A stretch of DNA of 64,000 bases from the NCBI GenBank assembly GCA_900318835.1, contig ONLW01000001.1:80382-144381 (forward strand), in the 5' to 3' direction. Under the pieces are notes generated by a model. That model saw only the letters and a program-made list of their open reading frames with translations. It was not told the origin of the DNA and did no database searches. This DNA comes from an uncultured Bacteroidales bacterium (GTDB lineage: Bacteria; Bacteroidota; Bacteroidia; Bacteroidales; P3). Within the stretch, counting starts at the first letter, position 1, and the number at the start of each line of letters is the position of its first letter. Shown here piece by piece: positions 1 to 64,000 of the stretch. A program made the translations under genes and the position numbers.

Positions 1-353
1 TCTTCTACACCTGGTACACCATGCGCAACCAGAACTTCGGAGGCCAGATGAAAGGAATGAAATATATGATGTACTTCATGCCGTTCATGATGCTCTTCAT
101 CTTCAACAGCCAGAGCGCCGGTTTGAATCTCTACTACCTCATCTCCCTGACATTCACCATGTGCACCATGATGCTCATCCGCCGTTTCACCAGCGAGAAG
201 AAAGTGCGCGCCCACATGGCCGCCTACGACCAGAAGCATGCCAACGGCAATGGCAAGCCCAAGAAGAAGAGCAACTTCGCCAAACGTCTCGAAGAGCTCC
301 AGAAGCAGGCCGAGCAGATGCAGAAAATGAAAGAGCAACAGAACAGACGATAA
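1..353 (+). CDS. yidC: Membrane protein insertase YidC, C-terminal part (5' end outside window)
   Basis: The reading frame is open from base 3 and ends at TAA 351-353, so only the last ~116 residues are present. YidC/Oxa1 proteins insert and fold proteins in the inner membrane. The visible part has the methionine-rich last transmembrane segments (MKYMMYFMPFMMLFIF, then an AGLNLYYLIS segment) typical of Bacteroidota YidC. A lysine-rich cytoplasmic tail follows, with a predicted helical stretch KRLEELQKQAEQMQKMK. The gene is followed 39 bases later by nhaD on the same strand. Family assignment rests on the C-terminal pattern alone but is characteristic. Confidence 0.9.
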   Translation, partial: FYTWYTMRNQNFGGQMKGMKYMMYFMPFMMLFIFNSQSAGLNLYYLISLTFTMCTMMLIRRFTSEKKVRAHMAAYDQKHANGNGKPKKKSNFAKRLEELQKQAEQMQKMKEQQNRR

Positions 354-392
354 ATCAACAACAATAAACAATAAACCTAAAACACACAAATC

Positions 393-1748
393 ATGGTAGT
401 AGCACTTGTTACCATATTCGTTATCGGGTACTTCTTCATCGCGATGGAGCATCCGTTCAAAATCAACAAAACGGCATCGGCTCTGATGCTGGGAACCCTG
501 CTGTGGACCGTCTTCGTGTTCTGTGGATCAATAGTCCAACCCATGATGGACGCCGACGCTTGGCACGACTTCATCAGCGACCACCTCATCGAGAACCTCG
601 GCGAGACAGCCGAAATCGTCTTCTTCCTGCTGGGAGCCATGACCATCGTCACCTTGATTGAAGACTATCAGGGTTTCCGCGTCATCACCGACAAAATCAC
701 CACCACCAACAAGAAGAAACTCCTCTGGGTGGTCTCCATCCTCACATTCTTCCTCTCGGCCCTGCTCGATAACATGACCACCGCCATCGTAATGATTGCC
801 TTGCTGCGCAAACTCATTGCCGACAAAAAAGAGCGCTGGCTGTATGCCGGCATGGTCATCCTCGCCGCCAACGCCGGCGGTGCATGGAGTCCCATTGGCG
901 ACGTGACGACCATCATGCTGTGGATTGGTGGCCAAGTGACCACCGTCAACATCATTGTCAAGACCATCATCGCTTCAATGGTCTGCATGGTGGTGCCCGT
1001 AATCATCCTAGGTTTCACCCTCAAGGGCGACATCCAGCGCCCCCAGGAGAACACCAGCGGTGTCGAAGTTCCCGTGCGCCTGCGCAAACTCATCCTCTTT
1101 ATGGGTGTCGGCGCTCTCGTCTTCGTCCCCGTCTTCAAAACCATCACCCACCTGCCTCCCTATCTGGGCATGCTCTTCGGTCTGGCCATCCTCTGGGTGA
1201 CCACAGAAATCATCAGCCGCAAATATGAGAAAGAGGGCCACAAGCTGCCCACCGCCGTCTCCACCCTCGAGCATATCGACACTCCCACTATCCTCTTCTT
1301 CCTCGGCATCCTGATGGCCGTCTCCTGCCTCAAGGTGGCTGGCATCCTCGGCAGCCTGGCAGGCGGACTCAACAATGCCTTCGGCACCGAAGCCCCTGGA
1401 TTCTTCTTCATTGACCTCATCATCGGTGTCCTCTCCTCCATCGTCGACAATGTGCCACTGGTGGCTGCCGCCATGGGCATGTACCCTCTGGGTGACGGCG
1501 CCATCTTCGACGTCAACCATCCCTTCTGGGAGTTCCTGGCCTACTGCGCCGGTACCGGCGGATCGCTCCTCATCATCGGCTCCGCCGCTGGCGTGGCTGT
1601 CATGGGTATGGAGAAGATCGACTTCATCTGGTACCTCAAGAAAATCTCTTGGCTCGCCCTGGCAGGTTATATTGCCGGTGCACTCGTATTCATGCTGATG
1701 GATGTAACGCTCTTTGAGCAAGTAGAATGGTTAAGAAACTTAGCATAG
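393..1748 (+). CDS. nhaD: Na+/H+ antiporter NhaD
   Basis: This 451-residue integral membrane protein has about a dozen hydrophobic segments. It belongs to the NhaD branch of the ion-transporter (ArsB/NhaD) superfamily, which exchanges Na+ (or Li+) for H+ across the inner membrane. Visible hallmarks are LLDNMTTAIVMIAL around residues 125-138 and the conserved AWSPIGDVTTIMLW stretch around residue 165. A second half has a similar SSIVDNVPLVAAAMGM motif around residue 350, as expected of the inverted-repeat fold. The 3' end overlaps the next gene by 22 bases, so the two are probably co-transcribed and translationally coupled. Confidence 0.93.
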   Translation: MVVALVTIFVIGYFFIAMEHPFKINKTASALMLGTLLWTVFVFCGSIVQPMMDADAWHDFISDHLIENLGETAEIVFFLLGAMTIVTLIEDYQGFRVITDKITTTNKKKLLWVVSILTFFLSALLDNMTTAIVMIALLRKLIADKKERWLYAGMVILAANAGGAWSPIGDVTTIMLWIGGQVTTVNIIVKTIIASMVCMVVPVIILGFTLKGDIQRPQENTSGVEVPVRLRKLILFMGVGALVFVPVFKTITHLPPYLGMLFGLAILWVTTEIISRKYEKEGHKLPTAVSTLEHIDTPTILFFLGILMAVSCLKVAGILGSLAGGLNNAFGTEAPGFFFIDLIIGVLSSIVDNVPLVAAAMGMYPLGDGAIFDVNHPFWEFLAYCAGTGGSLLIIGSAAGVAVMGMEKIDFIWYLKKISWLALAGYIAGALVFMLMDVTLFEQVEWLRNLA

Positions 1749-3043
1749 CGTGGCATTTATGGTGCCTGCGTCCCTGGTGGCGCAAAACGCTGAACATCGT
1801 TACGGTCATTTTCGCCCTTGCAGGCGCCGCCATCATCGGTGCCTGGGGGCTTTATCAATTGGGTGTCACCAACAATGGCGGCGCCGTGGACAAGAACTAC
1901 CGCTCACTAATGGCGGTATCGGAGATTGACGACCTGAAAAACTCCAAACTCACTGCTGAGGAACTCGACAACGAGTGGGCACTACAGTATGGTCGTGTGG
2001 CCGCACTGGCGCGCTTCTATCCTGTTAATGCACGCCTCATCCTCGCCGCTTCACAGCATTGCGACAATCCCAAGATGGTGGAGCGCATGATGGCCGCCGC
2101 CAGCATCTATATTGACGACAAGAAGGAGCTCAACCGATTGGAGCAGCGCATCACCCAGCTTCTGAGCGAAGTGCCGCAGCAGAGCAGCAAGAACGCCATT
2201 CCTTGGATGACAGGTCCCGAATGGCCGGCACTGAAGGCCGCCATCATACGCGACAGTGCCCTTATCCGCGAGGCCGGACGCCTTTCGGGTGTCGAGCCAC
2301 GCCTTATCGTAGGATGCCTTGTGGGTGAACAGATACGCCTCTTCAACTCCAAGCGCGAGATGTTCAAAAAATATCTCGGCCCGGTGAAGGTGCTGAGCGT
2401 GCAAAGCCAGTTCAGCTACGGTGTCAACGGTATCAAGGACTTCACCGCCAAAGCCGTGGAAGACCACCTCAAAGACCCCACCTCGGAGTACTACATGGGT
2501 CCGGCTTATGAGCACCTGCTCGACTTCGAGACCAACGACCACGTCACCGAACGCTACAACCGCCTCGTAGACTACCGCAACCACCTCTACAGCTACCTCT
2601 ACACGGGTTGCATCCTGCACCAGACCATGCTGCAGTGGCGTCGTGCGGGCTACGACATCAGCGACCGTCCCGACGTGCTCTTCACCCTCTTCAACGTGGG
2701 CTTCTCACAGTCAGTACCCAAGCCCAACCCCGTGCCGGGCGGAAGCCACATCAACGTCGGTGACCAGACCTACACCTTCGGTGCCTTGGGCTTCGACTTC
2801 TACTACAGCGGCGAGTTGGCCGACATCTTCCCCTTCGAACGCGAGCGCTTCGTCAGCAAGCAGAAAAAGCTGACCGCCAACGACGTGCAGCGCATTCAGG
2901 ACAACATGAGCGACTGCAAGCGTCCCGAACGAGGCCTGGAATACAAGAAAGACTCCACCGCGCAACCCACTGAAACAGAGAAACCCGACCCCTTCGGAGT
3001 GGACCATGAGACAGTGCGTCCCGTCGACCACACCGCTCAATAA
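1727..3043 (+). CDS. Membrane-anchored protein of unknown function, weakly transglycosylase-like
   Basis: I do not recognise a named family with certainty. The 438-residue product has a basic N-terminus (WRKTLNIV) and one transmembrane segment at about residues 24-46; the rest should lie in the periplasm. The central part, from about residue 180 (EAGRLSGVEPRLIVGCLVGE, then FSYGVNGIKDFTA), has the helical look of lysozyme/soluble-transglycosylase-like domains. The glutamate in LVGEQ is a possible catalytic acid, which is inference. The C-terminal ~50 residues are charged and low in complexity. The start overlaps the end of nhaD by 22 bases, which links the two genes in one transcript. Confidence 0.6.
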   Translation: MVKKLSIAWHLWCLRPWWRKTLNIVTVIFALAGAAIIGAWGLYQLGVTNNGGAVDKNYRSLMAVSEIDDLKNSKLTAEELDNEWALQYGRVAALARFYPVNARLILAASQHCDNPKMVERMMAAASIYIDDKKELNRLEQRITQLLSEVPQQSSKNAIPWMTGPEWPALKAAIIRDSALIREAGRLSGVEPRLIVGCLVGEQIRLFNSKREMFKKYLGPVKVLSVQSQFSYGVNGIKDFTAKAVEDHLKDPTSEYYMGPAYEHLLDFETNDHVTERYNRLVDYRNHLYSYLYTGCILHQTMLQWRRAGYDISDRPDVLFTLFNVGFSQSVPKPNPVPGGSHINVGDQTYTFGALGFDFYYSGELADIFPFERERFVSKQKKLTANDVQRIQDNMSDCKRPERGLEYKKDSTAQPTETEKPDPFGVDHETVRPVDHTAQ

Positions 3044-3058
3044 AAAAAAAGCAGTTTC

Positions 3059-3088
3059 TTGGCATAATAAAATATTTTTGTATATTTG
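3059..3088 (+). promoter_or_regulatory. Bacteroidota-type promoter for the lipocalin-like lipoprotein pair
   Basis: TTG at 3059-3061 and TATATTTG at 3081-3088 match the -33 (TTG) and -7 (TAnnTTTG) boxes of the Bacteroidota housekeeping sigma factor, with a 19-base spacer. The predicted start lies about 40 bases before the ATG at 3131. Confidence 0.7.
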
Positions 3089-3130
3089 CATTTACAACCA
3101 TTAATATAATAACCACAAAAATAACACAAA

Positions 3131-4069
3131 ATGAAAACGTTACGCAACATTATGATGGCCCTGTTCGCCATCGCAACCCTTAGTATGACCGTCGCCTGCG
3201 AGAAATCGGACGGTAATGATGACGGCACCGGTGCCATCAATTCCACCATCATAGGCACTTGGAAAGTCCGCAACATCGTCGTCGACTCCATGCAAATGAG
3301 TCAGGACCTCATGCCCAACATGAACATCACCATGAACGAAAATGGTTCCGGTGTAGTGGAAAGCGAGAGCGACAACCCCGAGTACGACGGTACCTACAAC
3401 TTTACGTGGGTTCGCAACGACAACACCCTGATCATCACCCTGGGCCGTGCCCAATTAACCTACACCATCACCAAGCTGACCCGCACAGACTGCGTCATCA
3501 AAGGAACTGTTGTCCCTGTCCTCAACCGTGAGGGTGATGTCCGCATCGACATGAGCCGTCTCAGCAGCATTGATGACGATGATCCCGAAGACCCCAACGA
3601 CACCATCCCCGTCACTCCAGTCGACACCATCGACTTCCCCGCTGCCACCAATTGGATCTGCAACTACAGCCAGGCGAATCTTCCTGTGGAAATTGAAGGT
3701 ACAACCTATTATGTCACCGCAAGCCTTACCGGCACCCTGAACTTCGCTGCCAGCACCACCACCGGTACCCTGAGAGTCCAAGGCGGCATCAGTGGCTCAT
3801 TCCCTGAAGTGGGTGAAGCCTCTCTCCCCCTCGGCCCCGTCAACACCAACATCACCTATACCTTTAACGCTACCACCAACACTGGCATCATGATTGGTAA
3901 CATCCGCGGCGAAGAGGTATCCATGCCTTTCACCTACGACTCCGAAAACAACACCATCACCATTCCCGCCAGCGTCGTGATTCCCGCCAGCGACATCACC
4001 GACATCCCCGAGGAATACAGAAGCTACATTCCCCAGTATGTCACCTTTACCCAAGTAAATAATAAATAA
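3131..4069 (+). CDS. Lipoprotein with lipocalin-like domain
   Basis: This 312-residue secreted lipoprotein has signal peptide MKTLRNIMMALFAIATLSMTVAC with the lipidated cysteine at residue 23. After an acidic linker, residues ~36-130 begin with IIGTWKVRNIVVD and form a lipocalin-like beta domain of the kind common in Bacteroidota surface lipoproteins. An acidic, proline-rich linker (DDDDPEDPNDTIPVTPVDT) leads to a second beta-rich domain starting near ATNWICNYSQ. The next gene encodes a paralogue with an almost identical signal peptide, 22 bases downstream. No substrate can be read from the sequence. Confidence 0.8.
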   Translation: MKTLRNIMMALFAIATLSMTVACEKSDGNDDGTGAINSTIIGTWKVRNIVVDSMQMSQDLMPNMNITMNENGSGVVESESDNPEYDGTYNFTWVRNDNTLIITLGRAQLTYTITKLTRTDCVIKGTVVPVLNREGDVRIDMSRLSSIDDDDPEDPNDTIPVTPVDTIDFPAATNWICNYSQANLPVEIEGTTYYVTASLTGTLNFAASTTTGTLRVQGGISGSFPEVGEASLPLGPVNTNITYTFNATTNTGIMIGNIRGEEVSMPFTYDSENNTITIPASVVIPASDITDIPEEYRSYIPQYVTFTQVNNK

Positions 4070-4091
4070 AAAAACAAAAAAGCAATCAATT

Positions 4092-5342
4092 ATGAAAACA
4101 ATGAAAAAAATTCTGACGGCGGTATTCGCCTTCGCCCTCCTCGGCATGACCGTGGCCTGCGAGAAAGACAACAAAGACGACAACGGCAATGGTAACACCG
4201 ACAGCCGTCTGGTCGGCACTTGGCAGATTAGCAGCCTTCTGGTAGATGGTCAGGACAGAACCCAGATGATACCCGAAGGCACTCAAATCATCATGAACAC
4301 CAATGGTTCCGGTACCTTCGTCCTGTTCAGCCAAAACAACAGCTTCACCTGGTCCACCAGCGGCAACACCCTCACCGTGAACACCGGCGGCAACAACAGT
4401 CAAACCATCACATGCCACATCACCCGCCTCACGGCCACCTCTTGCACCCTCACCAGCAACAACATGGAATTCCCCGGTGTCGGCCCAATTGAAGGCGAAG
4501 TAACCATCACCCTCACCAAAGAGGGTGGCGACACGCCCGAGCCCGACACCAACAACTACAGCACCCTCCTCCTCGGCACCTGGCAGGTCGACCACATGAC
4601 GGTCAACGGCGTGGATGCGCCAGAGCAAATGCTGCATGGAACCGTCAAACTCAGCTTCTACCAAGGCGGTACCGGCTTGTTGAACGACAACGGAGAGACC
4701 CAAAACAACAACTTCTCCTGGGTCATCACCGGCAACATCATCACCATCACCGAGCACAGCCACACCATGAACTTCACCATCAACAGCCTCACCGCCACTG
4801 AATGCACATTCACTGGCACAAACCTAGAGATAGACGGCCATATGGTCGAGGGCAACATCACCATCCACATGACGAAAGACAATGGCGGCAACCCCGGCCC
4901 CGGTCCTGAGCCTATCAACGGCTCCCTCGCCGGCAGCAGCTGGCAGTACGCCACCGAATACAACAACACCGAAGAAGCTCAGGGTCAAGTCGTTTCCACC
5001 AGTGCCTCGGTCTCGCTGACCGTCAGTTTCACCAATGAAACCCAAGGCACCGCCTCGATGAGTATATCGATGACCACCACCCTCAACGGCACAATCCTAC
5101 CCGAAGGCACTTTTACCGAAAACGAAACATCTCCCTTCACCTACACCTATAACCAGTCCACCCACGAAGGCAGTTTAACCGCCACTGTGGAAAACCCCGA
5201 AACCCACCAGTCTGAAACAAAGACCCTTCCCTTTACCTACGATTCCGAAAACGATGTCATCGTTGCCACCGACCCCGATTACGATCCCGAGAACGAGGGG
5301 AACATGCTTCCACAGACCATCACCCTCACCCACATCAGATAA
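4092..5342 (+). CDS. Lipoprotein with two lipocalin-like domains
   Basis: This 416-residue paralogue of the preceding gene has its lipobox cysteine at residue 23 (GMTVAC). It contains two internal lipocalin-like repeats, one starting RLVGTWQISSLLVDGQD and one starting LLLGTWQVDHMTVNG. Each ends in a LTATxCT[LF] strand. The C-terminal beta domain begins SSWQYATEYNN and resembles the tail of the neighbouring protein. The extra repeat suggests internal duplication after the tandem gene duplication. A strong hairpin terminator follows 32 bases after the stop. The role is unknown; cell-surface location is inferred from the acidic residues after the cysteine. Confidence 0.8.
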   Translation: MKTMKKILTAVFAFALLGMTVACEKDNKDDNGNGNTDSRLVGTWQISSLLVDGQDRTQMIPEGTQIIMNTNGSGTFVLFSQNNSFTWSTSGNTLTVNTGGNNSQTITCHITRLTATSCTLTSNNMEFPGVGPIEGEVTITLTKEGGDTPEPDTNNYSTLLLGTWQVDHMTVNGVDAPEQMLHGTVKLSFYQGGTGLLNDNGETQNNNFSWVITGNIITITEHSHTMNFTINSLTATECTFTGTNLEIDGHMVEGNITIHMTKDNGGNPGPGPEPINGSLAGSSWQYATEYNNTEEAQGQVVSTSASVSLTVSFTNETQGTASMSISMTTTLNGTILPEGTFTENETSPFTYTYNQSTHEGSLTATVENPETHQSETKTLPFTYDSENDVIVATDPDYDPENEGNMLPQTITLTHIR

Positions 5343-5374
5343 TATCTGATACCCAATCAATTGAAAACATTTGC

Positions 5375-5404
5375 AAGCATCCGGCCATTCTTGGCCGGAT
5401 GCTT
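5375..5404 (+). terminator. Intrinsic terminator after the lipocalin-like pair
   Basis: A perfect 12-bp stem (AAGCATCCGGCC pairing with GGCCGGATGCTT) closes a 6-base ATTCTT loop and is followed by CCTTTTTCT. Confidence 0.85.
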
Positions 5405-5438
5405 CCTTTTTCTCCCCACATAAAACGCTGATACTAAG

Positions 5439-5538
5439 TACCATCTCCCTATCAACTCTTACTCAACTCTTACTCATCTCCTACCCAACACCTACCCATG
5501 TCATACCATGGTAGGAGATGATTGGGGGTTGGTAGGTA
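5439..5538. repeat. CTACC palindromic repeat, copy R1
   Basis: This is copy 1 of a seven-copy intergenic family. Degenerate units of about 11 bases (TTACTCAACTC, TTACTCATCTC, CTACCCAACAC, CTACCCATGTC) run into the palindromic centre CCATGG at 5506-5511 and then into the reverse complement of the units. It lies between convergent genes, flanked by a hairpin on each side. Its left arm is close to the reverse complement of the right arm of copy R3. Confidence 0.8.
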
Positions 5539-5545
5539 TAAAATA

Positions 5546-5571
5546 GGGGGGCGCACCATGGTGCGCCCCCC
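5546..5571 (-). terminator. Perfect 26-bp palindrome, probable terminator of the M16 peptidase gene
   Basis: Twelve bases, GGGGGGCGCACC, an AT centre and the exact reverse complement make a very GC-rich palindrome 22 bases beyond the stop of the minus-strand peptidase gene. In that direction it is followed by TATTTTATA, so it can act as a terminator. Confidence 0.7.
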
Positions 5572-5592
5572 TTTGATGGGATGAAACCACAA

Positions 5593-8490
5593 TCATTCGG
5601 CCTGGCCTGCCTCGGGGTTCTCCGGGCGGAGGCTCACGGCGACGTAGTTCTTCAGGTTGATGTACTTCTTGCAGAGATCCTGAATCTGCTTGGCAGTGAT
5701 GCCGCGGACAATCTCGTCGTAGCGCTCAATGTAATCGGCCGACTCGTTGTAGGTGTAGCTGGACGAGAGCAATCCGAGCCAGTAGCCGTTGTTCTGGCGC
5801 GAGGTGCCGTTGTTGACAATCATCTGCTCCTTGGCTTTGGCAAGGGTCTTCTCGTCGGGACCGTTCTTCTGGTAATTGTAGAGGATCTCGATGCAATCCT
5901 TCTCAATCTTTCCAATCTTGCTGGGGTCGCAACCGATGGCGAACTTCCAACTGATCTGACCAGAGGGCATACGCTGGCTCCAAATGCCGGCAGAGGGCGT
6001 GTAGGCGTCGCCGTTCTTCTCACGGATTTCCTCGAGGGTGGTGATGCTAATCATGTCGCTGAGAGCGGCGATGGCGATGCGGGTCTCGGGAGTGAGGTCC
6101 TTGACGTTGACATTCATCTCGCCGTAGATGTTCAGCATACCCTGATTTTCAATACCTTTAACTGCTTCAGCGTGGACAATGCCTTTGGCAAACTTCGCTG
6201 TACGGTCGATGAACTTCTCATTCTTCTGGCTGCCGTCGGTGGGCAGGTGGTTGAGGTATCGGGCGATGATGGCGATATCGTTGTCGGAGACATTGCCAAC
6301 AAAGAAGAACACCTGGCCGGAAGCATCGTGGAAACGCTCGCGGAAAATCTGCAGGGCGCGGTCGGGGTCGAGGGTTTGGAGTTGTTCCTCGGTGGGAACG
6401 ACAATCATGCGTTTCTCATTGGGATAGATGGTCTTATAGTATTTCTCAGCGAAAGCCACCTGGGGGTTGTCGACCACCAGTTTGATTTGTGTGCGTACCA
6501 TCTCGACCATGCGGGTGTAGACATCCATGTCGGAGCGCGGAGCGGTGTAGTAGAGGTTGAGGAGCTGGAGGGTGGTTTCGAGGTCGTCGGGCGCACAACT
6601 GCCGCTGAAGCCCTGTTTTTCATCACTGATAAAGGGGCTGATGCTGATATTTTTCCCTTTAAGTTTCTTGGCGAGGTTGTTGGCGGTGAAATCTGCGATA
6701 CCGGAAGACTCGATGAAGTCAGCAACATTGGAGGCCAGGAAATACTCGTCGTCGCTATAGAGCGAGGTGCCGCCGAAGCCAAAACTGCTGAAAATAATCT
6801 GATCGGCCTTGAAGTCGGTCTTCTTCACCACGAAGCGGATACCGTTGGGGCAGGTATACTCCTTGTAGTCAAGCACCTTGTTCTCCTTGGTCATCTTGGG
6901 GGTAACCGCGGGCACTTCCTCGGTGAAGAGAGGCTTGTCCTGGAAGGTGTCGACCCAGGGTTCTGTCTTCACGTTCTTGCTGTCGGCGATAATCTTACCG
7001 ATGGTGGCCTCGTCGGGCACACGGAAGCCCTCGCGTTCGGGGGCGGTGAGGCGGAACACGAGGTTCTCGTCGGTAATCCAGTTGGCGATGGCGCGGTTGC
7101 ACTCCTCAAGAGTAATTTCAGGGATGAACTCCTTGGCATAGCGCCATTCCTGACGGATGCCGGGGATAACCTCACCCTCGAGGAAATGGCGGGTGTACTC
7201 GTCGGCCAAGTCGTTGCTTGAGGTCTTGTCGGCCTCTTTGGCACTGCGGGTGTACCAGGCGAGGAGAAATTCTTTTTGGCGGTCGAGCTCGGTCTGGAGG
7301 AATCCGTGCTCATCCAGACGTTTCATCTCGGCCAGCAAGAGGGCGGCGGCATCCTCGATGCGGTTCTCTTTGGGTGAGCAATTGAGCGTGAAGTCGTCAG
7401 CCTCGCGAACATAGAGGGCGATATAAGCGTTGCGACCGGCACCGGCATACATGACGGGGGCGGTAGGTTTCTCACAGATGTCGCTGAAGCGTCCGTTGAC
7501 CATCCCTACCACCAGCATATTAACCAATGACTGGCGATAGTCGCCGACGGTGCCAACGGAGGCTTTCTTGTGCTTCCATACGAACTTCATGCCTGTGGAT
7601 GTGGCCTCCTTGTCGGTGGCGATGGCGATGAGGGGTTCCTTGTTGCCCTCGATGGTGAAGACAGGACGTTGCTTGGGGTTCACGGCTTTGGCATGGGCTC
7701 CGAAAACGTCTCGCACACGCTGTTCCATGGCTTTGGCACCCTTCTTGCCGGCATATTCGAAATTCTGCAAGTCGCCAACCACGACGATGGCCTGCAGGTC
7801 GGGACGATACCAGTCATTAAAGAAGTCGACGATGCTCTGACGTTTGAAGTTCATGATGACCTCCTCCTTGCCGATAGGCATGCGGTCGGCATAAAGAGAG
7901 CCCTTGAAGACGATGGGGAGGGTCTTCTTGTCCATGCGGTCGCCGTGGCCAATACCGCCACGCCACTCCTCATGGATGACGCCGCGCTCGCTCTCAATCT
8001 CCTCCTGATCGAAGAGGATATTGCCGGCCCAGCCGTCGAGAATCTCTATGCCCATGGTGACCATCTCGGGGTCGGTGCTGGGCATGGTGACATAGTAGAC
8101 CGTCTGATCGAAGCCGGTGTAGGCGTTGATGCCGAGGCCAAACTCAATACCATGTTCCTGGAGTTTTTTGATCATCGTGTTGTGAGGATAACCCTTAATG
8201 CCATTAAAGGCCATGTGCTCGCAGAAGTGGGCGAGACCTTGCTGGTCGTCGCGTTCAAGGATGGAACCGGCATTGGAAACCAGACGGAACTGGATGCGTT
8301 CCTCGGGTTTGCGGTTGTCGCGGATGTAGTAGGTGAAACCATTGTCGAGGTGGCCGATGATGACTTTCTTGTCAATGGGCACCTTCTCGGTGAGGTCGAT
8401 GCGCTTCTCTGTCTTGCTGCCGGGCAGCTGGGCCATGACGCTACCGCCGAGAAGCAGGGCGGCCAGCATGAGCCAGAATTTTGTTTTCAT
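5593..8490 (-). CDS. M16 family zinc metallopeptidase (PqqL-like)
   Basis: This 965-residue secreted protease has signal peptide MKTKFWLMLAALLLGGSVMA. The inverted zinc motif HxxEH is present as HFCEH at residues 88-92. A downstream glutamate in ESERG (E168) lies at the 76-residue spacing expected for the third ligand, so the active site looks intact. The length fits the two-homologous-half architecture of periplasmic M16 enzymes, with the second, inactive half starting around residue 510. It degrades or processes peptides in the periplasm. It is the last gene of the minus-strand run, 6 bases after the GntR gene, which suggests it is part of that regulated unit. Confidence 0.92.
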   Translation of the reverse strand: MKTKFWLMLAALLLGGSVMAQLPGSKTEKRIDLTEKVPIDKKVIIGHLDNGFTYYIRDNRKPEERIQFRLVSNAGSILERDDQQGLAHFCEHMAFNGIKGYPHNTMIKKLQEHGIEFGLGINAYTGFDQTVYYVTMPSTDPEMVTMGIEILDGWAGNILFDQEEIESERGVIHEEWRGGIGHGDRMDKKTLPIVFKGSLYADRMPIGKEEVIMNFKRQSIVDFFNDWYRPDLQAIVVVGDLQNFEYAGKKGAKAMEQRVRDVFGAHAKAVNPKQRPVFTIEGNKEPLIAIATDKEATSTGMKFVWKHKKASVGTVGDYRQSLVNMLVVGMVNGRFSDICEKPTAPVMYAGAGRNAYIALYVREADDFTLNCSPKENRIEDAAALLLAEMKRLDEHGFLQTELDRQKEFLLAWYTRSAKEADKTSSNDLADEYTRHFLEGEVIPGIRQEWRYAKEFIPEITLEECNRAIANWITDENLVFRLTAPEREGFRVPDEATIGKIIADSKNVKTEPWVDTFQDKPLFTEEVPAVTPKMTKENKVLDYKEYTCPNGIRFVVKKTDFKADQIIFSSFGFGGTSLYSDDEYFLASNVADFIESSGIADFTANNLAKKLKGKNISISPFISDEKQGFSGSCAPDDLETTLQLLNLYYTAPRSDMDVYTRMVEMVRTQIKLVVDNPQVAFAEKYYKTIYPNEKRMIVVPTEEQLQTLDPDRALQIFRERFHDASGQVFFFVGNVSDNDIAIIARYLNHLPTDGSQKNEKFIDRTAKFAKGIVHAEAVKGIENQGMLNIYGEMNVNVKDLTPETRIAIAALSDMISITTLEEIREKNGDAYTPSAGIWSQRMPSGQISWKFAIGCDPSKIGKIEKDCIEILYNYQKNGPDEKTLAKAKEQMIVNNGTSRQNNGYWLGLLSSSYTYNESADYIERYDEIVRGITAKQIQDLCKKYINLKNYVAVSLRPENPEAGQAE

Positions 8491-8496
8491 TTTGTA

Positions 8497-8835
8497 TTAA
8501 TTGTTTAAGAGGTTAAAATCTATTCCCAGCACCTGCATCCTTTGTTTGATGAGAGGCAGCTCCTCCTCGAGGAACTCGCGACGTTGCTCGGCGAGGATTT
8601 TCTTCTTGGCGTCGGGACTGACAAAATATCCCACACCGCGACGATTGTAGATGATTTCTTCGCTCTGCAGCTGCTCGAAGGTGCGCATCACCGTGTTGGG
8701 GTTGACACCCATCGAGGCGGCCACATCGCGCACCGATGGCATGCGGTCGTCCTCGGCAGGCTCGCCTTGGAGAATCTGCTCCATCAGCCGGTCGGCTATC
8801 TGCAGATATATCGGTTTTTGTTTCCTGAATTCCAT
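8497..8835 (-). CDS. GntR family transcriptional regulator (YtrA-type)
   Basis: This small 112-residue regulator has an N-terminal winged helix (IYLQIADRLMEQILQG, then DRMPSVRDVAASMGVNPNTV, then RRGVGYFV) and a short helical C-terminal dimerisation tail rather than a large ligand domain. This is the YtrA subtype, which usually controls a neighbouring ABC transporter. I chose the ATG at 8835 because it is preceded by AAAGAAAGGA and starts MEFRKQKPIYLQIA. The longer frame starting at 8886 would run into the upstream gene. It lies between the lipoprotein gene and the M16 peptidase gene of the ABC-transporter operon. Confidence 0.9.
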   Translation of the reverse strand: MEFRKQKPIYLQIADRLMEQILQGEPAEDDRMPSVRDVAASMGVNPNTVMRTFEQLQSEEIIYNRRGVGYFVSPDAKKKILAEQRREFLEEELPLIKQRMQVLGIDFNLLNN

Positions 8836-8848
8836 AACATTCCTTTCT

Positions 8849-9622
8849 TTAAATCTTCCCTTTGCAGCGGTTGAACTCGATGACACGCATCTTGCGGCCC
8901 TGCGGGTCGGGGACGATGCGCATGCCTAGGTCGTCAAGCCACAGGCTGTCGTGCTGCCACAGCTTGTTGTCCATCTCGTGATACTCCATCTTCATGTCGG
9001 GGTCAACACTGGGGTCGAGGAGTACCGGCAAATGATACTCTAACCGCAAACTGGTGGCAATATTTTCCACACTCTGAAAACTCTCCTCATACGATACCTT
9101 GCCATCGCGCATCTGGACGTAGAATGATGTTTTCTCATCCTCTTCCTGAACACTCTTCTTTTTGGAGACGAATCGTGCGGAATCGTAGACCTCAAGGATG
9201 CGCATAGGCTCATAGGTGGTGTCAGCACGAAGGATGCCTTTCTTCATCATGGCTTGCAGCAAGGGCGTGTAATCCTTGGGAGTTGTTGTGTCACGGTCGA
9301 CGACCAAGTAGGTATAACTCGGCAAAAAATCCTGCTTGCCATTGTCGTATTTATACAGGGTTGTCTCATTCACCGAGATGGAATTATTGGCCAGACAGAG
9401 GGCTATCATCGGCACCGTGCCGGACATCACCATCGTATCAAGATTCTGGTATTCTCTGACTGCGAGGCCGTGCTCAATCACGCCGTCCACATCCATGTCC
9501 CACGACACCATGCGCATCGTGTAACGCTCGGTCTCAATGGTCTCGTCAACACCGCGGTTGAAATAGCAACCCGTTGCCATTAGGCCACCCAAGACAGCCG
9601 TCATTATCATTATCCGTTTCAT
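8849..9622 (-). CDS. Lipoprotein of unknown function in the ABC/GntR operon
   Basis: I do not recognise the family. The 257-residue product has a lipoprotein signal (LGGLMATGC, cysteine 19) followed by YFNRGVDETIETERYTMR. It is rich in charged residues with scattered predicted beta strands and has no obvious catalytic motif. It lies between two ABC permease genes upstream and the GntR gene downstream, with gaps of 28 and 13 bases, so it is probably an accessory envelope component of that transporter. This role is inference from position only. Confidence 0.6.
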   Translation of the reverse strand: MKRIMIMTAVLGGLMATGCYFNRGVDETIETERYTMRMVSWDMDVDGVIEHGLAVREYQNLDTMVMSGTVPMIALCLANNSISVNETTLYKYDNGKQDFLPSYTYLVVDRDTTTPKDYTPLLQAMMKKGILRADTTYEPMRILEVYDSARFVSKKKSVQEEDEKTSFYVQMRDGKVSYEESFQSVENIATSLRLEYHLPVLLDPSVDPDMKMEYHEMDNKLWQHDSLWLDDLGMRIVPDPQGRKMRVIEFNRCKGKI

Positions 9623-9650
9623 TATTCTTAATTATTAATTCTTAATTACT

Positions 9651-10469
9651 CTAGTACGGCATTTTCTTCAATCTGTGCCAGGTCAACCAGGTGAAGAGGG
9701 CAAAGATCACGACATTGAACCCGGTGGCAATGCCCATCGCCCAGTTCATCATATTCTCGGGACCCAGTTTGAAGATGGTGTCATAGAACCATTCCATGAA
9801 ATCGGGGTTCTTCATGAGCGACACAACGACGGGGATGGCGATGATGGTGAGGACGAACTCGATGAGGTAGAGCACGAGGAAGGTGTAGAGCACCTTGTGT
9901 TTCTTAAAGAGGGTGGCAGCATAGAGGAAGATGGCGGGCGAGGCGAGAAGGCCCGTATAGGAAGCGGCGGTGAGCAGCCAGCTGTGGAATCCGGGCATCA
10001 TATCGTCGTCCATTGGGATGGTAGTAAAGAGAGGGAAACCACCGTCACCCTGCCAAAGCCACTGGTGGTAGGGACCGGCAGGCATCAGGCGCAGGATAAT
10101 GTCAAGCACCATGCTTCCCAGATAGGTCACCACGGGAGCCACAATAAAGGTAAAAAACAGCATAGAGAGGAATTTCTCCAACTTGGAGGCCGGCAGCATG
10201 GCATAATAGATACCCTCGTTGCGGAGGTTCATGGTACGGTAGAGGCGCGACGGTAGCATAAGGGCGGCCAACGAGGAGAACACCATTATCATAACCACTC
10301 GATAGTTGGGGGCGATGACGGCGGTGCGGTCGATGACCAATCCCACCAGCCACACGGCGAAGGGCAGCGACGCCAGCACAATCATCGTCGTGCCAAACAT
10401 CGGCCACAGGTTGCAAAAGTCTTTCTTGACAACTTTGCAGAAACGGTTCCAATCAAACTTGTTATTCAT
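9651..10469 (-). CDS. ABC-2 type transporter permease subunit (copy 2)
   Basis: This 272-residue membrane protein has about six hydrophobic segments. It shares the pattern MNN-FD--RF-K-V--D, then YRVVM and YAMLPASKLEKFLSM, with the upstream gene product (MNNSFDIHRFGKLVRHD, then YFAMLPASKCEKYLSI), so the two are paralogues and may form a heterodimeric membrane domain with the adjacent ATPase. I chose the ATG at 10469 (MNNKFDW) to match the paralogue; an ATG four codons upstream is also possible. It belongs to the operon ATPase-permease-permease-lipoprotein-GntR. Substrate unknown. Confidence 0.78.
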   Translation of the reverse strand: MNNKFDWNRFCKVVKKDFCNLWPMFGTTMIVLASLPFAVWLVGLVIDRTAVIAPNYRVVMIMVFSSLAALMLPSRLYRTMNLRNEGIYYAMLPASKLEKFLSMLFFTFIVAPVVTYLGSMVLDIILRLMPAGPYHQWLWQGDGGFPLFTTIPMDDDMMPGFHSWLLTAASYTGLLASPAIFLYAATLFKKHKVLYTFLVLYLIEFVLTIIAIPVVVSLMKNPDFMEWFYDTIFKLGPENMMNWAMGIATGFNVVIFALFTWLTWHRLKKMPY

Positions 10470-10482
10470 AGCATTTATCATT

Positions 10483-11202
10483 TTAATAACTCATTTTTTT
10501 CATCTTGTTCCAGCCAAGGAATCCCATGAGGACGGCCATCAGAGCCTGTGCGGCAAATATGGCCCAGAGAACGGCTTCGTTTTTCAAATCAATGAATAGT
10601 ATAAATCCGGGGAGTTCGACTCCCATCATCCATGCCCAAGCCAGGAGGCACATCAGCCTGCGACCGGATTGGTTCCGTATGGCATTGGCATAGATTATTC
10701 CCAAGGTGGGTCCCACGAAGGCCATCACGCAGTTGCACAGCAACGGTAGATTAACATATTGCCACACGCCTGATTGCCACATGTATCCATGGTAGAAAGG
10801 CATGTGTAGCGCAGTGAGCAGGGTGTCGAATGCCACGTTGCCAACTATCATCGCCGACGGTGCCAAAACCAGCGAGAGCAATGCAATCGAGAGGTACTTC
10901 TCGCACTTGCTGGCGGGCAGCATGGCGAAGTAGATATCGCCACGCTTTTGCTTGCGGGCCACACCGGCATAAAGCTGCAAGGGTATCTGCGAAGCCACGA
11001 AGAGCGACATAACGCCAGCCATTACTATGCGGTAACTGGCTCCTTCACTCTGTCCAGTCAAACCATGGCCCAACAGCATCAGCGGCACAAACAGCAGCGT
11101 GCCTGCCATTTCTGCACCAAATCCGCTGTAGCTCGGCGCAAAACGCTTCACGTCGTGTCTCACCAACTTTCCGAAACGATGAATGTCAAAGGAGTTATTC
11201 AT
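10483..11202 (-). CDS. ABC-2 type transporter permease subunit (copy 1)
   Basis: This 239-residue membrane protein has about six transmembrane segments and is a paralogue of the next gene downstream (shared MLPASK-EK-LS motif and similar N-terminus). It is transcribed directly after the ABC ATPase. Together the three genes look like an exporter of the YtrBC/bacitracin-resistance type that goes with YtrA-like GntR regulators. That functional link is family knowledge; the substrate here cannot be inferred. Confidence 0.78.
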   Translation of the reverse strand: MNNSFDIHRFGKLVRHDVKRFAPSYSGFGAEMAGTLLFVPLMLLGHGLTGQSEGASYRIVMAGVMSLFVASQIPLQLYAGVARKQKRGDIYFAMLPASKCEKYLSIALLSLVLAPSAMIVGNVAFDTLLTALHMPFYHGYMWQSGVWQYVNLPLLCNCVMAFVGPTLGIIYANAIRNQSGRRLMCLLAWAWMMGVELPGFILFIDLKNEAVLWAIFAAQALMAVLMGFLGWNKMKKMSY

Positions 11203-11204
11203 TT

Positions 11205-11236
11205 TATTTAATTGCTTAACTACTGTCTACTTAACT
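11205..11236. repeat. CTTAACTAC-type short repeat between permease and ATPase genes
   Basis: The gap holds the pattern TTGCTTAACTACTG followed by TCTACTTAACTACTTGAAC, related units of about 8 bases. Similar CTTAACTACTTAACTA tracts occur, in one or other orientation, at 26548-26576 and 44572-44593, each also at an operon junction. The tract touches the ATPase stop codon. Confidence 0.5.
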
Positions 11237-12062
11237 ACTTGAACAGTTCTCTAAACACATTCTTGTTCCTCAGCACGGCGTTGAAAAGGGCCTCGATGTT
11301 GATCTGGCTCTCCTCGCCGGTAGTATTAGGCACCACGTTGAGGTAGCCGCCGGGCTGCATCTCGCTGTAGAGGGCATCCTGACGCTGCTCGCCACCATAT
11401 TCGAAGAAGAGCTTCTCCTGGATACGCTGCACACTGGCGTCGAGAAGCACGGCGTTGTTCGAGAGGATGACGATGGGGTCGATGAGATTCTCCACATCTT
11501 TCACCTGGTGGGTGGAGATGATGATAGTGTTCCTTTCCTCGAAACGACGGCTGAGGATTTGGCGGAACTGGGCCTTGCTGGGGATGTCGAGGCCGTTGGT
11601 GGGCTCGTCGAAGAGCACATAGTCGGTGCCCAGCGAGAGGGCGGCGGCGATGAGGCTCTTCTTCTGCTGGCCGAAGCTCATCTCCTTGAACTTGCGGTCA
11701 GGCTGCACCTCCAGTTCCTCCATCAGGTGGAGGAACGTGCCCCAGGCATAGCCGGGATAGAACGGTGCCAACTCGTCAACATACTGCTGGGGGGTGCGGC
11801 CGTCGGGCAGGCTCACCTCGTCGGGCAGGAAAACGATGCGCTGAAGCATCTCGGGCAGGCGGTCCTGACTGGTGATGCCGTCCACGGTGCAGTTTCCCTC
11901 GGTGGGACGCAGCAAGCCGCAAATGAGTTTCAATAGGGTGGTCTTCCCCACCCCGTTCTCGCCGAGCAGACCATAGATGCTACCCTGAGGGAACGACAGA
12001 TTGATGTTCGAGAAGACCGGAGTCTTCTTGTAACTGAAATTGAGATTGCGAATTTCTATCAT
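11235..12062 (-). CDS. ABC transporter ATP-binding protein
   Basis: This 275-residue ATPase has Walker A GENGVGKTT at residues 34-42, signature MSFGQQKK at 128-135 and Walker B YVLFDEP at 148-154. The signature is SFGQQ rather than LSGGQ, as is common in YtrB-like subunits. The C-terminal ~50 residues are less conserved. It is followed by two membrane subunits and a GntR regulator, so it should power the transport of an unknown substrate across the inner membrane. It is preceded by the YbjQ-like gene, 12 bases away. Confidence 0.92.
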   Translation of the reverse strand: MIEIRNLNFSYKKTPVFSNINLSFPQGSIYGLLGENGVGKTTLLKLICGLLRPTEGNCTVDGITSQDRLPEMLQRIVFLPDEVSLPDGRTPQQYVDELAPFYPGYAWGTFLHLMEELEVQPDRKFKEMSFGQQKKSLIAAALSLGTDYVLFDEPTNGLDIPSKAQFRQILSRRFEERNTIIISTHQVKDVENLIDPIVILSNNAVLLDASVQRIQEKLFFEYGGEQRQDALYSEMQPGGYLNVVPNTTGEESQINIEALFNAVLRNKNVFRELFK

Positions 12063-12074
12063 AATTTATTCTCC

Positions 12075-12389
12075 TTATCTTTTATATCTTACCGCTGTCC
12101 CGAACACCAGCACCTCGGCGGCTTGGGCCATGATGCTGTTGGTGGTGTAGCGCACGCCGATGATGGCGTCGGCCTCCATCTTCACGGCCTGGTCAATCAT
12201 GCGCTGCGTGGCCTGCTCGCGGGCCGTCATCATCATGTCGGTGTAGCTCTTCAGCTCGCCGCCCACCATGCTCTTCAGTCCCTGACCCAGGTCGCTGAAC
12301 ATGTTCTTGGCGCGGATGATGCTGCCGGAGACAACTCCCAATTCTTCATAATTCACACCCTGAAGGGTTTCTACTGTTACGATTTTCAT
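12075..12389 (-). CDS. ybjQ: YbjQ/UPF0145 family protein
   Basis: This 104-residue protein of the UPF0145 (DUF74) family shows the family pattern: TVETLQGVNYEELGVVSGSI at the start, a REQATQRMIDQA helix, then ADAIIGVRYTTNSIM and a C-terminal strand EVLVFGTAV. The length is normal for the family. The biochemical function is unknown; the fold is predicted to form oligomeric rings and some members are annotated as heavy-metal binding. It lies just upstream of the ABC ATPase gene and on the same strand, which suggests an accessory role in that operon. Confidence 0.88.
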   Translation of the reverse strand: MKIVTVETLQGVNYEELGVVSGSIIRAKNMFSDLGQGLKSMVGGELKSYTDMMMTAREQATQRMIDQAVKMEADAIIGVRYTTNSIMAQAAEVLVFGTAVRYKR

Positions 12390-12431
12390 TGTGTTGATAT
12401 TTTTTTAATTATTATTTTTTTTCTATCTACT

Positions 12432-12453
12432 CCCCTCTCCGTTCGGAGAGGGG
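12432..12453. repeat. Short GC-rich palindrome (CCCCTCTCC type)
   Basis: A perfect 9-bp stem CCCCTCTCC/GGAGAGGGG with loop GTTC lies between two co-directional genes and is followed by CCGGGGGTGAGGCT. There is no T tract in the minus (gene) direction, so it is not a good terminator. The stem plus CCGGGGGTGAGG pattern looks like a dispersed intergenic repeat known in many Bacteroidota genomes (my recollection, not checked). Confidence 0.5.
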
Positions 12454-12468
12454 CCGGGGGTGAGGCTT

Positions 12469-14871
12469 TTAATTCTTCATGTCCGTTGCACCCTGGCGGG
12501 CCTTGCTCTCCAACTCCATCTTGCCGATGCGCCAGGTGAGGCCGACGCTGACGAAGCGCGAGTCGAAGCGGCGGCTGCCGGTGGTCTGGTAGGCGGGAGC
12601 CGTGGTGATGTTGCCAAATTCAGCCATGCCAAAGATGTCGTTGACCGTGAGGTTGACACTCAGCTGGCGCTCGAAGAAGTCAGCACTGGCGCCGAAGTCA
12701 ATGCCCTTATTGGCATTGGTCAGGCTGTAGAGACCCAAGCGCGGCGAGGTGTAGTGGGCGTTGGCAAAGAGTTCGAGCCAGCCAGCTACCTTGGTCCACA
12801 GGTTAACGCGGGCGCTCCAACTCCACTTGTTGTCCTTGTAGCCGTCGTAGTCATAAGCATAATTGAACACCGAGGCATTCAGGCGGATGTTGAAGAAACC
12901 GCTTGGACGGTACATAATGTTGGCTTCGAGGCCCTCGGTGTGCGAGGAGCCGATGTTGACAGCCTTGGTATAGTTGACCATATAGTCGAAATAAGGGTCG
13001 GTGTCGGCAAGCGTTGTGGTGCCAATCTCGTTGGTGTTGGCGCGGAAGTAGGCGTTGAGGCCGATATTGCCGAATCCCATTACATACTTGTTGAAGGCGG
13101 CTTCGAGGTTGTGGGTGTAGCTCATCAGCAGGTTGGGGTTGCCGGTGCGGTAGGAGTATTCGTCGTAGATGCGGAAGTCGGTATAGTTGAGCAAGTCTTC
13201 GCTGGCGGCAAAACGGCGGGTGTAGCTCAGGCTGTAGCTCTCGAAGTTCTTGGTTTGGTAGCTTAGGTGGATGCTGGGCACGATGCCGGGGAACGAAGTA
13301 TCTATGTTCATCTTGTCGTTCAGCGCGTTGTGCTCCACATGACCGTACTCGAACTTATCCTCGAAACGCAGGCCCAGCTTGGCGGTGAAACCGCCCCAAC
13401 GCTTCTGCCCCGTGACATAGGCGGCCGTCGAAAAATAGGTACCCACGGCCTCGTAGGTGCGGTGACGCATGTTGTCCCAGTCGCCCGAGGGCAGCAGGCT
13501 GTCGAGGCACTCGTTGCTGTAGTTGCCACCCACGCCCAACTCGGCACCGGCCTCTATCTCGAAGTCGTTCTTCAGCGGGTGGGTGTAATTCACCTCCAGA
13601 CTGGCGTTGGGGGCATAGGTGTCAGCATCGTTGTGGCGGCGGAAGTCGGTGCCCACCACATAGTCGCGCCAGTTGTCACTGTAGCCGTAGTTGCGATAAA
13701 AGAAGCCGTTGAGGCTGGCACTCAGCTTGCGTCCTGTGGTGTCGAAACGCTTCTCGTACCAGGCACCGGCATAACCGCCATAGGTGGTGCCATGGTTCTT
13801 GATGGTGTCAAGGTAACTCAAGTTGCGCAGCGTGGGCTTGTACTCATAATACTGATAGTCGTTGTAGAGCGAATTGCGGTCCGCATAGGGCCAGCCACCC
13901 AGCCAGGCCGTGAGGCTGCTGGTGCTGTCGATATTCCAATTCACGTTGAAACCCATGTAGCCACCCCAGTAGGGCATCTTGACCTTGGTGTCGAACTTCT
14001 GGTAGCGGCTGGTGTCGCCGTTGGCATCGAAGAGGGTACCAGTACCGTCCTCTTCGCCGTTGTGATTGCCATAGTTGCCTGTGAGGTAGAAGTTGAAGTC
14101 CACCTTCTCGTTGGCCCACACATAGGATATCCACGGAGAGACAGTCGGCGTGGTAGTAGCGCGAACACCCATGCAGAGAAGCTCGTTGCGCGTAATCTTC
14201 TGGTTGGTGACGATATTGATGACACCACCTGAGGTCGAATAGCGCGCCGAAGGGTTGGTGATGACCTCGATACGATCGATGGCATTGGCAGGCAACTGCT
14301 TGATATACTGTTTCAAGGCATCCTCATTCATGTGAGAGGGACGGTCGTTGATCCAAATCTCAACGCTCGACACACCACGCAGGGTAATATTACCCTCGGC
14401 ATCCACCTCCACGCCCGGAGCATTCTGGAGGGCGTCGCTGGCCGTACCGGTCTGGATGCTGGGATCCTCGCTGGTGTTGTACATATTCTTCTCTCCATCC
14501 ATCAGATAGAGAGGCTTTTCAGCCACAATCTCCACGGTCTCCAGCAGCGTGCCGCCGCGAAGCTCAATGGTAAGGTCCTTAATGTCATTAACGACCTTAA
14601 GGTCTTTTTGGTAACTCTCATAGCCCACGCAAGAGGCCTGCAACAGGTAACTGCCAGGCTTCACATCCTTGATTTCGAACTTGCCGTCGAAATCGCTGGC
14701 GGCACCGCGCATGAACACCGTGTCAGTGGAGCACATCAGGCCCACGTTCACCAGAGGCAACACTTCGCCAGTCTTGGCATCTCGTACAGTACCCTTGACC
14801 TTGACATTTTGTGCCTCCACCGAAGCCATCGTGGCAACCATCGCCAACAAAACAAAAAAGATTTTTTTCAT
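12469..14871 (-). CDS. TonB-dependent-receptor-like outer membrane beta-barrel protein
   Basis: This 800-residue outer-membrane protein starts with signal peptide MKKIFFVLLAMVATMASVEA. A carboxypeptidase-regulatory-like domain follows at about residues 21-105 (VKVKGTVRDAKTGEVLPLVN). A plug-type domain comes next (LQNAPGVEVDAEGNITLRG, then ADRIEVITNP-type motif), then a large beta barrel with alternating aromatic residues. It resembles the OMP_b-brl_3 group that often lacks a clear TonB box. I chose the ATG at 14871 because the signal peptide starts there; the frame is open to 14904. It heads the run that includes the ABC transporter and M16 peptidase, so it may import or export the same ligand. 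Confidence 0.88.
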   Translation of the reverse strand: MKKIFFVLLAMVATMASVEAQNVKVKGTVRDAKTGEVLPLVNVGLMCSTDTVFMRGAASDFDGKFEIKDVKPGSYLLQASCVGYESYQKDLKVVNDIKDLTIELRGGTLLETVEIVAEKPLYLMDGEKNMYNTSEDPSIQTGTASDALQNAPGVEVDAEGNITLRGVSSVEIWINDRPSHMNEDALKQYIKQLPANAIDRIEVITNPSARYSTSGGVINIVTNQKITRNELLCMGVRATTTPTVSPWISYVWANEKVDFNFYLTGNYGNHNGEEDGTGTLFDANGDTSRYQKFDTKVKMPYWGGYMGFNVNWNIDSTSSLTAWLGGWPYADRNSLYNDYQYYEYKPTLRNLSYLDTIKNHGTTYGGYAGAWYEKRFDTTGRKLSASLNGFFYRNYGYSDNWRDYVVGTDFRRHNDADTYAPNASLEVNYTHPLKNDFEIEAGAELGVGGNYSNECLDSLLPSGDWDNMRHRTYEAVGTYFSTAAYVTGQKRWGGFTAKLGLRFEDKFEYGHVEHNALNDKMNIDTSFPGIVPSIHLSYQTKNFESYSLSYTRRFAASEDLLNYTDFRIYDEYSYRTGNPNLLMSYTHNLEAAFNKYVMGFGNIGLNAYFRANTNEIGTTTLADTDPYFDYMVNYTKAVNIGSSHTEGLEANIMYRPSGFFNIRLNASVFNYAYDYDGYKDNKWSWSARVNLWTKVAGWLELFANAHYTSPRLGLYSLTNANKGIDFGASADFFERQLSVNLTVNDIFGMAEFGNITTAPAYQTTGSRRFDSRFVSVGLTWRIGKMELESKARQGATDMKN

Positions 14872-14900
14872 AATAATATAGTGTTTAAATTTATTTATTA

Positions 14901-15140
14901 TCATTTTGTAATTCCCATCCGCTTGTCTTCCTCCACCGCCTTCTCAACATCCTTGCCCATGTGGTTCATCAAAGCAGCCAGCACGGTAAAGATGACGCCG
15001 CTCACAATTCCGCCAATGATGGAAAATCTCCATTCCCCACCGAACAGCTTGCTGGCCAGAGAGAAAGCCACCGCAAGGCCCATAAAATCTATCAGGTAAT
15101 ACACCCAATCTTTTTTCTTGAAATGTTCTTTGAAAGTCAT
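14901..15140 (-). CDS. Small two-helix membrane protein
   Basis: This 79-residue product of unknown function has a lysine-rich start (MTFKEHFKKKDW) and two hydrophobic segments at about residues 15-32 and 40-60. A charged C-terminus (GKDVEKAVEEDKRMG) follows. It is the first gene after a well-formed promoter and lies 29 bases upstream of the outer-membrane barrel gene, so it probably belongs to the same transcript. No motif suggests an activity. Confidence 0.65.
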   Translation of the reverse strand: MTFKEHFKKKDWVYYLIDFMGLAVAFSLASKLFGGEWRFSIIGGIVSGVIFTVLAALMNHMGKDVEKAVEEDKRMGITK

Positions 15141-15212
15141 TTTAGTTTAATTTATTGTTTTTCAATTCGTTTAACGCGCTTTTTGTTGGTGTACTAGTTA
15201 ACTAATACACTG

Positions 15213-15243
15213 CAAAAGTAGTACAATTTTCCATACCACCAAA
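15213..15243 (-). promoter_or_regulatory. Bacteroidota-type promoter for the minus-strand operon
   Basis: Read on the minus strand, TTTG at 15243-15240 and TACTTTTG at 15220-15213 are separated by 19 bases. This is a textbook match to the -33/-7 boxes of Bacteroidota. The predicted start is about 70 bases ahead of the small membrane protein gene and its downstream operon. Confidence 0.8.
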
Positions 15244-15324
15244 TTTTTTAACAAAATTTTAACATTATTTTTTACAGAAAAGAAAGAAACTTACTGTAAA
15301 CGAAACATATACACTTAATCCCAT

Positions 15325-15403
15325 CTACCTACCATCTCCTAACCAACACCCTACCAACTCCTACCATGGTAGGAGTTGGTAGGGTGTTGGTAGGGTCTTC
15401 GTA
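15325..15403. repeat. CTACC palindromic repeat, copy R2 (50-bp perfect palindrome)
   Basis: Bases 15342-15365 are exactly complementary to 15368-15391 (24 of 24) around an AT centre. This is the most perfect member of the seven-copy family. Further diverged units extend on both sides (CTACCTACCATCTCC to the left; AGGGTCTTCGTAGG to the right). It lies about 80 bases upstream of the operon promoter. Confidence 0.9.
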
Positions 15404-15488
15404 GGTCGTTCGAATCACCTTCGTCCGACTTTGGCACCAAATTTGCAGTAACATTCCTCCCCTATCTAGGTACTCCCCAACAATCAAA

Positions 15489-15523
15489 AAGAGCATATCT
15501 TCTTGCGAGGAAGATATGCTCTT
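15489..15523 (-). terminator. Intrinsic terminator of the repeat-protein gene
   Basis: A perfect 14-bp stem (AAGAGCATATCTTC / GAAGATATGCTCTT) with a 7-base loop is followed, on the minus strand, by TTTTTGATTG. It lies 32 bases beyond the stop of the gene at 15555-16586. Confidence 0.88.
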
Positions 15524-15554
15524 ATTCTGTAGAAATATGTGCTTTATTGTCGGC

Positions 15555-16586
15555 CTATCTTATCACCACTACTTTGCGAGCAGGGTAACCGCCAATCCTA
15601 ATCATATAAGTGCCACTGACGGGAGCATCGAAACGGATTGTCTGATTGCTTGATTGTTTAATTGCTTGAACCAATCGTCCACTCTCATCGTATAGCCACA
15701 CGTCGTTGACTCCAGTAACTTCCACCACGATTTCCCCATTTTGAGTATACACCTTGGCATTGATGGTCTCCACATCATCAACACATTCATTCTCATCTTC
15801 AAATATGGCTGTCAATTCCATATCTTGTAGCACTGCAAAAGTATAGGGATTATGAGTGTCTCCATTGCTCCACCTTGCAAACCGGAATCCACTATATGCG
15901 GTGGCAGTTACTGTAGCTGGGGCTCCATACACGAAGTCGCCGTCACCTGTTGCATTACCGTATGCAATATTGTTCGACAAGACACTTACATGGTATGTGT
16001 CGATTGCAAAGAAAACCGTCAATACAGTATCCCCTATGACGACATACTGGCGGGGATTATCGGAATTGCCGTCGTCCCAGTGGACGAAGTGGTGATGTTC
16101 CGTAGCAGTCGCCACAAGCGATACTGTGTCTAGATAGCCGTATGTTCCATCACCAACAATAGTACCCAATGTTATATCATTACTTTGTAAGGTCAAAGTA
16201 TAGTAGTTCTTCGCGAACAATGCAGTAAAAGAAGTGTCTTGTGTTAACATGACCATGCGCGGATTGCTGGTGTCACCATCGCTCCATTGCGAAAAATGGT
16301 AACCATAGTTGGCTATAGCTGTGATTGGCTGCTCTGACAGATAGTTGTAAGAACTTGCTCCCATAACGGTTCCATGTATAAGTGCATCCACATTCAACGC
16401 GATGGAGTACTGGTTATTATCGAATTGTGCAATGTAAGTCCGGTTGGCTGTCACCTGAATGGTATGTGGATTCTCTGTACTTCCATCATTCCATCGAGCA
16501 AAATGATATCCATAGTTTGATGTAGCCGAAATCGTCACACTATCGAGATACAACACAGTAGCATCACCTCCGGCATAGCCTTTCAC
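15555..16586 (-). CDS. 5'-truncated protein with InlB-type repeats and a T9SS C-terminal sorting domain
   Basis: The frame encodes four divergent InlB B-type repeats of about 57 residues, each ending in a pattern like YGYHFSQWSDGDTSNPRM then FTALF. A C-terminal type A sorting domain follows (GEIVVEVTG, VWLYDESGRLVQ, SGTYMIRI, ending RKVVVIR) that would direct secretion by the type IX system. There is no signal peptide. The only start is a GTG within the first repeat, and an in-frame TAG lies about 30 bases upstream. The protein therefore looks like the 3' end of a longer secreted protein whose 5' part was deleted. The upstream DNA is the truncated HEPN gene. It may not be expressed. Confidence 0.7.
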   Translation of the reverse strand: MKGYAGGDATVLYLDSVTISATSNYGYHFARWNDGSTENPHTIQVTANRTYIAQFDNNQYSIALNVDALIHGTVMGASSYNYLSEQPITAIANYGYHFSQWSDGDTSNPRMVMLTQDTSFTALFAKNYYTLTLQSNDITLGTIVGDGTYGYLDTVSLVATATEHHHFVHWDDGNSDNPRQYVVIGDTVLTVFFAIDTYHVSVLSNNIAYGNATGDGDFVYGAPATVTATAYSGFRFARWSNGDTHNPYTFAVLQDMELTAIFEDENECVDDVETINAKVYTQNGEIVVEVTGVNDVWLYDESGRLVQAIKQSSNQTIRFDAPVSGTYMIRIGGYPARKVVVIR

Positions 16587-16590
16587 GGTA

Positions 16591-16704
16591 TCATTTAAGG
16601 GCGATAAGAGCCTCTATTTCGCCAAGTGTCTTCTGTGCATTCTCCATACGATATGTTACAATGTCATATCGCTGCTGTTGGGTTAATTCGAGTGGTGTTT
16701 TCAT
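16591..16704 (-). pseudogene. HEPN-domain protein, truncated after 37 residues
   Basis: The start codon overlaps the stop of the nucleotidyltransferase gene (ATGA), as usual in MNT-HEPN pairs. The first 36 residues (MKTPLELTQQQRYDIVTYRM, then ENAQKTLGEIEALIA) match the first helix of HEPN proteins, but the frame stops at LK* where the conserved YYAxF region should begin. The remaining ~90 residues are missing, and the DNA passes within about 20 bases into the truncated repeat-protein gene. The RNase/toxin half of the pair is therefore lost. Confidence 0.65.
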
Positions 16705-17009
16705 ATTCTTATTCCGTCGTTGATTACATTCAACCGAAAAGGAGTCATGCGCGATTCCCACTGAGACTTTGAATAAATCATTGGGTTGATAGCCACACCA
16801 CAATCCCATTCAATGGGGGTGGTTACATCATAGATTCTGTATTCGTCGTCGAGGGTTACTTTTGGCTTGTTGAAGAGTACAAGAAGGTCGATGTCGGAGT
16901 CGGGACGTGCGTCGCCACGAGCCTCGCTGCCGTAGAGCCACACCTCGATGTCGAGGGGCAGTGCTTCGAGTCCCTTCTTGATGGCTTCCACTATGTTCGG
17001 ACGTCTCAT
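16701..17009 (-). CDS. Nucleotidyltransferase domain protein (MNT antitoxin-type)
   Basis: This 102-residue minimal nucleotidyltransferase has GS at residues 27-28 (WLYGSEARGDARPDS) and the metal-binding SDID at 38-41. These are the catalytic hallmarks of the pol-beta superfamily MNT group. I chose ATG 17009 because a -7 box (TATCTTTG, 17038-17031) lies just upstream and the first residues are MRRPNIVEAIKKGLEALP; the longer frame would start inside the promoter. In known HEPN/MNT modules this protein modifies and neutralises the HEPN toxin. Here its partner is broken, so it is an orphan antitoxin. Confidence 0.82.
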   Translation of the reverse strand: MRRPNIVEAIKKGLEALPLDIEVWLYGSEARGDARPDSDIDLLVLFNKPKVTLDDEYRIYDVTTPIEWDCGVAINPMIYSKSQWESRMTPFRLNVINDGIRI

Positions 17010-17030
17010 GATAACTATGTTTTCAACTTG

Positions 17031-17064
17031 CAAAGATACACACTTTTTCCCATTCAGCAGCAAA
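17031..17064 (-). promoter_or_regulatory. Promoter of the MNT gene
   Basis: On the minus strand TTTG (17064-17061) precedes TATCTTTG (17038-17031) by 22 bases. The -7 box is about 20 bases before the ATG at 17009, which supports that start. Confidence 0.6.
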
Positions 17065-17211
17065 AACTTTTCAGCAGCCTCAGATGCGGGTTTGACGCCC
17101 ACATTCTCCAACCTATATTTTTTTATTATAAATACAATAAAATATATAAGCGGGCGTTATACATCTGAACATTTATAGATAATGGTTTAAAGATAAAAGA
17201 TAATAGTTATT

Positions 17212-18072
17212 ATGCAAGAAGAAAACAAAGGACTGGGGAACAACTACAACCACGAGATTTCACGTCGTTTCTTCCGCCGCTGGTGGAAGGTGCTGGTGGC
17301 AGCATTCGTACTGGGCATCATCGGCTCGGCCATCGCTGCCTGGAGCATCAAGCCGCTCTACAAGTCGTCGGCCGTCATCTTCCCCACCAACTCCAACCGT
17401 CTGTCGAAAGCCATCATGGGCTACCACTACAGCCTCGACTTCATGGATTACGGCATCGAGCGCGACTGCGAATATGCCATCCAGATTCTCAGCTCAAAGC
17501 GTATGCAACAAGCTGTCTGCGAGCATTTCAACCTAATAGAACACTATGGCATCCCCGCCGACCATCCGCACCGCATGTTCAAGCTCGACAAGCAGTATAA
17601 GAGCAATATCTCGGTGAAGCGCACCGAGTTTCTGGGCGTGGAGATCGGGGTACTGGACCAGGATCCACTGTGGGCTGCCGACATTGCCAACTACATTGCC
17701 ACAATGTACGACACGCTGTGCCACGAGATTCACCACGACCGCGCCCTCTCGGCCGCCGAGGTGATGGACGGCGTGTGTACCTCGATGGAGAAAGAAATTG
17801 ATTCCCTATCGAATCTGCCCAAAACGGAATGGCGCACCAAACTCATCGCCGACAAGTGCGAGCAGCTGGCCGACCTGCAGACCCGCGCCACCCAGACCTC
17901 TGTGGACAAAAACTTGGAAGTGAGCTATAAATACAGCGTCGACGAGGCTGTGCCCGCCGACAAAAAGGCCTATCCCAAGCGCCTGCTCATCCTCCTCGGC
18001 GGTAGCCTCGGCGCCGTGGTGGTATGCATCTTCGCCCTGCTCATCTTTGCCAAAAAAGAAGAGGAAAACTAG
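17212..18072 (+). CDS. Polysaccharide chain-length determinant (Wzz-like)
   Basis: This 286-residue inner-membrane protein has a transmembrane helix at about 27-48 and another at about 257-278, enclosing a periplasmic coiled domain. This is the Wzz/polysaccharide co-polymerase topology. The N-terminal motif EISRRFFRRWWKVLVAAFVLG and the first strand PLYKSSAVIFPT fit the family. There is no cytoplasmic tyrosine kinase domain, so it is the short form. It is followed by an O-antigen ligase/polymerase gene and would set the length of the glycan that enzyme makes. Its stop codon lies in the first unit of a 9-base tandem repeat. Confidence 0.82.
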   Translation: MQEENKGLGNNYNHEISRRFFRRWWKVLVAAFVLGIIGSAIAAWSIKPLYKSSAVIFPTNSNRLSKAIMGYHYSLDFMDYGIERDCEYAIQILSSKRMQQAVCEHFNLIEHYGIPADHPHRMFKLDKQYKSNISVKRTEFLGVEIGVLDQDPLWAADIANYIATMYDTLCHEIHHDRALSAAEVMDGVCTSMEKEIDSLSNLPKTEWRTKLIADKCEQLADLQTRATQTSVDKNLEVSYKYSVDEAVPADKKAYPKRLLILLGGSLGAVVVCIFALLIFAKKEEEN

Positions 18073-18122
18073 TATTTCCAGTATCACTAGTACTACTAGT
18101 ATTACAAGAAATACCAGATAAA
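18069..18122. repeat. Nine-base tandem tract (CTAGTATTT type), six units
   Basis: The stretch reads as six in-phase nonamers: CTAGTATTT, CCAGTATCA, CTAGTACTA, CTAGTATTA, CAAGAAATA, CCAGATAAA. The first unit contains the TAG stop codon of the wzz-like gene, and the last ends 7 bases before the next ATG. A tract of the same type occurs in frame inside rnr at 56057-56092. Confidence 0.75.
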
Positions 18123-18129
18123 AGAACAG

Positions 18130-19656
18130 ATGAAATTCTGGTTCAAGAAAAATATTGGCCTGCTGCTGGCCGTGATATTTACCCTGGTGTTCATCATCGC
18201 CGAGGGGTATGCATTATGGTTCAAGGGCGACGCCACCGTGGGACTCGTGCCGCTGGCGCTACTGGTGGTATGGCTCTTTGTGGTACGGCTGGAGACGGGA
18301 TTCCTCCTGATGACCCTCCTCACCCCTTTCGCCGTCAATATGGCCCTGCTGCCAGGCATGGAACTCTCGATGCCCGTGGAGCCCATGATGATACTCTTCA
18401 CATTCATCTTCTTCTTCCGCCTGCTGGCCACGCGGAGCTACGATCCGCGCCTGTCGCGCCACCCCGTGACGCTGCTGCTACTGGCCTCGCTGGCATGGAT
18501 GGCCTTCACCACCATAACCTCTGAGATGCCGTGGGTGTCAATCAAATACACACTGGCGAGAGTATGGTTCATCACGCCGTTCTTCTTCGCTGCAACGCAA
18601 TTCTTCCAAAACCACAGCCGTATCCGCCAGTTCTTCTGGGCTTACGCCATCGGATTAGGTGTGGTCATCTTCATCGCCACCACCAAAACCCTCGGCAACT
18701 TCAGCGACTTGCAGACGCTGCACCGCGTGATGAAGCCCTTCTACAACGACCATACGGCCTACGGCTGCGTCATCGCGCTTATGCTTCCGGCGGCCTTCTA
18801 TTTCATCTTCTCACATAGCATGAAAGGATGGCGCCGCGTACTTTCTTTGGCGCTCTTCGCCGGACTCTGTATCGGACTCTTTTTCAGCTACTGCCGCGCG
18901 GCATGGATCAGCGTCGTGGGTGCCATCGGTGTCTATGTGCTCGTCCGCATGGGAATGAAAGTCAAGTGGATGGTGATACTCTTCGGACTCGGCATAGGCG
19001 CCTTCTTCGTCTACCAAAGCGATGTGCTCTACAAACTCGGCAAGAACCATCAGGACTCCTCATACACCCTTGCCGACCAAGTGAAGAGCATCTCCAACAT
19101 CTCGACCGACGCCTCAAACCTTGAGCGGCTGAACCGCTGGGCTTCGGCTTTGCGTATGTGGAAAGAAGATCCCGTGCTGGGCTGTGGGCCTGGCACCTAC
19201 CAGTTCCTCTACGCCAGCTACCAACGCAGTTACCAACTCTCGACCATCAGCACGAATGCCGGCAACCTGGGCAACGCCCACAGCGAATACATCGGCCCGA
19301 TGACTGAGCAGGGAGTGCCGGGCGTAGCACTGGTTGCAATGCTCTTCCTCACCACCTTCGCCACCGGCGTGCGCGTCTACCGCACCGCTAAAGACCCCCA
19401 CACAGCTCGTATGTCACTGGCTTTCACGCTCTCCCTATTGACATATTACATCCATGGTGTCTTCAACAACTTCCTCGACACCGACAAGCTATCAGTTCCC
19501 TTCTGGGGATTCACCGCCGTCATCGTGGCCCTCGACGTCTACAGTGAAAAAAACAATTATTCCATACCAAATGAAAAAACACATACTGTACCTAGTGCTC
19601 CTGCTGACCTCAGCGGCCACGCTGACGGCCCAATCTCCCCTGACATTCAAGGTTGA
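18130..19656 (+). CDS. O-antigen ligase / Wzy-type polymerase
   Basis: This 508-residue integral membrane protein has about 11-12 hydrophobic segments and a large periplasmic loop near residues 300-390. The loop holds the WKEDPVLGCGPGTYQFLYAS motif and NAHSEYI, the conserved region of the Wzy_C/O-antigen ligase family. It would polymerise or ligate surface polysaccharide in the periplasm, with the Wzz-like gene just upstream. Its last ~35 residues form a polar tail read from DNA that also encodes the start of the next gene (86-base overlap). A TGA in another frame at 19545 suggests the original stop was bypassed by a frameshift. Confidence 0.86.
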   Translation: MKFWFKKNIGLLLAVIFTLVFIIAEGYALWFKGDATVGLVPLALLVVWLFVVRLETGFLLMTLLTPFAVNMALLPGMELSMPVEPMMILFTFIFFFRLLATRSYDPRLSRHPVTLLLLASLAWMAFTTITSEMPWVSIKYTLARVWFITPFFFAATQFFQNHSRIRQFFWAYAIGLGVVIFIATTKTLGNFSDLQTLHRVMKPFYNDHTAYGCVIALMLPAAFYFIFSHSMKGWRRVLSLALFAGLCIGLFFSYCRAAWISVVGAIGVYVLVRMGMKVKWMVILFGLGIGAFFVYQSDVLYKLGKNHQDSSYTLADQVKSISNISTDASNLERLNRWASALRMWKEDPVLGCGPGTYQFLYASYQRSYQLSTISTNAGNLGNAHSEYIGPMTEQGVPGVALVAMLFLTTFATGVRVYRTAKDPHTARMSLAFTLSLLTYYIHGVFNNFLDTDKLSVPFWGFTAVIVALDVYSEKNNYSIPNEKTHTVPSAPADLSGHADGPISPDIQG

Positions 19657-20839
19657 CATCCTTGGCCACGGTGAAATTCGCAAGGGCGGACTGAAAGACA
19701 GTTCGAACTATGACCCGCGTTTCCTTGTGAGCCGCGAGAGACTCATCACCGACTACCACGGCATCTCGGAAAAGGTGCGTTGGGACCTTCACCTCACCCT
19801 GCAGCACTCCACCATCTGGGGACAAAACGGCGGATTGAAGGTTTACGAAGGATGGGGCAAACTCAGTGGAGAAAATGGGTTCTTCCTGCAGGTGGGACGG
19901 CAGATACTGTCGTATGACAACGAGCGTATCATAGGAATGAACGACTGGGCCATGGCCTCTTTGTCGCACGATGCAGTACGCGGCGGCTATGAATATGGCG
20001 CCCACAAGCTACACATCGTAGCCACCTACAACCAAGACGGCGATGTGGATGAAACAGGCAGCAACTATTACAGCATCGGCGGGGCCCAGGTCTACAAGAC
20101 CATGCTCATCGGATGGTACCATCTTCAGCCAAAGGACTTCCCAGCTTCGCTTTCGCTGCTTTTCATGAATGTGGGCATGCAGTCTGGCACCAAGGGTATG
20201 GACGAGCACAACGAATACCAGCATCTTTTCGGCGGCTATGCCAAATTCGAGAAACCATGGCTAACGATTGAAGGCGAATACTATCATCAGGGAGGCTATG
20301 AGGAGCACGGCTTGCCCATCGATGCCTGGATGGCGGCGGTGAAAGCCTCCTGGAGCCCCATTGACCTTCTCGGCATCAACGCCGGATACGACTATCTAAG
20401 CGGCGACGACCAATACAATGTCCCCGCCAGCGGCTCCCTCGGACTGACACAGCACAAGGAGGTGAAAGGATTCAGTTCCATCTGGGGATCGCACCATAAG
20501 TTCTACGGTGCCATGGACTTCTTCTACATCAGCACCTATTTTTGCGGCTTTACCCCGGGCTTGCAGAACCTCTACGCCACCCTTGATCTCCATCCATGGA
20601 AGCGTCTCGACTTCAGCCTCGGATACCACTATTTTGCCATAGCCACCCATCTGAAAAACATGGACCGCACCCTGGGACACGAGATTGAAATCATGGCCGA
20701 CTTTACCATCAGCAAAGAGGTTTCCCTCTCAGCCGGATTTTCCTATATGACCGGCAATGAAACCATGGAGAAACTCAAGCGTAGCACCGACGACACCCAC
20801 CTCACCTGGGCCTGGATCGATTTGCAGTTCAGAAACTAA
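19571..20839 (+). CDS. Outer membrane beta-barrel protein, alginate-export-like
   Basis: This 422-residue protein starts MKKHILYLVLLLTSAATLTA, a clear signal peptide, which fixes the start at 19571 although the frame is open further upstream. The body is beta-rich. The stretch FLQVGRQILSYDNERIIGMN followed by DWAMASLSHDAVRG resembles the alginate-export/porin group. It ends in the aromatic-terminal strand WIDLQFRN. It follows the polysaccharide ligase gene and overlaps it by 86 bases, so a role as an exit channel for the glycan is possible but unproven. Confidence 0.75.
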   Translation: MKKHILYLVLLLTSAATLTAQSPLTFKVDILGHGEIRKGGLKDSSNYDPRFLVSRERLITDYHGISEKVRWDLHLTLQHSTIWGQNGGLKVYEGWGKLSGENGFFLQVGRQILSYDNERIIGMNDWAMASLSHDAVRGGYEYGAHKLHIVATYNQDGDVDETGSNYYSIGGAQVYKTMLIGWYHLQPKDFPASLSLLFMNVGMQSGTKGMDEHNEYQHLFGGYAKFEKPWLTIEGEYYHQGGYEEHGLPIDAWMAAVKASWSPIDLLGINAGYDYLSGDDQYNVPASGSLGLTQHKEVKGFSSIWGSHHKFYGAMDFFYISTYFCGFTPGLQNLYATLDLHPWKRLDFSLGYHYFAIATHLKNMDRTLGHEIEIMADFTISKEVSLSAGFSYMTGNETMEKLKRSTDDTHLTWAWIDLQFRN

Positions 20840-20846
20840 TGAAAGG

Positions 20847-22631
20847 CTATTCGTCGCTAGTGGAGGAGATGAAGCGGCGATAGGCACTGAAGGTGTTGGC
20901 ACGGGAAAGGAAGCCGAGGTAGCGGCTGTCATCATCGATGACCACAAGATTGTAGCGGTCACCAATACGGAATTTTTCAACCACATCGGTCAACGTATCC
21001 GACGAACGGACGATGTCGCCTTCGGAGATGGGGTGCATCAAGTCGTCAACAATCACAGTGTCATACAATTCCGGACGGAACATAATCTTCCGGACATCAT
21101 CAAGAGCCACAACCCCCAGAAACCTGTCGTCATCCGTCAACACCGGAAAGATGTTGCGGCGCGAGGTCTGGATAACCTCGACAAGATCGCGCAACGTATT
21201 GCCACTGCGTACAATAACAAAGTTGGTCTCAATGAGGCGCTGCATATCCATAAGGTGCCAGGCGGAAGCATCCTTGTCGTGTGTCAGCAGATCGCCCTTC
21301 TTGGCAAGCTTGCGGGCATAGATAGAATGACTCTCGAAAGGGCTGACACACAGATAGGTGACAGCCGAAGCCACCATCAAAGGCACCAGCAGCTGGTAGC
21401 CTCCTGTGATGTCGGCAATAAGGAATGTGGCCATAAACGGCGCATGCATCACGCCCGTCATCACCGCAGCCATGCCCACAAGGGCGAAATTGGCCGTATC
21501 CTGCTCAGGCAGCCCCATTTGGTTGCACGCCATTGCCACAAAATAGCCCGAAAGACCACCCACGATGAGCGAGGGACCGAAGGTGCCCCCCACGCCGCCA
21601 CTGCCGATGGTGGAGGCTGTGGCCACAGCCTTGAGCATGATAAGCAGAAACAGCACCACAAGGATAGCCCAAGGATCACTCGCCAAAGAGCCATATACCG
21701 TATTGACAAACAAGCTACTACTGTCGCCATGAAGCAGTTGGGTGAGCATGCCGTAGCCCTCGCCGTAGAGCGGAGGAAAAAGATAGATGAGCAAACCCAA
21801 CACCACACCGCCGACAGCCATCCTCACCCATGGTCCGCGAATGCGCGCAAAAAGCCCTTCCACCTTGTCGGTAGTCCTCAGGAAATAGACCGACACCAAG
21901 GCGCAGAAGACGCCAAGCACAATATAGAAAGGCAGTTGCGAGAGACCGAACTGCTGCGTCACCTCGAAGTGGAACTGCACGTCGGTCCCCATAAGGAAAT
22001 AGGCCACCGTGGCCGACACCAGAGCCGAGATAAGTAGCGGCAATGCCGTGGTAGCGCTTAAGTCAAACATGAAGACTTCGAGCACGAACATGATGCCCGC
22101 AAAGGGAGCCTTGAAGATGCCTGCAATGGCACCTGCCGCTCCACAGCCCAGCAGGATGCGGACGCTCTTAGGACTCAGGCGGAACCAGCGCCCAATATTG
22201 GAGCCGATGGCTGACCCGGTAGAGGCTATCGGGGCCTCGAGACCCACACTGCCACCAAAGGCCACAGTGAGCGTCGAGGCAATGAGCGAGGTGTACATAT
22301 TCTTGCTCGGCAGGCGCGACTTGTTGCGGCTGATAGCCAGCAGCACCGATGGCAACCCGTGACCAATATTGCCACGCACTATATACTTCACAAACAAGAC
22401 AGTAAGTAAAATGCCAACCAACGGAAAAAACAGCATAACAACATTGCCGCCCAGCGGGGTCAGCGCACCCATACGCGTCACCACCAGGCCTGCGTAGTGC
22501 ACCAAGGTCTTCAGCGCCACGGCCGCCAGACCCGACAGTACACCCACCGCCACAGCCAGCAGAAGCACCGTACCGTGCTCGCTCATGTGGCGCAGTCGCC
22601 AACGATGGATTTTGCCGTATAGTCTCATCAT
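20847..22631 (-). CDS. CLC-type chloride channel/transporter with two CBS domains
   Basis: This 594-residue protein is made of a CLC membrane domain (residues ~1-430) and a C-terminal pair of CBS domains (~450-590). Selectivity-filter-like motifs are visible: GHGLPSVLLA (first, replacing GSGIP), GGSVGLEAPIASTGSA (GxxxEAP, with the gating glutamate) and GSGGVGGTFGPSLI. The CBS motifs VPVLT/IFPVLTDD and YNLVVIDD are present; they probably bind nucleotides. I chose ATG 22631 (MMRLYGKIHRW) because the longer frame (from 22658) would read through a dispersed repeat. The stop lies 7 bases from that of the convergent barrel gene. Confidence 0.93.
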   Translation of the reverse strand: MMRLYGKIHRWRLRHMSEHGTVLLLAVAVGVLSGLAAVALKTLVHYAGLVVTRMGALTPLGGNVVMLFFPLVGILLTVLFVKYIVRGNIGHGLPSVLLAISRNKSRLPSKNMYTSLIASTLTVAFGGSVGLEAPIASTGSAIGSNIGRWFRLSPKSVRILLGCGAAGAIAGIFKAPFAGIMFVLEVFMFDLSATTALPLLISALVSATVAYFLMGTDVQFHFEVTQQFGLSQLPFYIVLGVFCALVSVYFLRTTDKVEGLFARIRGPWVRMAVGGVVLGLLIYLFPPLYGEGYGMLTQLLHGDSSSLFVNTVYGSLASDPWAILVVLFLLIMLKAVATASTIGSGGVGGTFGPSLIVGGLSGYFVAMACNQMGLPEQDTANFALVGMAAVMTGVMHAPFMATFLIADITGGYQLLVPLMVASAVTYLCVSPFESHSIYARKLAKKGDLLTHDKDASAWHLMDMQRLIETNFVIVRSGNTLRDLVEVIQTSRRNIFPVLTDDDRFLGVVALDDVRKIMFRPELYDTVIVDDLMHPISEGDIVRSSDTLTDVVEKFRIGDRYNLVVIDDDSRYLGFLSRANTFSAYRRFISSTSDE

Positions 22632-22645
22632 TTTTTCTTTCCGTC

Positions 22646-22674
22646 CACCCTTTCCCAAGGGGGCTAAGGGGGTG
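22646..22674. repeat. Short G/C-run repeat upstream of the CLC gene
   Basis: The stretch CACCCTTTCCC-AAGGGGGC-TAAGGGGGTG is an imperfect palindrome in the 5' leader of the CLC gene. It resembles short G-run repeats common in Bacteroidota intergenic DNA. It explains why the open frame extends past the real start codon. Confidence 0.45.
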
Positions 22675-22695
22675 TTTCTTAAAAAAATTGAAATG

Positions 22696-22703
22696 CAAAG
22701 ATA
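22696..22703 (-). promoter_or_regulatory. -7 box of the CLC gene
   Basis: TATCTTTG on the minus strand matches TAnnTTTG and lies 65 bases upstream of the ATG at 22631. The -33 region is AT-rich without a clear TTTG. Confidence 0.5.
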
Positions 22704-22752
22704 CGAAAAATTATTGAATTGCGTTATTTATAAGTAAAAAATAACATTTATT

Positions 22753-23769
22753 ATGATTAAGAGGAATCTTTTTTACGGTACACTGGCCATGCTGGCCATG
22801 TCTTCGTGCGTCTCCCTCAGCGAGCACGAAAGCCTTAAAACCAAATATGACCAGACGGCCAAACAATACAACCTTACCCGTCAGGAACTTGAAGAAATCA
22901 AGGAGGAGAACGCCGCTCTCACACGCCAAAACAACGCACTGACAAGCGAATACGGTGAGCTTGCCTCGTCGAAGAACCGCTGCGACCTCACCGTCGACAG
23001 CCTCAACCGTCGCATCGAACGCCTCCGCCAGCACTACGACACCACCATGGAGAACTACATGCAGGAAGTCGCTGGCAAGAACCGTGACCTCAACCGTGCC
23101 CAAAACCTCCTCACCGCACGCACCAAAGAGCTGAACGACAAGGAAGAGGAGCTCCGCATCAAAGAGCAGCAATTCGCCGAACAGCAAGAGAGCTTCCGCC
23201 TGCAACGCAGCGAAATGATTGCCAAGCAGGCCGAACTCGAACGCGAGGAAGCCGCCACGCGTGCCCAACTCGAAGCCAAGGAGCACGAACTCGAGGCCGT
23301 CCGCAACTCCGTCACCAACGCCCTCATAGGCTTCGCCGACAAGGGGCTGAAAGTGGAGACCAAAGACGGCAAAGTGTACGTCTCGATGGAGAACAAGTTA
23401 ATGTTCCCCTCGGCCAGCTGGACGGTCTCCAAAGAGGGCGCCAATGCCATCAAGGAACTGGCCAAAGTGCTGGAGCAGGACACCACATTAAACATTATGG
23501 TTGAAGGACATACAGACAACGACCCCTACCGCGGCAATACAGCCGTCAAGGACAACTGGGACCTCTCGGTGATGCGCGCCACCGCCATCGTCAAGTTGCT
23601 TCTCCAGCACGGCCCCGGCATCGACCCCACCCGCATCGAGGCCAGCGGCCATGGTGAGTTCGCCCCCAAAGCCGACAACAGCACAGCCGAAGGCAAAGCC
23701 GCCAACCGCCGCACCGAAATCATCCTCAGCCCCAACCTTGACAAGCTACTCCGCCAGATGGCTCAATAG
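22753..23769 (+). CDS. OmpA-family lipoprotein with long coiled coil
   Basis: This 338-residue protein has a lipoprotein signal with cysteine 19 (LAMSSC). A long coiled coil runs from about residue 30 to 195 (repeated ELEEIKEENAALTRQNNAL-type heptads). A C-terminal OmpA/MotB peptidoglycan-binding domain follows, with VEGHTDNDPYRG, NWDLSVMRATAIVKLL and RRTEIIL. It should tether the outer membrane, where it is lipid-anchored, to the cell wall. A palindromic repeat and then the terminator of the convergent gene follow it. Confidence 0.88.
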   Translation: MIKRNLFYGTLAMLAMSSCVSLSEHESLKTKYDQTAKQYNLTRQELEEIKEENAALTRQNNALTSEYGELASSKNRCDLTVDSLNRRIERLRQHYDTTMENYMQEVAGKNRDLNRAQNLLTARTKELNDKEEELRIKEQQFAEQQESFRLQRSEMIAKQAELEREEAATRAQLEAKEHELEAVRNSVTNALIGFADKGLKVETKDGKVYVSMENKLMFPSASWTVSKEGANAIKELAKVLEQDTTLNIMVEGHTDNDPYRGNTAVKDNWDLSVMRATAIVKLLLQHGPGIDPTRIEASGHGEFAPKADNSTAEGKAANRRTEIILSPNLDKLLRQMAQ

Positions 23770-23780
23770 CCACGAATCTC

Positions 23781-23872
23781 CCTTCCAACACCCTGTCAAC
23801 ACCTACCATGGTAGGAGATGGGTAGGTGTTGGGTAGGAGATGGGTAAGAGTTGAGTAAGAGTTGATAGGTAG
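23781..23872. repeat. CTACC palindromic repeat, copy R3
   Basis: The centre CCATGG is at 23806-23811. The right arm carries the ordered units GGAGATG, GGTAGGTGTTG, GGTAGGAGATG, GGTAAGAGTTG, AGTAAGAGTTG, and ATAGGTAG. The left arm (CCAACACCCTGTCAACACCTACC) is shorter. It lies between two convergent genes. Confidence 0.8.
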
Positions 23873-23938
23873 AGCACGCTTATTGTCAGGCATTTGTATA
23901 ATGCAAAAAGAGCCCTATTTTTTTCTCACATCAAAAAA

Positions 23939-23983
23939 GGCGCCGTGCATTGCACCTCCCATAGGAGCATAACGCACGGCGTC
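23939..23983 (-). terminator. Terminator-like branched hairpin of the methyltransferase-like gene
   Basis: CGCCGTGC (23941-23948) pairs with GCACGGCG, enclosing a small inner stem CTCC/GGAG. On the minus strand it is followed by TTTTTTGATG, so it can end transcription of the gene at 24103-24657. Confidence 0.65.
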
Positions 23984-24102
23984 GTAAAAAAATGAGGGGT
24001 CTGTTTATCTTCCCGTCACTCCAAAGTACATGGTATAGGGACGATAATCAGCATATTATGATAATTACGGTTCATCTCTTTCATTATCTTTTTCTTTGGT
24101 AA

Positions 24103-24657
24103 CTATACCACCCAGAGGGTCGAGGCCGTTCGAGCCATGTAGCGTCCCAGCCAGGGAATGCGCTGTGCCAGTGGCGAGAGACACTTTCCCGCGTCGGAGA
24201 GGCGGTCCCAGGTGTTCAGCGGCTCGCTCCGCCAGAGGTCGGTCTGTACCTCCCGCAACCCCTGCTCGCGGCATTCGTCCTTCAGGCTCGCCAGCACGTC
24301 CTCTCCCCCCTGCAGATCCACCACCACCATGACACTCCCACCCGGAATCAGCAACCCTCTGACATACTGAATCATCTGCGATATTTCATCCTCATCTAGG
24401 TGCTCGACAGCATAGTATATCGCCACCAGATTGTACCTTCCCTCCACCGTCTCGGGCAAGTGCTCCAGACTGTCGGCCTCACGGATAGGTTTCATGTATC
24501 CAATGGCATTGCAGATGCGACGTCTACCCTTCTGCCCGAAAGCCACGGTCAGCATGCTGCTTCGCTTGGGGAACGTCCCGCAGCGTTTCATGTGCCGCAG
24601 GTATCCCTCACAGATGTCGGTATCGCTTTCCGTGATAAAGAGTCTGTCGTTTGTCAT
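24103..24657 (-). CDS. Methyltransferase-like protein, SAM-binding region weak
   Basis: The 184-residue product has a central segment YNLVAIYYAVEHLDEDEISQ followed by a helix and a GLLIPGGSVMVVV strand. This is the pattern of the post-motif II/III region of class I SAM-dependent methyltransferases. The N-terminal part lacks a recognisable glycine-rich motif I, so it may be degenerate or a diverged relative. I chose ATG 24657 (MTNDRLFITES) because a -7 box lies 34 bases upstream. The preceding frame would overlap the promoter. Role unknown. Confidence 0.55.
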   Translation of the reverse strand: MTNDRLFITESDTDICEGYLRHMKRCGTFPKRSSMLTVAFGQKGRRRICNAIGYMKPIREADSLEHLPETVEGRYNLVAIYYAVEHLDEDEISQMIQYVRGLLIPGGSVMVVVDLQGGEDVLASLKDECREQGLREVQTDLWRSEPLNTWDRLSDAGKCLSPLAQRIPWLGRYMARTASTLWVV

Positions 24658-24690
24658 TTTTCTCAATCCTTCGGGTTCTGTTTCGGACGG

Positions 24691-24698
24691 CAAAGATA
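24691..24698 (-). promoter_or_regulatory. -7 box for the methyltransferase-like gene
   Basis: TATCTTTG on the minus strand; a TTG lies 20 bases further upstream. It supports the chosen start at 24657. Confidence 0.55.
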
Positions 24699-24941
24699 CA
24701 TACAATTAAGCGTTTGTACAATAGCTTACACAAAAAGTTTAGTGTTTTTACACAAACAGTTTAGAAAAAGGGCAAAAAGGGGGTATTACGTGACCAAAAA
24801 TCGAGTTTTCCGAGACCAAAAGTCGAATTAGAAAATTGCAAAAAAGTCCACCACAAAAGTTAAAAAACAAAAAATAGGCCCCATTTTTTCGGAAACTTAA
24901 GGAAAAGATGTTTTTTCCATTTTCGATTCATTTTTTTTGTG

Positions 24942-24949
24942 TATCTTTG
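24942..24949 (+). promoter_or_regulatory. -7 box for the M28-like / gld operon
   Basis: TATCTTTG matches TAnnTTTG and lies about 80 bases before the ATG at 25028. The -33 region is TTTTCG-like. This is the only clear promoter before the long plus-strand gene run that ends at rimO. Confidence 0.6.
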
Positions 24950-25027
24950 TATTTGCGTCTCGCTTTCTCGCGGACATATAATATATTTGGAATCAATATT
25001 ATAAATAAAATAATAATATAATAAATT

Positions 25028-26545
25028 ATGACAAAAAAGGGATTGTGGAACACGATAGCCCGCATTTGCATCCTCACGGCACCTCTTCTGGCAACGCAGC
25101 CCGACGCCACCGCACAGAAACGTGACCCCATGGCCATGCCCGTGGTCGAGGAAGATTCCATCATGAAACACATCATCGAGCTCTCGTCAGAGACCTACGA
25201 GGGCCGTTTGGCCGGCACCATGGGCTACGACCGCGCAGTGAAATATGTCGAACAAGTCCTTCTCAGTTACGGCACCCAAATCACCGAGCAGCGCTTCAAC
25301 ATCGAGTGCAACGAGGTAGAAAACTGCAAGTTCAACATCTACACTCCCGGATCAAAAGATAAACGCATCTTCACCCTCGGCAACGAGTTCTGCTGCGCCG
25401 GCATGACAGGTCGCGGCTATGTCGATGCCCAGATGGTCTTCTGTGGCTACGGCATTGCAGAAGAAGGTTTCAACGACTATAAGAGCGTCGACGTCAAAGG
25501 CAAAATCGTCGTGCTGCTGACGGGCACTCCCAACGGTTCATGGCTGCCTGCCGACATCGTCAACCACTACACCACCCTGCGCGACAAGGCGCGTGCCGCC
25601 GAGAAGCACGGCGCTCTGGGGGTGCTGGCCATCAACATGAGCGAGAGTTGCCTACCCTATGAAGTGCAGGGCCGCGTCTACTGCGGCGAGCTGCCCCATC
25701 TGGCAACCTTCCCCGTCCTGCAGCTCACCCTCAACTGCGGCCGCGAGCTTTTCTGGGGTGAGGCCATGAGCCTCGACTCAGCAGTCAACGCCATCAACAG
25801 CGACCACCTGTCGCACTCTTTCGCCTTGCTGAAAAAAGCCGAGGTAGACGTCAACGCCGTCTACCGCCAACGTGCCGTCACTGCCAATGTTTGGGGTCTG
25901 ATGCAAGGTTATGACAGCAAATTCGACGACGAACTCATCGTAGTGGGCGCCAGCCTCGACCATGTGGGCATGCAAGGCGAGACCTGCCTGTTCCCCGGTG
26001 CCGACATCAACGCTTCGGGCGTGGCAGCGGTGCTCGAAACCGCCCGCTTGCTCTCCCAGCCCCAATTCCGTCCGCGCCGCAGCGTTCTTTTCGTACTCTT
26101 CAGCGGCGGCGAACAACAGTTCCTCGGATCCCGCATCTTCCTCTCCAACTTTCCCAAGCTGCGTAAGATAGAAGCCTTCGTCAACGTGCAGAACATCGGC
26201 TACGGTGACAGCATTGTCGTCCTCGGCGACAACCGCTACCCCACCCTGTGGGACATCGCCCGTGTGCGCGACAGCGCCAACCACAGCCTCCTTTGGCACA
26301 ACCCCGAGGCTACCAATCCCCGTGGTGACGCCCGAGGATTCGACATCATTGGCATTCCCTCGCTGGTGTTCACCACCCTCAACGGCCTGCACCACAACCA
26401 TGTAACCTCCGACATTTGGGAGAACATCGACCGCCGCATGCTCACTGGCACCACCCAGGTTGTGGTGGAGACAGTGCGCGAACTGACCGACGGCGTCTAC
26501 CGTGGACGCAGCCTCAAAAGCAAAGCGATGAGATTTGTAGAATAA
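25028..26545 (+). CDS. M28-like secreted protein with PA insert, probably catalytically inactive
   Basis: This 505-residue protein has a signal peptide (cleavage near ATA|QKRD), a protease-associated (PA) domain at about 100-260 and a C-terminal M28 aminopeptidase fold. M28 enzymes use a H-x-D, a GA-N-D-N-A-S-G, an EE, a D in NLD and a final H. Here AHxD reads ASLD (residues 308-311). GANDNASG reads GADINASG (324-331). The catalytic EE reads GE (361-362). NLD reads NVQ (387-389). Only the last HxxxD (458-462) is normal. It is therefore probably a binding protein rather than an enzyme. It is the first gene before gldFG and DUF4340. Confidence 0.8.
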   Translation: MTKKGLWNTIARICILTAPLLATQPDATAQKRDPMAMPVVEEDSIMKHIIELSSETYEGRLAGTMGYDRAVKYVEQVLLSYGTQITEQRFNIECNEVENCKFNIYTPGSKDKRIFTLGNEFCCAGMTGRGYVDAQMVFCGYGIAEEGFNDYKSVDVKGKIVVLLTGTPNGSWLPADIVNHYTTLRDKARAAEKHGALGVLAINMSESCLPYEVQGRVYCGELPHLATFPVLQLTLNCGRELFWGEAMSLDSAVNAINSDHLSHSFALLKKAEVDVNAVYRQRAVTANVWGLMQGYDSKFDDELIVVGASLDHVGMQGETCLFPGADINASGVAAVLETARLLSQPQFRPRRSVLFVLFSGGEQQFLGSRIFLSNFPKLRKIEAFVNVQNIGYGDSIVVLGDNRYPTLWDIARVRDSANHSLLWHNPEATNPRGDARGFDIIGIPSLVFTTLNGLHHNHVTSDIWENIDRRMLTGTTQVVVETVRELTDGVYRGRSLKSKAMRFVE

Positions 26546-26547
26546 AT

Positions 26548-26576
26548 TAGTAGACACTAGTTAAGTAGTTAAGACA
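26548..26576. repeat. TTAGTAG / AAGTAGTT short repeat before the Gld fusion gene
   Basis: The gap between two genes reads TTAGTAGACACTAGTTAAG then TAGTTAAGAC, units of about 8 bases. Its reverse complement resembles the tracts at 11205-11236 and 44572-44593. Confidence 0.45.
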
Positions 26577-26577
26577 A

Positions 26578-29043
26578 ATGTGGACACTGTATAAAAAAGA
26601 ACTATCCAGTTTCTTCTCCTCACTCATAGGATATCTGACGATTGCGGTATTCCTGATACTTACCGGGCTGATGTTGTGGGTGCTGAAGTCGGACTTCAAC
26701 ATCCTCGACTATGGCTATGCCGGCATGGACGGTCTGTTCCTCATCGGGCCGTTCCTCTACCTCTTCCTCATCCCCGCCATCACCATGCGCACCTTCGCCG
26801 AGGAGCGTCGTGGTGGTACCATCGAAATGCTCATGACGCGTCCCCTAAGCGACTGGACCATCGTATGGGCCAAGTTTCTGGCAGCTTGGACACTGGTGTT
26901 CATCTCGTTGCTACCGACGCTGGTATGCTATTTTAGCGTCTACTCGCTGGGCTACCCCGTGGGCAACATCGACACCGGCAGCGTCTCCGGCTCCTATATT
27001 GGACTACTGCTACTGGGTGGCGCCTTCGTGGCCATCGGCCTGCTGTGCAGTTCGCTGACAAGCAACCAGATTGTGTCGTTCATCGCGGCTGCGGTGCTCA
27101 GTGCTGTAGCTTACCTTGGCTTCGAGAGTCTCTACCACATGGAGCTCTTCGGTAGCGGAGACCTCTTTGTGAAAGGGCTTGGCATGATGGACCACTATGA
27201 AAGCATCAGCCGTGGCGTGGTCGACACACGCGATGTGCTCTACTTCGCCAGCATCATGGCCTTGTTCCTCATGGGTACCCGCTTGGTGCTGCAGAGCCGC
27301 ATGTGGAACGGTTGGAAAAAACGCAAGAACCTCAAGCGCAGCCACTGGCTCGAAATGGGCGTAACGGTACTCATCGTACTGTCGATCAACGTTATCGATC
27401 ATTTCCTCTATGCCCGACTCGACCTCACGTCGGAGAAACGCTACACCCTTTCCGACTCGACCAAGGAACTGCTCAAGACCATCGACGAGCCCTTGCTCTA
27501 CCGCGTCTACCTCGACGGTGATATGCCCTCCGACTTCAAACGCCTGCAGAACGAAACCAAGGAAATGCTCAACCAGTTGCGTGCCTACAACCGCAACGTG
27601 AGCTACGAATTTGTCAATCCCAACAACTTCGGCACCGACGAAGAGCGTCGCGTCTTCTTCCAGAAACTCAACGAGAAAGGCATCCAACCTGCACAGGTAC
27701 AGATGAAAGGCGACAATGGGGTGACAAACCTGTTACTCCTAACGGCAGCCGATGTGTTCTACAAAGGCCGCGAGACCACCGTACAACTGCTGCAGAACCA
27801 GCAATATGTCGGGCAGGCCGACCTGCTGAACAACTCCATCCAGAACCTCGAATATGCGCTAACCAGCCCTGTGCGATCCCTCTCCCGCGGCATGAAACAG
27901 AGTATCGGTTTCCTTCAAGGACAGGGTGAATTGCAAGGTGGCGTGCTCTACGACATCCAGCGTGCCCTGCAGGAGTTTTACAGTCTGGAGTATGTGACTA
28001 TCGACGAACAAATACAGTCGCTCACGGCTCATCACCAGAATTCCAAGGATTCCACTTACCGTTTCGTCAATAAGTTTGACCTGCTGATAGTGGCCAAACC
28101 CACTGAGGCCTTCAGCGAGAAAGACCTCTTCATCCTCGACCAGTACATCATGTACGGCGGCAAAGTATTGTGGCTCATCGACCCCCTGAATGCCGAGATC
28201 GACAGTCTGGCTTCCCACGGCCAAATGCTGGCCACACGCTACCCACTGGGTCTGGATGAGATGCTGTTCAACTACGGTGTGCGCGTCAATCCCAATGTGC
28301 TGATGGACATCCGCTGTCGACCCATCCCACTGCCAGTAAGCATCGTGGGCGACAAACCGCAGTACCGCTTCAGCCCCTGGTTCTACTTCCCCGAAATAGT
28401 ACCGCTGTCGGAGCACCCCATCGTACGTAACCTCGACCTTATCAAGACCGACTTCGTCAGCAGCATCGACCTCATCGACAACGACATCAAGAAGACCGTA
28501 CTGCTCACCACCTCGGAATACACCCGTGTAAAGAACGCTCCGGCCATCATCGATCTGGGCGATGCTCGCGTGGAGCCCGACCAGCGCCTCTACAACAAGA
28601 GCAACCTGCCGATAGCCGTGCTACTGGAGGGCGAGTTCAAGTCGACCTGGCGCAACCGTCTGACCCCAGAACTGACAGAGTCGGATGCCATTGGCTACCG
28701 TGAGGTGAGCAAGCCCACCAAGATGATTGTCATCTCCGACGGCGATGTCATAAAGAACCGCTTCGATGCCGACAAGGAGATTATTTACCCCGTAGGCTAC
28801 GACAGCTACACACGCACCCTCTATGCCAACAAAGAGCTGCTGCTCAACGCCGTGAACTATCTGGTGGGGGACGAGGGTCTAATGGACTCGCGCAGCCGTA
28901 GCATTACCCTGCGCAAACTTGACGAGAGCAAGACCCGTGATCGCCGCTCTTTCTACCAAATCATCAACATCATCGCCCCATTGCTGCTACTGGCAGCAGC
29001 CGGAGCAATCATCATCATCGTTAGAAAAAAGAAATACTGTTAA
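26578..29043 (+). CDS. gldF-gldG: Fused GldF-GldG: ABC permease joined to auxiliary ABC component
   Basis: The 821-residue product combines two normally separate proteins. Residues 1-241 are an ABC-2 permease like GldF (MWTLYKKELSSFFSSLIGYL; RTFAEERRGGTIEMLMTRPL), with six transmembrane helices. Residues ~250-820 are GldG-like: a helix (WLEMGVTVLIVLSINVIDHF), the ARLDLTSEKRYTLSDSTKEL start of the periplasmic domain and a C-terminal anchor near 800-817. GldA, the ATPase partner, is not in the window. The complex is needed for gliding and linked to type IX secretion in some Bacteroidota. It is followed by DUF4340, the usual companion of such genes. Confidence 0.88.
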   Translation: MWTLYKKELSSFFSSLIGYLTIAVFLILTGLMLWVLKSDFNILDYGYAGMDGLFLIGPFLYLFLIPAITMRTFAEERRGGTIEMLMTRPLSDWTIVWAKFLAAWTLVFISLLPTLVCYFSVYSLGYPVGNIDTGSVSGSYIGLLLLGGAFVAIGLLCSSLTSNQIVSFIAAAVLSAVAYLGFESLYHMELFGSGDLFVKGLGMMDHYESISRGVVDTRDVLYFASIMALFLMGTRLVLQSRMWNGWKKRKNLKRSHWLEMGVTVLIVLSINVIDHFLYARLDLTSEKRYTLSDSTKELLKTIDEPLLYRVYLDGDMPSDFKRLQNETKEMLNQLRAYNRNVSYEFVNPNNFGTDEERRVFFQKLNEKGIQPAQVQMKGDNGVTNLLLLTAADVFYKGRETTVQLLQNQQYVGQADLLNNSIQNLEYALTSPVRSLSRGMKQSIGFLQGQGELQGGVLYDIQRALQEFYSLEYVTIDEQIQSLTAHHQNSKDSTYRFVNKFDLLIVAKPTEAFSEKDLFILDQYIMYGGKVLWLIDPLNAEIDSLASHGQMLATRYPLGLDEMLFNYGVRVNPNVLMDIRCRPIPLPVSIVGDKPQYRFSPWFYFPEIVPLSEHPIVRNLDLIKTDFVSSIDLIDNDIKKTVLLTTSEYTRVKNAPAIIDLGDARVEPDQRLYNKSNLPIAVLLEGEFKSTWRNRLTPELTESDAIGYREVSKPTKMIVISDGDVIKNRFDADKEIIYPVGYDSYTRTLYANKELLLNAVNYLVGDEGLMDSRSRSITLRKLDESKTRDRRSFYQIINIIAPLLLLAAAGAIIIIVRKKKYC

Positions 29044-29077
29044 GAAATAAAGGTTTCTGATTACAGATTTTTGGAAT

Positions 29078-30151
29078 ATGAAGAAAAAGAACCGCATACT
29101 AATCATTGTCGCCGCCATCGTGATGGTGACTGCCGCTGTGATTGCCTATGTGCTCTCACGCCCCACCTTTGTACAGGATTACCACATTGAGGACACCACC
29201 TCCATCACCAAGATATTCCTTGCCGACAAAGAGAACAACGAGGTGACCCTCATACGTGAGGCCGACTCGTCGTGGACCGTCAACGGCGAATATGCCGCCA
29301 GCCAACCCCTCGTCGACCTCCTCCTCGAAACTCTCAACACCATGCGCATCCGCCAGCAGGTGAACAAGAACGCCATTCCCAACGCCATCAAGGATATCGC
29401 TGCCCACGGCATCAAGGTGGAAGTTTATCAGAATAAACCCTTCATCAACTGGTTCGGAGGACGGCTGAAACTCTTCACACACGAGCGTCTGACGACGACC
29501 TATTATGTGGGTCGGGAGACACAGGACATGATGGCCAGCTTCATGTACCGCAAAGGCGACGACGTGCCTTACATCATCCATATTCCCGGCTTCCGTGGAT
29601 TCCTCACGCCACGCTTCGTCACAGACCCGCTGAAATGGCGCAGCCACACTATCGTTGACCTTAACGTCAAAGACATCGAACGCGTGGAGCTCGAGATTCC
29701 TGAGCAGGAACAGGAGTCGTTCGCCATCGTACGAGACGGTGAGGGCTTCGCCATGGAAATGCTTCAGAGTCACCAACGCGTCAATGGCTTCGACACAGCC
29801 CGCGTGGCACAGATGCTCTCTGCGTTCACATGGCTCAACTTCGACGAGTTCGCCTCCATCGTGCCCAACTCCTTTGCCGACAGCTGCGTCAGTGGTACAC
29901 CGCGTACCATCCTGCGCATTACCGACACCAAAGGTAACCAAAACGAGGTAAAAACCTACATCAAATACAACAATCCTGACGATTTCAAGGCCATGCCCGA
30001 CCCGGAGATGTACGAGGTCTTCGACCTTAATCGTCTCTATGCCATTGTGAACCAGAAGGACACCGTCCTCATCCAATACTTTGTCTTCGACAACATTCTG
30101 CAACCCGCCAGCTATTTCCTCGGAGCCGACAAGACAACCATTGCCCGATGA
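29078..30151 (+). CDS. DUF4340 domain protein
   Basis: This 357-residue protein has one N-terminal transmembrane helix (ILIIVAAIVMVTAAVIAYVL) and a large periplasmic beta-rich domain. The domain has the DUF4340 features ITKIFLADKENNEVTLIREA, then SSWTVNGEYAAS. DUF4340 genes regularly follow GldG-like genes, so it is probably a periplasmic subunit of the same ABC complex. Its stop overlaps the surE start by 4 bases (ATGA), indicating translational coupling. Confidence 0.85.
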   Translation: MKKKNRILIIVAAIVMVTAAVIAYVLSRPTFVQDYHIEDTTSITKIFLADKENNEVTLIREADSSWTVNGEYAASQPLVDLLLETLNTMRIRQQVNKNAIPNAIKDIAAHGIKVEVYQNKPFINWFGGRLKLFTHERLTTTYYVGRETQDMMASFMYRKGDDVPYIIHIPGFRGFLTPRFVTDPLKWRSHTIVDLNVKDIERVELEIPEQEQESFAIVRDGEGFAMEMLQSHQRVNGFDTARVAQMLSAFTWLNFDEFASIVPNSFADSCVSGTPRTILRITDTKGNQNEVKTYIKYNNPDDFKAMPDPEMYEVFDLNRLYAIVNQKDTVLIQYFVFDNILQPASYFLGADKTTIAR

Positions 30152-30909
30152 AGCCTCTAATACTCATAACCAACGATGACGGAGTGAACGCCAAGGGTAT
30201 TCAGGCGCTCACCCAAGTAGCGTGTGAGTTTGGCGAAGTCATCGTGATGGCACCCCAGACCAATGCTTCGGGATTAAGTCACAGCATTGTGTCGACACGG
30301 CCTATCCGCGCCCAAGAAATTAGTCACACCAAGGAACTGACTATTTGCAGCTGCGATGGCACCCCTGTAGACTGCGTCAAGCTGGCAGTTGAGCATTTCT
30401 GTCCTCGACGTCCCGACCTGGTACTCTCCGGCATCAACCATGGCAGCAATAGTTCCATCAATGTGCTCTACAGCGGCACCATGGGTGCTGCCATCGAGGC
30501 CGTAGCGCTCTGCATCCCTTCCATTGGTTTCTCACTCTTGAACCATAGCCCCAACGCCGACTTTGAGCCAGGCCTGCCTTTTGTGCGTCAGATTATCCGT
30601 ACCACCCTTGAGCATAGACTGCCTGCGGGTATCACACTCAATGTAAATATCCCCCGTCTACCGACAGACGAGATAAAAGGCATTCGTATATGCCACGAAG
30701 CCAACGCCTGTTGGAACGATAGTTTTGAGAAACGTATCGATCCGCAAGGCCGTCCCTATTGGTGGCTGACAGGCAAGTTCGTCTGCGAAGACCCCTCCGA
30801 AGAGAGCGATGAATGGGCTCTGACCCACGGCTACGTATCCATTGTGCCCATCCATTGCGACTTCACCCACCACCCTACCATCGAAAAATTAAAACAATTA
30901 TACTACTAG
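30148..30909 (+). CDS. surE: 5'/3'-nucleotidase SurE
   Basis: This 253-residue cytoplasmic nucleotidase removes phosphate from nucleoside monophosphates, and from short polyphosphate in some species. Conserved motifs are LITNDDG at residues 5-11 with the metal-binding aspartates, APQTNASGLSHSI, SGINHGSN and YSGTMGAA. Its length is normal. It starts within the DUF4340 stop (ATGA) and is followed 3 bases later by a small membrane protein gene. Confidence 0.95.
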   Translation: MKPLILITNDDGVNAKGIQALTQVACEFGEVIVMAPQTNASGLSHSIVSTRPIRAQEISHTKELTICSCDGTPVDCVKLAVEHFCPRRPDLVLSGINHGSNSSINVLYSGTMGAAIEAVALCIPSIGFSLLNHSPNADFEPGLPFVRQIIRTTLEHRLPAGITLNVNIPRLPTDEIKGIRICHEANACWNDSFEKRIDPQGRPYWWLTGKFVCEDPSEESDEWALTHGYVSIVPIHCDFTHHPTIEKLKQLYY

Positions 30910-30912
30910 CCC

Positions 30913-31200
30913 ATGTTCAAACGTTTTTTCATACAAGACACACCTCTTGTCGGACTGGTTGCAGGACTGGGTTCACTGATTGTCACCGCCATGCTCATTA
31001 CCGGCATACTGCTCGTTACTGGAAACGTGAGCACCCTCCTCTCCATTTATGCAGGCAGTTTTGTTCCCCCACTGCTCATCATGCGCTACTACGTCAAGTT
31101 ACAACTTTCCACTGTCGTCAAGACGATAATCGTCACCCTATTCATCACCTTCATCGCTTTCATGTTCCTATTGTTTAAAACCCATAGTCTGAATTTCTAA
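30913..31200 (+). CDS. Small three-helix membrane protein
   Basis: This 95-residue protein has three hydrophobic segments (residues ~13-35, 42-60 and 68-88) and no other motif. It lies between surE and lpxB, ending directly at the lpxB start codon (TAA 31198-31200, ATG 31201). Bacteroidota often carry a small DUF-type membrane protein at this place. Function unknown. Confidence 0.7.
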   Translation: MFKRFFIQDTPLVGLVAGLGSLIVTAMLITGILLVTGNVSTLLSIYAGSFVPPLLIMRYYVKLQLSTVVKTIIVTLFITFIAFMFLLFKTHSLNF

Positions 31201-32307
31201 ATGCGTTATTACATCATAGCCGGCGAAGCTTCAGGTGACCTTTACGGAGCCAACCTCATCAAAGTCCTACGCGAGCAGGACTCCCAAGCGGAGTTCCGCT
31301 TTTGGGGAGGGGACGCCATGAGGAGGGAAGCAGGCGAACCCATGCGCCATATCCACGACCTGGCTATCATGGGCTTTGTGGAGGTGGTGATGAACCTGCG
31401 CACGGTGCTAGGCAACATTTCTTTCTGCAAGAAGGATATCCTCTCATGGCATCCCGATGCCATCATCGGCATCGACTATCCGGGATTCAATCTGAAGATT
31501 GAAAAATGGGCTCACGAACATGGTATCAAAGCCATTCATTACATCTCGCCACAGCTATGGGCGTGGAAGAAAGGTCGACTCAAAGGCATGCGCCGTTACC
31601 TAGACCGTCTTTGCTACATCCTGCCTTTCGAGCAAGAGTTCTATGATAAGAACAATATGCCACAAGCATCCTATGTGGGACATCCGCTGCTGGAGATTAT
31701 CCAAGGGCGTCCTAAAGACGACGACTTTGCTTTTGACCACCGTCCTGTCATAGCATTACTTCCTGGGAGCCGGAAGCAGGAACTCAAGAACAGTTTGCCA
31801 GGTATGGTACGCTTGGCACGCCGCCATCCGGAATACCACTTCGTGGTGGGTGGCATGAGTTTGTTGGGCAAGGCCATGTATGACCGGTTTATTCCCGCTG
31901 ATGCGGGGATTACAGTGGTGTTCGACGAAACCTACCGGTTGCTGTCGCAAGCCTATGCGGCGGTGGTATGTTCGGGTACCGCCACGCTGGAGACAGGACT
32001 CTTCCACGTACCACAGGTAGTATGCTACCGCGGCAACCCAATCTCAATAGCCATTGCAAAGGCCTTAGTGGGCAGACGAATCAACCACATCGCCCTCGTC
32101 GACCTCATCGATAACAGCAATGTGGTCACAGAGCTATTGCAAGGGGACTTCAACGACCGGCGCCTTGAAGAGGAATTCCTCCTTATAACAACAGACATGG
32201 CCACCCGCGAGCGCATGCTCGAAGGGTATCAACGTGTCGAGAAGAAACTGGGCAACGCCGGTGCTAGCCACCGCACTGCCGAAGTCATCATCGAAACCAT
32301 CAAATGA
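31201..32307 (+). CDS. lpxB: Lipid-A-disaccharide synthase
   Basis: This 368-residue GT-B glycosyltransferase joins UDP-2,3-diacylglucosamine and lipid X to form the lipid A disaccharide on the inner membrane. Motifs seen are YIIAGEASGDLYGANL at the N-terminus, WGGDAMRREAG, IDYPGFNLKI, YISPQLWAWKKGR and LLPGSRKQEL. It confirms an LPS-making Gram-negative cell. The stop overlaps the next start by ATGA. Confidence 0.95.
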   Translation: MRYYIIAGEASGDLYGANLIKVLREQDSQAEFRFWGGDAMRREAGEPMRHIHDLAIMGFVEVVMNLRTVLGNISFCKKDILSWHPDAIIGIDYPGFNLKIEKWAHEHGIKAIHYISPQLWAWKKGRLKGMRRYLDRLCYILPFEQEFYDKNNMPQASYVGHPLLEIIQGRPKDDDFAFDHRPVIALLPGSRKQELKNSLPGMVRLARRHPEYHFVVGGMSLLGKAMYDRFIPADAGITVVFDETYRLLSQAYAAVVCSGTATLETGLFHVPQVVCYRGNPISIAIAKALVGRRINHIALVDLIDNSNVVTELLQGDFNDRRLEEEFLLITTDMATRERMLEGYQRVEKKLGNAGASHRTAEVIIETIK

Positions 32308-33632
32308 AACACTTATTCTCCATAACACTGCTCCTGCTGCTGACCCTGTCCTCCTATGCCGAAAAAATCAAGGTCCGCCTCTATTCAAACGTCACAGTCA
32401 AGACACTCAATGTCTCTTTTGATCTCGGATACTATAATCTTTATGCCGACGGTGACCAACTCATTGAAGACCTAGTGGGCGAAGGACGTTCTGTACACAT
32501 CCGTCCCGAGGGCAAGAAGCTGCATGTAAGCGTGAACGAAACCGATTACGGCACTTTCTCATCCGTCCGTCTAGAAGCCACCGACACGGCCTGCATCCTC
32601 TGTTTAAATCCAGAGAGCAACAAGCAGAGGACCTACGAGGGCGACCTCGAAGTGAGCCTCCTCAATAGTGGGAGCCTCCTGCTGGTGAACCATGTGGAAT
32701 TCGAGACCTATATCGCCGGTGTGGTTCAGAGTGAAATCTACGGCAAGAAATCCGACATCTTCCGCATCCAGGCCATCATCTCTCGCACCTGGGCCATCCG
32801 CAATATGGGCAAACACAAAGGTGACGGATACAACTTCTGCGACAACGTCCACTGCCAGGCATACATGAACCGCTGCATCCGACCCGACATCATGATGGGA
32901 ACCATCCAAAGCAGTGGCGAGACCCTTGTCGACAAGTTCGGCGCTCTCCTTGAAACACCATTCCATTCTAACTCCGGTGGCGAAACCGCCAACTCCGAAG
33001 ATGTATGGCGCACTGCCCTACCCTACTTACGCTCCGTCGAGGACACCTTTTCCTTCCACATGAAGCAAAGTGTGTGGGTAAAAAATCTCAGCCAAGACCG
33101 CTGGCTCAACTACTTCGCCAAGACCCATAAGATTGACATCCAAGACTCTGCTACTCGCGACACCCTACTCCACTTCTCCCAAGAGCATCGTCAGGTGAGA
33201 CTTCTCGGAATCCCTCTGACGCGCATCCGCGTTGATCTCCAACTCAAGTCCACCTTCTTTTCCGTGGAAGTCGACAGCAATACAAACAACGTCATCCTCC
33301 GTGGTCACGGCTACGGCCACGGCGTGGGGCTCTCGCAGGAAGGTGCTATCCGCATGGTTGAACTCGGCATCCCCTACGACTCCATCCTCCGTCACTACTA
33401 CACCGGTGCCATCATCCATCAAGACCCTTACGCCAACCATAACTACGTGGAGCAGTATGTCGACCAAATTGCCCGCATCATTGAGGAGGACAAAAACAAG
33501 CAAACCCAAACACGTTCAAAGAAAGACGATTGGCTTGGTCGTCTCTTCCGACTTCGCGACCGCGAGGAACGTGAGGAGGTATACATCGAGACCGAGCAGG
33601 ATAACGAGAAAGATTGGGAATACGAATGGTAA
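32304..33632 (+). CDS. SpoIID/LytB-domain protein
   Basis: This 442-residue secreted protein has a signal peptide (MKHLFSITLLLLLTLSSYA). The SpoIID/LytB domain runs from about residue 100 to 370, with VEFETYIAGVVQSEI, HSNSGGETANSEDVW and RGHGYGHGVGLSQEGAI. In Bacillus such domains are lytic transglycosylases acting on denuded peptidoglycan; here it probably trims the cell wall in the periplasm. The C-terminal ~60 residues are charged. It is translationally coupled to lpxB through the overlapping ATGA. Confidence 0.88.
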   Translation: MKHLFSITLLLLLTLSSYAEKIKVRLYSNVTVKTLNVSFDLGYYNLYADGDQLIEDLVGEGRSVHIRPEGKKLHVSVNETDYGTFSSVRLEATDTACILCLNPESNKQRTYEGDLEVSLLNSGSLLLVNHVEFETYIAGVVQSEIYGKKSDIFRIQAIISRTWAIRNMGKHKGDGYNFCDNVHCQAYMNRCIRPDIMMGTIQSSGETLVDKFGALLETPFHSNSGGETANSEDVWRTALPYLRSVEDTFSFHMKQSVWVKNLSQDRWLNYFAKTHKIDIQDSATRDTLLHFSQEHRQVRLLGIPLTRIRVDLQLKSTFFSVEVDSNTNNVILRGHGYGHGVGLSQEGAIRMVELGIPYDSILRHYYTGAIIHQDPYANHNYVEQYVDQIARIIEEDKNKQTQTRSKKDDWLGRLFRLRDREEREEVYIETEQDNEKDWEYEW

Positions 33633-33651
33633 CTTATAAATCAAAGATACA

Positions 33652-34176
33652 ATGAAAAAAATAATTCTGATAATCACCGCCATGCTGGCTTATGGTGCCA
33701 CACAAGCCCAAACCCAATGGCACACCATAGAGGAAGCTGCCAACGCCAAGATAGGCGCCAAATTCTACCTCGTCGACTTCTATACCGACTGGTGCGGCTA
33801 CTGCAAGAAGATGGATCGCGAAACCTTTTCCAACACCACCGTCGCCAAGCTCCTCAACCGTTACTTCTACCCCGTGAAGTTCAATGCTGAGAGTTCAAAA
33901 AACTTCATCTGGTTTGGTCAGAACTACAAGGGAGCCAGCGGACGCAACCGCGTCCACGAGTTCGCCCGTGGTGTAAAAGGCTACCCCACCACCGTCCTCT
34001 ACCGCGCTGACGGCTCCGTCTTCCAAGCCATCCCTGGCTACTCCCCGGCATCAGATTATATCATCATCCTCTGGTATTTCGCCAGCGGTGACTATCAAAA
34101 ATATCCTTTCGATCGCTACCAACAAATTTTCGACAAGGAGATCCGTCCCTCCATGGAGAAAGCCCTGAAAGACTAG
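33652..34176 (+). CDS. Secreted thioredoxin-fold protein with CGYC active site
   Basis: This 174-residue protein has signal peptide MKKIILIITAMLAYGATQA and a thioredoxin fold. The redox motif is WCGYC (C48 and C51) after VDFYTD, and the cis-proline is in GYPTTVLY. It is likely a periplasmic disulfide reductase or isomerase. It lies between the SpoIID-like gene and ftsY on the same strand. Confidence 0.85.
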   Translation: MKKIILIITAMLAYGATQAQTQWHTIEEAANAKIGAKFYLVDFYTDWCGYCKKMDRETFSNTTVAKLLNRYFYPVKFNAESSKNFIWFGQNYKGASGRNRVHEFARGVKGYPTTVLYRADGSVFQAIPGYSPASDYIIILWYFASGDYQKYPFDRYQQIFDKEIRPSMEKALKD

Positions 34177-34209
34177 ATCTTTTAACGATAACCTTTAACC
34201 TTTACAGAT

Positions 34210-35181
34210 ATGGGACTTTTTAATTTCATCCGCAAAAGCAAAGAGGAAGAGAAGCAGACCCTTGACCAGGGTCTTGAGAAAACCAAGACGAGTCTCTTCC
34301 AAAAAATTACCAAGTCTATCCTTGGAAAATCGACCGTTGACGACGACGTTCTCGACAACCTCGAGGAGACACTCATCACTTCCGATGTGGGCGTTGAAAC
34401 CACCCTCAAAATCATCGATCACCTGCAGGAACGCATCAAACGCGACCGCTATATCTCCACTTCCGAGCTCAATTCCATACTCCGTGCTGAAATCTCACAA
34501 TTGTTGCGCAAACCCGCCTACGATACCGAGGGGCTCTTCCCTGCCAACTTCGAGGCTCCCATGCCCAAAAAGCCGTACGTCATCCTCGTCGTGGGTGTCA
34601 ACGGTGTAGGTAAAACCACCACTATCGCCAAATTAGCCTACCGCTACAAGGCTGCAGGCAGGAAAGTATTGCTTGGTGCTGCCGACACCTTCCGCGCCGC
34701 GGCCGTCGAGCAACTCATGCTTTGGGCCGACCGCGTCGAAGTACCCATCGTGCAACAGGGCATGAATGCCGACCCCGCCTCCGTAGCTTACGATACCCTT
34801 CAGTCGGCGCTCGCCAAGGACAGTGACGTCGTCATCATCGACACCGCCGGACGCCTCCACAACAAGGTGGGTCTCATGAACGAACTCACCAAAATTCGCA
34901 AAGTGATGCAGAAACTCGTCCCCGATGCACCCCACGAGGTACTACTGGTCCTCGACGCCTCCACCGGCCAAAATGCCATTGAGCAAGCACGCCAGTTCAC
35001 CCAGGCCACCGATGTCAACGCCCTTGCCCTCACCAAACTCGACGGCACAGCCAAAGGAGGAGTCATCATCGGCATCTCCGACCAGTTCCACATCCCCGTA
35101 CGCTACATAGGCCTCGGCGAGAAGATGACCGACCTCCAATTATTCAATCCCGACGACTTCGTCGATTCTCTCTTCGACTGA
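34210..35181 (+). CDS. ftsY: Signal recognition particle receptor FtsY
   Basis: This 323-residue SRP-type GTPase has a short acidic/basic N-terminus, the helical N domain and a G domain. The G-domain motifs are GVNGVGKTTTIAKLA, ADTFRAAAVEQL, IDTAGRLHNK, TKLDGTAKGG and GLGEKMTDLQLF. It docks ribosome-SRP complexes at the inner membrane for co-translational insertion. It is followed by rimO after a short repeat-rich gap. Confidence 0.97.
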   Translation: MGLFNFIRKSKEEEKQTLDQGLEKTKTSLFQKITKSILGKSTVDDDVLDNLEETLITSDVGVETTLKIIDHLQERIKRDRYISTSELNSILRAEISQLLRKPAYDTEGLFPANFEAPMPKKPYVILVVGVNGVGKTTTIAKLAYRYKAAGRKVLLGAADTFRAAAVEQLMLWADRVEVPIVQQGMNADPASVAYDTLQSALAKDSDVVIIDTAGRLHNKVGLMNELTKIRKVMQKLVPDAPHEVLLVLDASTGQNAIEQARQFTQATDVNALALTKLDGTAKGGVIIGISDQFHIPVRYIGLGEKMTDLQLFNPDDFVDSLFD

Positions 35182-35182
35182 C

Positions 35183-35206
35183 ACATTAACACATTAACGC
35201 ATTGAA
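35183..35206. repeat. Eight-base direct repeat CACATTAA containing the rimO start
   Basis: CACATTAA, CACATTAA, CGCATTGA follow each other between the ftsY stop and rimO. The TTG inside the third unit is the only usable start codon for rimO. Confidence 0.6.
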
Positions 35207-36497
35207 GATAAACATCATTACACTAGGTTGTTCCAAGAACACTGTTGACAGCGAGAAACTTGCCGGAGCACTCACTGCCGCAGGCCACAAAGTCTTTTTT
35301 GACCGTCAACACAATGACAGCGATGCTGTTATCATCAATACCTGCGGTTTCATAGGCGACGCCAAAGAAGAAAGCATCAACACCATCCTGCAGATGGTGG
35401 GAAAGAAAAAAAAGAAACTCATCGTCTGCGGCTGTCTGGTCGAGCGTTATAAAGAAGAGCTACAGAAAGAAATCCCAGAAGTCGACGCCTGGTACGGTGT
35501 CCACGAGTGGGAGCTGATTAGTTCAGAGTTTGGAGTTCAGAGTTCGAAGTTATCCGAGTGCAACAGCAAAAACTCCGAACTCTCCCGTCCGCTCTCCACC
35601 CCCAGCCACTACGCCTATCTCAAAATCGCCGAAGGCTGCAACCGCAGTTGCTCCTACTGCGCCATCCCTCTCATCCGCGGCGCCCACAAGTCCATACCCA
35701 TCGACGAGCTTATCGAGGAAGCTAAGATACTGGTAAAAAAAGGCGTAAAAGAGCTCCTCGTCATCAGTCAAGACACCACATACTACGGTCTCGACCTCTA
35801 CCATAAGCGTGCATTGGGAGAGCTGCTGGAGCGGCTAGCCTCCGAGAGCGGCGCCGAATGGATACGCCTGCACTACACCTACCCCTCCTCGTTCCCCGTC
35901 GACGCCATCGAGGTGATGCGCCGTCATAAAAACATCTGCAACTATATCGACATTCCTCTACAACATATCAGCACACGCATTCTCAACTCCATGCAGCGCG
36001 GCATCGACCGCGAAGGCACCCTGCGCCTCATCGACACCTTCCGCGCCCAACTGCCCGATGTGGCCATCCGCACCACCCTCATCGTGGGCTATCCCGGCGA
36101 GACAAACGAGGAGTTCGAGGAACTGAAAGACTTTGTTCGTCAAGCCCGTTTCGATCGCATGGGTTGCTTTGCCTACTCGCCCGAGGAAGGCACTGCAGCC
36201 TATAAACTCACTGACAATGTGCCTCAAAAGGAAAAAGAACGACGTGTCAGCGAGTTGATGGCTATTCAGGAACAAGTCTCTTTGGAGAAAAACCAAGAAC
36301 GCGTAGGCAAGACTTTCCGCGTGCTCATTGACAGACTAGATGATGAATTCCTCGTCGGACGTACTGAATACGACAGTCCAGAAGTTGACGACGAGGTGCT
36401 GATACCTAGAGGGAATAAGAGTGTCCATCCCGGTGATTTCGTCGACGTAATCATCACTGATGCCCTCGAAAACGACCTCATGGGCGAACTGGCCTAA
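35202..36497 (+). CDS. rimO: Ribosomal protein uS12 methylthiotransferase RimO (TTG start)
   Basis: This 431-residue radical SAM enzyme methylthiolates an aspartate of ribosomal protein S12. It has the N-terminal UPF0004 domain with cysteines 10, 48 and 78. The radical SAM cluster CNRSCSYC is at residues 146-153 (C146, C150, C153), and a C-terminal TRAM-like domain ends VIITDALENDLMGEL. The start is TTG inside an 8-base repeat; no in-frame ATG precedes it. Residues ~107-128, between the two Fe-S domains, are encoded by a 7-base-period tract (GTTCAGA, GTTTGGA, GTTCAGA, GTTCGAA) and do not resemble relatives. The stop overlaps the convergent rex stop. Confidence 0.93.
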   Translation: MKINIITLGCSKNTVDSEKLAGALTAAGHKVFFDRQHNDSDAVIINTCGFIGDAKEESINTILQMVGKKKKKLIVCGCLVERYKEELQKEIPEVDAWYGVHEWELISSEFGVQSSKLSECNSKNSELSRPLSTPSHYAYLKIAEGCNRSCSYCAIPLIRGAHKSIPIDELIEEAKILVKKGVKELLVISQDTTYYGLDLYHKRALGELLERLASESGAEWIRLHYTYPSSFPVDAIEVMRRHKNICNYIDIPLQHISTRILNSMQRGIDREGTLRLIDTFRAQLPDVAIRTTLIVGYPGETNEEFEELKDFVRQARFDRMGCFAYSPEEGTAAYKLTDNVPQKEKERRVSELMAIQEQVSLEKNQERVGKTFRVLIDRLDDEFLVGRTEYDSPEVDDEVLIPRGNKSVHPGDFVDVIITDALENDLMGELA

Positions 36498-37135
36498 TCC
36501 TCTTCTTGCAGACGACTCGACAACACAGCCAAACTGGCTGCGAGATTCTCATTCTTAATAATAACGCCCGATGGAAGATCAATATGTGCGGGGGCAAAGT
36601 TCCATATTGCCTTGATACCTGCAGACACCAGCAGGTCGGCAACTATCTGAGCCTGAGCTCCTGGCACAGTAATAATACCCAGTTGCACACCCAACCGTCG
36701 CACTAAGTTCTCCAGCTTGTCCATGCCATATACAGGCTTACCGCCCACCATCCTCCCCACTACATTGGGGTCTACATCGAAACCAGCGACGACATCCAGT
36801 CCATAGTTCTTAAAACCGGGGTATTGCAGCAGAGTTTTGCCAAGTCCGCCAACACCCACCAACACTGCCTCGTTGTAGTTGTCATAGCCGAGGTAGGTTT
36901 TCATGTCGTTCAGTAACAACTCAGTACGGAATCCCATCTTGGGACGACCTGGCACCGAACTGACGCTCGCCAAATCCTTTCTCACCTGCACCGCATTGAG
37001 AGACAGACTCTCAGCCATGGTACTCGACGACACAAACTCCTGTCCCTCTGAGAGTCGCTCCTGCAGATAGCAGTAGTAGATGGGCAGACGGCTGAGGGTT
37101 GCTTTGGGGATAACAAGTGTTTTTTCGTCTTTCAT
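36494..37135 (-). CDS. rex: Redox-sensing transcriptional repressor Rex
   Basis: This 213-residue repressor has an N-terminal winged helix (PKATLSRLPIYYCYLQ; SLNAVQVRKDLA) and a Rossmann domain (AVLVGVGGLGKTLLQ). The Rossmann domain senses the NADH/NAD+ ratio. Rex controls fermentation and respiration genes in many bacteria. I chose ATG 37135, since the frame upstream of it runs through the promoter (TACTTTTG, 37173-37166). The gene converges on rimO with a 4-base overlap of the two ends. Confidence 0.95.
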   Translation of the reverse strand: MKDEKTLVIPKATLSRLPIYYCYLQERLSEGQEFVSSSTMAESLSLNAVQVRKDLASVSSVPGRPKMGFRTELLLNDMKTYLGYDNYNEAVLVGVGGLGKTLLQYPGFKNYGLDVVAGFDVDPNVVGRMVGGKPVYGMDKLENLVRRLGVQLGIITVPGAQAQIVADLLVSAGIKAIWNFAPAHIDLPSGVIIKNENLAASLAVLSSRLQEED

Positions 37136-37165
37136 TCCTTTTTTATCGTTTACTATTTGCGGGTG

Positions 37166-37173
37166 CAAAAGTA
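37166..37173 (-). promoter_or_regulatory. -7 box of rex
   Basis: TACTTTTG on the minus strand lies about 30 bases before the rex ATG, with TTTG about 23 bases further upstream at 37200-37197. Confidence 0.6.
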
Positions 37174-37384
37174 CGATTTTTTTTTTACATTGAGAACAAA
37201 AAAAAGTAAAAAGTCGTAAATCAATAAATTGCAATCTGGTAGTTTATACTATCACCTTTTGTAACTATCGATATTCCTTATGAAAGAGAAGGTAGAAAAC
37301 TGCAAGGGGTATCCTATCCGGAGCACCCCAATGCTGCCAGTTATGAAAAAAAAGGTTATCCACAGAAACACAAAAAGTTTATCT

Positions 37385-37410
37385 CCCGGACCCCACAAAA
37401 CAGGTCCGGG
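37385..37410 (-). terminator. Hairpin after the TPR-AraC gene
   Basis: CCCGGACC pairs with GGTCCGGG over a 10-base loop. On the minus strand it is followed, after GAGATAAAC, by TTTTTG, so it is a modest terminator. Confidence 0.5.
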
Positions 37411-37452
37411 AAATGAAATAACGCTATTGCGTGCCTCTCAATCCAGCCGTTG

Positions 37453-39273
37453 TCATGCCCCCATTAGGACCATCTGACTGCGGTAGTAGGAGGGGGTAAT
37501 CTCGTACTTGGCCTTGAAAGCACGGCTAAAGACAATGGGACTGTTGAAGCCGCTCGCGATGGAGATGTCGCTGATATTCAAATCGGGACGATCAGTGAGC
37601 ATCTGGCAGGCATGCTCAAGACGGAGCTCACGGATAAACTCGGAAATAGAGGCATACTGGCTGCCCTGTGCGAAGGCGGCACCAATACGACGGTCGGAGA
37701 GGTGGAAACGGTCCATGAGTGTCTGACGTCCGAAACTAGGGTCGGTATAGAGTTTCTCACTGCGAATCACCCCGCTGAGATAGTCAAATAGCTGTTCATC
37801 AGACATCTCGTCGGGGTTGCAAGGGCCGGGCGTACGCTGTTCTTCGACGGCGGAGGTATCTTCTGCGGACAGGGCGTTTCTTGCCGCTGCAGTTTCCGTC
37901 TTCAGTTTTACCGCCTCGGCAAGCCGCTCGGCCAACACCCTGTTCTTTCGGTCGATAGCACGGCGGGAGAGAAACAGCCAGACGGCAGCCACAATGGCTA
38001 AGAGGGCCAAAACGAGGTGTATGATTGCCGCACGCCTGCTGTTCTGCGCCTTCTGCCTCTCGGCCTCCACTTTCATCTGTTCCTCCTGCAGATGGTAGCG
38101 GGCGGCGTACTCATGGGCGCGACTCTCAAGAAGCTGTTTGTTAAGTATATCCCTCAACTCACCGTAACGCCTCAGGTAACTGTTGGCGGCGTAATAATTG
38201 CCCGCGGCCTCTGCCATGACGGCACAGCCCTTGAGGATGGTGACATAGTTGCTGTTAAGGGTGTCGTCGCCCAAGCGGTCCTCCACCTCGTCGTAGATGG
38301 GCAGCACCTTGGAGTATTGGCCGAGTCGGAGATAGGCGGAGGAGAGTATCATCCTGCCGTTCAGCGTCTTGGAATAGTCGCTACGCTCAAAAAGGGCGAG
38401 GTAGTGGCGGGCCGAGTCCTGATATTGTCGCGGACGAGGACGTCCGCGTTCCCAGCAGTCGCCATAGGCAATAGTCAGATAACTATAGGCCTGCGAGGTG
38501 TAGAAGTCGCAGTAGCCCTGCCGCTCCGTCTCATTGGGTGGCAAACGGTAGGATCCGTCGTCGTAGTCGTTGGGATGCTCGCGGAAATCGTTGATTTTCT
38601 CGATCATACGATTGGCAAGGGGAATCATCTCGGACGGGCGGTCGAGTTCACTGAGGACGCCAATCTTGCGCTTGAGAGCAATGATGCAGGCATCTAACTC
38701 GTTGAAATGACTCTGGTTGTCGAGGGCACCAATCACACCGTCGAGCTTAGAGAGACCCTTTTCCACCTCCCCCATGCGGGTGAGAACGGCGCCAATCTCG
38801 GCTTCGGTGCGCAGAGCCTCGGTCTCCTCGCCCTGCAGGCGGCAGTAGTCCGCTTTCTCGGTAGCCCAACGCAGGTAGGCGACGTTGTCGCCCCGGCGTC
38901 GCGAGATACCGACGAGCAGGTCGAGTACATTCCAGCGGTTGTCGGGTTCCTTGTTGACGAAGTCGCTCTCCATCAGACTTTCAAGCATCTGGTAGGCGGT
39001 GTCGAGCGGCCATTCGTCGGATGATTTGCAATAGACGGTGGCTCTCAGCAGCGTAGCGCGGTCGGGCTCGATGTTGCCCACCAACACACCGGAATCAATA
39101 ATTTCCAGCGCCCGCTCAGAGTCGTGGCCATAGATGTTCATCACCGCATCGGCGGTATAAATCGTATCCGACGGTTGTGCCTCGTACCCGTTTCCGCGGT
39201 TCCCAGCATCCAAGCAGGCGGCCAATACCACCGTCAAAACGCTTATAATATAAAGGTATACACCTTTTCTCAT
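37453..39273 (-). CDS. Membrane-anchored TPR regulator with cytoplasmic AraC-type DNA-binding domain
   Basis: The 606-residue protein has an N-terminal lipoprotein signal (VVLAAC, cysteine 20) and a TPR-like helical sensor region at about residues 30-420. One transmembrane helix (IIHLVLALLAIVAAVWLFL) follows near 430-450, then a coiled linker. A C-terminal AraC helix-turn-helix (ISEFIRELRLEHACQML; ISDISIASGFNSPIVFSRAF) ends the protein. This is a one-component transmembrane regulator: sensing outside the cytoplasm, DNA binding inside. The start at 39273 follows a -7 box (39318-39311). Residues ~273-282 (WERGRPRPRQ) are encoded by a perfect palindrome that looks inserted. Confidence 0.85.
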   Translation of the reverse strand: MRKGVYLYIISVLTVVLAACLDAGNRGNGYEAQPSDTIYTADAVMNIYGHDSERALEIIDSGVLVGNIEPDRATLLRATVYCKSSDEWPLDTAYQMLESLMESDFVNKEPDNRWNVLDLLVGISRRRGDNVAYLRWATEKADYCRLQGEETEALRTEAEIGAVLTRMGEVEKGLSKLDGVIGALDNQSHFNELDACIIALKRKIGVLSELDRPSEMIPLANRMIEKINDFREHPNDYDDGSYRLPPNETERQGYCDFYTSQAYSYLTIAYGDCWERGRPRPRQYQDSARHYLALFERSDYSKTLNGRMILSSAYLRLGQYSKVLPIYDEVEDRLGDDTLNSNYVTILKGCAVMAEAAGNYYAANSYLRRYGELRDILNKQLLESRAHEYAARYHLQEEQMKVEAERQKAQNSRRAAIIHLVLALLAIVAAVWLFLSRRAIDRKNRVLAERLAEAVKLKTETAAARNALSAEDTSAVEEQRTPGPCNPDEMSDEQLFDYLSGVIRSEKLYTDPSFGRQTLMDRFHLSDRRIGAAFAQGSQYASISEFIRELRLEHACQMLTDRPDLNISDISIASGFNSPIVFSRAFKAKYEITPSYYRSQMVLMGA

Positions 39274-39310
39274 TTTTCGTTCCTTTTTTGGCAACAACAA
39301 ATTGATGATG

Positions 39311-39318
39311 CAAAAATA
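39311..39318 (-). promoter_or_regulatory. -7 box of the TPR-AraC gene
   Basis: TATTTTTG on the minus strand, 38 bases before the ATG at 39273; poly-A/T DNA occupies the -33 region. Confidence 0.55.
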
Positions 39319-39356
39319 CGATTTTTTTTTAACATAAACAAAAAAAAACAAAAAAA

Positions 39357-39431
39357 ACACCTACCGTGGTTGGAGATGGGTAGGTGTTGGGTAGGAGATG
39401 ATAAAGAGTTGGGTAAGAGTTGATAGGTAGA
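39357..39431. repeat. CTACC palindromic repeat, copy R4 (one arm short)
   Basis: The centre is CCGTGG (39364-39369). The right arm carries GGAGATG, GGTAGGTGTTG, GGTAGGAGATG, ATAAAGAGTTG, GGTAAGAGTTG, ATAGGTAG, in the same order as copy R3. The left arm is only ACACCTACC, bounded by poly-A. It lies between the divergent TPR-AraC gene and the cobalamin riboswitch. Confidence 0.75.
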
Positions 39432-39558
39432 CAGTGTTGATTTACAACGTATTGCAAACATCCTTCCGAGTACGTTTTTCAGAAAAAGGAGCAAAAATCA
39501 TAACACTATGAAAATGAAAATGATAGGACTTTTTTTCGGCCGTATCGGAAAAAAGTCG

Positions 39559-39566
39559 TACCTTTG
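39559..39566 (+). promoter_or_regulatory. -7 box upstream of the cobalamin riboswitch
   Basis: TACCTTTG matches TAnnTTTG and is placed a few bases upstream of the riboswitch, so the transcript would start close to the first base of the aptamer. Confidence 0.65.
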
Positions 39567-39567
39567 C

Positions 39568-39800
39568 ATCGGTTTTGGTTCCCCCGCGAGGGGGCTAAGA
39601 GGGAACCAGGTGCGAATCCTGGACAGTCCCGCTGCTGTGAGTTCCAACAACTTACACAGTTTTTAACCAACGGTCACTGTGGCGCCAGCAGGTGCTGTGG
39701 GAAGGCCAAAAACTGGGAACCAATGGGTCCCCTAGGAGTCTCGGCAACCAAAGTGGAGCCAAGGTCCCCTAGTGTAGGAACAAGTCAGAAGACCTGCCAA
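39568..39800 (+). ncRNA. Cobalamin (B12) riboswitch
   Basis: The segment shows the conserved cobalamin aptamer blocks in order: GGAACCAGGTGCGAATCCTGG followed by ACAGTCCCGCTGCTGTG (B12-box-like core), CGGTCACTGTGGCGCC, GGTGCTGTGGGAAGGCC and AAGTCAGAAGACCTGCC near the 3' end. It lies 47 bases upstream of a btuB/btuG operon. By family knowledge, adenosyl- or methylcobalamin binding represses expression of B12 uptake genes. The start here is the TATA-like -7 box at 39559 and the end is the GACCTGCC block. Confidence 0.95.
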
Positions 39801-39847
39801 AGCTACAATCAATCATTAACAGCCCTCGAGGAATGGTCGTTTAATGC

Positions 39848-41908
39848 ATGAGCATTGTTGTTGAAAACATAGTATCGTTTATTGTTTGCTGCCATCGGTA
39901 CGCCGGCAAAGGCAGACTCCTGCTCAAAACCACCCTTTCCTCGGGGGTCTTTTTTTTGTGTATCGCACTGACTGCCAACGCGCAAACACCAGACACCCTC
40001 AAGCGGACGACACTGGAGGAGGTGACCGTCAGCGCCCAACGCACCCCCACGGAAACCCGCACCGCAGCGCCCACACAAGTTGTTGATGCCGAAAAGCTTG
40101 AACACATTGGAGCCCTGCAGCTGAGCGATGCGCTGAAGCAGATGGCGGGCGTAACGCTGAAGGACTATGGTGGTGTGGGCGGCATCAAAACCGTCTCGGC
40201 CCGTGGATTGGGCAGCCAGTTCTCGGCAGTGACCATCGACGGCATCCCCGTCGACGACAGCCAGAACGGCCAGGTGGACCTCGGCCGTTACCTCCTGGGA
40301 AACAGCGCCTACGTAAGTTTCAGCCAGGGGCAGGAGCAAGGCTCCCTCCTCTCAGCCCGCGCTTATGCCGCCGGCAACACCCTCAACATGGAGACTGCCG
40401 AGCCGCAGTTCTGGCCCGGCGAGCACGTGAAACTTAAGGCCGGTACCGAAGTGGGCTCTTTCGGCCTTCTATCCCCCACCCTAACGTGGGAGCAACGCTG
40501 GAGCAAACGCCTGAAAAGCAGCTTCTACGCCAACTACCTCAAGAGCGACGGCGACTACCCCTTCACGCTCTACTATACCGCTTCGCACGACGACAGCTCA
40601 TCGGTGGAGCGGCGCAAGCACTCAGCGGTGTGGATGGCTACGGCAGATGGCAATCTGTTCTACACCATCGGAGATGGCAACACATTGGTTACCAAGATAC
40701 ACTATATGTGCGGCGCCCACGAGCTACCCGGCCCCGTATCGTTCTACTCGCAAGCCATTTCCGGGCAAAGTTCCACCGAGGAGCTGGCCTTTGTCCAGTC
40801 GCAGTGGCGTGTGAAGCGCGAGCGGTGGAAATTGCAAGTACTTGGAAAACTACGCTATAGCTACGATGACTATACCGACACCACAGCGGGAGAGGACATC
40901 TACAACGACTACCGACAGAAGGAGGCCTACCTGAGCGCCAGCTTCCAACGGGAGCTCACCCCTTGGCTCGACCTCAATCTGGCGGCCGACGGCGACCTGA
41001 GTCACCTGAAGAGCAATCTGGAGAAGCGTAACGACGTGACACGCCACACGCTGATTGCCGTCGCGGCGCTTCATTCGCGCGTCGACTTCCGCCGCACAAA
41101 GCTGGAGGCCTCCGCACATCTGCTTTTCAACCAGGTGATTGACCGCGTGAACGACCTCGACACCTTGCCCACCTACCGCCGCCTCTCACCCTTCCTCTCG
41201 CTGATGTACACGCTGGACGAAGGGACCTCGCTGCGGATGTTCTACAAGATGACCTACCGCGCCCCCAACTTCGGCGAGCTCTATTTCTTCCAGCTCTTCC
41301 CCCGCAACCTGCGTCCCGAGCAGGCCCACCAAGTAAACTTCGGCGTCACCCACATGCAACAATGGGAATGGGGCTCACTGCAAGCCACCTGCGACCTCTA
41401 CACCAACCACGTGAACGACAAGATAGTGTCGAAACCCACCAACAACATGTACTACTGGTCGATGGAGAACCTCGGCATAGTGGACATCTTGGGAACGGAC
41501 GCCACCGCGGAGTTCCAAGTCTCAAGCTTCCAGTTCCACCTGAACTACAGCTATCAGCGTGCCGTTGACCACTCGAAGAAGGAGAGCAAGACCTACGGCC
41601 ACCAGATAGTCTACACTCCGCGCCATTCGGGCGGCGGCTCCATCCGCTGGGAGAGCCGGTGGGTGAACCTCGGCGCCACCCTCATGGTGGTGGGCGAACG
41701 CTACAGCATGGCGCAGAACACCGAACAGAACCGCCTCCCGGCCTACTGCGACCTCGGCCTCTCGGCCCACCGGAAGTTCGACCTCCGCCTCGGCACCCTC
41801 AACGTCGCCCTCCACGTGCTCAACCTGCTCGATACCCAATACGAAGTAATCCGCGCCTATCCCATGATGGGACGCAACTGGAAACTCAGTGTCACCTACG
41901 ATTTCTAA
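39848..41908 (+). CDS. btuB: TonB-dependent vitamin B12 receptor (BtuB-like)
   Basis: This 686-residue outer-membrane receptor has a signal peptide ending near LTANA|QT and a TonB-box-like start (LEEVTVSAQRTPTE). A plug domain follows (LSDALKQMAGVTLKDYGG; SARGLGSQFSAVTIDGIPVD), then a 22-strand-type barrel ending WKLSVTYDF. The cobalamin riboswitch just upstream and the BtuG-like lipoprotein downstream identify B12 as the ligand. The N-terminus before the hydrophobic stretch is unusually long (~28 residues); ATG 39848 is the only ATG in frame. A hairpin plus eight T residues falls within the signal-peptide codons (39915-39957). Confidence 0.9.
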   Translation: MSIVVENIVSFIVCCHRYAGKGRLLLKTTLSSGVFFLCIALTANAQTPDTLKRTTLEEVTVSAQRTPTETRTAAPTQVVDAEKLEHIGALQLSDALKQMAGVTLKDYGGVGGIKTVSARGLGSQFSAVTIDGIPVDDSQNGQVDLGRYLLGNSAYVSFSQGQEQGSLLSARAYAAGNTLNMETAEPQFWPGEHVKLKAGTEVGSFGLLSPTLTWEQRWSKRLKSSFYANYLKSDGDYPFTLYYTASHDDSSSVERRKHSAVWMATADGNLFYTIGDGNTLVTKIHYMCGAHELPGPVSFYSQAISGQSSTEELAFVQSQWRVKRERWKLQVLGKLRYSYDDYTDTTAGEDIYNDYRQKEAYLSASFQRELTPWLDLNLAADGDLSHLKSNLEKRNDVTRHTLIAVAALHSRVDFRRTKLEASAHLLFNQVIDRVNDLDTLPTYRRLSPFLSLMYTLDEGTSLRMFYKMTYRAPNFGELYFFQLFPRNLRPEQAHQVNFGVTHMQQWEWGSLQATCDLYTNHVNDKIVSKPTNNMYYWSMENLGIVDILGTDATAEFQVSSFQFHLNYSYQRAVDHSKKESKTYGHQIVYTPRHSGGGSIRWESRWVNLGATLMVVGERYSMAQNTEQNRLPAYCDLGLSAHRKFDLRLGTLNVALHVLNLLDTQYEVIRAYPMMGRNWKLSVTYDF

Positions 41909-41929
41909 TACATATATATAATAGATAGC

Positions 41930-43003
41930 ATGAAACATCTCAGCAGAATCCTCCTCGCCACGATGGCCGTATTCATTTTTACAGCCTGCGAGAAAGACAA
42001 CACCGACCCGTCGGGAAGCACAGACACTGTCCCCACCGACACCATCCCGCCGACGCCCGACGCCTTTGCTCTGGTGCTCAACGAGGGCAACTACGGAAGC
42101 AACAACGCCTCGGTGTCGCGCCTCAACCTCGCCACGGGCGCCATCGACAACAACTGGTTCGACCGTGCCAACGGACGTGGCCTCGGCAACCAGGCCCAAG
42201 ACATGATTGTTTACGGATCGAAGGTCTACATCACCGTCACCGAGTCGAATAGTCTCGAAGTTCTCAACCCCGCCACGGGCATCTCGAACCGCATCGACAT
42301 GGGTAGCCGCAAACCCCGCAGCATCGCTGCCGCCGACGGCAAGCTCTACATCACCTGCTACAACCCCTGCAGCGTCATCCGTGTCGACACCGCCTCGCTC
42401 ACCGTCGAAGCCACCTGCACCCTCGGAGAATTTCGCCCCGAAGGCATCGCCATCGCACAGGGCAAAGCCTTCGTAGCCAGCAGCTACCAGGGCAACACCT
42501 ACGACAACCACCTCTACGTCGTCGACCTCACCACCTTCGCCAACCCCACTACCGTCACCGTCGGCATGAATCTCTCCAACGTAAAGAGAATCAGCGACAA
42601 CAAGGTCATCGTCTCGTGGATTGGCAACTATGGAGACATTCCCTCGGGCTCCGCCATCGTCGATGCCACCACCCTCGCTGTCACCAACACGGGCGAGGCG
42701 TTGCAGAAGATGGATGTCTATAACGGCAAGGTCTACGGCTACTCCGTTGAATACGACGCCGACTGGAACGAGACTAACAGCTGGAAAGTCATCACCGCCG
42801 ACGGCTCGGCAGAGACCTTCCCCTTCGCCGTCAGCCTCGACGCCAACGCCTATGGCATCAACATCAACCCCGCCAACGGCGATTTCTATCTCACCTCGTC
42901 GAGCTACACCACCAATGGCGACGTCTACAGCTTCACACCCAGTGGCACACGCCGCTTCAAGGTCGAAGCTGGCTCCATCCCCTCGAAAATATTGTTCCTA
43001 TAA
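41930..43003 (+). CDS. btuG: Surface B12-binding beta-propeller lipoprotein (BtuG-like)
   Basis: This 357-residue lipoprotein (cysteine 20, IFTAC) has a YncE/DUF5074-like beta-propeller: repeated blades such as GKLYITCYNPCSVIRVDTAS and KVYITVTESNSLEVLNPATG. In gut Bacteroides, BtuG is a surface lipoprotein of this fold that binds cobalamin with very high affinity and caps BtuB. Its place 21 bases after btuB under a B12 riboswitch makes that role likely. The acidic residues after the cysteine (EKDNTD) fit surface export. Confidence 0.88.
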   Translation: MKHLSRILLATMAVFIFTACEKDNTDPSGSTDTVPTDTIPPTPDAFALVLNEGNYGSNNASVSRLNLATGAIDNNWFDRANGRGLGNQAQDMIVYGSKVYITVTESNSLEVLNPATGISNRIDMGSRKPRSIAAADGKLYITCYNPCSVIRVDTASLTVEATCTLGEFRPEGIAIAQGKAFVASSYQGNTYDNHLYVVDLTTFANPTTVTVGMNLSNVKRISDNKVIVSWIGNYGDIPSGSAIVDATTLAVTNTGEALQKMDVYNGKVYGYSVEYDADWNETNSWKVITADGSAETFPFAVSLDANAYGININPANGDFYLTSSSYTTNGDVYSFTPSGTRRFKVEAGSIPSKILFL

Positions 43004-43016
43004 AAATAAAAATGAA

Positions 43017-43040
43017 AGAGACGCAGCTTGCTGCGTCTCT
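43017..43040 (-). terminator. GACGCAGC palindrome acting as terminator between convergent genes
   Basis: AGAGACGCAGC, a TT centre and GCTGCGTCTCT form a perfect 11-bp inverted repeat. On the minus strand it is followed by TTTCATTTTTATTTTTA. The same core palindrome appears inside the uvrB coding sequence at 51279-51296, so this is also a dispersed repeat. Confidence 0.7.
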
Positions 43041-43041
43041 A

Positions 43042-43779
43042 CTATTGTTGGGTCGCAATATAATCCAACACCTTGCGTTTGTCGCTACTGAAGGTGAGGA
43101 TATCCACCGTGGTGTAGTAATTCTCTCTGTCGGCACAATAGCTGTAGGCATATTTCAGAAACTCCACCTGTGAGGAGGAATAATCTATCACCTCGGCCAA
43201 ACGGGCTATCTGGGAGGCTGTGAGGTTCGACGAGGCCACAATCACCTTGGCCAATGCCAGCCGGTCGCTGTCGAACGACTGCCCGCGCAGCCTTCCTATC
43301 ATCGCCGTCACATCATCCTCTGTGGCCGTAGGTGTCACTTCCAGCAACACCGGAACGCCTTCGGGGGTGACCGCAGGGACAACCACGTCGACCTTTGCAG
43401 GCTTCGGTATCGTCACCATGCGGCTTTCGGCACGGTTCTGCATCGGCGTGTAGAGCGACAAAACCTCTGTCCGCTCGTCATACACCACGTTGACCATCAC
43501 CATCGGCTCACCTGGCAGCAGCTGCAGCACCGCGGCCTTCTGGGCCGGACGCTTCAGCACCACGACCACCTCGTGGGTGCGGTCACTCACGTCGCCCACC
43601 ACCACACGTCCCTGCGGCAGTCTATTCATCAGGTCGCCATCCATATACACCGAAAAACTCTCGCCACGGTGAGAATCAAACGTCACCGTCGAGCGCGACA
43701 TTCCCTTCTGTCCATGAGCCATCCCGCTCATCAAACCCATCATGCTCACCAGACACATTATTATTATTATCTTTTTCAT
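43042..43779 (-). CDS. Secreted DUF4476 protein
   Basis: This 245-residue protein has a signal peptide (IIIMCLVSMMGLMSGMAHGQ), a central beta region and a C-terminal DUF4476 domain at about 150-243 (FDSDRLALAKVIVASSNLTA; SSQVEFLKYAYSYC). DUF4476 is found in Bacteroidota exported proteins of unknown function. It converges with btuG. The following minus-strand genes upstream (PHP, DRTGG) start only 30 bases away, so it may share their transcript. Confidence 0.8.
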   Translation of the reverse strand: MKKIIIIMCLVSMMGLMSGMAHGQKGMSRSTVTFDSHRGESFSVYMDGDLMNRLPQGRVVVGDVSDRTHEVVVVLKRPAQKAAVLQLLPGEPMVMVNVVYDERTEVLSLYTPMQNRAESRMVTIPKPAKVDVVVPAVTPEGVPVLLEVTPTATEDDVTAMIGRLRGQSFDSDRLALAKVIVASSNLTASQIARLAEVIDYSSSQVEFLKYAYSYCADRENYYTTVDILTFSSDKRKVLDYIATQQ

Positions 43780-43809
43780 CTTTAACCTTTGTAAGAGCGT
43801 TTTTACCTA

Positions 43810-44565
43810 TTAACCTCTGAACGCCATCGTGTCGATCCATCTCCCCTCCTCACCGCGTAGTGCCATGGCGAACTCCTTGAAGGAGCGATGTTCCATGTAG
43901 ATGACATTGTACACATCGCCCACGTTGTTGATGAAATGGGCGTCGCTGTCGGTGATGAAACCGAAGCGCTTGAGGTAAGCGAATTTCTTCACAAACTCGT
44001 CGCGCGTAACGAACTTGTTAATCTCCAATCCGTCGGCCTTAAGGTCGGGTGGCACGAAACCCAGCTGGCTGGTGAGACTCGTCGTCCCCTTGTTGACGTG
44101 TGCGGGAACAAAGAGGCCGCCGATACGGTGTACCTCGTCGTAGATACCGTCAATATCCACATTGATGGCGTTGAGCAGGTGGTATTCCTCCTCACCCACA
44201 ATCTCCTCATTCTCGTCAACGATAAGCTGGTAGCCGAAGCGATCCTCGTCGTTGGGAATCTTGGGCAGGTGCTCGTCGAGGAAGGCCTGCATGGTGTCGA
44301 GTTGCTCGTCGGTCTCGAAGAAGCAGAGGCAGTGGGCCTCCTCCTGTGAGGTCACCTCCACACCGCCCAGCACGAAGAGCCCCTTCTCGCGGCCCACCTT
44401 CTGCGTCACCTTCACCTGACGTGTAGTGTTGTGGTCCGTGATGGCGATCATATCCAAGCCGCGCTCCAAGGCGCGGTCTACGATGGCTGTGGGCGACATC
44501 TCAAGGTCGCCGCACGGCGACAGCACCGTGTGAATATGCAGGTCTGCCTTAAAAGGAGCAACCAT
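43810..44565 (-). CDS. PHP-domain phosphoesterase
   Basis: This 251-residue protein has the PHP metal-binding motifs: DLHIHTVLSPCG at residues 8-19, DMIAITDHNT, and FITDSDAHF near the C-terminus. PHP domains hydrolyse phosphoesters such as nucleotide 3',5'-bisphosphates or histidinol phosphate. It is downstream of the DRTGG gene by 22 bases; this DRTGG-PHP pairing recurs in anaerobes next to hydrogenase genes, but none is visible here. Substrate unknown. Confidence 0.88.
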   Translation of the reverse strand: MVAPFKADLHIHTVLSPCGDLEMSPTAIVDRALERGLDMIAITDHNTTRQVKVTQKVGREKGLFVLGGVEVTSQEEAHCLCFFETDEQLDTMQAFLDEHLPKIPNDEDRFGYQLIVDENEEIVGEEEYHLLNAINVDIDGIYDEVHRIGGLFVPAHVNKGTTSLTSQLGFVPPDLKADGLEINKFVTRDEFVKKFAYLKRFGFITDSDAHFINNVGDVYNVIYMEHRSFKEFAMALRGEEGRWIDTMAFRG

Positions 44566-44571
44566 AACTAT

Positions 44572-44593
44572 TGCCTTAACTACTTAACTACTG
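44572..44593. repeat. CTTAACTAC-type short repeat between DRTGG and PHP genes
   Basis: The gap reads GCCTTAACTACTTAACTACTG, two CTTAACTA units of 8 bases and a partial third, reaching into the last codons of the DRTGG gene. It is related to tracts at 11205-11236 and 26548-26576. Confidence 0.5.
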
Positions 44594-44923
44594 ATTCAGC
44601 AGCTGGTAGATTTTGCCAACAGTCTCGTAGGTCTGCATGTCGGTGGAGAGGAACGGGATGCCCTCCTCGTTGCTCTGCTCCACAGTGTCCTCGCTGGCAG
44701 TCAGGCCTTTGACGAGAATCACGCAGGCCAGCTCCTTCAGCGAGGCGATAGCCATCACATTCTTATGCGTCTGCAGCGTCACCCATACGTTGCCCATCTC
44801 GGCATTGCCCATCACATCGCTCAGCAGGTCACTGACATAGCATCCGTCAATGTCACGATCCAGCCCGCTTTCGCCACTCAACACTTTGAGATTCAACTTC
44901 TCTACAAGTTCTCTTACTTTCAT
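44588..44923 (-). CDS. DRTGG-domain protein
   Basis: This 111-residue protein starts MKVRELVEKLNLKVLSGE (ATG 44923) and shows the DRTGG pattern: RDIDGCYVSDLLSDVMGNAE and the strand ACVILVKGL. DRTGG domains are often found next to CBS domains or phosphotransacetylase and probably have a regulatory ligand-binding role. A -7 box (TATCTTTG, 44963-44956) lies 33 bases upstream, and the PHP gene follows on the same strand, so this is the first gene of a small operon. Confidence 0.85.
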   Translation of the reverse strand: MKVRELVEKLNLKVLSGESGLDRDIDGCYVSDLLSDVMGNAEMGNVWVTLQTHKNVMAIASLKELACVILVKGLTASEDTVEQSNEEGIPFLSTDMQTYETVGKIYQLLNQ

Positions 44924-44955
44924 ATTCAGTATTGTTTTATGAATCAATCAAGATG

Positions 44956-44963
44956 CAAAGATA
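44956..44963 (-). promoter_or_regulatory. -7 box of the DRTGG-PHP operon
   Basis: TATCTTTG on the minus strand, 33 bases before the ATG at 44923. The -33 region is not clear. Confidence 0.55.
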
Positions 44964-45162
44964 CAAATATTTTTCGGAACCGCCAAATGCCGGATATAAG
45001 ATATTACTAATTCCATAGGTAAAATCCCATTTCCATGCGGTCTGGCGGAGCAGTTTTCTTGGGACGGTGTGTGTGACGGTGTATGGATCCAACAGTCTTG
45101 AAGTCATTAGCCGCACCACCAGCATGCCGTAGCGTATGGGGCACGACTAGGGATGCATTGCA

Positions 45163-45392
45163 CTTTTTTCGCCAGAAAAGCTGTTGCAATTTAACATTTT
45201 TTAAGTTAATTCAATGGTACCAAAATCCCAACGGGCACCTGCTGTAAAGGCGGGTGCCCGTTTTTGTGCTTAATGCGCTGTGTATGATAGCGATGAACTA
45301 CTTACCATCTCCTTACCAACTCCTAACCAACTCCTACCATAGTAGGTGTTGATAGGGTTGTGACAGGGTGTTCATGTTTAACGGTTGTTAAT
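45163..45392 (+). ncRNA. Duplicated non-coding element, copy A (with CTACC repeat R5)
   Basis: This ~230-bp sequence matches 59039-59269 in inverted orientation with about 10 differences over 210 bases. In order it holds a T-rich start, TTAAC-9-GTTAA, a hairpin (45230-45262; ACGGGCACCTGC / GCGGGTGCCCGT, followed by TTTTTG), the sequence CTTAATGCGCTGTGTATGAT, then the CTACC palindromic repeat R5 (45299-45371) and TTAAC-GGTT-GTTAA. It lies between divergent genes, about 80 bases upstream of the LTA-synthase promoter. It encodes no convincing protein. Whether it is transcribed is not known; the type ncRNA is tentative. Confidence 0.7.
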
Positions 45393-45444
45393 ATTTTTCT
45401 ATTGGAACCTTCCCGGCCAACTGTTTGGAATCAGAAAACATTAA

Positions 45445-45478
45445 TTTGTGCAGGATTCAGGAATTATGCGTATTTTTG
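45445..45478 (+). promoter_or_regulatory. Promoter immediately upstream of the first LTA-synthase-like gene
   Basis: TTTG at 45445-45448 and TATTTTTG at 45471-45478 are 22 bases apart. The -7 box ends 5 bases before ATG 45484, so the transcript may have almost no leader. Confidence 0.6.
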
Positions 45479-45483
45479 CAGTT

Positions 45484-47418
45484 ATGATTAAAAAGAACTA
45501 TCGTTTCAACTATTTAATACTGATATATTTGGCAGGAATAGTCTTCTTTACACTGTTCCGTATTGCCGAAACCATAGCCTATTGTGCCCAGACTGAGGGG
45601 GTCGACAACTTCGAAGGGTTCTATGGACATGCGCTATGGCTGGGCTTTCGTTTCGATAGCGCCGTGAGTGCCTATATACTTATCATGCCATTGGTAATGA
45701 TGATTATCGGTGAGATGGCTCGTATACGAAAACGGTGGTATTATACTATCATTCATTACCTTACCATGGTCTTGTACACTGTCTGCTTTTTCGCCTGCGC
45801 TGCCGATATCCCATTCTTCGTCTATTTCTCCCAGCGACTCGACGCCACGGTGATGACGCTTGGTTCGTCGTTGCCGATGGTGGTGGACATGATTTTCAAC
45901 GAGCCGGAATACCTGTTCTATCTGGGTGTCTTCGTGGCCGTAAGTATAGGCTGGTGGTTCCTCGGAAGACTCATCTACCGCAAAGTACTGATTCGCCACC
46001 TTGAAGAAGAATCCCTCAATTATGGCTGGAGCATTCCACTAGCTGTAGTGCTACTGTTTGGCTTGTTTGTAGGCATGCGCGGCCACCTCACCAAGGAGCG
46101 TCCCCTTCGTCCCGATTACGCTGTCTTCTGTCACAATCCTTTCCTCAATCAGATTGGTCTCAACCCCGTTTTCTCTTTCATGAAAAGCGCTGAGGCCATC
46201 AGCAAGGACAAGAAAAATCCGCTCGAACTAATCGATATCGAGACCGCCCGCCAACAGTTTAAAATGCAACAGACATGGCCCATGGTCGAAGGCGACGCTG
46301 TGGCGCTTCCCAAGGGCACAAATGTGGTCATTGTGCTGATGGAGTCGATGTCTGTCGAGCGTACCTGCCTGGGGTCGACCCCTGAAGCAAGCCTTACCCC
46401 TTGTCTTGACAGCCTCATGCACCAAGGTATCACGTTCACCCAGGGCTGGTCGGCCGGCACCCAGAGCTACAACGGCATCTACTCCACCCACTACGGACAT
46501 CCTACCATCTTCAAGCGACATTCGCTGCACATCGACCGCGACATGGTTCCGCGCGTGTGCGGCCTTCCACAAATCCTCCAAGCCAACGGCTACAGTACAG
46601 CCTATTTCATGCCGCATAAAGGCGTCTTCGACGGTATGGAGAAATTCTTCTACAGCAATGGCTATGACCATGTCTTCGAAGAGAATAGCTATCCTAAAAC
46701 GGAACTGGTGGGCACCTACGGTGTACCCGACCATATTCTCTTCCACCATGCCATTGAATACATGAACCAAGAAAGCGCCAAAGGACCGACCTATATTACG
46801 GTGGCCACCTGCAGCAACCATCCACCACTGGCCCTACCCCAAAACATTGACTTCAAGCCACAAGCTGAGGATCTAAAAGAGCAGATGGTGGAGTATGCAG
46901 ACTGGTCCATTGGCCAGTTTATGACTGAGGCTGCGAAGCAGCCATGGTTCAGCAACACCCTCTTTGTCTTTGTGGCCGACCACGGATGCAACTACAAGGA
47001 ATCGCCCTACGACATTCACCTGCCTCATGTCCGCATCCCCATCTCGTTCTACGCCCCGGGGCGCATCGAGCCCAAATTCATCTCGCGGCAGGCTTGCCAG
47101 ATTGATGTGCCGCCCACCATCTTGGGCATGCTTGGCATCGACTACAGCAATCACATGCTGGGTATCGACATACTTAAACAACAACGGAAATACTCTGTCT
47201 TAGGGACATGGGAAACCATCGGTGCTGCCGACGGTGAATTGCTCTATATCTACCGCAAGGACGGTCGCAGCACACTCCACCGCTACATGGACGGCGACCC
47301 GGAAGATGTCAGTACCCAATATCCCGACCGAAAAGCCAACCTTGAGCGCTACATCAAGGGCATTGTCCAGCTCAGCTACCAAATGCTCCAGGACGGCTCC
47401 ACAAGATGTGACAAATAA
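45484..47418 (+). CDS. LTA-synthase-like membrane phosphotransferase, copy 1
   Basis: The 644-residue protein has five transmembrane segments in its first ~220 residues and a periplasmic alkaline-phosphatase/sulfatase-fold domain (~280-620). Visible metal-site motifs are VLMESMS (start of the domain), FVFVADHGC and HLPHVRIPISFY. It belongs to the LTA synthase/phosphoglycerol transferase family, which moves phospho-alcohol groups from phospholipids to glycans. In a Gram-negative host the acceptor is probably an envelope glycan, which is inference. The next gene is a close tandem paralogue (AGIVFFTLFRIAET shared). A GTG at 45448 would lie before the promoter, so ATG 45484 is chosen. Confidence 0.87.
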   Translation: MIKKNYRFNYLILIYLAGIVFFTLFRIAETIAYCAQTEGVDNFEGFYGHALWLGFRFDSAVSAYILIMPLVMMIIGEMARIRKRWYYTIIHYLTMVLYTVCFFACAADIPFFVYFSQRLDATVMTLGSSLPMVVDMIFNEPEYLFYLGVFVAVSIGWWFLGRLIYRKVLIRHLEEESLNYGWSIPLAVVLLFGLFVGMRGHLTKERPLRPDYAVFCHNPFLNQIGLNPVFSFMKSAEAISKDKKNPLELIDIETARQQFKMQQTWPMVEGDAVALPKGTNVVIVLMESMSVERTCLGSTPEASLTPCLDSLMHQGITFTQGWSAGTQSYNGIYSTHYGHPTIFKRHSLHIDRDMVPRVCGLPQILQANGYSTAYFMPHKGVFDGMEKFFYSNGYDHVFEENSYPKTELVGTYGVPDHILFHHAIEYMNQESAKGPTYITVATCSNHPPLALPQNIDFKPQAEDLKEQMVEYADWSIGQFMTEAAKQPWFSNTLFVFVADHGCNYKESPYDIHLPHVRIPISFYAPGRIEPKFISRQACQIDVPPTILGMLGIDYSNHMLGIDILKQQRKYSVLGTWETIGAADGELLYIYRKDGRSTLHRYMDGDPEDVSTQYPDRKANLERYIKGIVQLSYQMLQDGSTRCDK

Positions 47419-47433
47419 ACAAACACCATACGC

Positions 47434-49368
47434 ATGAAAAGAAACGCACGCTTCAACTACATACTTTGCATCTACCTTGCAGGAATAGTCTTCTTCACAC
47501 TGTTCCGTATTGCCGAGACCGTAGCCTATTGTGCCATTACCGAGGGGCCTGACGACTTCGGGGGCCTCTACTGGAAGGCGCTGTGGACAGGCTTCCGCTT
47601 CGACACCACGGTGAGCACCTACATTCTCGCCCTGCCGCTACTGCTGGTTATCATTGGCGAGATGGCTCACATACGCAAGCGCTGGTACTACGCCATTGGG
47701 CACTATCTGATGCTGGTGCTCTACACCGTCTGCTTCTTCGCCTGCGCAGCCGACATCCCCTATTTCTGCTATTTCTTCTCGCGGCTTGACGCTTCAGCTC
47801 TCGACCTAACCAATTCCTTCGGCATGGCAGTGAGTATGATTGTGCACGAGCCGATGTATATAGCCTATTTCTTTGTATTCCTCGTGGTGAGTGTGGGCTG
47901 GTGGCTGCTGGGGCGGTTGATATTCCGCAGGGTACTGATGGCCCACATCGATGAGCGTATGCCCTACGGATGGAGTATTCCGTTGGCAGTGGTGTTGCTG
48001 GTTGTAGGATTCATAGGCATGCGTGGTAGGGTAGCTAAAAAAAGTCCCATCCGTGTAGGCACAGCCTATTTTTGCAGCAATCCCTTCCTTAACCAAATAG
48101 GCCTCAATCCGGCCTTCACCTTCCTCAAGAGCATCGAGGATGCCAGCAAAAGTGCCAACCAGCAGGTTGAGCTTATTGACTTGGAAACAGCGCAAGCTGT
48201 GCTCGACGAACAACGCGCCCTGCCCGAGGACAACACGTTGCCCGAAGCCTTGTTGCACTTGCCGGAAGGGATGAACGTGGTGCTGGTACTGATGGAAAGC
48301 ATGTCGCGCGACAAGACCGGTCTGCACGATGCAGCCAATAGCCTGACCCCCTGTCTCGACAGCCTGATGCACCGCTCGATGACTTTCAGCGAAGCATGGT
48401 CGGCCGGCATCCATACCCATAACGGCATCTACTCCACCCTTTATGGCCATCCAGCCATCATGGCACGCCAGATGATCAAGAATACCCCCATCCCCAATAT
48501 GTGCGGCCTTCCACAACGACTACACGCCACAGGCTACCACACTTACTACTTTATGACCCACGACGAACTCTACGACAACATGCAGGGATTCCTCTACGGC
48601 AACGGATTCGACCGTGTAATTGGCGAGCATAGCTACCCAAGGAGCGAGGTGGTGGGCACATGGGGGGTGCCGGACCATGTGATGTTCGACCATGTACTGG
48701 AGCATATCGACAGCATCGCCGACAAAGGACCATTCCTCACCACGGTGATGACCTGTAGCGACCACGGCCCCTATATTGTTCCCGACGGCATCGACTTCAA
48801 GGCCAAACATGACGACGACAAGCTGAAGCGCATCGTGGAATATGCCGACTGGTCGATAGGACGATTTGTGCGTATGGCCGAAAAGAAGGCATGGTTTAAG
48901 AACACGCTGTTTGTCTTCATTGCCGACCACGGATCGTCATTGAACCCCGTCTACGATTTGACGCTGGCCTACAACCATGTGCCACTGCTTTTCTTCTGTC
49001 CCGGACAGATAGAGCCCCAGATGGTGGAACGGTTAGCCATGCAGATTGACGTGGCACCCACCATCCTTGGACTGCTAGGCATTGATGCAGGCGACCGCAT
49101 GCTTGGCATAAACCTTCTGAATCACAATAGAAAATACGCCCTATTCAGCGCCGACGACCGTATCGGCGTGGTGGACGGAGAGTTGTTCTTCCTCTACCGT
49201 TCGAAGCAGGACAAAGCTAGTCTCTACCGTTATCAGGAGCGTGACACCGTAGACCTGATCAAACAATATCCCGAACGTGCTGAGGCCATGCGCCGCTACG
49301 GTTTCGGATTGACGCAGATGGCCCAGGAGATGCTAATCAACAAGACCACCAGTTGCGACGCACTATGA
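47434..49368 (+). CDS. LTA-synthase-like membrane phosphotransferase, copy 2
   Basis: This 644-residue tandem paralogue of the upstream gene has the same length, membrane topology and near-identical helices (LAGIVFFTLFRIAETVAYC; VCFFACAADIPYFCYFF). The catalytic domain retains VLMESMSRDKTG, FVFIADHGSS and LAYNHVPLLFF. Differences cluster in the catalytic domain loops, which suggests a different acceptor. The stop overlaps the uvrB start (ATGA), so the two are translationally coupled. Confidence 0.87.
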   Translation: MKRNARFNYILCIYLAGIVFFTLFRIAETVAYCAITEGPDDFGGLYWKALWTGFRFDTTVSTYILALPLLLVIIGEMAHIRKRWYYAIGHYLMLVLYTVCFFACAADIPYFCYFFSRLDASALDLTNSFGMAVSMIVHEPMYIAYFFVFLVVSVGWWLLGRLIFRRVLMAHIDERMPYGWSIPLAVVLLVVGFIGMRGRVAKKSPIRVGTAYFCSNPFLNQIGLNPAFTFLKSIEDASKSANQQVELIDLETAQAVLDEQRALPEDNTLPEALLHLPEGMNVVLVLMESMSRDKTGLHDAANSLTPCLDSLMHRSMTFSEAWSAGIHTHNGIYSTLYGHPAIMARQMIKNTPIPNMCGLPQRLHATGYHTYYFMTHDELYDNMQGFLYGNGFDRVIGEHSYPRSEVVGTWGVPDHVMFDHVLEHIDSIADKGPFLTTVMTCSDHGPYIVPDGIDFKAKHDDDKLKRIVEYADWSIGRFVRMAEKKAWFKNTLFVFIADHGSSLNPVYDLTLAYNHVPLLFFCPGQIEPQMVERLAMQIDVAPTILGLLGIDAGDRMLGINLLNHNRKYALFSADDRIGVVDGELFFLYRSKQDKASLYRYQERDTVDLIKQYPERAEAMRRYGFGLTQMAQEMLINKTTSCDAL

Positions 49369-51452
49369 ACTTTGAACTGAAATCAGACTTTGCCCCCATG
49401 GGTGACCAGCCGGAGGCTATCCGCCAACTGGTGGAGGGTGTGCGTGCAGGCCAACGGGCTCAGGTGCTGCAAGGCGTGACGGGTTCGGGAAAAACATTTA
49501 CCGTAGCCAATGTTATCCAGGAGTTGCAGCGCCCCACGCTGGTACTCAGCCACAACAAAACCCTCGCGGCACAGCTTTATGGCGAGTTCCGCCAGTTCTT
49601 CCCCAACAACGCGGTGGAGTACTTCGTCAGCTACTACGACTACTACCAGCCAGAAGCCTATATCGCCGCCACCAATACATATATCGAGAAAGACCTAGCC
49701 ATCAACGACGAGCTGGACAAGCTACGCCTACGGGCCTCGTCAGCCTTGCTAAGTGGCCGCAGGGATGTCATCGTAGTCTCCTCAGTGAGTTGCATCTACG
49801 GCATCGGCAACCCCGACGAGTTCAAAAAGGGCACCGTGGAGATACGCGTCGGCGACCGCCTGAAGCGTGACGATCTGCTGATGAAACTCCTTGATGGACA
49901 ATATGTCCGCAATGAAATAGAGTTCGTTAACGGACGCTTCCGCGTCAAAGGTGACACAGTCGATATCTACCCTTCCTTTGCCGACTTCTGCTATCGCGTC
50001 TCTTTCTGGGATGACGAGGTAGAGCGTCTCGAGAGTTTCGACCCCGTCAGCGGCCAGCACCTCGACCGTTTCGACGAGATAACCATCTATCCCGCCTCCA
50101 ACTTCCTTACCTCGAAGGAGCACCTGCCCGAAATCATCCTGCAGATACAGCGCGACATGTTCGACCGCCGCGACTACCTCGAAAGCATCGACAAGCACCT
50201 CGAGGCCAAGCGCTTGGAGGAGCGCGTAAACTACGATCTTGAGATGATTCAGGAGCTGGGCTACTGCTCAGGCATCGAGAACTACAGCCGCTACTTCGAC
50301 GGCCGCCAACCCGGCACACGTCCTTTCTGTCTCATCGACTATTTCCCCGACGACTTTCTGCTGGTGGTCGACGAAAGTCACGTCACAGTGCCGCAAATCG
50401 GTGCCATGTACGGCGGCGACCGCAGCCGCAAAACCAGCCTCGTCGAGTATGGCTTCCGACTGCCATCGGCACTGGATAACCGCCCGCTGACCTACGACGA
50501 ATTCTATAACCTCACAGGCCAGACCATCTACATCTCCGCCACCCCGGCCGACTACGAACTGAGCGAAGCCGAGGGTGTGGTGGTGGAACAAGTCATCCGC
50601 CCCACAGGCCTGCTGGATCCCGTAGTCGAAGTGCGACCTGCCGTGAGCCAAGTCGACGACCTGCTGGACGAAATAGAAAACACCGTTGACAAGGGAGAGC
50701 GTGTCCTCGTCACCACCCTCACCAAGCGCATGGCCGAGGAACTCACCTCCTACCTCATCAACCTCGGTATCCGCAGCAAATACATTCACTCGGACGTTGA
50801 CACGCTGGAGCGTGTGGAAATCATGCGCGACCTGAGGATGGGTGTCTTCGACGTCCTCGTCGGTGTCAACCTGCTGCGCGAAGGGCTTGACCTGCCCGAG
50901 GTCTCCCTAGTAGCCATCCTTGATGCTGACAAAGAAGGCTTCCTCCGCAGCGACCGAGCCTTGATACAAACCATCGGCCGTGCGGCACGTAACGTGCACA
51001 GCAAGGCCATCCTCTACGGCGACACCATCACAGGTTCCATGCAGCGCGCCATCGACCTCACCAACCGTCACCGCGAGAAGCAGATACGTTATAATATGGA
51101 GCACGGTATTGTGCCTAAACAGATTGTCAAGTCCACCGACGCCATCCTCGGCACCACCAGCGTCATTGAACGTGCCGCCGAAGAGCGCAATGCCTTTGAA
51201 AAGGACCCCGTAAGCATCTACAAGGAGGATGTGCCCGTGGCCGCCGAGCCTGGATTCGAATACGGTCAGTCTGTAGCGACGCAGCCTGCTGCGTCTCCCT
51301 ACCTCGCAATGACAAAGGAGCAACTCCGCAAAGAAATCCGCGACCGCCAGCGCAAGATGCAACTGGCCGCCAAAGAACTGGATTTCATAGCCGCCGCAAA
51401 ATACCGCGACGAGATAAAAGAGATGCAATCTCTGCTCGAAACTGCCAGATAA
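49365..51452 (+). CDS. uvrB: Excinuclease ABC subunit UvrB, with a repeat-derived linker insert
   Basis: This 695-residue nucleotide-excision-repair helicase has Walker A GVTGSGKTFT, the beta-hairpin YYDYYQPEAY, LLVVDESHVT (DEAD-like) and RAARNVHSKAI. The C-terminal UVR motif is KEQLRKEIRDRQRKMQ (contacting UvrC). The start is ATG 49365 (MNFELKSDF), overlapping the previous stop. Residues ~636-646 (SVATQPAASPY), in the linker before the UVR motif, are encoded by a palindrome (GACGCAGC-CT-GCTGCGTC) that also occurs between genes at 43017-43040. This is an in-frame repeat insertion. Confidence 0.95.
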   Translation: MNFELKSDFAPMGDQPEAIRQLVEGVRAGQRAQVLQGVTGSGKTFTVANVIQELQRPTLVLSHNKTLAAQLYGEFRQFFPNNAVEYFVSYYDYYQPEAYIAATNTYIEKDLAINDELDKLRLRASSALLSGRRDVIVVSSVSCIYGIGNPDEFKKGTVEIRVGDRLKRDDLLMKLLDGQYVRNEIEFVNGRFRVKGDTVDIYPSFADFCYRVSFWDDEVERLESFDPVSGQHLDRFDEITIYPASNFLTSKEHLPEIILQIQRDMFDRRDYLESIDKHLEAKRLEERVNYDLEMIQELGYCSGIENYSRYFDGRQPGTRPFCLIDYFPDDFLLVVDESHVTVPQIGAMYGGDRSRKTSLVEYGFRLPSALDNRPLTYDEFYNLTGQTIYISATPADYELSEAEGVVVEQVIRPTGLLDPVVEVRPAVSQVDDLLDEIENTVDKGERVLVTTLTKRMAEELTSYLINLGIRSKYIHSDVDTLERVEIMRDLRMGVFDVLVGVNLLREGLDLPEVSLVAILDADKEGFLRSDRALIQTIGRAARNVHSKAILYGDTITGSMQRAIDLTNRHREKQIRYNMEHGIVPKQIVKSTDAILGTTSVIERAAEERNAFEKDPVSIYKEDVPVAAEPGFEYGQSVATQPAASPYLAMTKEQLRKEIRDRQRKMQLAAKELDFIAAAKYRDEIKEMQSLLETAR

Positions 51453-51484
51453 AAAAAGGCTCCCTTAATGGGAGCCTTTTTTTC
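51453..51484. terminator. Bidirectional terminator between uvrB and the coiled-coil lipoprotein gene
   Basis: AAAAAGGCTCCC, loop TTAAT, then GGGAGCCTTTTTTT. A-rich on one side and T-rich on the other, it serves both convergent genes. Confidence 0.88.
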
Positions 51485-51498
51485 TTATCATGTAACAC

Positions 51499-52371
51499 TT
51501 ATTTGGTCGAAACCACGAGGTAGTCGGTATATTTCCAGAACTGGGTGGGGTTGAGGATGCGGAGGTAAGCGGTCACATTGCTGTTCTCCTCGTCGGCCAC
51601 AAGTTCGTAGCTGTCTTCGGGATGCTGCGAGATAACCACGGCTTTCTTCTTGTTGATGGTGATGGTGGTCACCTTCGTGCGGTCGATTTCGGTGAAACGC
51701 TCGGTGCTCATGCCGGCCACAGTGCCCTGCTTGCGGCCGATGCCGATGAAGCCACCGGTCTTGGCCACGATACCGGCCTCCTTGAGTTCGTTGTAGGTTC
51801 CCACGACGAACCAGGCGCGGTTGGCGTCGGCAATCTGCTTGGCGATATACTGTTCCTTCTCCTGGTTGGAGGCGGTCAAATCAGAGACATTCTTATTGAG
51901 TCCTTTGATAACCACCTTGTTGTTCTCAAGCTCGGTAAGCAGCTCGGCAATCTGAGCCTCTTGGGCGGCGCTGCGTTCCTCAAGGCGGGTGATGTAGGCC
52001 TGAAGGTCGGTGTTGTTGCGGCCAAGCTCGTTCACCTTAGTGTTCAACTGGGCGATTTTCTTCTTGTTGGCGGCCATCATCGACTCGATAGAGCTCATCT
52101 GGTCGGTGATTTCCTTCTTGTGGTCGTAGGAACCCTCGGTATCGTTACGTCTGAGTTTCTGAACATTGGAATACTTGGAATTAATCATGGAGAGGTTATC
52201 CTCAATCTCATTGAGCATGGAGAAAAGTCCGTCAATCTCAGAGTCTCTGGCATCAACTATTTCCTGAAGGGAGTCGATGGACTTCTGGGAAGCTTCGAGT
52301 TCTTTCTGATTGCATGCCACGATAGTCATCGTTGCGGCCAACAAGCACATGGCCAAAAAGATTTTCTTCAT
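51499..52371 (-). CDS. Coiled-coil lipoprotein
   Basis: This 290-residue lipoprotein (MKKIFLAMCLLAATMTIVAC, cysteine 20) has a long coiled coil from about residue 25 to 180 (EASQKSIDSLQEIVDARDSE; LNTKVNELGRNNTDLQAYIT). A C-terminal globular domain of about 100 residues follows (AWFVVGTYNELKEAGIVAKT; YLVVSTK at the end). ATG 52371 is chosen since the signal peptide begins there. Similar proteins are common in Bacteroidota and unassigned; a structural periplasmic or outer-membrane role is plausible. Confidence 0.78.
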   Translation of the reverse strand: MKKIFLAMCLLAATMTIVACNQKELEASQKSIDSLQEIVDARDSEIDGLFSMLNEIEDNLSMINSKYSNVQKLRRNDTEGSYDHKKEITDQMSSIESMMAANKKKIAQLNTKVNELGRNNTDLQAYITRLEERSAAQEAQIAELLTELENNKVVIKGLNKNVSDLTASNQEKEQYIAKQIADANRAWFVVGTYNELKEAGIVAKTGGFIGIGRKQGTVAGMSTERFTEIDRTKVTTITINKKKAVVISQHPEDSYELVADEENSNVTAYLRILNPTQFWKYTDYLVVSTK

Positions 52372-52548
52372 TTTTCTATTCAAATTTGGTTCATACTCAT
52401 TTTTAATCCTTTTTCCTCTTTTTCGGAGGTATGTCAATAACGCCACCTTGCCCCTAATATTGCACAGGCTTGTGTTAAAAAAAATTAAAAAGAGCACTCA
52501 AAAACGCCTACTTTACACTTGATACTAACTAGCTGATAACCACTTATC

Positions 52549-52600
52549 AACTCCCTATCAACTCCTACCCAACTCCTACCACGGTAGGTGTTGATTGGGT
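52549..52600. repeat. CTACC palindromic repeat, copy R6
   Basis: Units TATCAACTCC, CTATCAACTCC, TACCCAACTCC, then the centre CCACGG (52579-52584) and the right arm GGTAGGTGTTGATTGGGT. It lies between the divergent coiled-coil lipoprotein and M3 peptidase genes. The sequence after it (AATATTTTTCTGATAGGAC) resembles that after copy R5 (AATATTTTTCTATTGGAAC). Confidence 0.75.
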
Positions 52601-52661
52601 GAAAATATTTTTCTGATAGGACAACAAAATAATTTTCATTTCTGTACGTTATTCATATATT

Positions 52662-54653
52662 ATGAATGTACTTTTACAGGATTGGGAATTTCCCCCTTTC
52701 GACCAGATACGCACCGAAGATTACGAACCTGCCATCCGCACCGCCATCGAGGAGGCGGAACGCAACGTGGAGGCTATCGCAACAAGCAAAGAATCACCGA
52801 CTTTCGAAAACACAGTGGAGGCTTTGGAGTACGCCTCAAGGCGTCTCGACCGCATCAGTGCCCTCATGCTCAACCTCAACGAATGCTGCACCAGCAACGA
52901 GCTGCAGGAGGTGGTGATGAAACTGGAGCCACTGATGACACGCTTCTCGATGAAGGTGGTGACCGACGAACGGCTGTACAAACGAGTGAAATATGTTTCT
53001 GAAAACTCAGAATACTCTGATCATTCAGAACACTCTGAGAAAAACACCCTGCTAGAGAACACCCTCAAGAGTTTCCGACGTCACGGTGTGGCACTGCCGC
53101 CGGAGGAGCGTGAGCAGTACAAGAAGAACGAAGAGGAACTCAGCGAGCTGAAGTTACGTTTCAGTCAGAACGCACTGGCCGACCTCAACGACTGGACGCT
53201 ACATCTCACCGACGAAGCCGACCTCGCAGGACTGCCCGAGGCAATTCGTACCGCAGCCCACGAAGAGGCTGTGAGCCACGGTCTCGAAGGATGGCTGTTC
53301 ACACTGGCAGCACCATCATACCTCCCCTTCATGACCTACAGCGACCGACGCGACCTGCGGGAGAAGATGTATCGTGCTTACGGCAGCATCGGAGGAAGGG
53401 ACAACGAGCACGACAACAACGAGGTGATACGCAGGATTGTCGAGCTCCGGGCCAAGCAAGCCCGTATGCTGGGATACAACACCTATTGCGACTATGTGCT
53501 GGAAGACCGTATGGTGCAAAGTCTGCCCAACCTGCGACGATTCATGAACGACCTGAAGGCCGCCGTCCTCCCTGCCGCAGAAAATGATTTGGCCGAGATG
53601 ACCAGAATATCCGGACTATCCGAAATCTCCGGATGGGATATCTCCTATCTTTCCGAGAAACTGAAGCAGCAACGCTATGCCTTCGACAGTGAAGCCTTGC
53701 GGCCTTATTTCCCGCTGGAGGCCGTGCGCGAGGGCATCTTCGGTCTCTATGGCCGTCTCTACGGATTGCACTTTGAACCCGCTCCAGAGGTACCCGTATA
53801 TCACGAGGATGTGAAGGTATACCGCATACTTGACGGCATGCGGGAGATGGGAATCCTCTATCTCGACATGCACCCGAGGGCCTCCAAGCGCAGTGGCGCC
53901 TGGATGACGGAATTCCGCGGACAGTACGGAACTGTGCGACCCCAGATACAGGTGGTGTGCAACTTCAGCAAGCCCACTGCCGACACCCCTGCCCTACTGC
54001 GATTCAGCGAGGTAGAGACTTTCATGCACGAGATGGGACATGCCATGCACGGGATGCTGAGCGATGTGCAGTACGAGAGCTTGAGCGGCACCAACGTCAA
54101 GCGCGACTTCGTGGAGATGCCATCGCAGGTGATGGAAAACTGGTGCTACGAGCCGGAGTTCCTCAATACTTTCGCCCGTCACTGGCAAACTGGTGAACCG
54201 CTGCCGACAGAATATATCGACAAGATTCGTGCTGCCCAGAACCATCTGGCGGGATGGCTCTGCCTGCGGCAGCTCAACCTCGGATTCACCGATATCGCCT
54301 TCCACACCATGCACGACGGTTCAACCGTCGAGAAAGCCGAGGATGTGGAAGCCGCCGCTATGACCGACCTCCTACCGCGTGTGCCGGGTTGCTGCACGGC
54401 CACCAACTTCAGCCACATCTTTGGTGGCGGATACGCCAGCGGCTACTACGGCTACAAATGGGCCGAAGTGCTGGATGCCGACATCTTCAGCCGCTTCAAG
54501 GCCGACGGCATCTTCAACCCAAAGACAGCCACCGACTTCCGACGCGAGATACTCTCACGTGGCGGCACCAAGCCCCCCTCCGTGCTTTTCAAAAACTTCA
54601 TGGGTCGCGAGCCCGACAATAAAGCATTACTTAAAAGAATGAACCTACTATGA
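52662..54653 (+). CDS. M3 family oligopeptidase (Dcp/PrlC-like)
   Basis: This 663-residue zinc peptidase has the HExxH motif HEMGH at about residues 456-460, preceded by RFSEVETFM. The surrounding helical domain is typical of the M3 family, including DFVEMPSQVMENWCYEP, which carries the third ligand. There is no signal peptide, so it is cytoplasmic and degrades short peptides. Two segments are encoded by 9-base tandem tracts: residues 113-127 (SENSEYSDHSEHSEK) and 316-324 (ISGLSEISG). Both fit in frame and probably lie in surface loops. The stop overlaps the rnr start (ATGA). Confidence 0.92.
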   Translation: MNVLLQDWEFPPFDQIRTEDYEPAIRTAIEEAERNVEAIATSKESPTFENTVEALEYASRRLDRISALMLNLNECCTSNELQEVVMKLEPLMTRFSMKVVTDERLYKRVKYVSENSEYSDHSEHSEKNTLLENTLKSFRRHGVALPPEEREQYKKNEEELSELKLRFSQNALADLNDWTLHLTDEADLAGLPEAIRTAAHEEAVSHGLEGWLFTLAAPSYLPFMTYSDRRDLREKMYRAYGSIGGRDNEHDNNEVIRRIVELRAKQARMLGYNTYCDYVLEDRMVQSLPNLRRFMNDLKAAVLPAAENDLAEMTRISGLSEISGWDISYLSEKLKQQRYAFDSEALRPYFPLEAVREGIFGLYGRLYGLHFEPAPEVPVYHEDVKVYRILDGMREMGILYLDMHPRASKRSGAWMTEFRGQYGTVRPQIQVVCNFSKPTADTPALLRFSEVETFMHEMGHAMHGMLSDVQYESLSGTNVKRDFVEMPSQVMENWCYEPEFLNTFARHWQTGEPLPTEYIDKIRAAQNHLAGWLCLRQLNLGFTDIAFHTMHDGSTVEKAEDVEAAAMTDLLPRVPGCCTATNFSHIFGGGYASGYYGYKWAEVLDADIFSRFKADGIFNPKTATDFRREILSRGGTKPPSVLFKNFMGREPDNKALLKRMNLL

Positions 54654-56959
54654 ATGAGAATTTAGCAAAACAGATACTCAAAATCTTTGCCAACAATCCT
54701 TTCGACGCCTACAACCACAAGCAGATTGCCTCACGCATCGGTGCCAACAGCAAAGCCGAGCGACAGGAGGTGATACGCACTATCCAGGAACTCGCCGAGC
54801 AGAAACACCTCGTCGAGGACAGCCACAAAGGCAAATACAAGATCAACCCCAAGTCCATCGACGATGAGCTGCTGCCGCAGAACTACGTCACCGGCACCAT
54901 CGACATGAAGCAGGGTGGAAAAGCCTACGTGATTCCTGAAGAGGAAGGTCGCGAAGACATCCAGATTGCCCCCAACAACACCCACCATTCCCTCCATGGC
55001 GATACTGTGAAGGTGCTAATGTTCCCCCAACGCAAGATGCACAAGCCCGAGGGTCAGGTGGTGGAAATCATCAAGCGGGCCAAGACGCGCTTCGTGGGCG
55101 TCATCCAGAGGCAGGAGCGCTTCGCTTTCATGGTCAGCGACTCACGCACCATGCCCGTGGATATCTGCATCCATATCGATGACCTCGGTGGCGCTGAGAA
55201 CGGCGAGAAGGTTCTGGTGGAGATGACCGACTGGCCCGAGCGCATGAATAATCCCGTGGGCAAGGTCGTCAAACGCCTCGGTAAACCTGGCGACAACAAC
55301 GTCGAGATGCAGTCCATCCTCGCCGAGTACGACTTCCCGCTCGACTTCCCCAAGGAGGTCGAGGAGGAGGCCAAGAAGATAAAGAAGCCCACCAAGAAAG
55401 AAATCTCCAGCCGCAAAGACTTTCGCGATGTCACCACCTTCACCATCGACCCTGCCGATGCCAAGGACTTCGACGATGCCCTCAGTTTCCGCGAGCTGGA
55501 AAACGGCCACGTAGAGGTGGGCGTGCATATCGCCGACGTCTCATACTATGTGAAACCCGGTAGCGCCATCGACCGCGAAGCCTACGAGCGCGGAACCTCC
55601 GTCTACCTCGTCGACCGCACTATCCCCATGCTCCCCGAGAAACTCTGCAACGAAGTCTGCTCCCTCCGTCAGGACGAGGAGAAACTCTGCTTCAGTGTGG
55701 TAATGGAGATGGATAATAAAGGCAAAGTTTATGACACCTGGATGGGCAAGAGCGTGATTAAGAGCAACCGCCGTATGGCCTATGAGGAGGCGCAAGAGAT
55801 AATAGAATCCAACACTGCACCCGACGGTTCCCCCGTCGGGAAGGCCATCCTCGCCCTCCATGCCATCGCTCAAAAGCTCCGTGCCGCACGTTACAAGAGT
55901 GGCGCCATCAATTTCGAGACCCAGGAGGTGAAATTCCAACTCGACGAGAACGCCAAACCCATAGGCGTCTACATCAAGGAGAGCAAGGAAGCCAACTGGC
56001 TCATTGAGGAGTTCATGCTGCTAGCCAACCGCAGCGTGGCCGAGTTTATCGGCAAACCCAGTAAATCTAGTGCTACTAGTAAAACTAGAAATGCTCGCAC
56101 CTTTGTCTATCGCGTTCACGACGAGCCCAACCCCGAGAAGCTGAACACCTTCGTGGAGTTTGTCGCCAAGCTGGGCTTCAGCATGAAGACCTCCAGCCGC
56201 AAAGCCCTTGCCGAGAGCTACAACCGCCTCTTCGAGAATATCGCGGGACGTGGTGAGGAGCACATGGTCGACACCATCGCCATCCGCACCATGTCCAAAG
56301 CCTACTACAGCACCGAGAACATCGGCCACTACGGTCTCGCCTTCCCCTACTACACCCACTTCACCTCCCCCATCCGCCGCTATCCTGACCTCATGGTCCA
56401 CCGCCTGCTGGAGCGCTACCTGCAAGGCGGCACCTCCGTCAAGGCCGCTGAATACGAGGACTATTGCAAGCACTGCTCCATCATGGAGAAGAAAGCTGCA
56501 GATGCCGAGCGCACCAGCGTGAAATACAAGCAAGCCGAGTTCCTGGCCGACAAGCTGGGACAGGTCTTCCCTGCCCTCATCAGCGGTGTCAGCAAATGGG
56601 GCATCTATGCCGAGATCGAGGGGAACAAGTGCGAGGGCATGATACCCATTGGCAGCCTCAAGGACGACTACTACATGCTCGACGAGGACAACTATCAGGT
56701 CATAGGCCGCCGTCATGGCCGCTGCTACAAACTCGGCTATCCCGTCCACATCCGCGTCCGACGTGTCGACCTCCTGAAGAAGCAGATAGACTTCGATCTC
56801 GTCGAGGAAGACGACCACATCGCGGGTGCCCCCGCAGGGCGAAAAACGGCGGGGAAACATGCTACGCAAACATCCAAAGACAAAAGCCAGCGCAACAAGA
56901 AAGGCTCGCCTTCCGCCAAAGACAACAAGAAGAAGAGCCATTCCCGCCACAAGCGATAA
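54650..56959 (+). CDS. rnr: Ribonuclease R
   Basis: This 769-residue 3'-5' exoribonuclease has a winged-helix N-terminus, cold-shock OB domains (~65-220) and a catalytic RNB domain with DPADAKDFDDALSF (aspartates that bind Mg2+). An S1 domain follows at about 640-715 (FPALISGVSKWGIYAEIEGN), then a lysine-rich tail. It degrades structured RNA, including rRNA and mRNA fragments. Residues 470-481 (PSKSSATSKTRN) are encoded by four 9-base units (cccAGTaaa, tctAGTgct, actAGTaaa, actAGAaat), close to the tract at 18069-18122. The start is ATG 54650, overlapping the M3 stop. Confidence 0.94.
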   Translation: MNENLAKQILKIFANNPFDAYNHKQIASRIGANSKAERQEVIRTIQELAEQKHLVEDSHKGKYKINPKSIDDELLPQNYVTGTIDMKQGGKAYVIPEEEGREDIQIAPNNTHHSLHGDTVKVLMFPQRKMHKPEGQVVEIIKRAKTRFVGVIQRQERFAFMVSDSRTMPVDICIHIDDLGGAENGEKVLVEMTDWPERMNNPVGKVVKRLGKPGDNNVEMQSILAEYDFPLDFPKEVEEEAKKIKKPTKKEISSRKDFRDVTTFTIDPADAKDFDDALSFRELENGHVEVGVHIADVSYYVKPGSAIDREAYERGTSVYLVDRTIPMLPEKLCNEVCSLRQDEEKLCFSVVMEMDNKGKVYDTWMGKSVIKSNRRMAYEEAQEIIESNTAPDGSPVGKAILALHAIAQKLRAARYKSGAINFETQEVKFQLDENAKPIGVYIKESKEANWLIEEFMLLANRSVAEFIGKPSKSSATSKTRNARTFVYRVHDEPNPEKLNTFVEFVAKLGFSMKTSSRKALAESYNRLFENIAGRGEEHMVDTIAIRTMSKAYYSTENIGHYGLAFPYYTHFTSPIRRYPDLMVHRLLERYLQGGTSVKAAEYEDYCKHCSIMEKKAADAERTSVKYKQAEFLADKLGQVFPALISGVSKWGIYAEIEGNKCEGMIPIGSLKDDYYMLDEDNYQVIGRRHGRCYKLGYPVHIRVRRVDLLKKQIDFDLVEEDDHIAGAPAGRKTAGKHATQTSKDKSQRNKKGSPSAKDNKKKSHSRHKR

Positions 56960-56999
56960 AAGCAGAGCCTACCTAATCACTACCACCCGCAAAAAGGGA

Positions 57000-57047
57000 C
57001 TGCCGCAGGCCAATTCGAGTAATTCGCTCCCAATTGACCTGCGGCAG
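57000..57047. terminator. Hairpin between convergent rnr and acyl-CoA ligase genes
   Basis: CTGCCGCAGG (57000-57009) pairs with CCTGCGGCAG (57038-57047). The 28-base loop contains AATTCGAGT-AATTCGCTC, and further 9-base units (AATTCGCGT, AATTAGAAT, AATTCGCCG) follow at 57050-57076. This short tandem tract is similar in style to the other 9-base tracts of this window. Confidence 0.6.
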
Positions 57048-57091
57048 TTAATTCGCGTAATTAGAATAATTCGCCGTTAAAAGAATCGCCG

Positions 57092-58882
57092 TTATTTGAA
57101 CAGCGCCTCTATCTGCTCCTTGTAGGCGGCGGCAACATTGCGGCGGATGAGCTTTTGCGTGGGGGTGAGCATCTTGTTGCTCTCGTTCCAGGTGTCGGCC
57201 ACAAGGACGAACTTCTTCACCTGCTCGGTAACACCCAACTCAGCGTTGTACTTATCCATCACCTTCTGGTAACGAGCAATGACTGTCTTGTCTGCAATCA
57301 TCTCTTCCTTGCTCTCGGCCACGACACCATGGCGCTTGCACCAGTCCTTCAGCATGTCGAAGTCGGGGGCGATAACGGCGGCAGCATACTTCTGGTCGGC
57401 ACCCACCACCATCATGTCGAGGATGAAAGGCGACTGCTTCATCTTCTCTTCAATCACCTCGGGATTAATGTATTTACCCATCGAGGTCTTGAACATGCTC
57501 TTCGTACGGCCGGTGATGAAGAGGTAGCCGTCGGGATCGAAGAAACCCGTGTCGCCGGTATGGAACCAACCCTCTTGGTCGATAGCCTCAGCCGTGAGCT
57601 CAGGCTGGTTGTAGTAGCCCTTCATCACATTACCACCACGGCACTGTATCTCATTGGTTTGCGGGTCAATACGCACTTCTATCGCCCTCATGGCAAAGCC
57701 CACGGATCCAATCTTGCGACCTTTCTTATTGCTGTTTGTAACGGCAATCAGGGGCGAGCATTCGGTAAGGCCGTAACCTTCGTAGAGGTCCAATCCCACA
57801 CAGGAGAAGAACCTCGTGAGGCGAGGCTGGATGGTGGCACCACCACTGACGAGCATATACAACTCGCCTCCCATACTCTCGCGTATCTCCTTATACACCA
57901 ACTTGTCAGCCCACTTCTTCTGTAATTTATACCAGGCCGAGAGCTTCGACTCGTCGAGTTCGTACTCGAAAGCCAGATTGATGGCCCAGTCGAAGATTTT
58001 CCTCCCTATACCGCTCATCTTCTCGCCCTTGCGGTAAATCTTGTCGTAGACCTTTTCGATGAACCGTGGCACACAAGCCATCATATTGGGACTGATTTCC
58101 TTGCAGTTGTCGCCCACCTTGGCGATGCTCTCGGCATAGGCAATGGTGAAGCAGAGCCACTGGTAGAGGTAACCCATCATGCGCTCATAAATATGGCACA
58201 TGGGGAGCCATGAGAGGGCCTTGGTCCAAGTCTTTCCGGGGCTCTCCTTAATCTCCTGCACGTTCATTATCAATCCCCTATGGGTCAACATAGCGCCCTT
58301 GGGGACACCCGTGGTGCCGCTGGTATAGATCATCGTGCAGACATCGTCGACGGTCTGCGCATCCTTCATCTCCTGCAACTTGGCGGGTGCCTCGGGATGC
58401 TCCCTTACATACTGGCATCCAATCTCATAGATGTCGTCCATCGACTTCACACCCTCCATGGGGACAATGGTGCAGAGATTTTCCAGATGCGGCAGCTTCT
58501 CTCGGATATTGCTGATTTTCTTGTATAAAGCCGGTGTTTCGACCACCAGCAGGCGTACCTGTGCGTCGTTGAGGATATACTGGTAGTCTTCCTCGCTGAT
58601 TGTCGGATAGATAGGCAACAACACGGCACCTGTCTGCTGCACGCCGAAGTCCACGTAGTTCCATTCCGGACGGCCGGCGGAGATAAGGCCGATATTCTCG
58701 CCCTTCTTCACACCGAGGTGCATCAAGGCGTAGCTGATGAGGTCAACTTTCTCTATATATTCATCGATATAATGCTCTTTCCATTCGCCGTTTTCCTTGA
58801 ATTTGAACACGGGGCGCTCGGGATGCAGTTCCTTTCTCCAAGCCAGCAAGTCGAATAATCGGGTAGGCTCTTGCATAGTCAT
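57092..58882 (-). CDS. Long-chain fatty acid--CoA ligase (AMP-binding)
   Basis: This 596-residue adenylate-forming enzyme activates a fatty acid to acyl-AMP and then acyl-CoA. Core motifs are MIYTSGTTGVPKGAMLTHRG (AMP-binding P-loop), EGYGLTECSPLIAVT and GWFHTGDTGFFDPDGYL. The C-terminal lysine region is FKTSMGKYINPEVIEE. The length is normal for the FACS group. A -7 box (TATTTTTG, 58912-58905) lies 23 bases upstream of the ATG, and the duplicated element B lies beyond it. Confidence 0.93.
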   Translation of the reverse strand: MTMQEPTRLFDLLAWRKELHPERPVFKFKENGEWKEHYIDEYIEKVDLISYALMHLGVKKGENIGLISAGRPEWNYVDFGVQQTGAVLLPIYPTISEEDYQYILNDAQVRLLVVETPALYKKISNIREKLPHLENLCTIVPMEGVKSMDDIYEIGCQYVREHPEAPAKLQEMKDAQTVDDVCTMIYTSGTTGVPKGAMLTHRGLIMNVQEIKESPGKTWTKALSWLPMCHIYERMMGYLYQWLCFTIAYAESIAKVGDNCKEISPNMMACVPRFIEKVYDKIYRKGEKMSGIGRKIFDWAINLAFEYELDESKLSAWYKLQKKWADKLVYKEIRESMGGELYMLVSGGATIQPRLTRFFSCVGLDLYEGYGLTECSPLIAVTNSNKKGRKIGSVGFAMRAIEVRIDPQTNEIQCRGGNVMKGYYNQPELTAEAIDQEGWFHTGDTGFFDPDGYLFITGRTKSMFKTSMGKYINPEVIEEKMKQSPFILDMMVVGADQKYAAAVIAPDFDMLKDWCKRHGVVAESKEEMIADKTVIARYQKVMDKYNAELGVTEQVKKFVLVADTWNESNKMLTPTQKLIRRNVAAAYKEQIEALFK

Positions 58883-58904
58883 TTTTTAATTTATGTTAAT
58901 TTTG

Positions 58905-58912
58905 CAAAAATA
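58905..58912 (-). promoter_or_regulatory. -7 box of the acyl-CoA ligase gene
   Basis: TATTTTTG on the minus strand, 23 bases before the ATG at 58882. TTTG is only 12 bases upstream, so the -33 box is not certain. Confidence 0.5.
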
Positions 58913-59038
58913 CGCATATTTTTTCAAACAGGAAAAAGAAAAATCTTAAAAAAACAACAGAGAGAACATAACCAAAACATTCACAAATAATTAGCAAGGC
59001 CAACCCATTAAAAAGAACTAGTAAGGAGAAGTGAATTG

Positions 59039-59269
59039 TTAACAACCGTTAAACACGAACACCCTGTCACAACCCTATCAACACCTACTATGGTAGGAGT
59101 TGGTTAGGAGTTGGTAAGGAGATGGTAAGTGGTTCATCGCTATCATCCACAGCGCATTAAGCACAAAAACGGGCACTTGCCTATACAGCAAGTGCCCGTT
59201 GGGATTTTGGTATCATGGAATTAACTTAAAAAATGTTAAATCGCAACAGCCTTTCTATCGAAAAAAAAA
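59039..59269 (-). ncRNA. Duplicated non-coding element, copy B (with CTACC repeat R7)
   Basis: This is the inverted copy of 45163-45392. The hairpin at 59168-59200 (ACGGGCACTTGC / GCAAGTGCCCGT on the minus strand) differs from copy A at three stem positions, yet all pairs are kept: one C-G became T-A and one T-G became T-A. A T run (TTTTTG) follows on the minus strand. CTACC repeat R7 is at 59060-59131, and TTAAC/GTTAA motifs flank both ends. It lies between an acyl-CoA ligase promoter and the end of a lipoprotein gene. The type ncRNA is tentative. Confidence 0.7.
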
Positions 59270-59332
59270 CTTTGAGAGATTGACACCAGAAGCTGCAACC
59301 CATGTTCCCTGTTCATCTCCCGATTTAGAGCG

Positions 59333-59340
59333 CAAAGTTA
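59333..59340 (-). promoter_or_regulatory. Candidate promoter reading towards element B
   Basis: TAACTTTG on the minus strand matches TAnnTTTG. It would start a transcript about 130-160 nt long ending at the terminator-like hairpin of element B. The -33 box is weak (no TTTG at the right distance), so this is uncertain. Confidence 0.35.
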
Positions 59341-59488
59341 TATGATTCAATTAGTTGTTGTTTTCATTTGGCCTTTTTTGGGGGACAGGTGCCAGGCGTA
59401 TATCCCTCCTTGCATCGTTGAAACCATTCTGTAACGATACGAACAATGATGGAGAAGGGAATTGTCAAATTAAGGGAAATCAAAAGAA

Positions 59489-59512
59489 GGTGCCAGTCAA
59501 AAGACTGGCACC
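59489..59512 (-). terminator. Terminator of the 59555 lipoprotein gene
   Basis: GGTGCCAGTC, AAAA loop, GACTGGCACC, followed on the minus strand by TTCTTTTGATTT. A nearby GGGACAGGTGCCAGG (59384-59398) shares the GGTGCCAG core. Confidence 0.7.
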
Positions 59513-59554
59513 TCTGTGGGCTTCGCCCTTGATCGGCATCTGTGGTGCAAACGG

Positions 59555-59968
59555 CTACTGCACCCTGTGGAGGGTGCCGGAATAGTCGCCCTGGCTGCCA
59601 TCCACATAAGTCCGCTTTCCGTCCATGACCATTGTGTCGTCAGAGAGACTCTTAATTGTCAAGTCAATGTACTCCGTTATTTCCCTATTATAACCGTAAG
59701 AATAGTAGGTATATGAGCCATGGAGAGTGTTACCCGACAGAGTATAGCTGTAGTGGTATTCCCGGACATCACAGGTGTGGTCGGTGTTGAAGGTGATATC
59801 GCAATGTCGGTAGTCGGCATTCTCGAAATGCCATGTGCCAAAGAGTTTGGCCTCGTTGATGCTTGACGAGCCGCCGTTGCTGTCGTCATCCTTGTTGCAG
59901 GACGCAAATGTGATCATTGTCACTGCCACAAAGAGCAGCATTGTGATTTTTTTGATGTTTTGGTACAT
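59555..59968 (-). CDS. Lipocalin-like lipoprotein
   Basis: This 137-residue lipoprotein (cysteine 24, ITFASC) has an acidic tail (NKDDDSNGG) and one small lipocalin-like domain. The domain begins KLFGTWHFENADYRHCDITF and ends SGTLHRVQ. It is a distant relative of the lipoproteins at 3131-5342. It follows the immunity-like gene of the last Rhs tip by 26 bases on the same strand, so it might be transcribed with it. Function unknown. Confidence 0.75.
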   Translation of the reverse strand: MYQNIKKITMLLFVAVTMITFASCNKDDDSNGGSSSINEAKLFGTWHFENADYRHCDITFNTDHTCDVREYHYSYTLSGNTLHGSYTYYSYGYNREITEYIDLTIKSLSDDTMVMDGKRTYVDGSQGDYSGTLHRVQ

Positions 59969-59994
59969 AATTTTGTGTTTTATAATGAAATTAA

Positions 59995-60288
59995 CTACAA
60001 TTTAATATAAAAAGACAATCCCCGTGCATTTGCCTCATCTTTCCCCTCTGTAATATATAATAAGGCCTGGTTCCCAAAAGAAAAAATAAGATATCCCTTT
60101 GTCTGATTATTGTGTCGTATTGAATGCATTTTACTTGAGTAACATTTAGAATCGAAGTCTATAAAATCACTTATTCTTGGCCCTGTATCCCATTTCCACT
60201 CATGTCCATAAAAATTAAGACATGACAAGGCGTCACAAATGACCATAATAACGATGATAATCCCTGTTACAATCAATTTACGTTTCAT
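59995..60288 (-). CDS. Small membrane-anchored protein, probable immunity protein of rhsCT 3
   Basis: This 97-residue protein has a start-proximal hydrophobic segment (LIVTGIIIVIMVICDALSCL), then a polar, likely secreted domain with a DSKCYSSKMHSIRHNNQ stretch. I chose ATG 60288, one base after the stop of the Rhs tip. No family is recognised. Its tight coupling to a toxin tip and small size fit an immunity protein that protects against it; this is inference from the gene order. Confidence 0.55.
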   Translation of the reverse strand: MKRKLIVTGIIIVIMVICDALSCLNFYGHEWKWDTGPRISDFIDFDSKCYSSKMHSIRHNNQTKGYLIFSFGNQALLYITEGKDEANARGLSFYIKL

Positions 60289-60289
60289 A

Positions 60290-61189
60290 TCATTGCTGTT
60301 CTCCATTAACAAATGTATTCATGGGATGGACTTCTCTGCCTGGAAACAGAGATAGTCTTTCCTTTCTACTTTCACATCCAACCATATAAGTTTTTGTAAA
60401 AGAAAGACCTAGCTTCCCGAAAAAACGACCAGGCTTGTTTCTTCTTGTTTGAGTGGTAGACGGGTAAGCTTTTTTAGATTGTCCGGATACTCTGACATCT
60501 TTAAAATTTTCTAATTCAGAAACAGTCTGAGCAAAGGAAGGTTTTCCGTTCTCTGATTTGCCGGTACGACAACCGTAAAAATTTGCCGAGGCATTCTCGT
60601 CCCAATTAAAATCAATTTCTGACCAACCTTCTGTAGTCATCTGTTTTGAGTCTATAGCGTTCGATGATGTAGGTTGTGTTCCCGTCGGGCCATCAAATCC
60701 TCCATGCGACCATACATCAAATTCAGCAGTTTTCCCATATGTTTCCCCATACTCATTAGTGATATCCTGCACTTCGTCTTTTATTGCAGCCAAATCTCGA
60801 ATCGGTCGCATAACAACAATATCGTGTTTTGCATCAAATGTTTTACTATCCATGATGTCACTTCGCCTCGTTAGTGCTGCTGCATGGAACATATTATCTC
60901 CACGGTCATTTCCAACAGTGTAAAAAAGCATATAAATTTTTTCACCATCTGGATCTATGCAAATAACGGGATTCCCTGCACAGTAGTTGTAGGGGGAAAT
61001 TCCGGGGTATTTATCCGCCATCGGGTCAACCGATAGCCATCCCGTCAGCACCTCGCTCCAGTAGTACCTTGCGCCGTAATAGTGGAAGCCGCTTTCGTGG
61101 TCCTTTTCTTTCCCGTTGGAATTCGACGAGGAAAAAGGCCACGAAACAGCATGGTTTTGCAGTGCGGGGGTATGTGCTGAAGTGTTCAA
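60290..61189 (-). CDS. Orphan Rhs C-terminal tip (rhsCT 3) with toxin-like domain
   Basis: The reading frame (299 residues from a TTG) starts abruptly. It has the end of an RHS core: NGKEKDHESGFHYYGARYY, WLSVDPMADKYPGISPYNYC and NPVICIDPDG, which closes the conserved core. The following ~200 residues are a unique C-terminal domain (DVWSHGGFDGPTGTQ; FYGCRTGKSENGKPSFAQ) that should be the effector. No signal peptide or RHS repeats precede it, and TAA lies 15 bases upstream. It is therefore a displaced tip that could be swapped onto a full rhs gene by recombination. The gene for a probable immunity protein follows at once. Confidence 0.75.
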   Translation of the reverse strand: MNTSAHTPALQNHAVSWPFSSSNSNGKEKDHESGFHYYGARYYWSEVLTGWLSVDPMADKYPGISPYNYCAGNPVICIDPDGEKIYMLFYTVGNDRGDNMFHAAALTRRSDIMDSKTFDAKHDIVVMRPIRDLAAIKDEVQDITNEYGETYGKTAEFDVWSHGGFDGPTGTQPTSSNAIDSKQMTTEGWSEIDFNWDENASANFYGCRTGKSENGKPSFAQTVSELENFKDVRVSGQSKKAYPSTTQTRRNKPGRFFGKLGLSFTKTYMVGCESRKERLSLFPGREVHPMNTFVNGEQQ

Positions 61190-61319
61190 GTATCGGTAGT
61201 TTTATGTGCAGGTTGGCTCATTCTGTTGCTGTTTTTGTAGTTGGTCTGCAGGAACAGGTGCCCATCTTATCGCTTTCCATTCCGCTCGGTTCTGTGCCAG
61301 CCCCCATTTCTAGCAGTCA

Positions 61320-61943
61320 TTATTGGGGGACTATGTGGTAAGAAATTTTTCTTGTGTCAATCGTATAACAATATGTTTTTTTTAATCCAGATATAGTGTC
61401 TATTTTTGAGAAACAAACCTTATGGTTTCCTCCTAAACCCATTTCGAATACAATATTATTAACACAAGTATCAAAAAGTCTGTTTCCGTTCTTAAACAAA
61501 GTTATAATCTGTTCTCTCATGTTTATGCTATCCGGATTGCCACATTGAATTTGTGTACTTCCAGTTAAATCAAAATGTCTACAATTTATTATTTTATACG
61601 GCCCTACAGTTTGCGCCCAGTTGTAAATTGATTGACGACAAACCACGCCGTTACCTTGACTGACATAGTTATGATATTCTAAAAAAACAGTATCATGACG
61701 GACCATCTTTACAATGGGAATCGGATCCACTTCAAATTTAGAGCAATATATGGAATCCTTTTTCTTTACGTATATGTTGTTTTGTATCCCATAACTGTCA
61801 TATATATAGAGTAATACCTCAGTATTCTCATCAACAAAGAACCGTTGATAAGGAACGTCTCTCTTGGGCAATTGGACAGACTCCATCTGGGTATTACACG
61901 ATATCATCAACAAACATCCTATGTAAAACAAGGTTTTCTTCAT
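61320..61943 (-). CDS. Lipoprotein, probable immunity protein of rhsCT 2
   Basis: This 207-residue lipoprotein (MKKTLFYIGCLLMISC, cysteine 16) has an unrecognised body. The ATG at 61943 overlaps the stop of the toxin-tip fragment (ATGA), the same arrangement as between the first tip and its immunity gene. Residues such as IQNNIYVKKKDSIYC and YCYTIDTRKISYHIV show no known domain. Its role as immunity protein is inferred from this coupling. Confidence 0.55.
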   Translation of the reverse strand: MKKTLFYIGCLLMISCNTQMESVQLPKRDVPYQRFFVDENTEVLLYIYDSYGIQNNIYVKKKDSIYCSKFEVDPIPIVKMVRHDTVFLEYHNYVSQGNGVVCRQSIYNWAQTVGPYKIINCRHFDLTGSTQIQCGNPDSINMREQIITLFKNGNRLFDTCVNNIVFEMGLGGNHKVCFSKIDTISGLKKTYCYTIDTRKISYHIVPQ

Positions 61944-62200
61944 TTCCATATATCAGCATATTTCCTGTTAAAATCATCAATAGTACGAATATTTTCATAG
62001 CCAAGGCGTTGGAAGTAATTCGAGATACCCTTTTCTCCATACGTCTTGTGTCCTAATATTACCCCATCTTCTCCTTGGGTAGTCAACGCTTGTTTATAGT
62101 ATGACAAATAATGATGGATGAACTCTTTCTTATTATTCCCAGCCAGCTGAAATGCGCCGAATGATGCCAGTGTACGTTCTTTTCTCGTCGCGTTGCTCAT
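61940..62200 (-). CDS. Orphan toxin-tip fragment (rhsCT 2)
   Basis: The 86-residue frame ends in EKGISNYFQRLGYENIRTID then DFNRKYADIWK, the style of a polymorphic-toxin C-terminus. The N-terminal ~22 residues (MSNATRKERTLASFGAFQLA) look like read-through of repeat-like DNA, and no RHS core precedes. So it is probably a decayed or displaced tip whose original N-terminal part is gone. The next gene starts within its stop codon. Confidence that it is translated is low. Confidence 0.45.
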   Translation of the reverse strand: MSNATRKERTLASFGAFQLAGNNKKEFIHHYLSYYKQALTTQGEDGVILGHKTYGEKGISNYFQRLGYENIRTIDDFNRKYADIWK

Positions 62201-62359
62201 TGTATTTGATTCGATTCAGCGGTATTCGCCACCCCTTACGGGGGTCATGCCCGGTGGAAACGACGAGATAAAACCGCATGTTTTTCGTGTGGTTTGCCCC
62301 TTCGGTTTTATGCGCTGGTTTAGTCAATAATTACAGTATTATTTGGACTTTTCTATTAG

Positions 62360-63109
62360 TTAATCTTCAAAAAAAGGAAGTGGAGGTATATACTTTTCAT
62401 TGATTTTTCTTTCAAACGTCTCCATCACAGTCTTATCCAATTTATCCTTCGTTAGATATATCGGATTGCAATGATCATATACTATAGCGTCCAAGGCATC
62501 AGATAGAAAGAAAACTTCATCTGGTACTTCGTCCGCATACAGATGAGCAACCAAATCAATATTTAATCTATTCGATTTAACTAATAAAGAGAAATAAGCA
62601 TCTTCTATTACAACATTGTCTGGTTGTTTTTTGAATGAATTAAATTCTGGCATGGTGTCACCAAAATCCAGCTGAGAAACTGCGAATGATATCAGTTCTT
62701 CCTCGGCTCTGGTGGGGATAAATTCGTATGTCCCTACTAACTGACTAGGATTATATACATAAAACTTGCATGACGCTTGAGTATAGACAAAATAGTACTG
62801 TAGAACGTTAGTCGATTGATAAACATTTGTAAACCGCAACGTGTCTACATTTGTGTTCTCATCATCATGAAAAGCAAAAACCTTCTTTTTCTCTCTAAAA
62901 ACATTCGTAATAGAATCCAACCAATCGGTTGTTATTTCTTCATCAAAAAAGTAGTGGCTGAGATGTAAACCATTATTGTAGTAAAAAATATGGGCAGGTT
63001 TATAGTTCTCATTGATTACATAGTAGTAACCATACGGTTCAACGGACTTTTTACATTGTGTAAAAAGTAAAACACAAAAGAAGGATATAATTAATGTCTG
63101 AAATTTCAT
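62360..63109 (-). CDS. Lipoprotein, probable immunity protein of rhsCT 1
   Basis: This 249-residue lipoprotein (signal MKFQTLIISFFCVLLFTQC, cysteine 19) has a beta-rich body, YGYYYVINENYKPAHIFYYN, and no known domain. The ATG at 63109 overlaps the stop of the Rhs gene (ATGA), so it is translationally coupled to the toxin, as expected for an immunity partner. The lipid anchor suggests it acts on a toxin working in the envelope or periplasm. This function is inference. Confidence 0.6.
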   Translation of the reverse strand: MKFQTLIISFFCVLLFTQCKKSVEPYGYYYVINENYKPAHIFYYNNGLHLSHYFFDEEITTDWLDSITNVFREKKKVFAFHDDENTNVDTLRFTNVYQSTNVLQYYFVYTQASCKFYVYNPSQLVGTYEFIPTRAEEELISFAVSQLDFGDTMPEFNSFKKQPDNVVIEDAYFSLLVKSNRLNIDLVAHLYADEVPDEVFFLSDALDAIVYDHCNPIYLTKDKLDKTVMETFERKINEKYIPPLPFFED

Positions 63110-64000
63110 TTTTTTTGCCAATTTTTACAATGTTTAAAGTATAACCCCTGCCTTGACATCCATTCTATTGTTTCAGTTCTGGATTTTGTTCTGCCAAAAA
63201 ATGCTGACATGATAGGAATAGCATTATCCCGGTACGCATGGTTGTGACGCAAATCCTGCACTTCATGCCACATATTTCTGCTTGTATAATCGCGTCCTTT
63301 TTTAAGGTAGGGCCGTATTTCAGAATCGTTTATAGTTCCGTCATCTATAAAATCTACAGCATAATTATATGCATGAAAATAAATTTCATGACAAATTGTC
63401 TGCAAATATCCAGCGATATTATCATTATCACTTGCTACTACAGGGTTACAAAGTGCTATCGTTAGCTTCATTCGGCTGGTATTACCACTACCTGTTATAT
63501 CATATCCCGTTTCTCCACTAGCCGAAGAACCATTTTTTAATTTACCAACTCTAAACCCAAGATCAATACCTTTATTATGGTAATAACCATCTTCAGTATA
63601 AGTATGACCTGCTATCGTCTGTCCCTTTTTTGCAAATCGAGCAAGGGTTTTCTGACCGTAGCTGGTTTTTGCAAAGAAAAGAAATGCTTTGCAGGCAAGT
63701 TCGCATCCTTTCTTTGCATTACCATTCTGATCAAATATACCAGAGATATCAATTTCTCTCCCGTCCGGATCCACCAATTTCACTGGATTCCACGCACAGT
63801 ACGCATACGGACTCACCGACGGGTACTTGTCGGCCATGGGGTCGACAGAGAGCCACATGGTTGTTAGCTCGTGGTCCATGTATCTGGCGCCGAAATAACC
63901 ATAGCCTGTTTCCTCGTCTCTTTCCTTGCCCGTGAAAGAGCGGCATGGAAAATCTTCGGAGATGCTTTGTGTGTGGGCGTTCGGCGGGAATGAGGGGGTG
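63106..64000 (-). CDS. RHS-family protein, C-terminal part with toxin-like metallopeptidase-motif domain (5' end outside window)
   Basis: The frame is open to the right edge, so the N-terminal part is missing. The visible part has the RHS-associated core signature GKERDEETGYGYFGARYMDH, WLSVDPMADKYPSVSPYAYC and NPVKLVDPDG. It then has a ~200-residue C-terminal domain with HEIYFHAYNYAVDF (HExxxH, possibly zinc-binding), DEIRPYLKK-like and NMWHEVQDLRHNHAYRDN. The core-then-variable-tip layout is typical of contact-dependent or secreted polymorphic toxins. The following gene is coupled through ATGA. Confidence 0.82.
   Translation of the reverse strand, partial: TPSFPPNAHTQSISEDFPCRSFTGKERDEETGYGYFGARYMDHELTTMWLSVDPMADKYPSVSPYAYCAWNPVKLVDPDGREIDISGIFDQNGNAKKGCELACKAFLFFAKTSYGQKTLARFAKKGQTIAGHTYTEDGYYHNKGIDLGFRVGKLKNGSSASGETGYDITGSGNTSRMKLTIALCNPVVASDNDNIAGYLQTICHEIYFHAYNYAVDFIDDGTINDSEIRPYLKKGRDYTSRNMWHEVQDLRHNHAYRDNAIPIMSAFFGRTKSRTETIEWMSRQGLYFKHCKNWQKK

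Follow-up and report, generated by a model that had tools for sequence, protein, structure and literature searches.

The window analysed here, a stretch of 64,000 nucleotides from an uncultured Bacteroidales bacterium, carries two inverted copies (A and B) of a non-coding sequence, and the question raised by this locus is whether the two represent a mobile or duplicated element bearing a functional RNA, as an earlier note on the same DNA had proposed, or whether what has been dispersed and kept is of another nature. We consider it probable that both copies represent, at full length, a non-coding element dispersed between genes which combines a terminator with a predicted protein-binding array. 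The features of the two copies and of the promoter-like sequences beyond them are as follows.

45187..45398, + strand: class I element, copy A (covariance model, 234.6 bits, model positions 1-212)
45190..45209, + strand: left box (LE) of A, TTTAACATTTTTTAAGTTAA (sequence, left-box pattern)
45232..45260, + strand: GC-rich hairpin of A, read as an intrinsic terminator (folding, covariation, dG)
45261..45265, + strand: T-run after the hairpin of A (sequence)
45278..45290, + strand: small second hairpin of A, CTGT/ATAG (pairing in 93.8 % of cells, 16 copies)
45298..45371, + strand: CTACC/GTAGG array of A, phased at 11 bp (dyad axis at 45339/45340, centre CATA)
45376..45391, + strand: right box (RE) of A, GTTTAACGGTTGTTAA (sequence)
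45471..45478, + strand: promoter-like TATTTTTG ahead of the sulfatase-family gene (sequence; gene by Pfam Sulfatase)
58905..58912, - strand: promoter-like TATTTTTG ahead of the AMP-binding (acyl-CoA synthetase-like) gene (sequence; Pfam AMP-binding)
59032..59243, - strand: class I element, copy B (covariance model, 231.2 bits)
59039..59054, - strand: right box (RE) of B (sequence)
59059..59132, - strand: 11-bp-phased array of B (sequence, lag scan)
59170..59198, - strand: GC-rich hairpin of B, terminator-like (sequence, dG)
59221..59240, - strand: left box (LE) of B (sequence, left-box pattern)

Alignment of the inverted pair was free of gaps over 212 bp and showed 14 differences, 10 of them within the first 205 bases, where the earlier note had counted about 10 over 210. 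As that note had also described, the TTAAC boxes, the T-run and the CTACC repeat are present in both copies, and the differences within the stem leave pairing intact: three changed bases affect two pairs, C53-G67 becoming T-A and T54-G66 becoming T54-A66. The suspicion of an assembly artefact, which the note had raised against its own reading, is unlikely to be justified, since the copies differ from one another and lie between different flanks on a single contig. Copy A is situated between divergent genes, with an HPr-kinase-N/DRTGG-like gene on the left and the sulfatase-family gene on the right, and copy B between co-directional genes, ahead of the AMP-binding gene, so that each copy does point toward a gene in its own orientation. 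Both of these genes are preceded by TATTTTTG, which we take to be a promoter motif of the Bacteroidetes -7 type.

The two copies belong to a sizeable family. BLAST comparison of copy A with its own genome gave 58 matches, and a covariance model built from 16 aligned full copies (13 of them exactly 212 nt as cut) was used to score 150 of 859 first-look candidates, the 150 places reported including some that are the two strands of one palindrome. Seventeen of these places are full-length (class I) elements, each of at least 178.6 bits, the next place scoring 121 bits; the remainder are either weak matches or class II elements, the latter being shorter relatives that have only the CTACC array and are centred on its CTACC/GTAGG repeats. 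Three of these lie in the window.

15224..15422 (C23:95605-95803), + strand: class II array element (83.2 bits; also found by lag scan)
23780..23854 (C23:104161-104235), - strand: class II array element (58.3 bits; also found by lag scan)
52466..52631 (C23:132847-133012), + strand: weak class II match inside the block between A and B (59.7 bits)

When the same genome, which is 94.6 % complete, was searched for the left-box pattern with up to two mismatches, 23 matches were found, as against none for the pattern read backward; together with the 17 full-length copies, this indicates that the resemblance of A to B is not due to chance. Beyond this genome, 16 of 59 genomes of the genus matched the model at E <= 0.001, six of them with at least 38-40 matches each (40 candidates were scored per genome), and an exact 28-base pattern was found in 25 stretches of metagenome-assembled genomes named Bacteroidales, Bacteroidetes or Prevotellaceae. 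The view that the element is duplicated and dispersed is thus borne out, and from the copy number we infer that it has spread across intergenic places. An origin in phages or plasmids was rejected, because copy A had no match at E 1e-3 in the phage and plasmid collections and the one exact 28-base pattern did not occur in viral contigs. Within the genome of the window, the right-hand gene is co-oriented with 14 of the 16 class I copies for which a gene call was available, and with 15 of 17 when locus L063, read by eye, is added (P=0.025, the expected proportion of 0.62 deriving from a small background).

A family of this kind could be an ordinary MITE, that is, a non-autonomous element with imperfect TTAAC terminal repeats which is moved by a transposase acting in trans and has no role in the host. 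Such an element would account for short, dispersed, non-coding copies that begin and end with TTAACA-type boxes (which are imperfect and can be read as direct repeats too), for the patchy distribution in the genus and for the one presence/absence difference found between close relatives (L071 versus L158), although this difference may be a deletion. It is nevertheless unlikely to be the explanation. With the ends set at the boxes, there was no target-site duplication in 41 copies (mean 1.10 bp, against 1.06 bp in shuffled pairings). With regard to an autonomous relative with the same ends, 21 of the 23 left-box matches in the genome of the window are at class I copies (the left boxes of all 17) or class II elements (4), the other two being on contigs C4 and C29. 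Furthermore, the boxes and core of copies that have stayed in place vary less than their spacer and flanks, as described below.

The hairpin was the feature that had suggested an RNA. Among the 16 aligned copies its covariation score was 0.256, against 0.166 +- 0.024 in shuffles, none of 500 of which reached it, and there were 19 double-change cells against 8.9 in shuffles; controls in which the hairpin was slid along the alignment gave scores of 0.05-0.12. Yet 28 % of helix-1 cells in these copies were unpaired, and of 36 pairs RNAalifold found 7 with changes on both sides, its covariation term being only -0.5 kcal/mol. The covariation in excess of shuffles and the folding of the + strand of copy A, better than that of shuffles (z -4.3), speak for a mobile or duplicated element with a functional structured RNA, but the - strand folds well also (z -3.7), and 12 of 41 class I copies sit between divergent genes. 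Moreover, the best Rfam score was 25.8 bits, where the gathering score is 74; a gathering-threshold search of the window placed nothing on the element, its sole match being a cobalamin riboswitch elsewhere, and an E-value search of seven loci matched no Rfam family.

The distribution of the hairpin itself also bears on this question. Among 41 class I copies taken from four genomes, 25 have the hairpin, defined as a dG of -10 or below in a fixed window, and 16 lack it. Presence goes with the orientation of the gene upstream, as assigned by a home-made gene caller: the hairpin occurs in 20 of 21 copies whose left gene is directed into the element and in 3 of the 18 whose left gene reads away (P=4.6e-7), a count that omits L063 and L076, both with strong hairpins and neither with a left-gene call. 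Because class I copies are related, these counts are not independent; when they were collapsed by hand to sites, the hairpin was present at 12 of the 13 sites with a left gene reading in and at 3 of the 16 with one reading away (P=1e-4). With stricter dG cut-offs of -12 and -14, the hairpin was present in 16 and 15 of the 21, respectively, against 3 of 18 (P=3e-4 and 1e-3), and within single genomes the contrast gave P values of 0.04 (G000, the genome of the window), 0.10 (G069) and 0.06 (G009). The three hairpin-bearing copies with a left gene reading away are A, L145 and L146, and the left flanks of A and L145 are unlike those of their relatives.

An intrinsic terminator would be expected to follow the direction of the upstream gene in this way and an RNA gene would not, which leaves a functional structured RNA decidedly improbable; of the earlier description as an RNA-bearing element, the covarying hairpin is supported, and the RNA is not the preferred interpretation. 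The hairpin has a GC-rich stem followed by a T-run and is kept downstream of a co-directional gene, and where the left gene reads in, the left box often begins a few tens of bases past the stop codon, which it overlaps in L070 and L161. The natural reading of these sequence features is that the hairpin would be an ordinary intrinsic terminator for the neighbouring gene, kept where it is needed. The element would accordingly act at the boundaries of transcription units, the hairpin and T-run terminating transcription of a gene that enters from the left-box side, with selection retaining the hairpin where there is such a gene and allowing it to decay elsewhere. Copy L157, in which the left gene reads in and there is no hairpin, and copy L146 fit no explanation given here.

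What is conserved irrespective of the hairpin became apparent from copies at orthologous places in different species, of which nine groups were defined by shared flanking genes (L074/L153 by non-coding flank). In 17 pairs of in-place orthologues, LE was 92 %, the core 92 % and RE 91 % identical, all free of gaps, as against 74 % for the hairpin-bearing spacer, 80 % for the right flank and 77 % for the left flank (13 pairs). The values were much the same with one pair per site (nine pairs: LE 92, core 91, RE 91, spacer 73 and right flank 78 %). The stretch from core to RE is 68 % identical and is not conserved. The aligned spacers contained 53 gap openings in the 17 pairs, their lengths being equal in 11 pairs and 1-2 bp apart in the rest. 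From LE to RE, 30 of the 41 copies measure 186; the distance lies at 184-187 in 38 of them and at 197-198 in the other three, among which L074 and L153 show one extra array unit.

After omission of eight unplaced loci from 144 and collapse of duplicates to 124, the four bases at the dyad centre of the array were YRYR in all 41 class I elements and in 79 of the 83 class II elements, and departures from the commonest base comprised 99 transitions and 4 transversions at the centre compared with 454 and 634 in the arms; the P value of this bias, 5e-30, would apply only if all departures were independent, which they are not. In the copies examined, the kept part is DNA-like in its sequence pattern: the boxes stay at nearly the same distance from each other, and the array is phased at 11 bp. 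The TTAA boxes and the array may form a protein-binding site at the DNA level, independent of the hairpin and mostly upstream of a gene, at which a protein or protein oligomer would bind one face of the helix along phased half-sites.

The array in turn probably belongs to a genus-wide class of 11-bp-phased arrays whose unit sequence differs by species. A scan over lags of 7-24 detected 48 arrays of 11 bp in 16 of 29 genus genomes sampled, including one more in the window.

5449..5492, no strand assigned: 11-bp array with units such as CAACTCTTACT (lag scan)

In the first sample (580 kb from nine genomes), 36 arrays had a lag of 11 bp and these were found in all nine genomes, compared with 23 at 22 bp (a multiple of 11), 22 at 7 bp and 13 at 14 bp; this sample was not blind, since it includes the window as well as stretches selected around site B. 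The second sample comprised 20 other genomes of the genus at 20 kb each and gave 12 arrays at 11 bp in seven genomes, barely ahead of 7 bp (10) and 9 bp (9); the remaining 13 genomes showed no array of this period in the 20 kb sampled. An excess at 11 bp is clear in the first sample and slight in the second. No 11-bp array was found in 22 genomes belonging to other families of the order, sampled over 288 kb in stretches of 0.4-20 kb, whereas the density of the second sample would predict 8-9.

The units seen in the genus include GGTCCGNNGAT, CTTAGGTTATG, GACGGAGGTGA, CCTAGTAGTAA, GGCCGAAGGGG, CGCCTGATCAA and GAAGAACAATC, and upstream of the acyl-CoA synthetase gene in other species the unit is different and the 11-bp spacing is retained. 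The specificity of units to species can be marked: the pattern of the G010-type unit had 351 overlapping matches in G010, 6 in G070 and none in 14 other genomes, its backward control having none. In an ungapped-hairpin test, 20 of the 48 arrays clearly beat shuffles and the arrays of A and B, which have mismatched arms, did not; as the other 28 showed no clear dyad hairpin, dyad symmetry is not general. All 48 arrays were intergenic by a strict gene caller; a looser one had placed 21 of them in 'coding' sequence, and the stricter callers were used for context counts. Among gaps of at least 200 bp, arrays were present in 20 of 54 divergent and 18 of 121 other gaps (odds ratio 3.4, P=0.0015), an enrichment for which the greater length of divergent gaps may partly account. 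At site B, 11-bp arrays were found in 9 of 30 loci (six by the detector and those of G002, G010 and G022 by eye), and a second site had them in 4 of 30 loci. Since site B was picked because the genome of the window has an array there, we make no claim for conservation of array positions beyond the nearest relatives.

A genome-wide class of arrays invites comparison with strong gyrase or topoisomerase sites, in which symmetric, 11-bp-phased DNA would wrap the enzyme and be cleaved at a 4-bp YRYR centre, and the YRYR dyad centre agrees with this. Gyrase load is expected downstream of genes; the arrays are enriched between divergent genes instead, and their units are specific sequences where the gyrase motif is degenerate. 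Gyrase-like wrapping is a live analogy, because the Escherichia coli motif spans 130 bp and is symmetric, with flanks of 10.75-bp periodicity and a 4-bp cleavage stagger (PMC6379681). BIME-2, treated in the same source, is intergenic, like the arrays; the motif itself is a degenerate GC periodicity and not a repeated sequence unit (PMC6379681). Given their location and sequence specificity, and the many arrays without a clear dyad hairpin, it is very improbable that the arrays are such sites.

The GTAG-bearing palindromes in many intergenic copies also recall the REP/BIME sequences of the RAYT (Y1 transposase) system, and two Y1 transposase genes are indeed present in the genome, with REP-like repeats of their own (judged by eye). 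None of 20 Y1 loci, from 8 of 12 genomes, had an array cluster directly beside the Y1 gene. One of them, L191 of G002, has a cluster of GTTGGTA/TACCAAC about 1.35 kb away, but the other 19 have at most two lone heptamers, and the copy-rich genome G009 has no Y1 match. In addition, REP sequences are hairpins of 20-40 bp with GTAG (or CGTC) at one foot, and here GTAG lies inside the stem next to the dyad, within a longer array, while the units of several sister arrays (GGTCCG, CTTAGG and GACGGAGG types) lack GTAG altogether. A RAYT/REP origin was rejected on the ground that the two Y1 genes of the genome have other REPs, the L191 cluster being an exception, and we regard it as extremely improbable. 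GTAG- and CGTC-tagged REP/BIME sequences share with the element a short, palindromic, multi-copy intergenic nature and lineage-specific sequences, and differ from it in the adjacent Y1 transposase and the position of GTAG; the element is moreover 11-bp-phased and a composite of near-fixed length (PMC3733652).

Other known repeats are also comparable in part. BrickBuilt, a minisatellite-bearing MITE of Porphyromonas gingivalis, is likewise a dispersed non-coding Bacteroidetes element with a tandem array, but has a 23-nt unit and terminal repeats resembling those of known IS elements (PMC4596501), where ours has an 11-bp unit, often with a dyad; no IS with ends matching the element was found. 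Beggiatoaceae and five Bacteroidetes carry TAACTGA direct repeats, which are abundant intergenic short tandem repeats near genes; their unit is of 7 nt and stands mostly just before start codons in the best-studied genome, whereas the arrays described here have an 11-bp unit, lie farther upstream and are species-specific (PMC4679880). The weak genome-wide 10-11 bp periodicity of dinucleotides known in many organisms is a different thing from these arrays (PMC7537859), and titles and abstract openings in the open-licence PMC literature contained no description of species-specific 11-bp arrays. By its sequence features, the element resembles REP/BIME, MITEs and BrickBuilt in being short, intergenic and repeated, and departs from them in failing the RAYT-linked REP features that were tested and in having no target duplication, so that REP/RAYT and MITE fit it poorly.

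Our preferred reading, a terminator joined to a predicted protein-binding array, divides the element into a replaceable terminator, kept only where needed, and a conserved, helix-phased DNA part that recurs across the genus with different sequences and that would have been copied into many intergenic places. A terminator kept by need amounts to a natural experiment on selection for termination. More tentatively, we suggest as a possibility, somewhat doubtful at present, that this genus of uncultured Bacteroidales keeps genome-wide 11-bp-phased intergenic arrays, with a unit sequence particular to each species, in which geometry (phase, spacing and the YRYR dyad) is preserved and the sequence that is recognised changes over time. 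Such arrays would be the footprint of a DNA-binding protein that is helix-phased and fast-evolving (of nucleoid, regulatory or mobile-element type) and of its co-evolving sites. If a cognate protein exists, the species-specific arrays would be ready partners for tests of DNA recognition and of dispersed-site co-evolution, which would be comparable to that of REP and RAYT, minus an identified transposase.

Finally, copies A and B mark the ends of a block. Most of the genes between them form a block found also in G069 and G009, where it is largely inverted in one genome with respect to the other, relative to a shared left flank. Neither end of the block in G069 has a class II array. In G009 a class II array (C16:30630-30675) lies at the junction adjoining the B gene; at the A end the sulfatase paralogues are reshuffled, the best match to the A gene being 60 %, and the contig stops soon after. 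The sequence beyond A and B in the genome of the window matched neither of these compared stretches. A and B are also the closest pair in the family, with 93.4 % identity against 83.5 % for the next best pair and a median of 70 % (91 pairs among 14 copies of equal length). Recombination between inverted copies, accompanied by conversion, would explain both the inversion of the block and the closeness of the pair.

At one full-length (class I) copy of the repeat, occupying corresponding loci in three species (L066, L145 and L160), the right-hand gene is common to all three, whereas each has its own sequence on the left side, so that the flanks break at the left box, one end of the class I element. 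Two left-box-like matches, each with two mismatches, lie in the window's own genome (G000) outside the listed class I and class II places:

C4, 9867-9885
C29, 12319-12337

The longest hairpin found when the 11-bp arrays were checked was a perfectly paired palindrome in another genome (G028, L356:14775-14879), with 44-bp arms built from the 11-bp unit GAAGAACAATC. Tandem arrays of 7-bp period are also common in the two genus samples, the lag scan recovering 22 in 580 kb and 10 in 400 kb, and are scarce in the 288-kb outgroup sample (1 array).

The window's genome carries two RAYT-like Y1 transposase genes:

C23, 53309-53650 (L060)
C32, 25057-25347 (L061)

Near these, inspection by eye revealed GTAG-type REP-like hairpins of their own (GGTAGCCAGCCGTTTCAACGGCTGG; TGGTAGGGGCGTACCCCCGTGTACGCCC), which differ from the class I/II element.

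The window also contains a tandem pair of sulfatase-family paralogues, each matching the other's counterpart in two further genomes (G069 and G009):

45448-47418, first gene
47434-49368, second gene

An Rfam search of the window identified a cobalamin riboswitch at 39559-39815 (90.6 bits).
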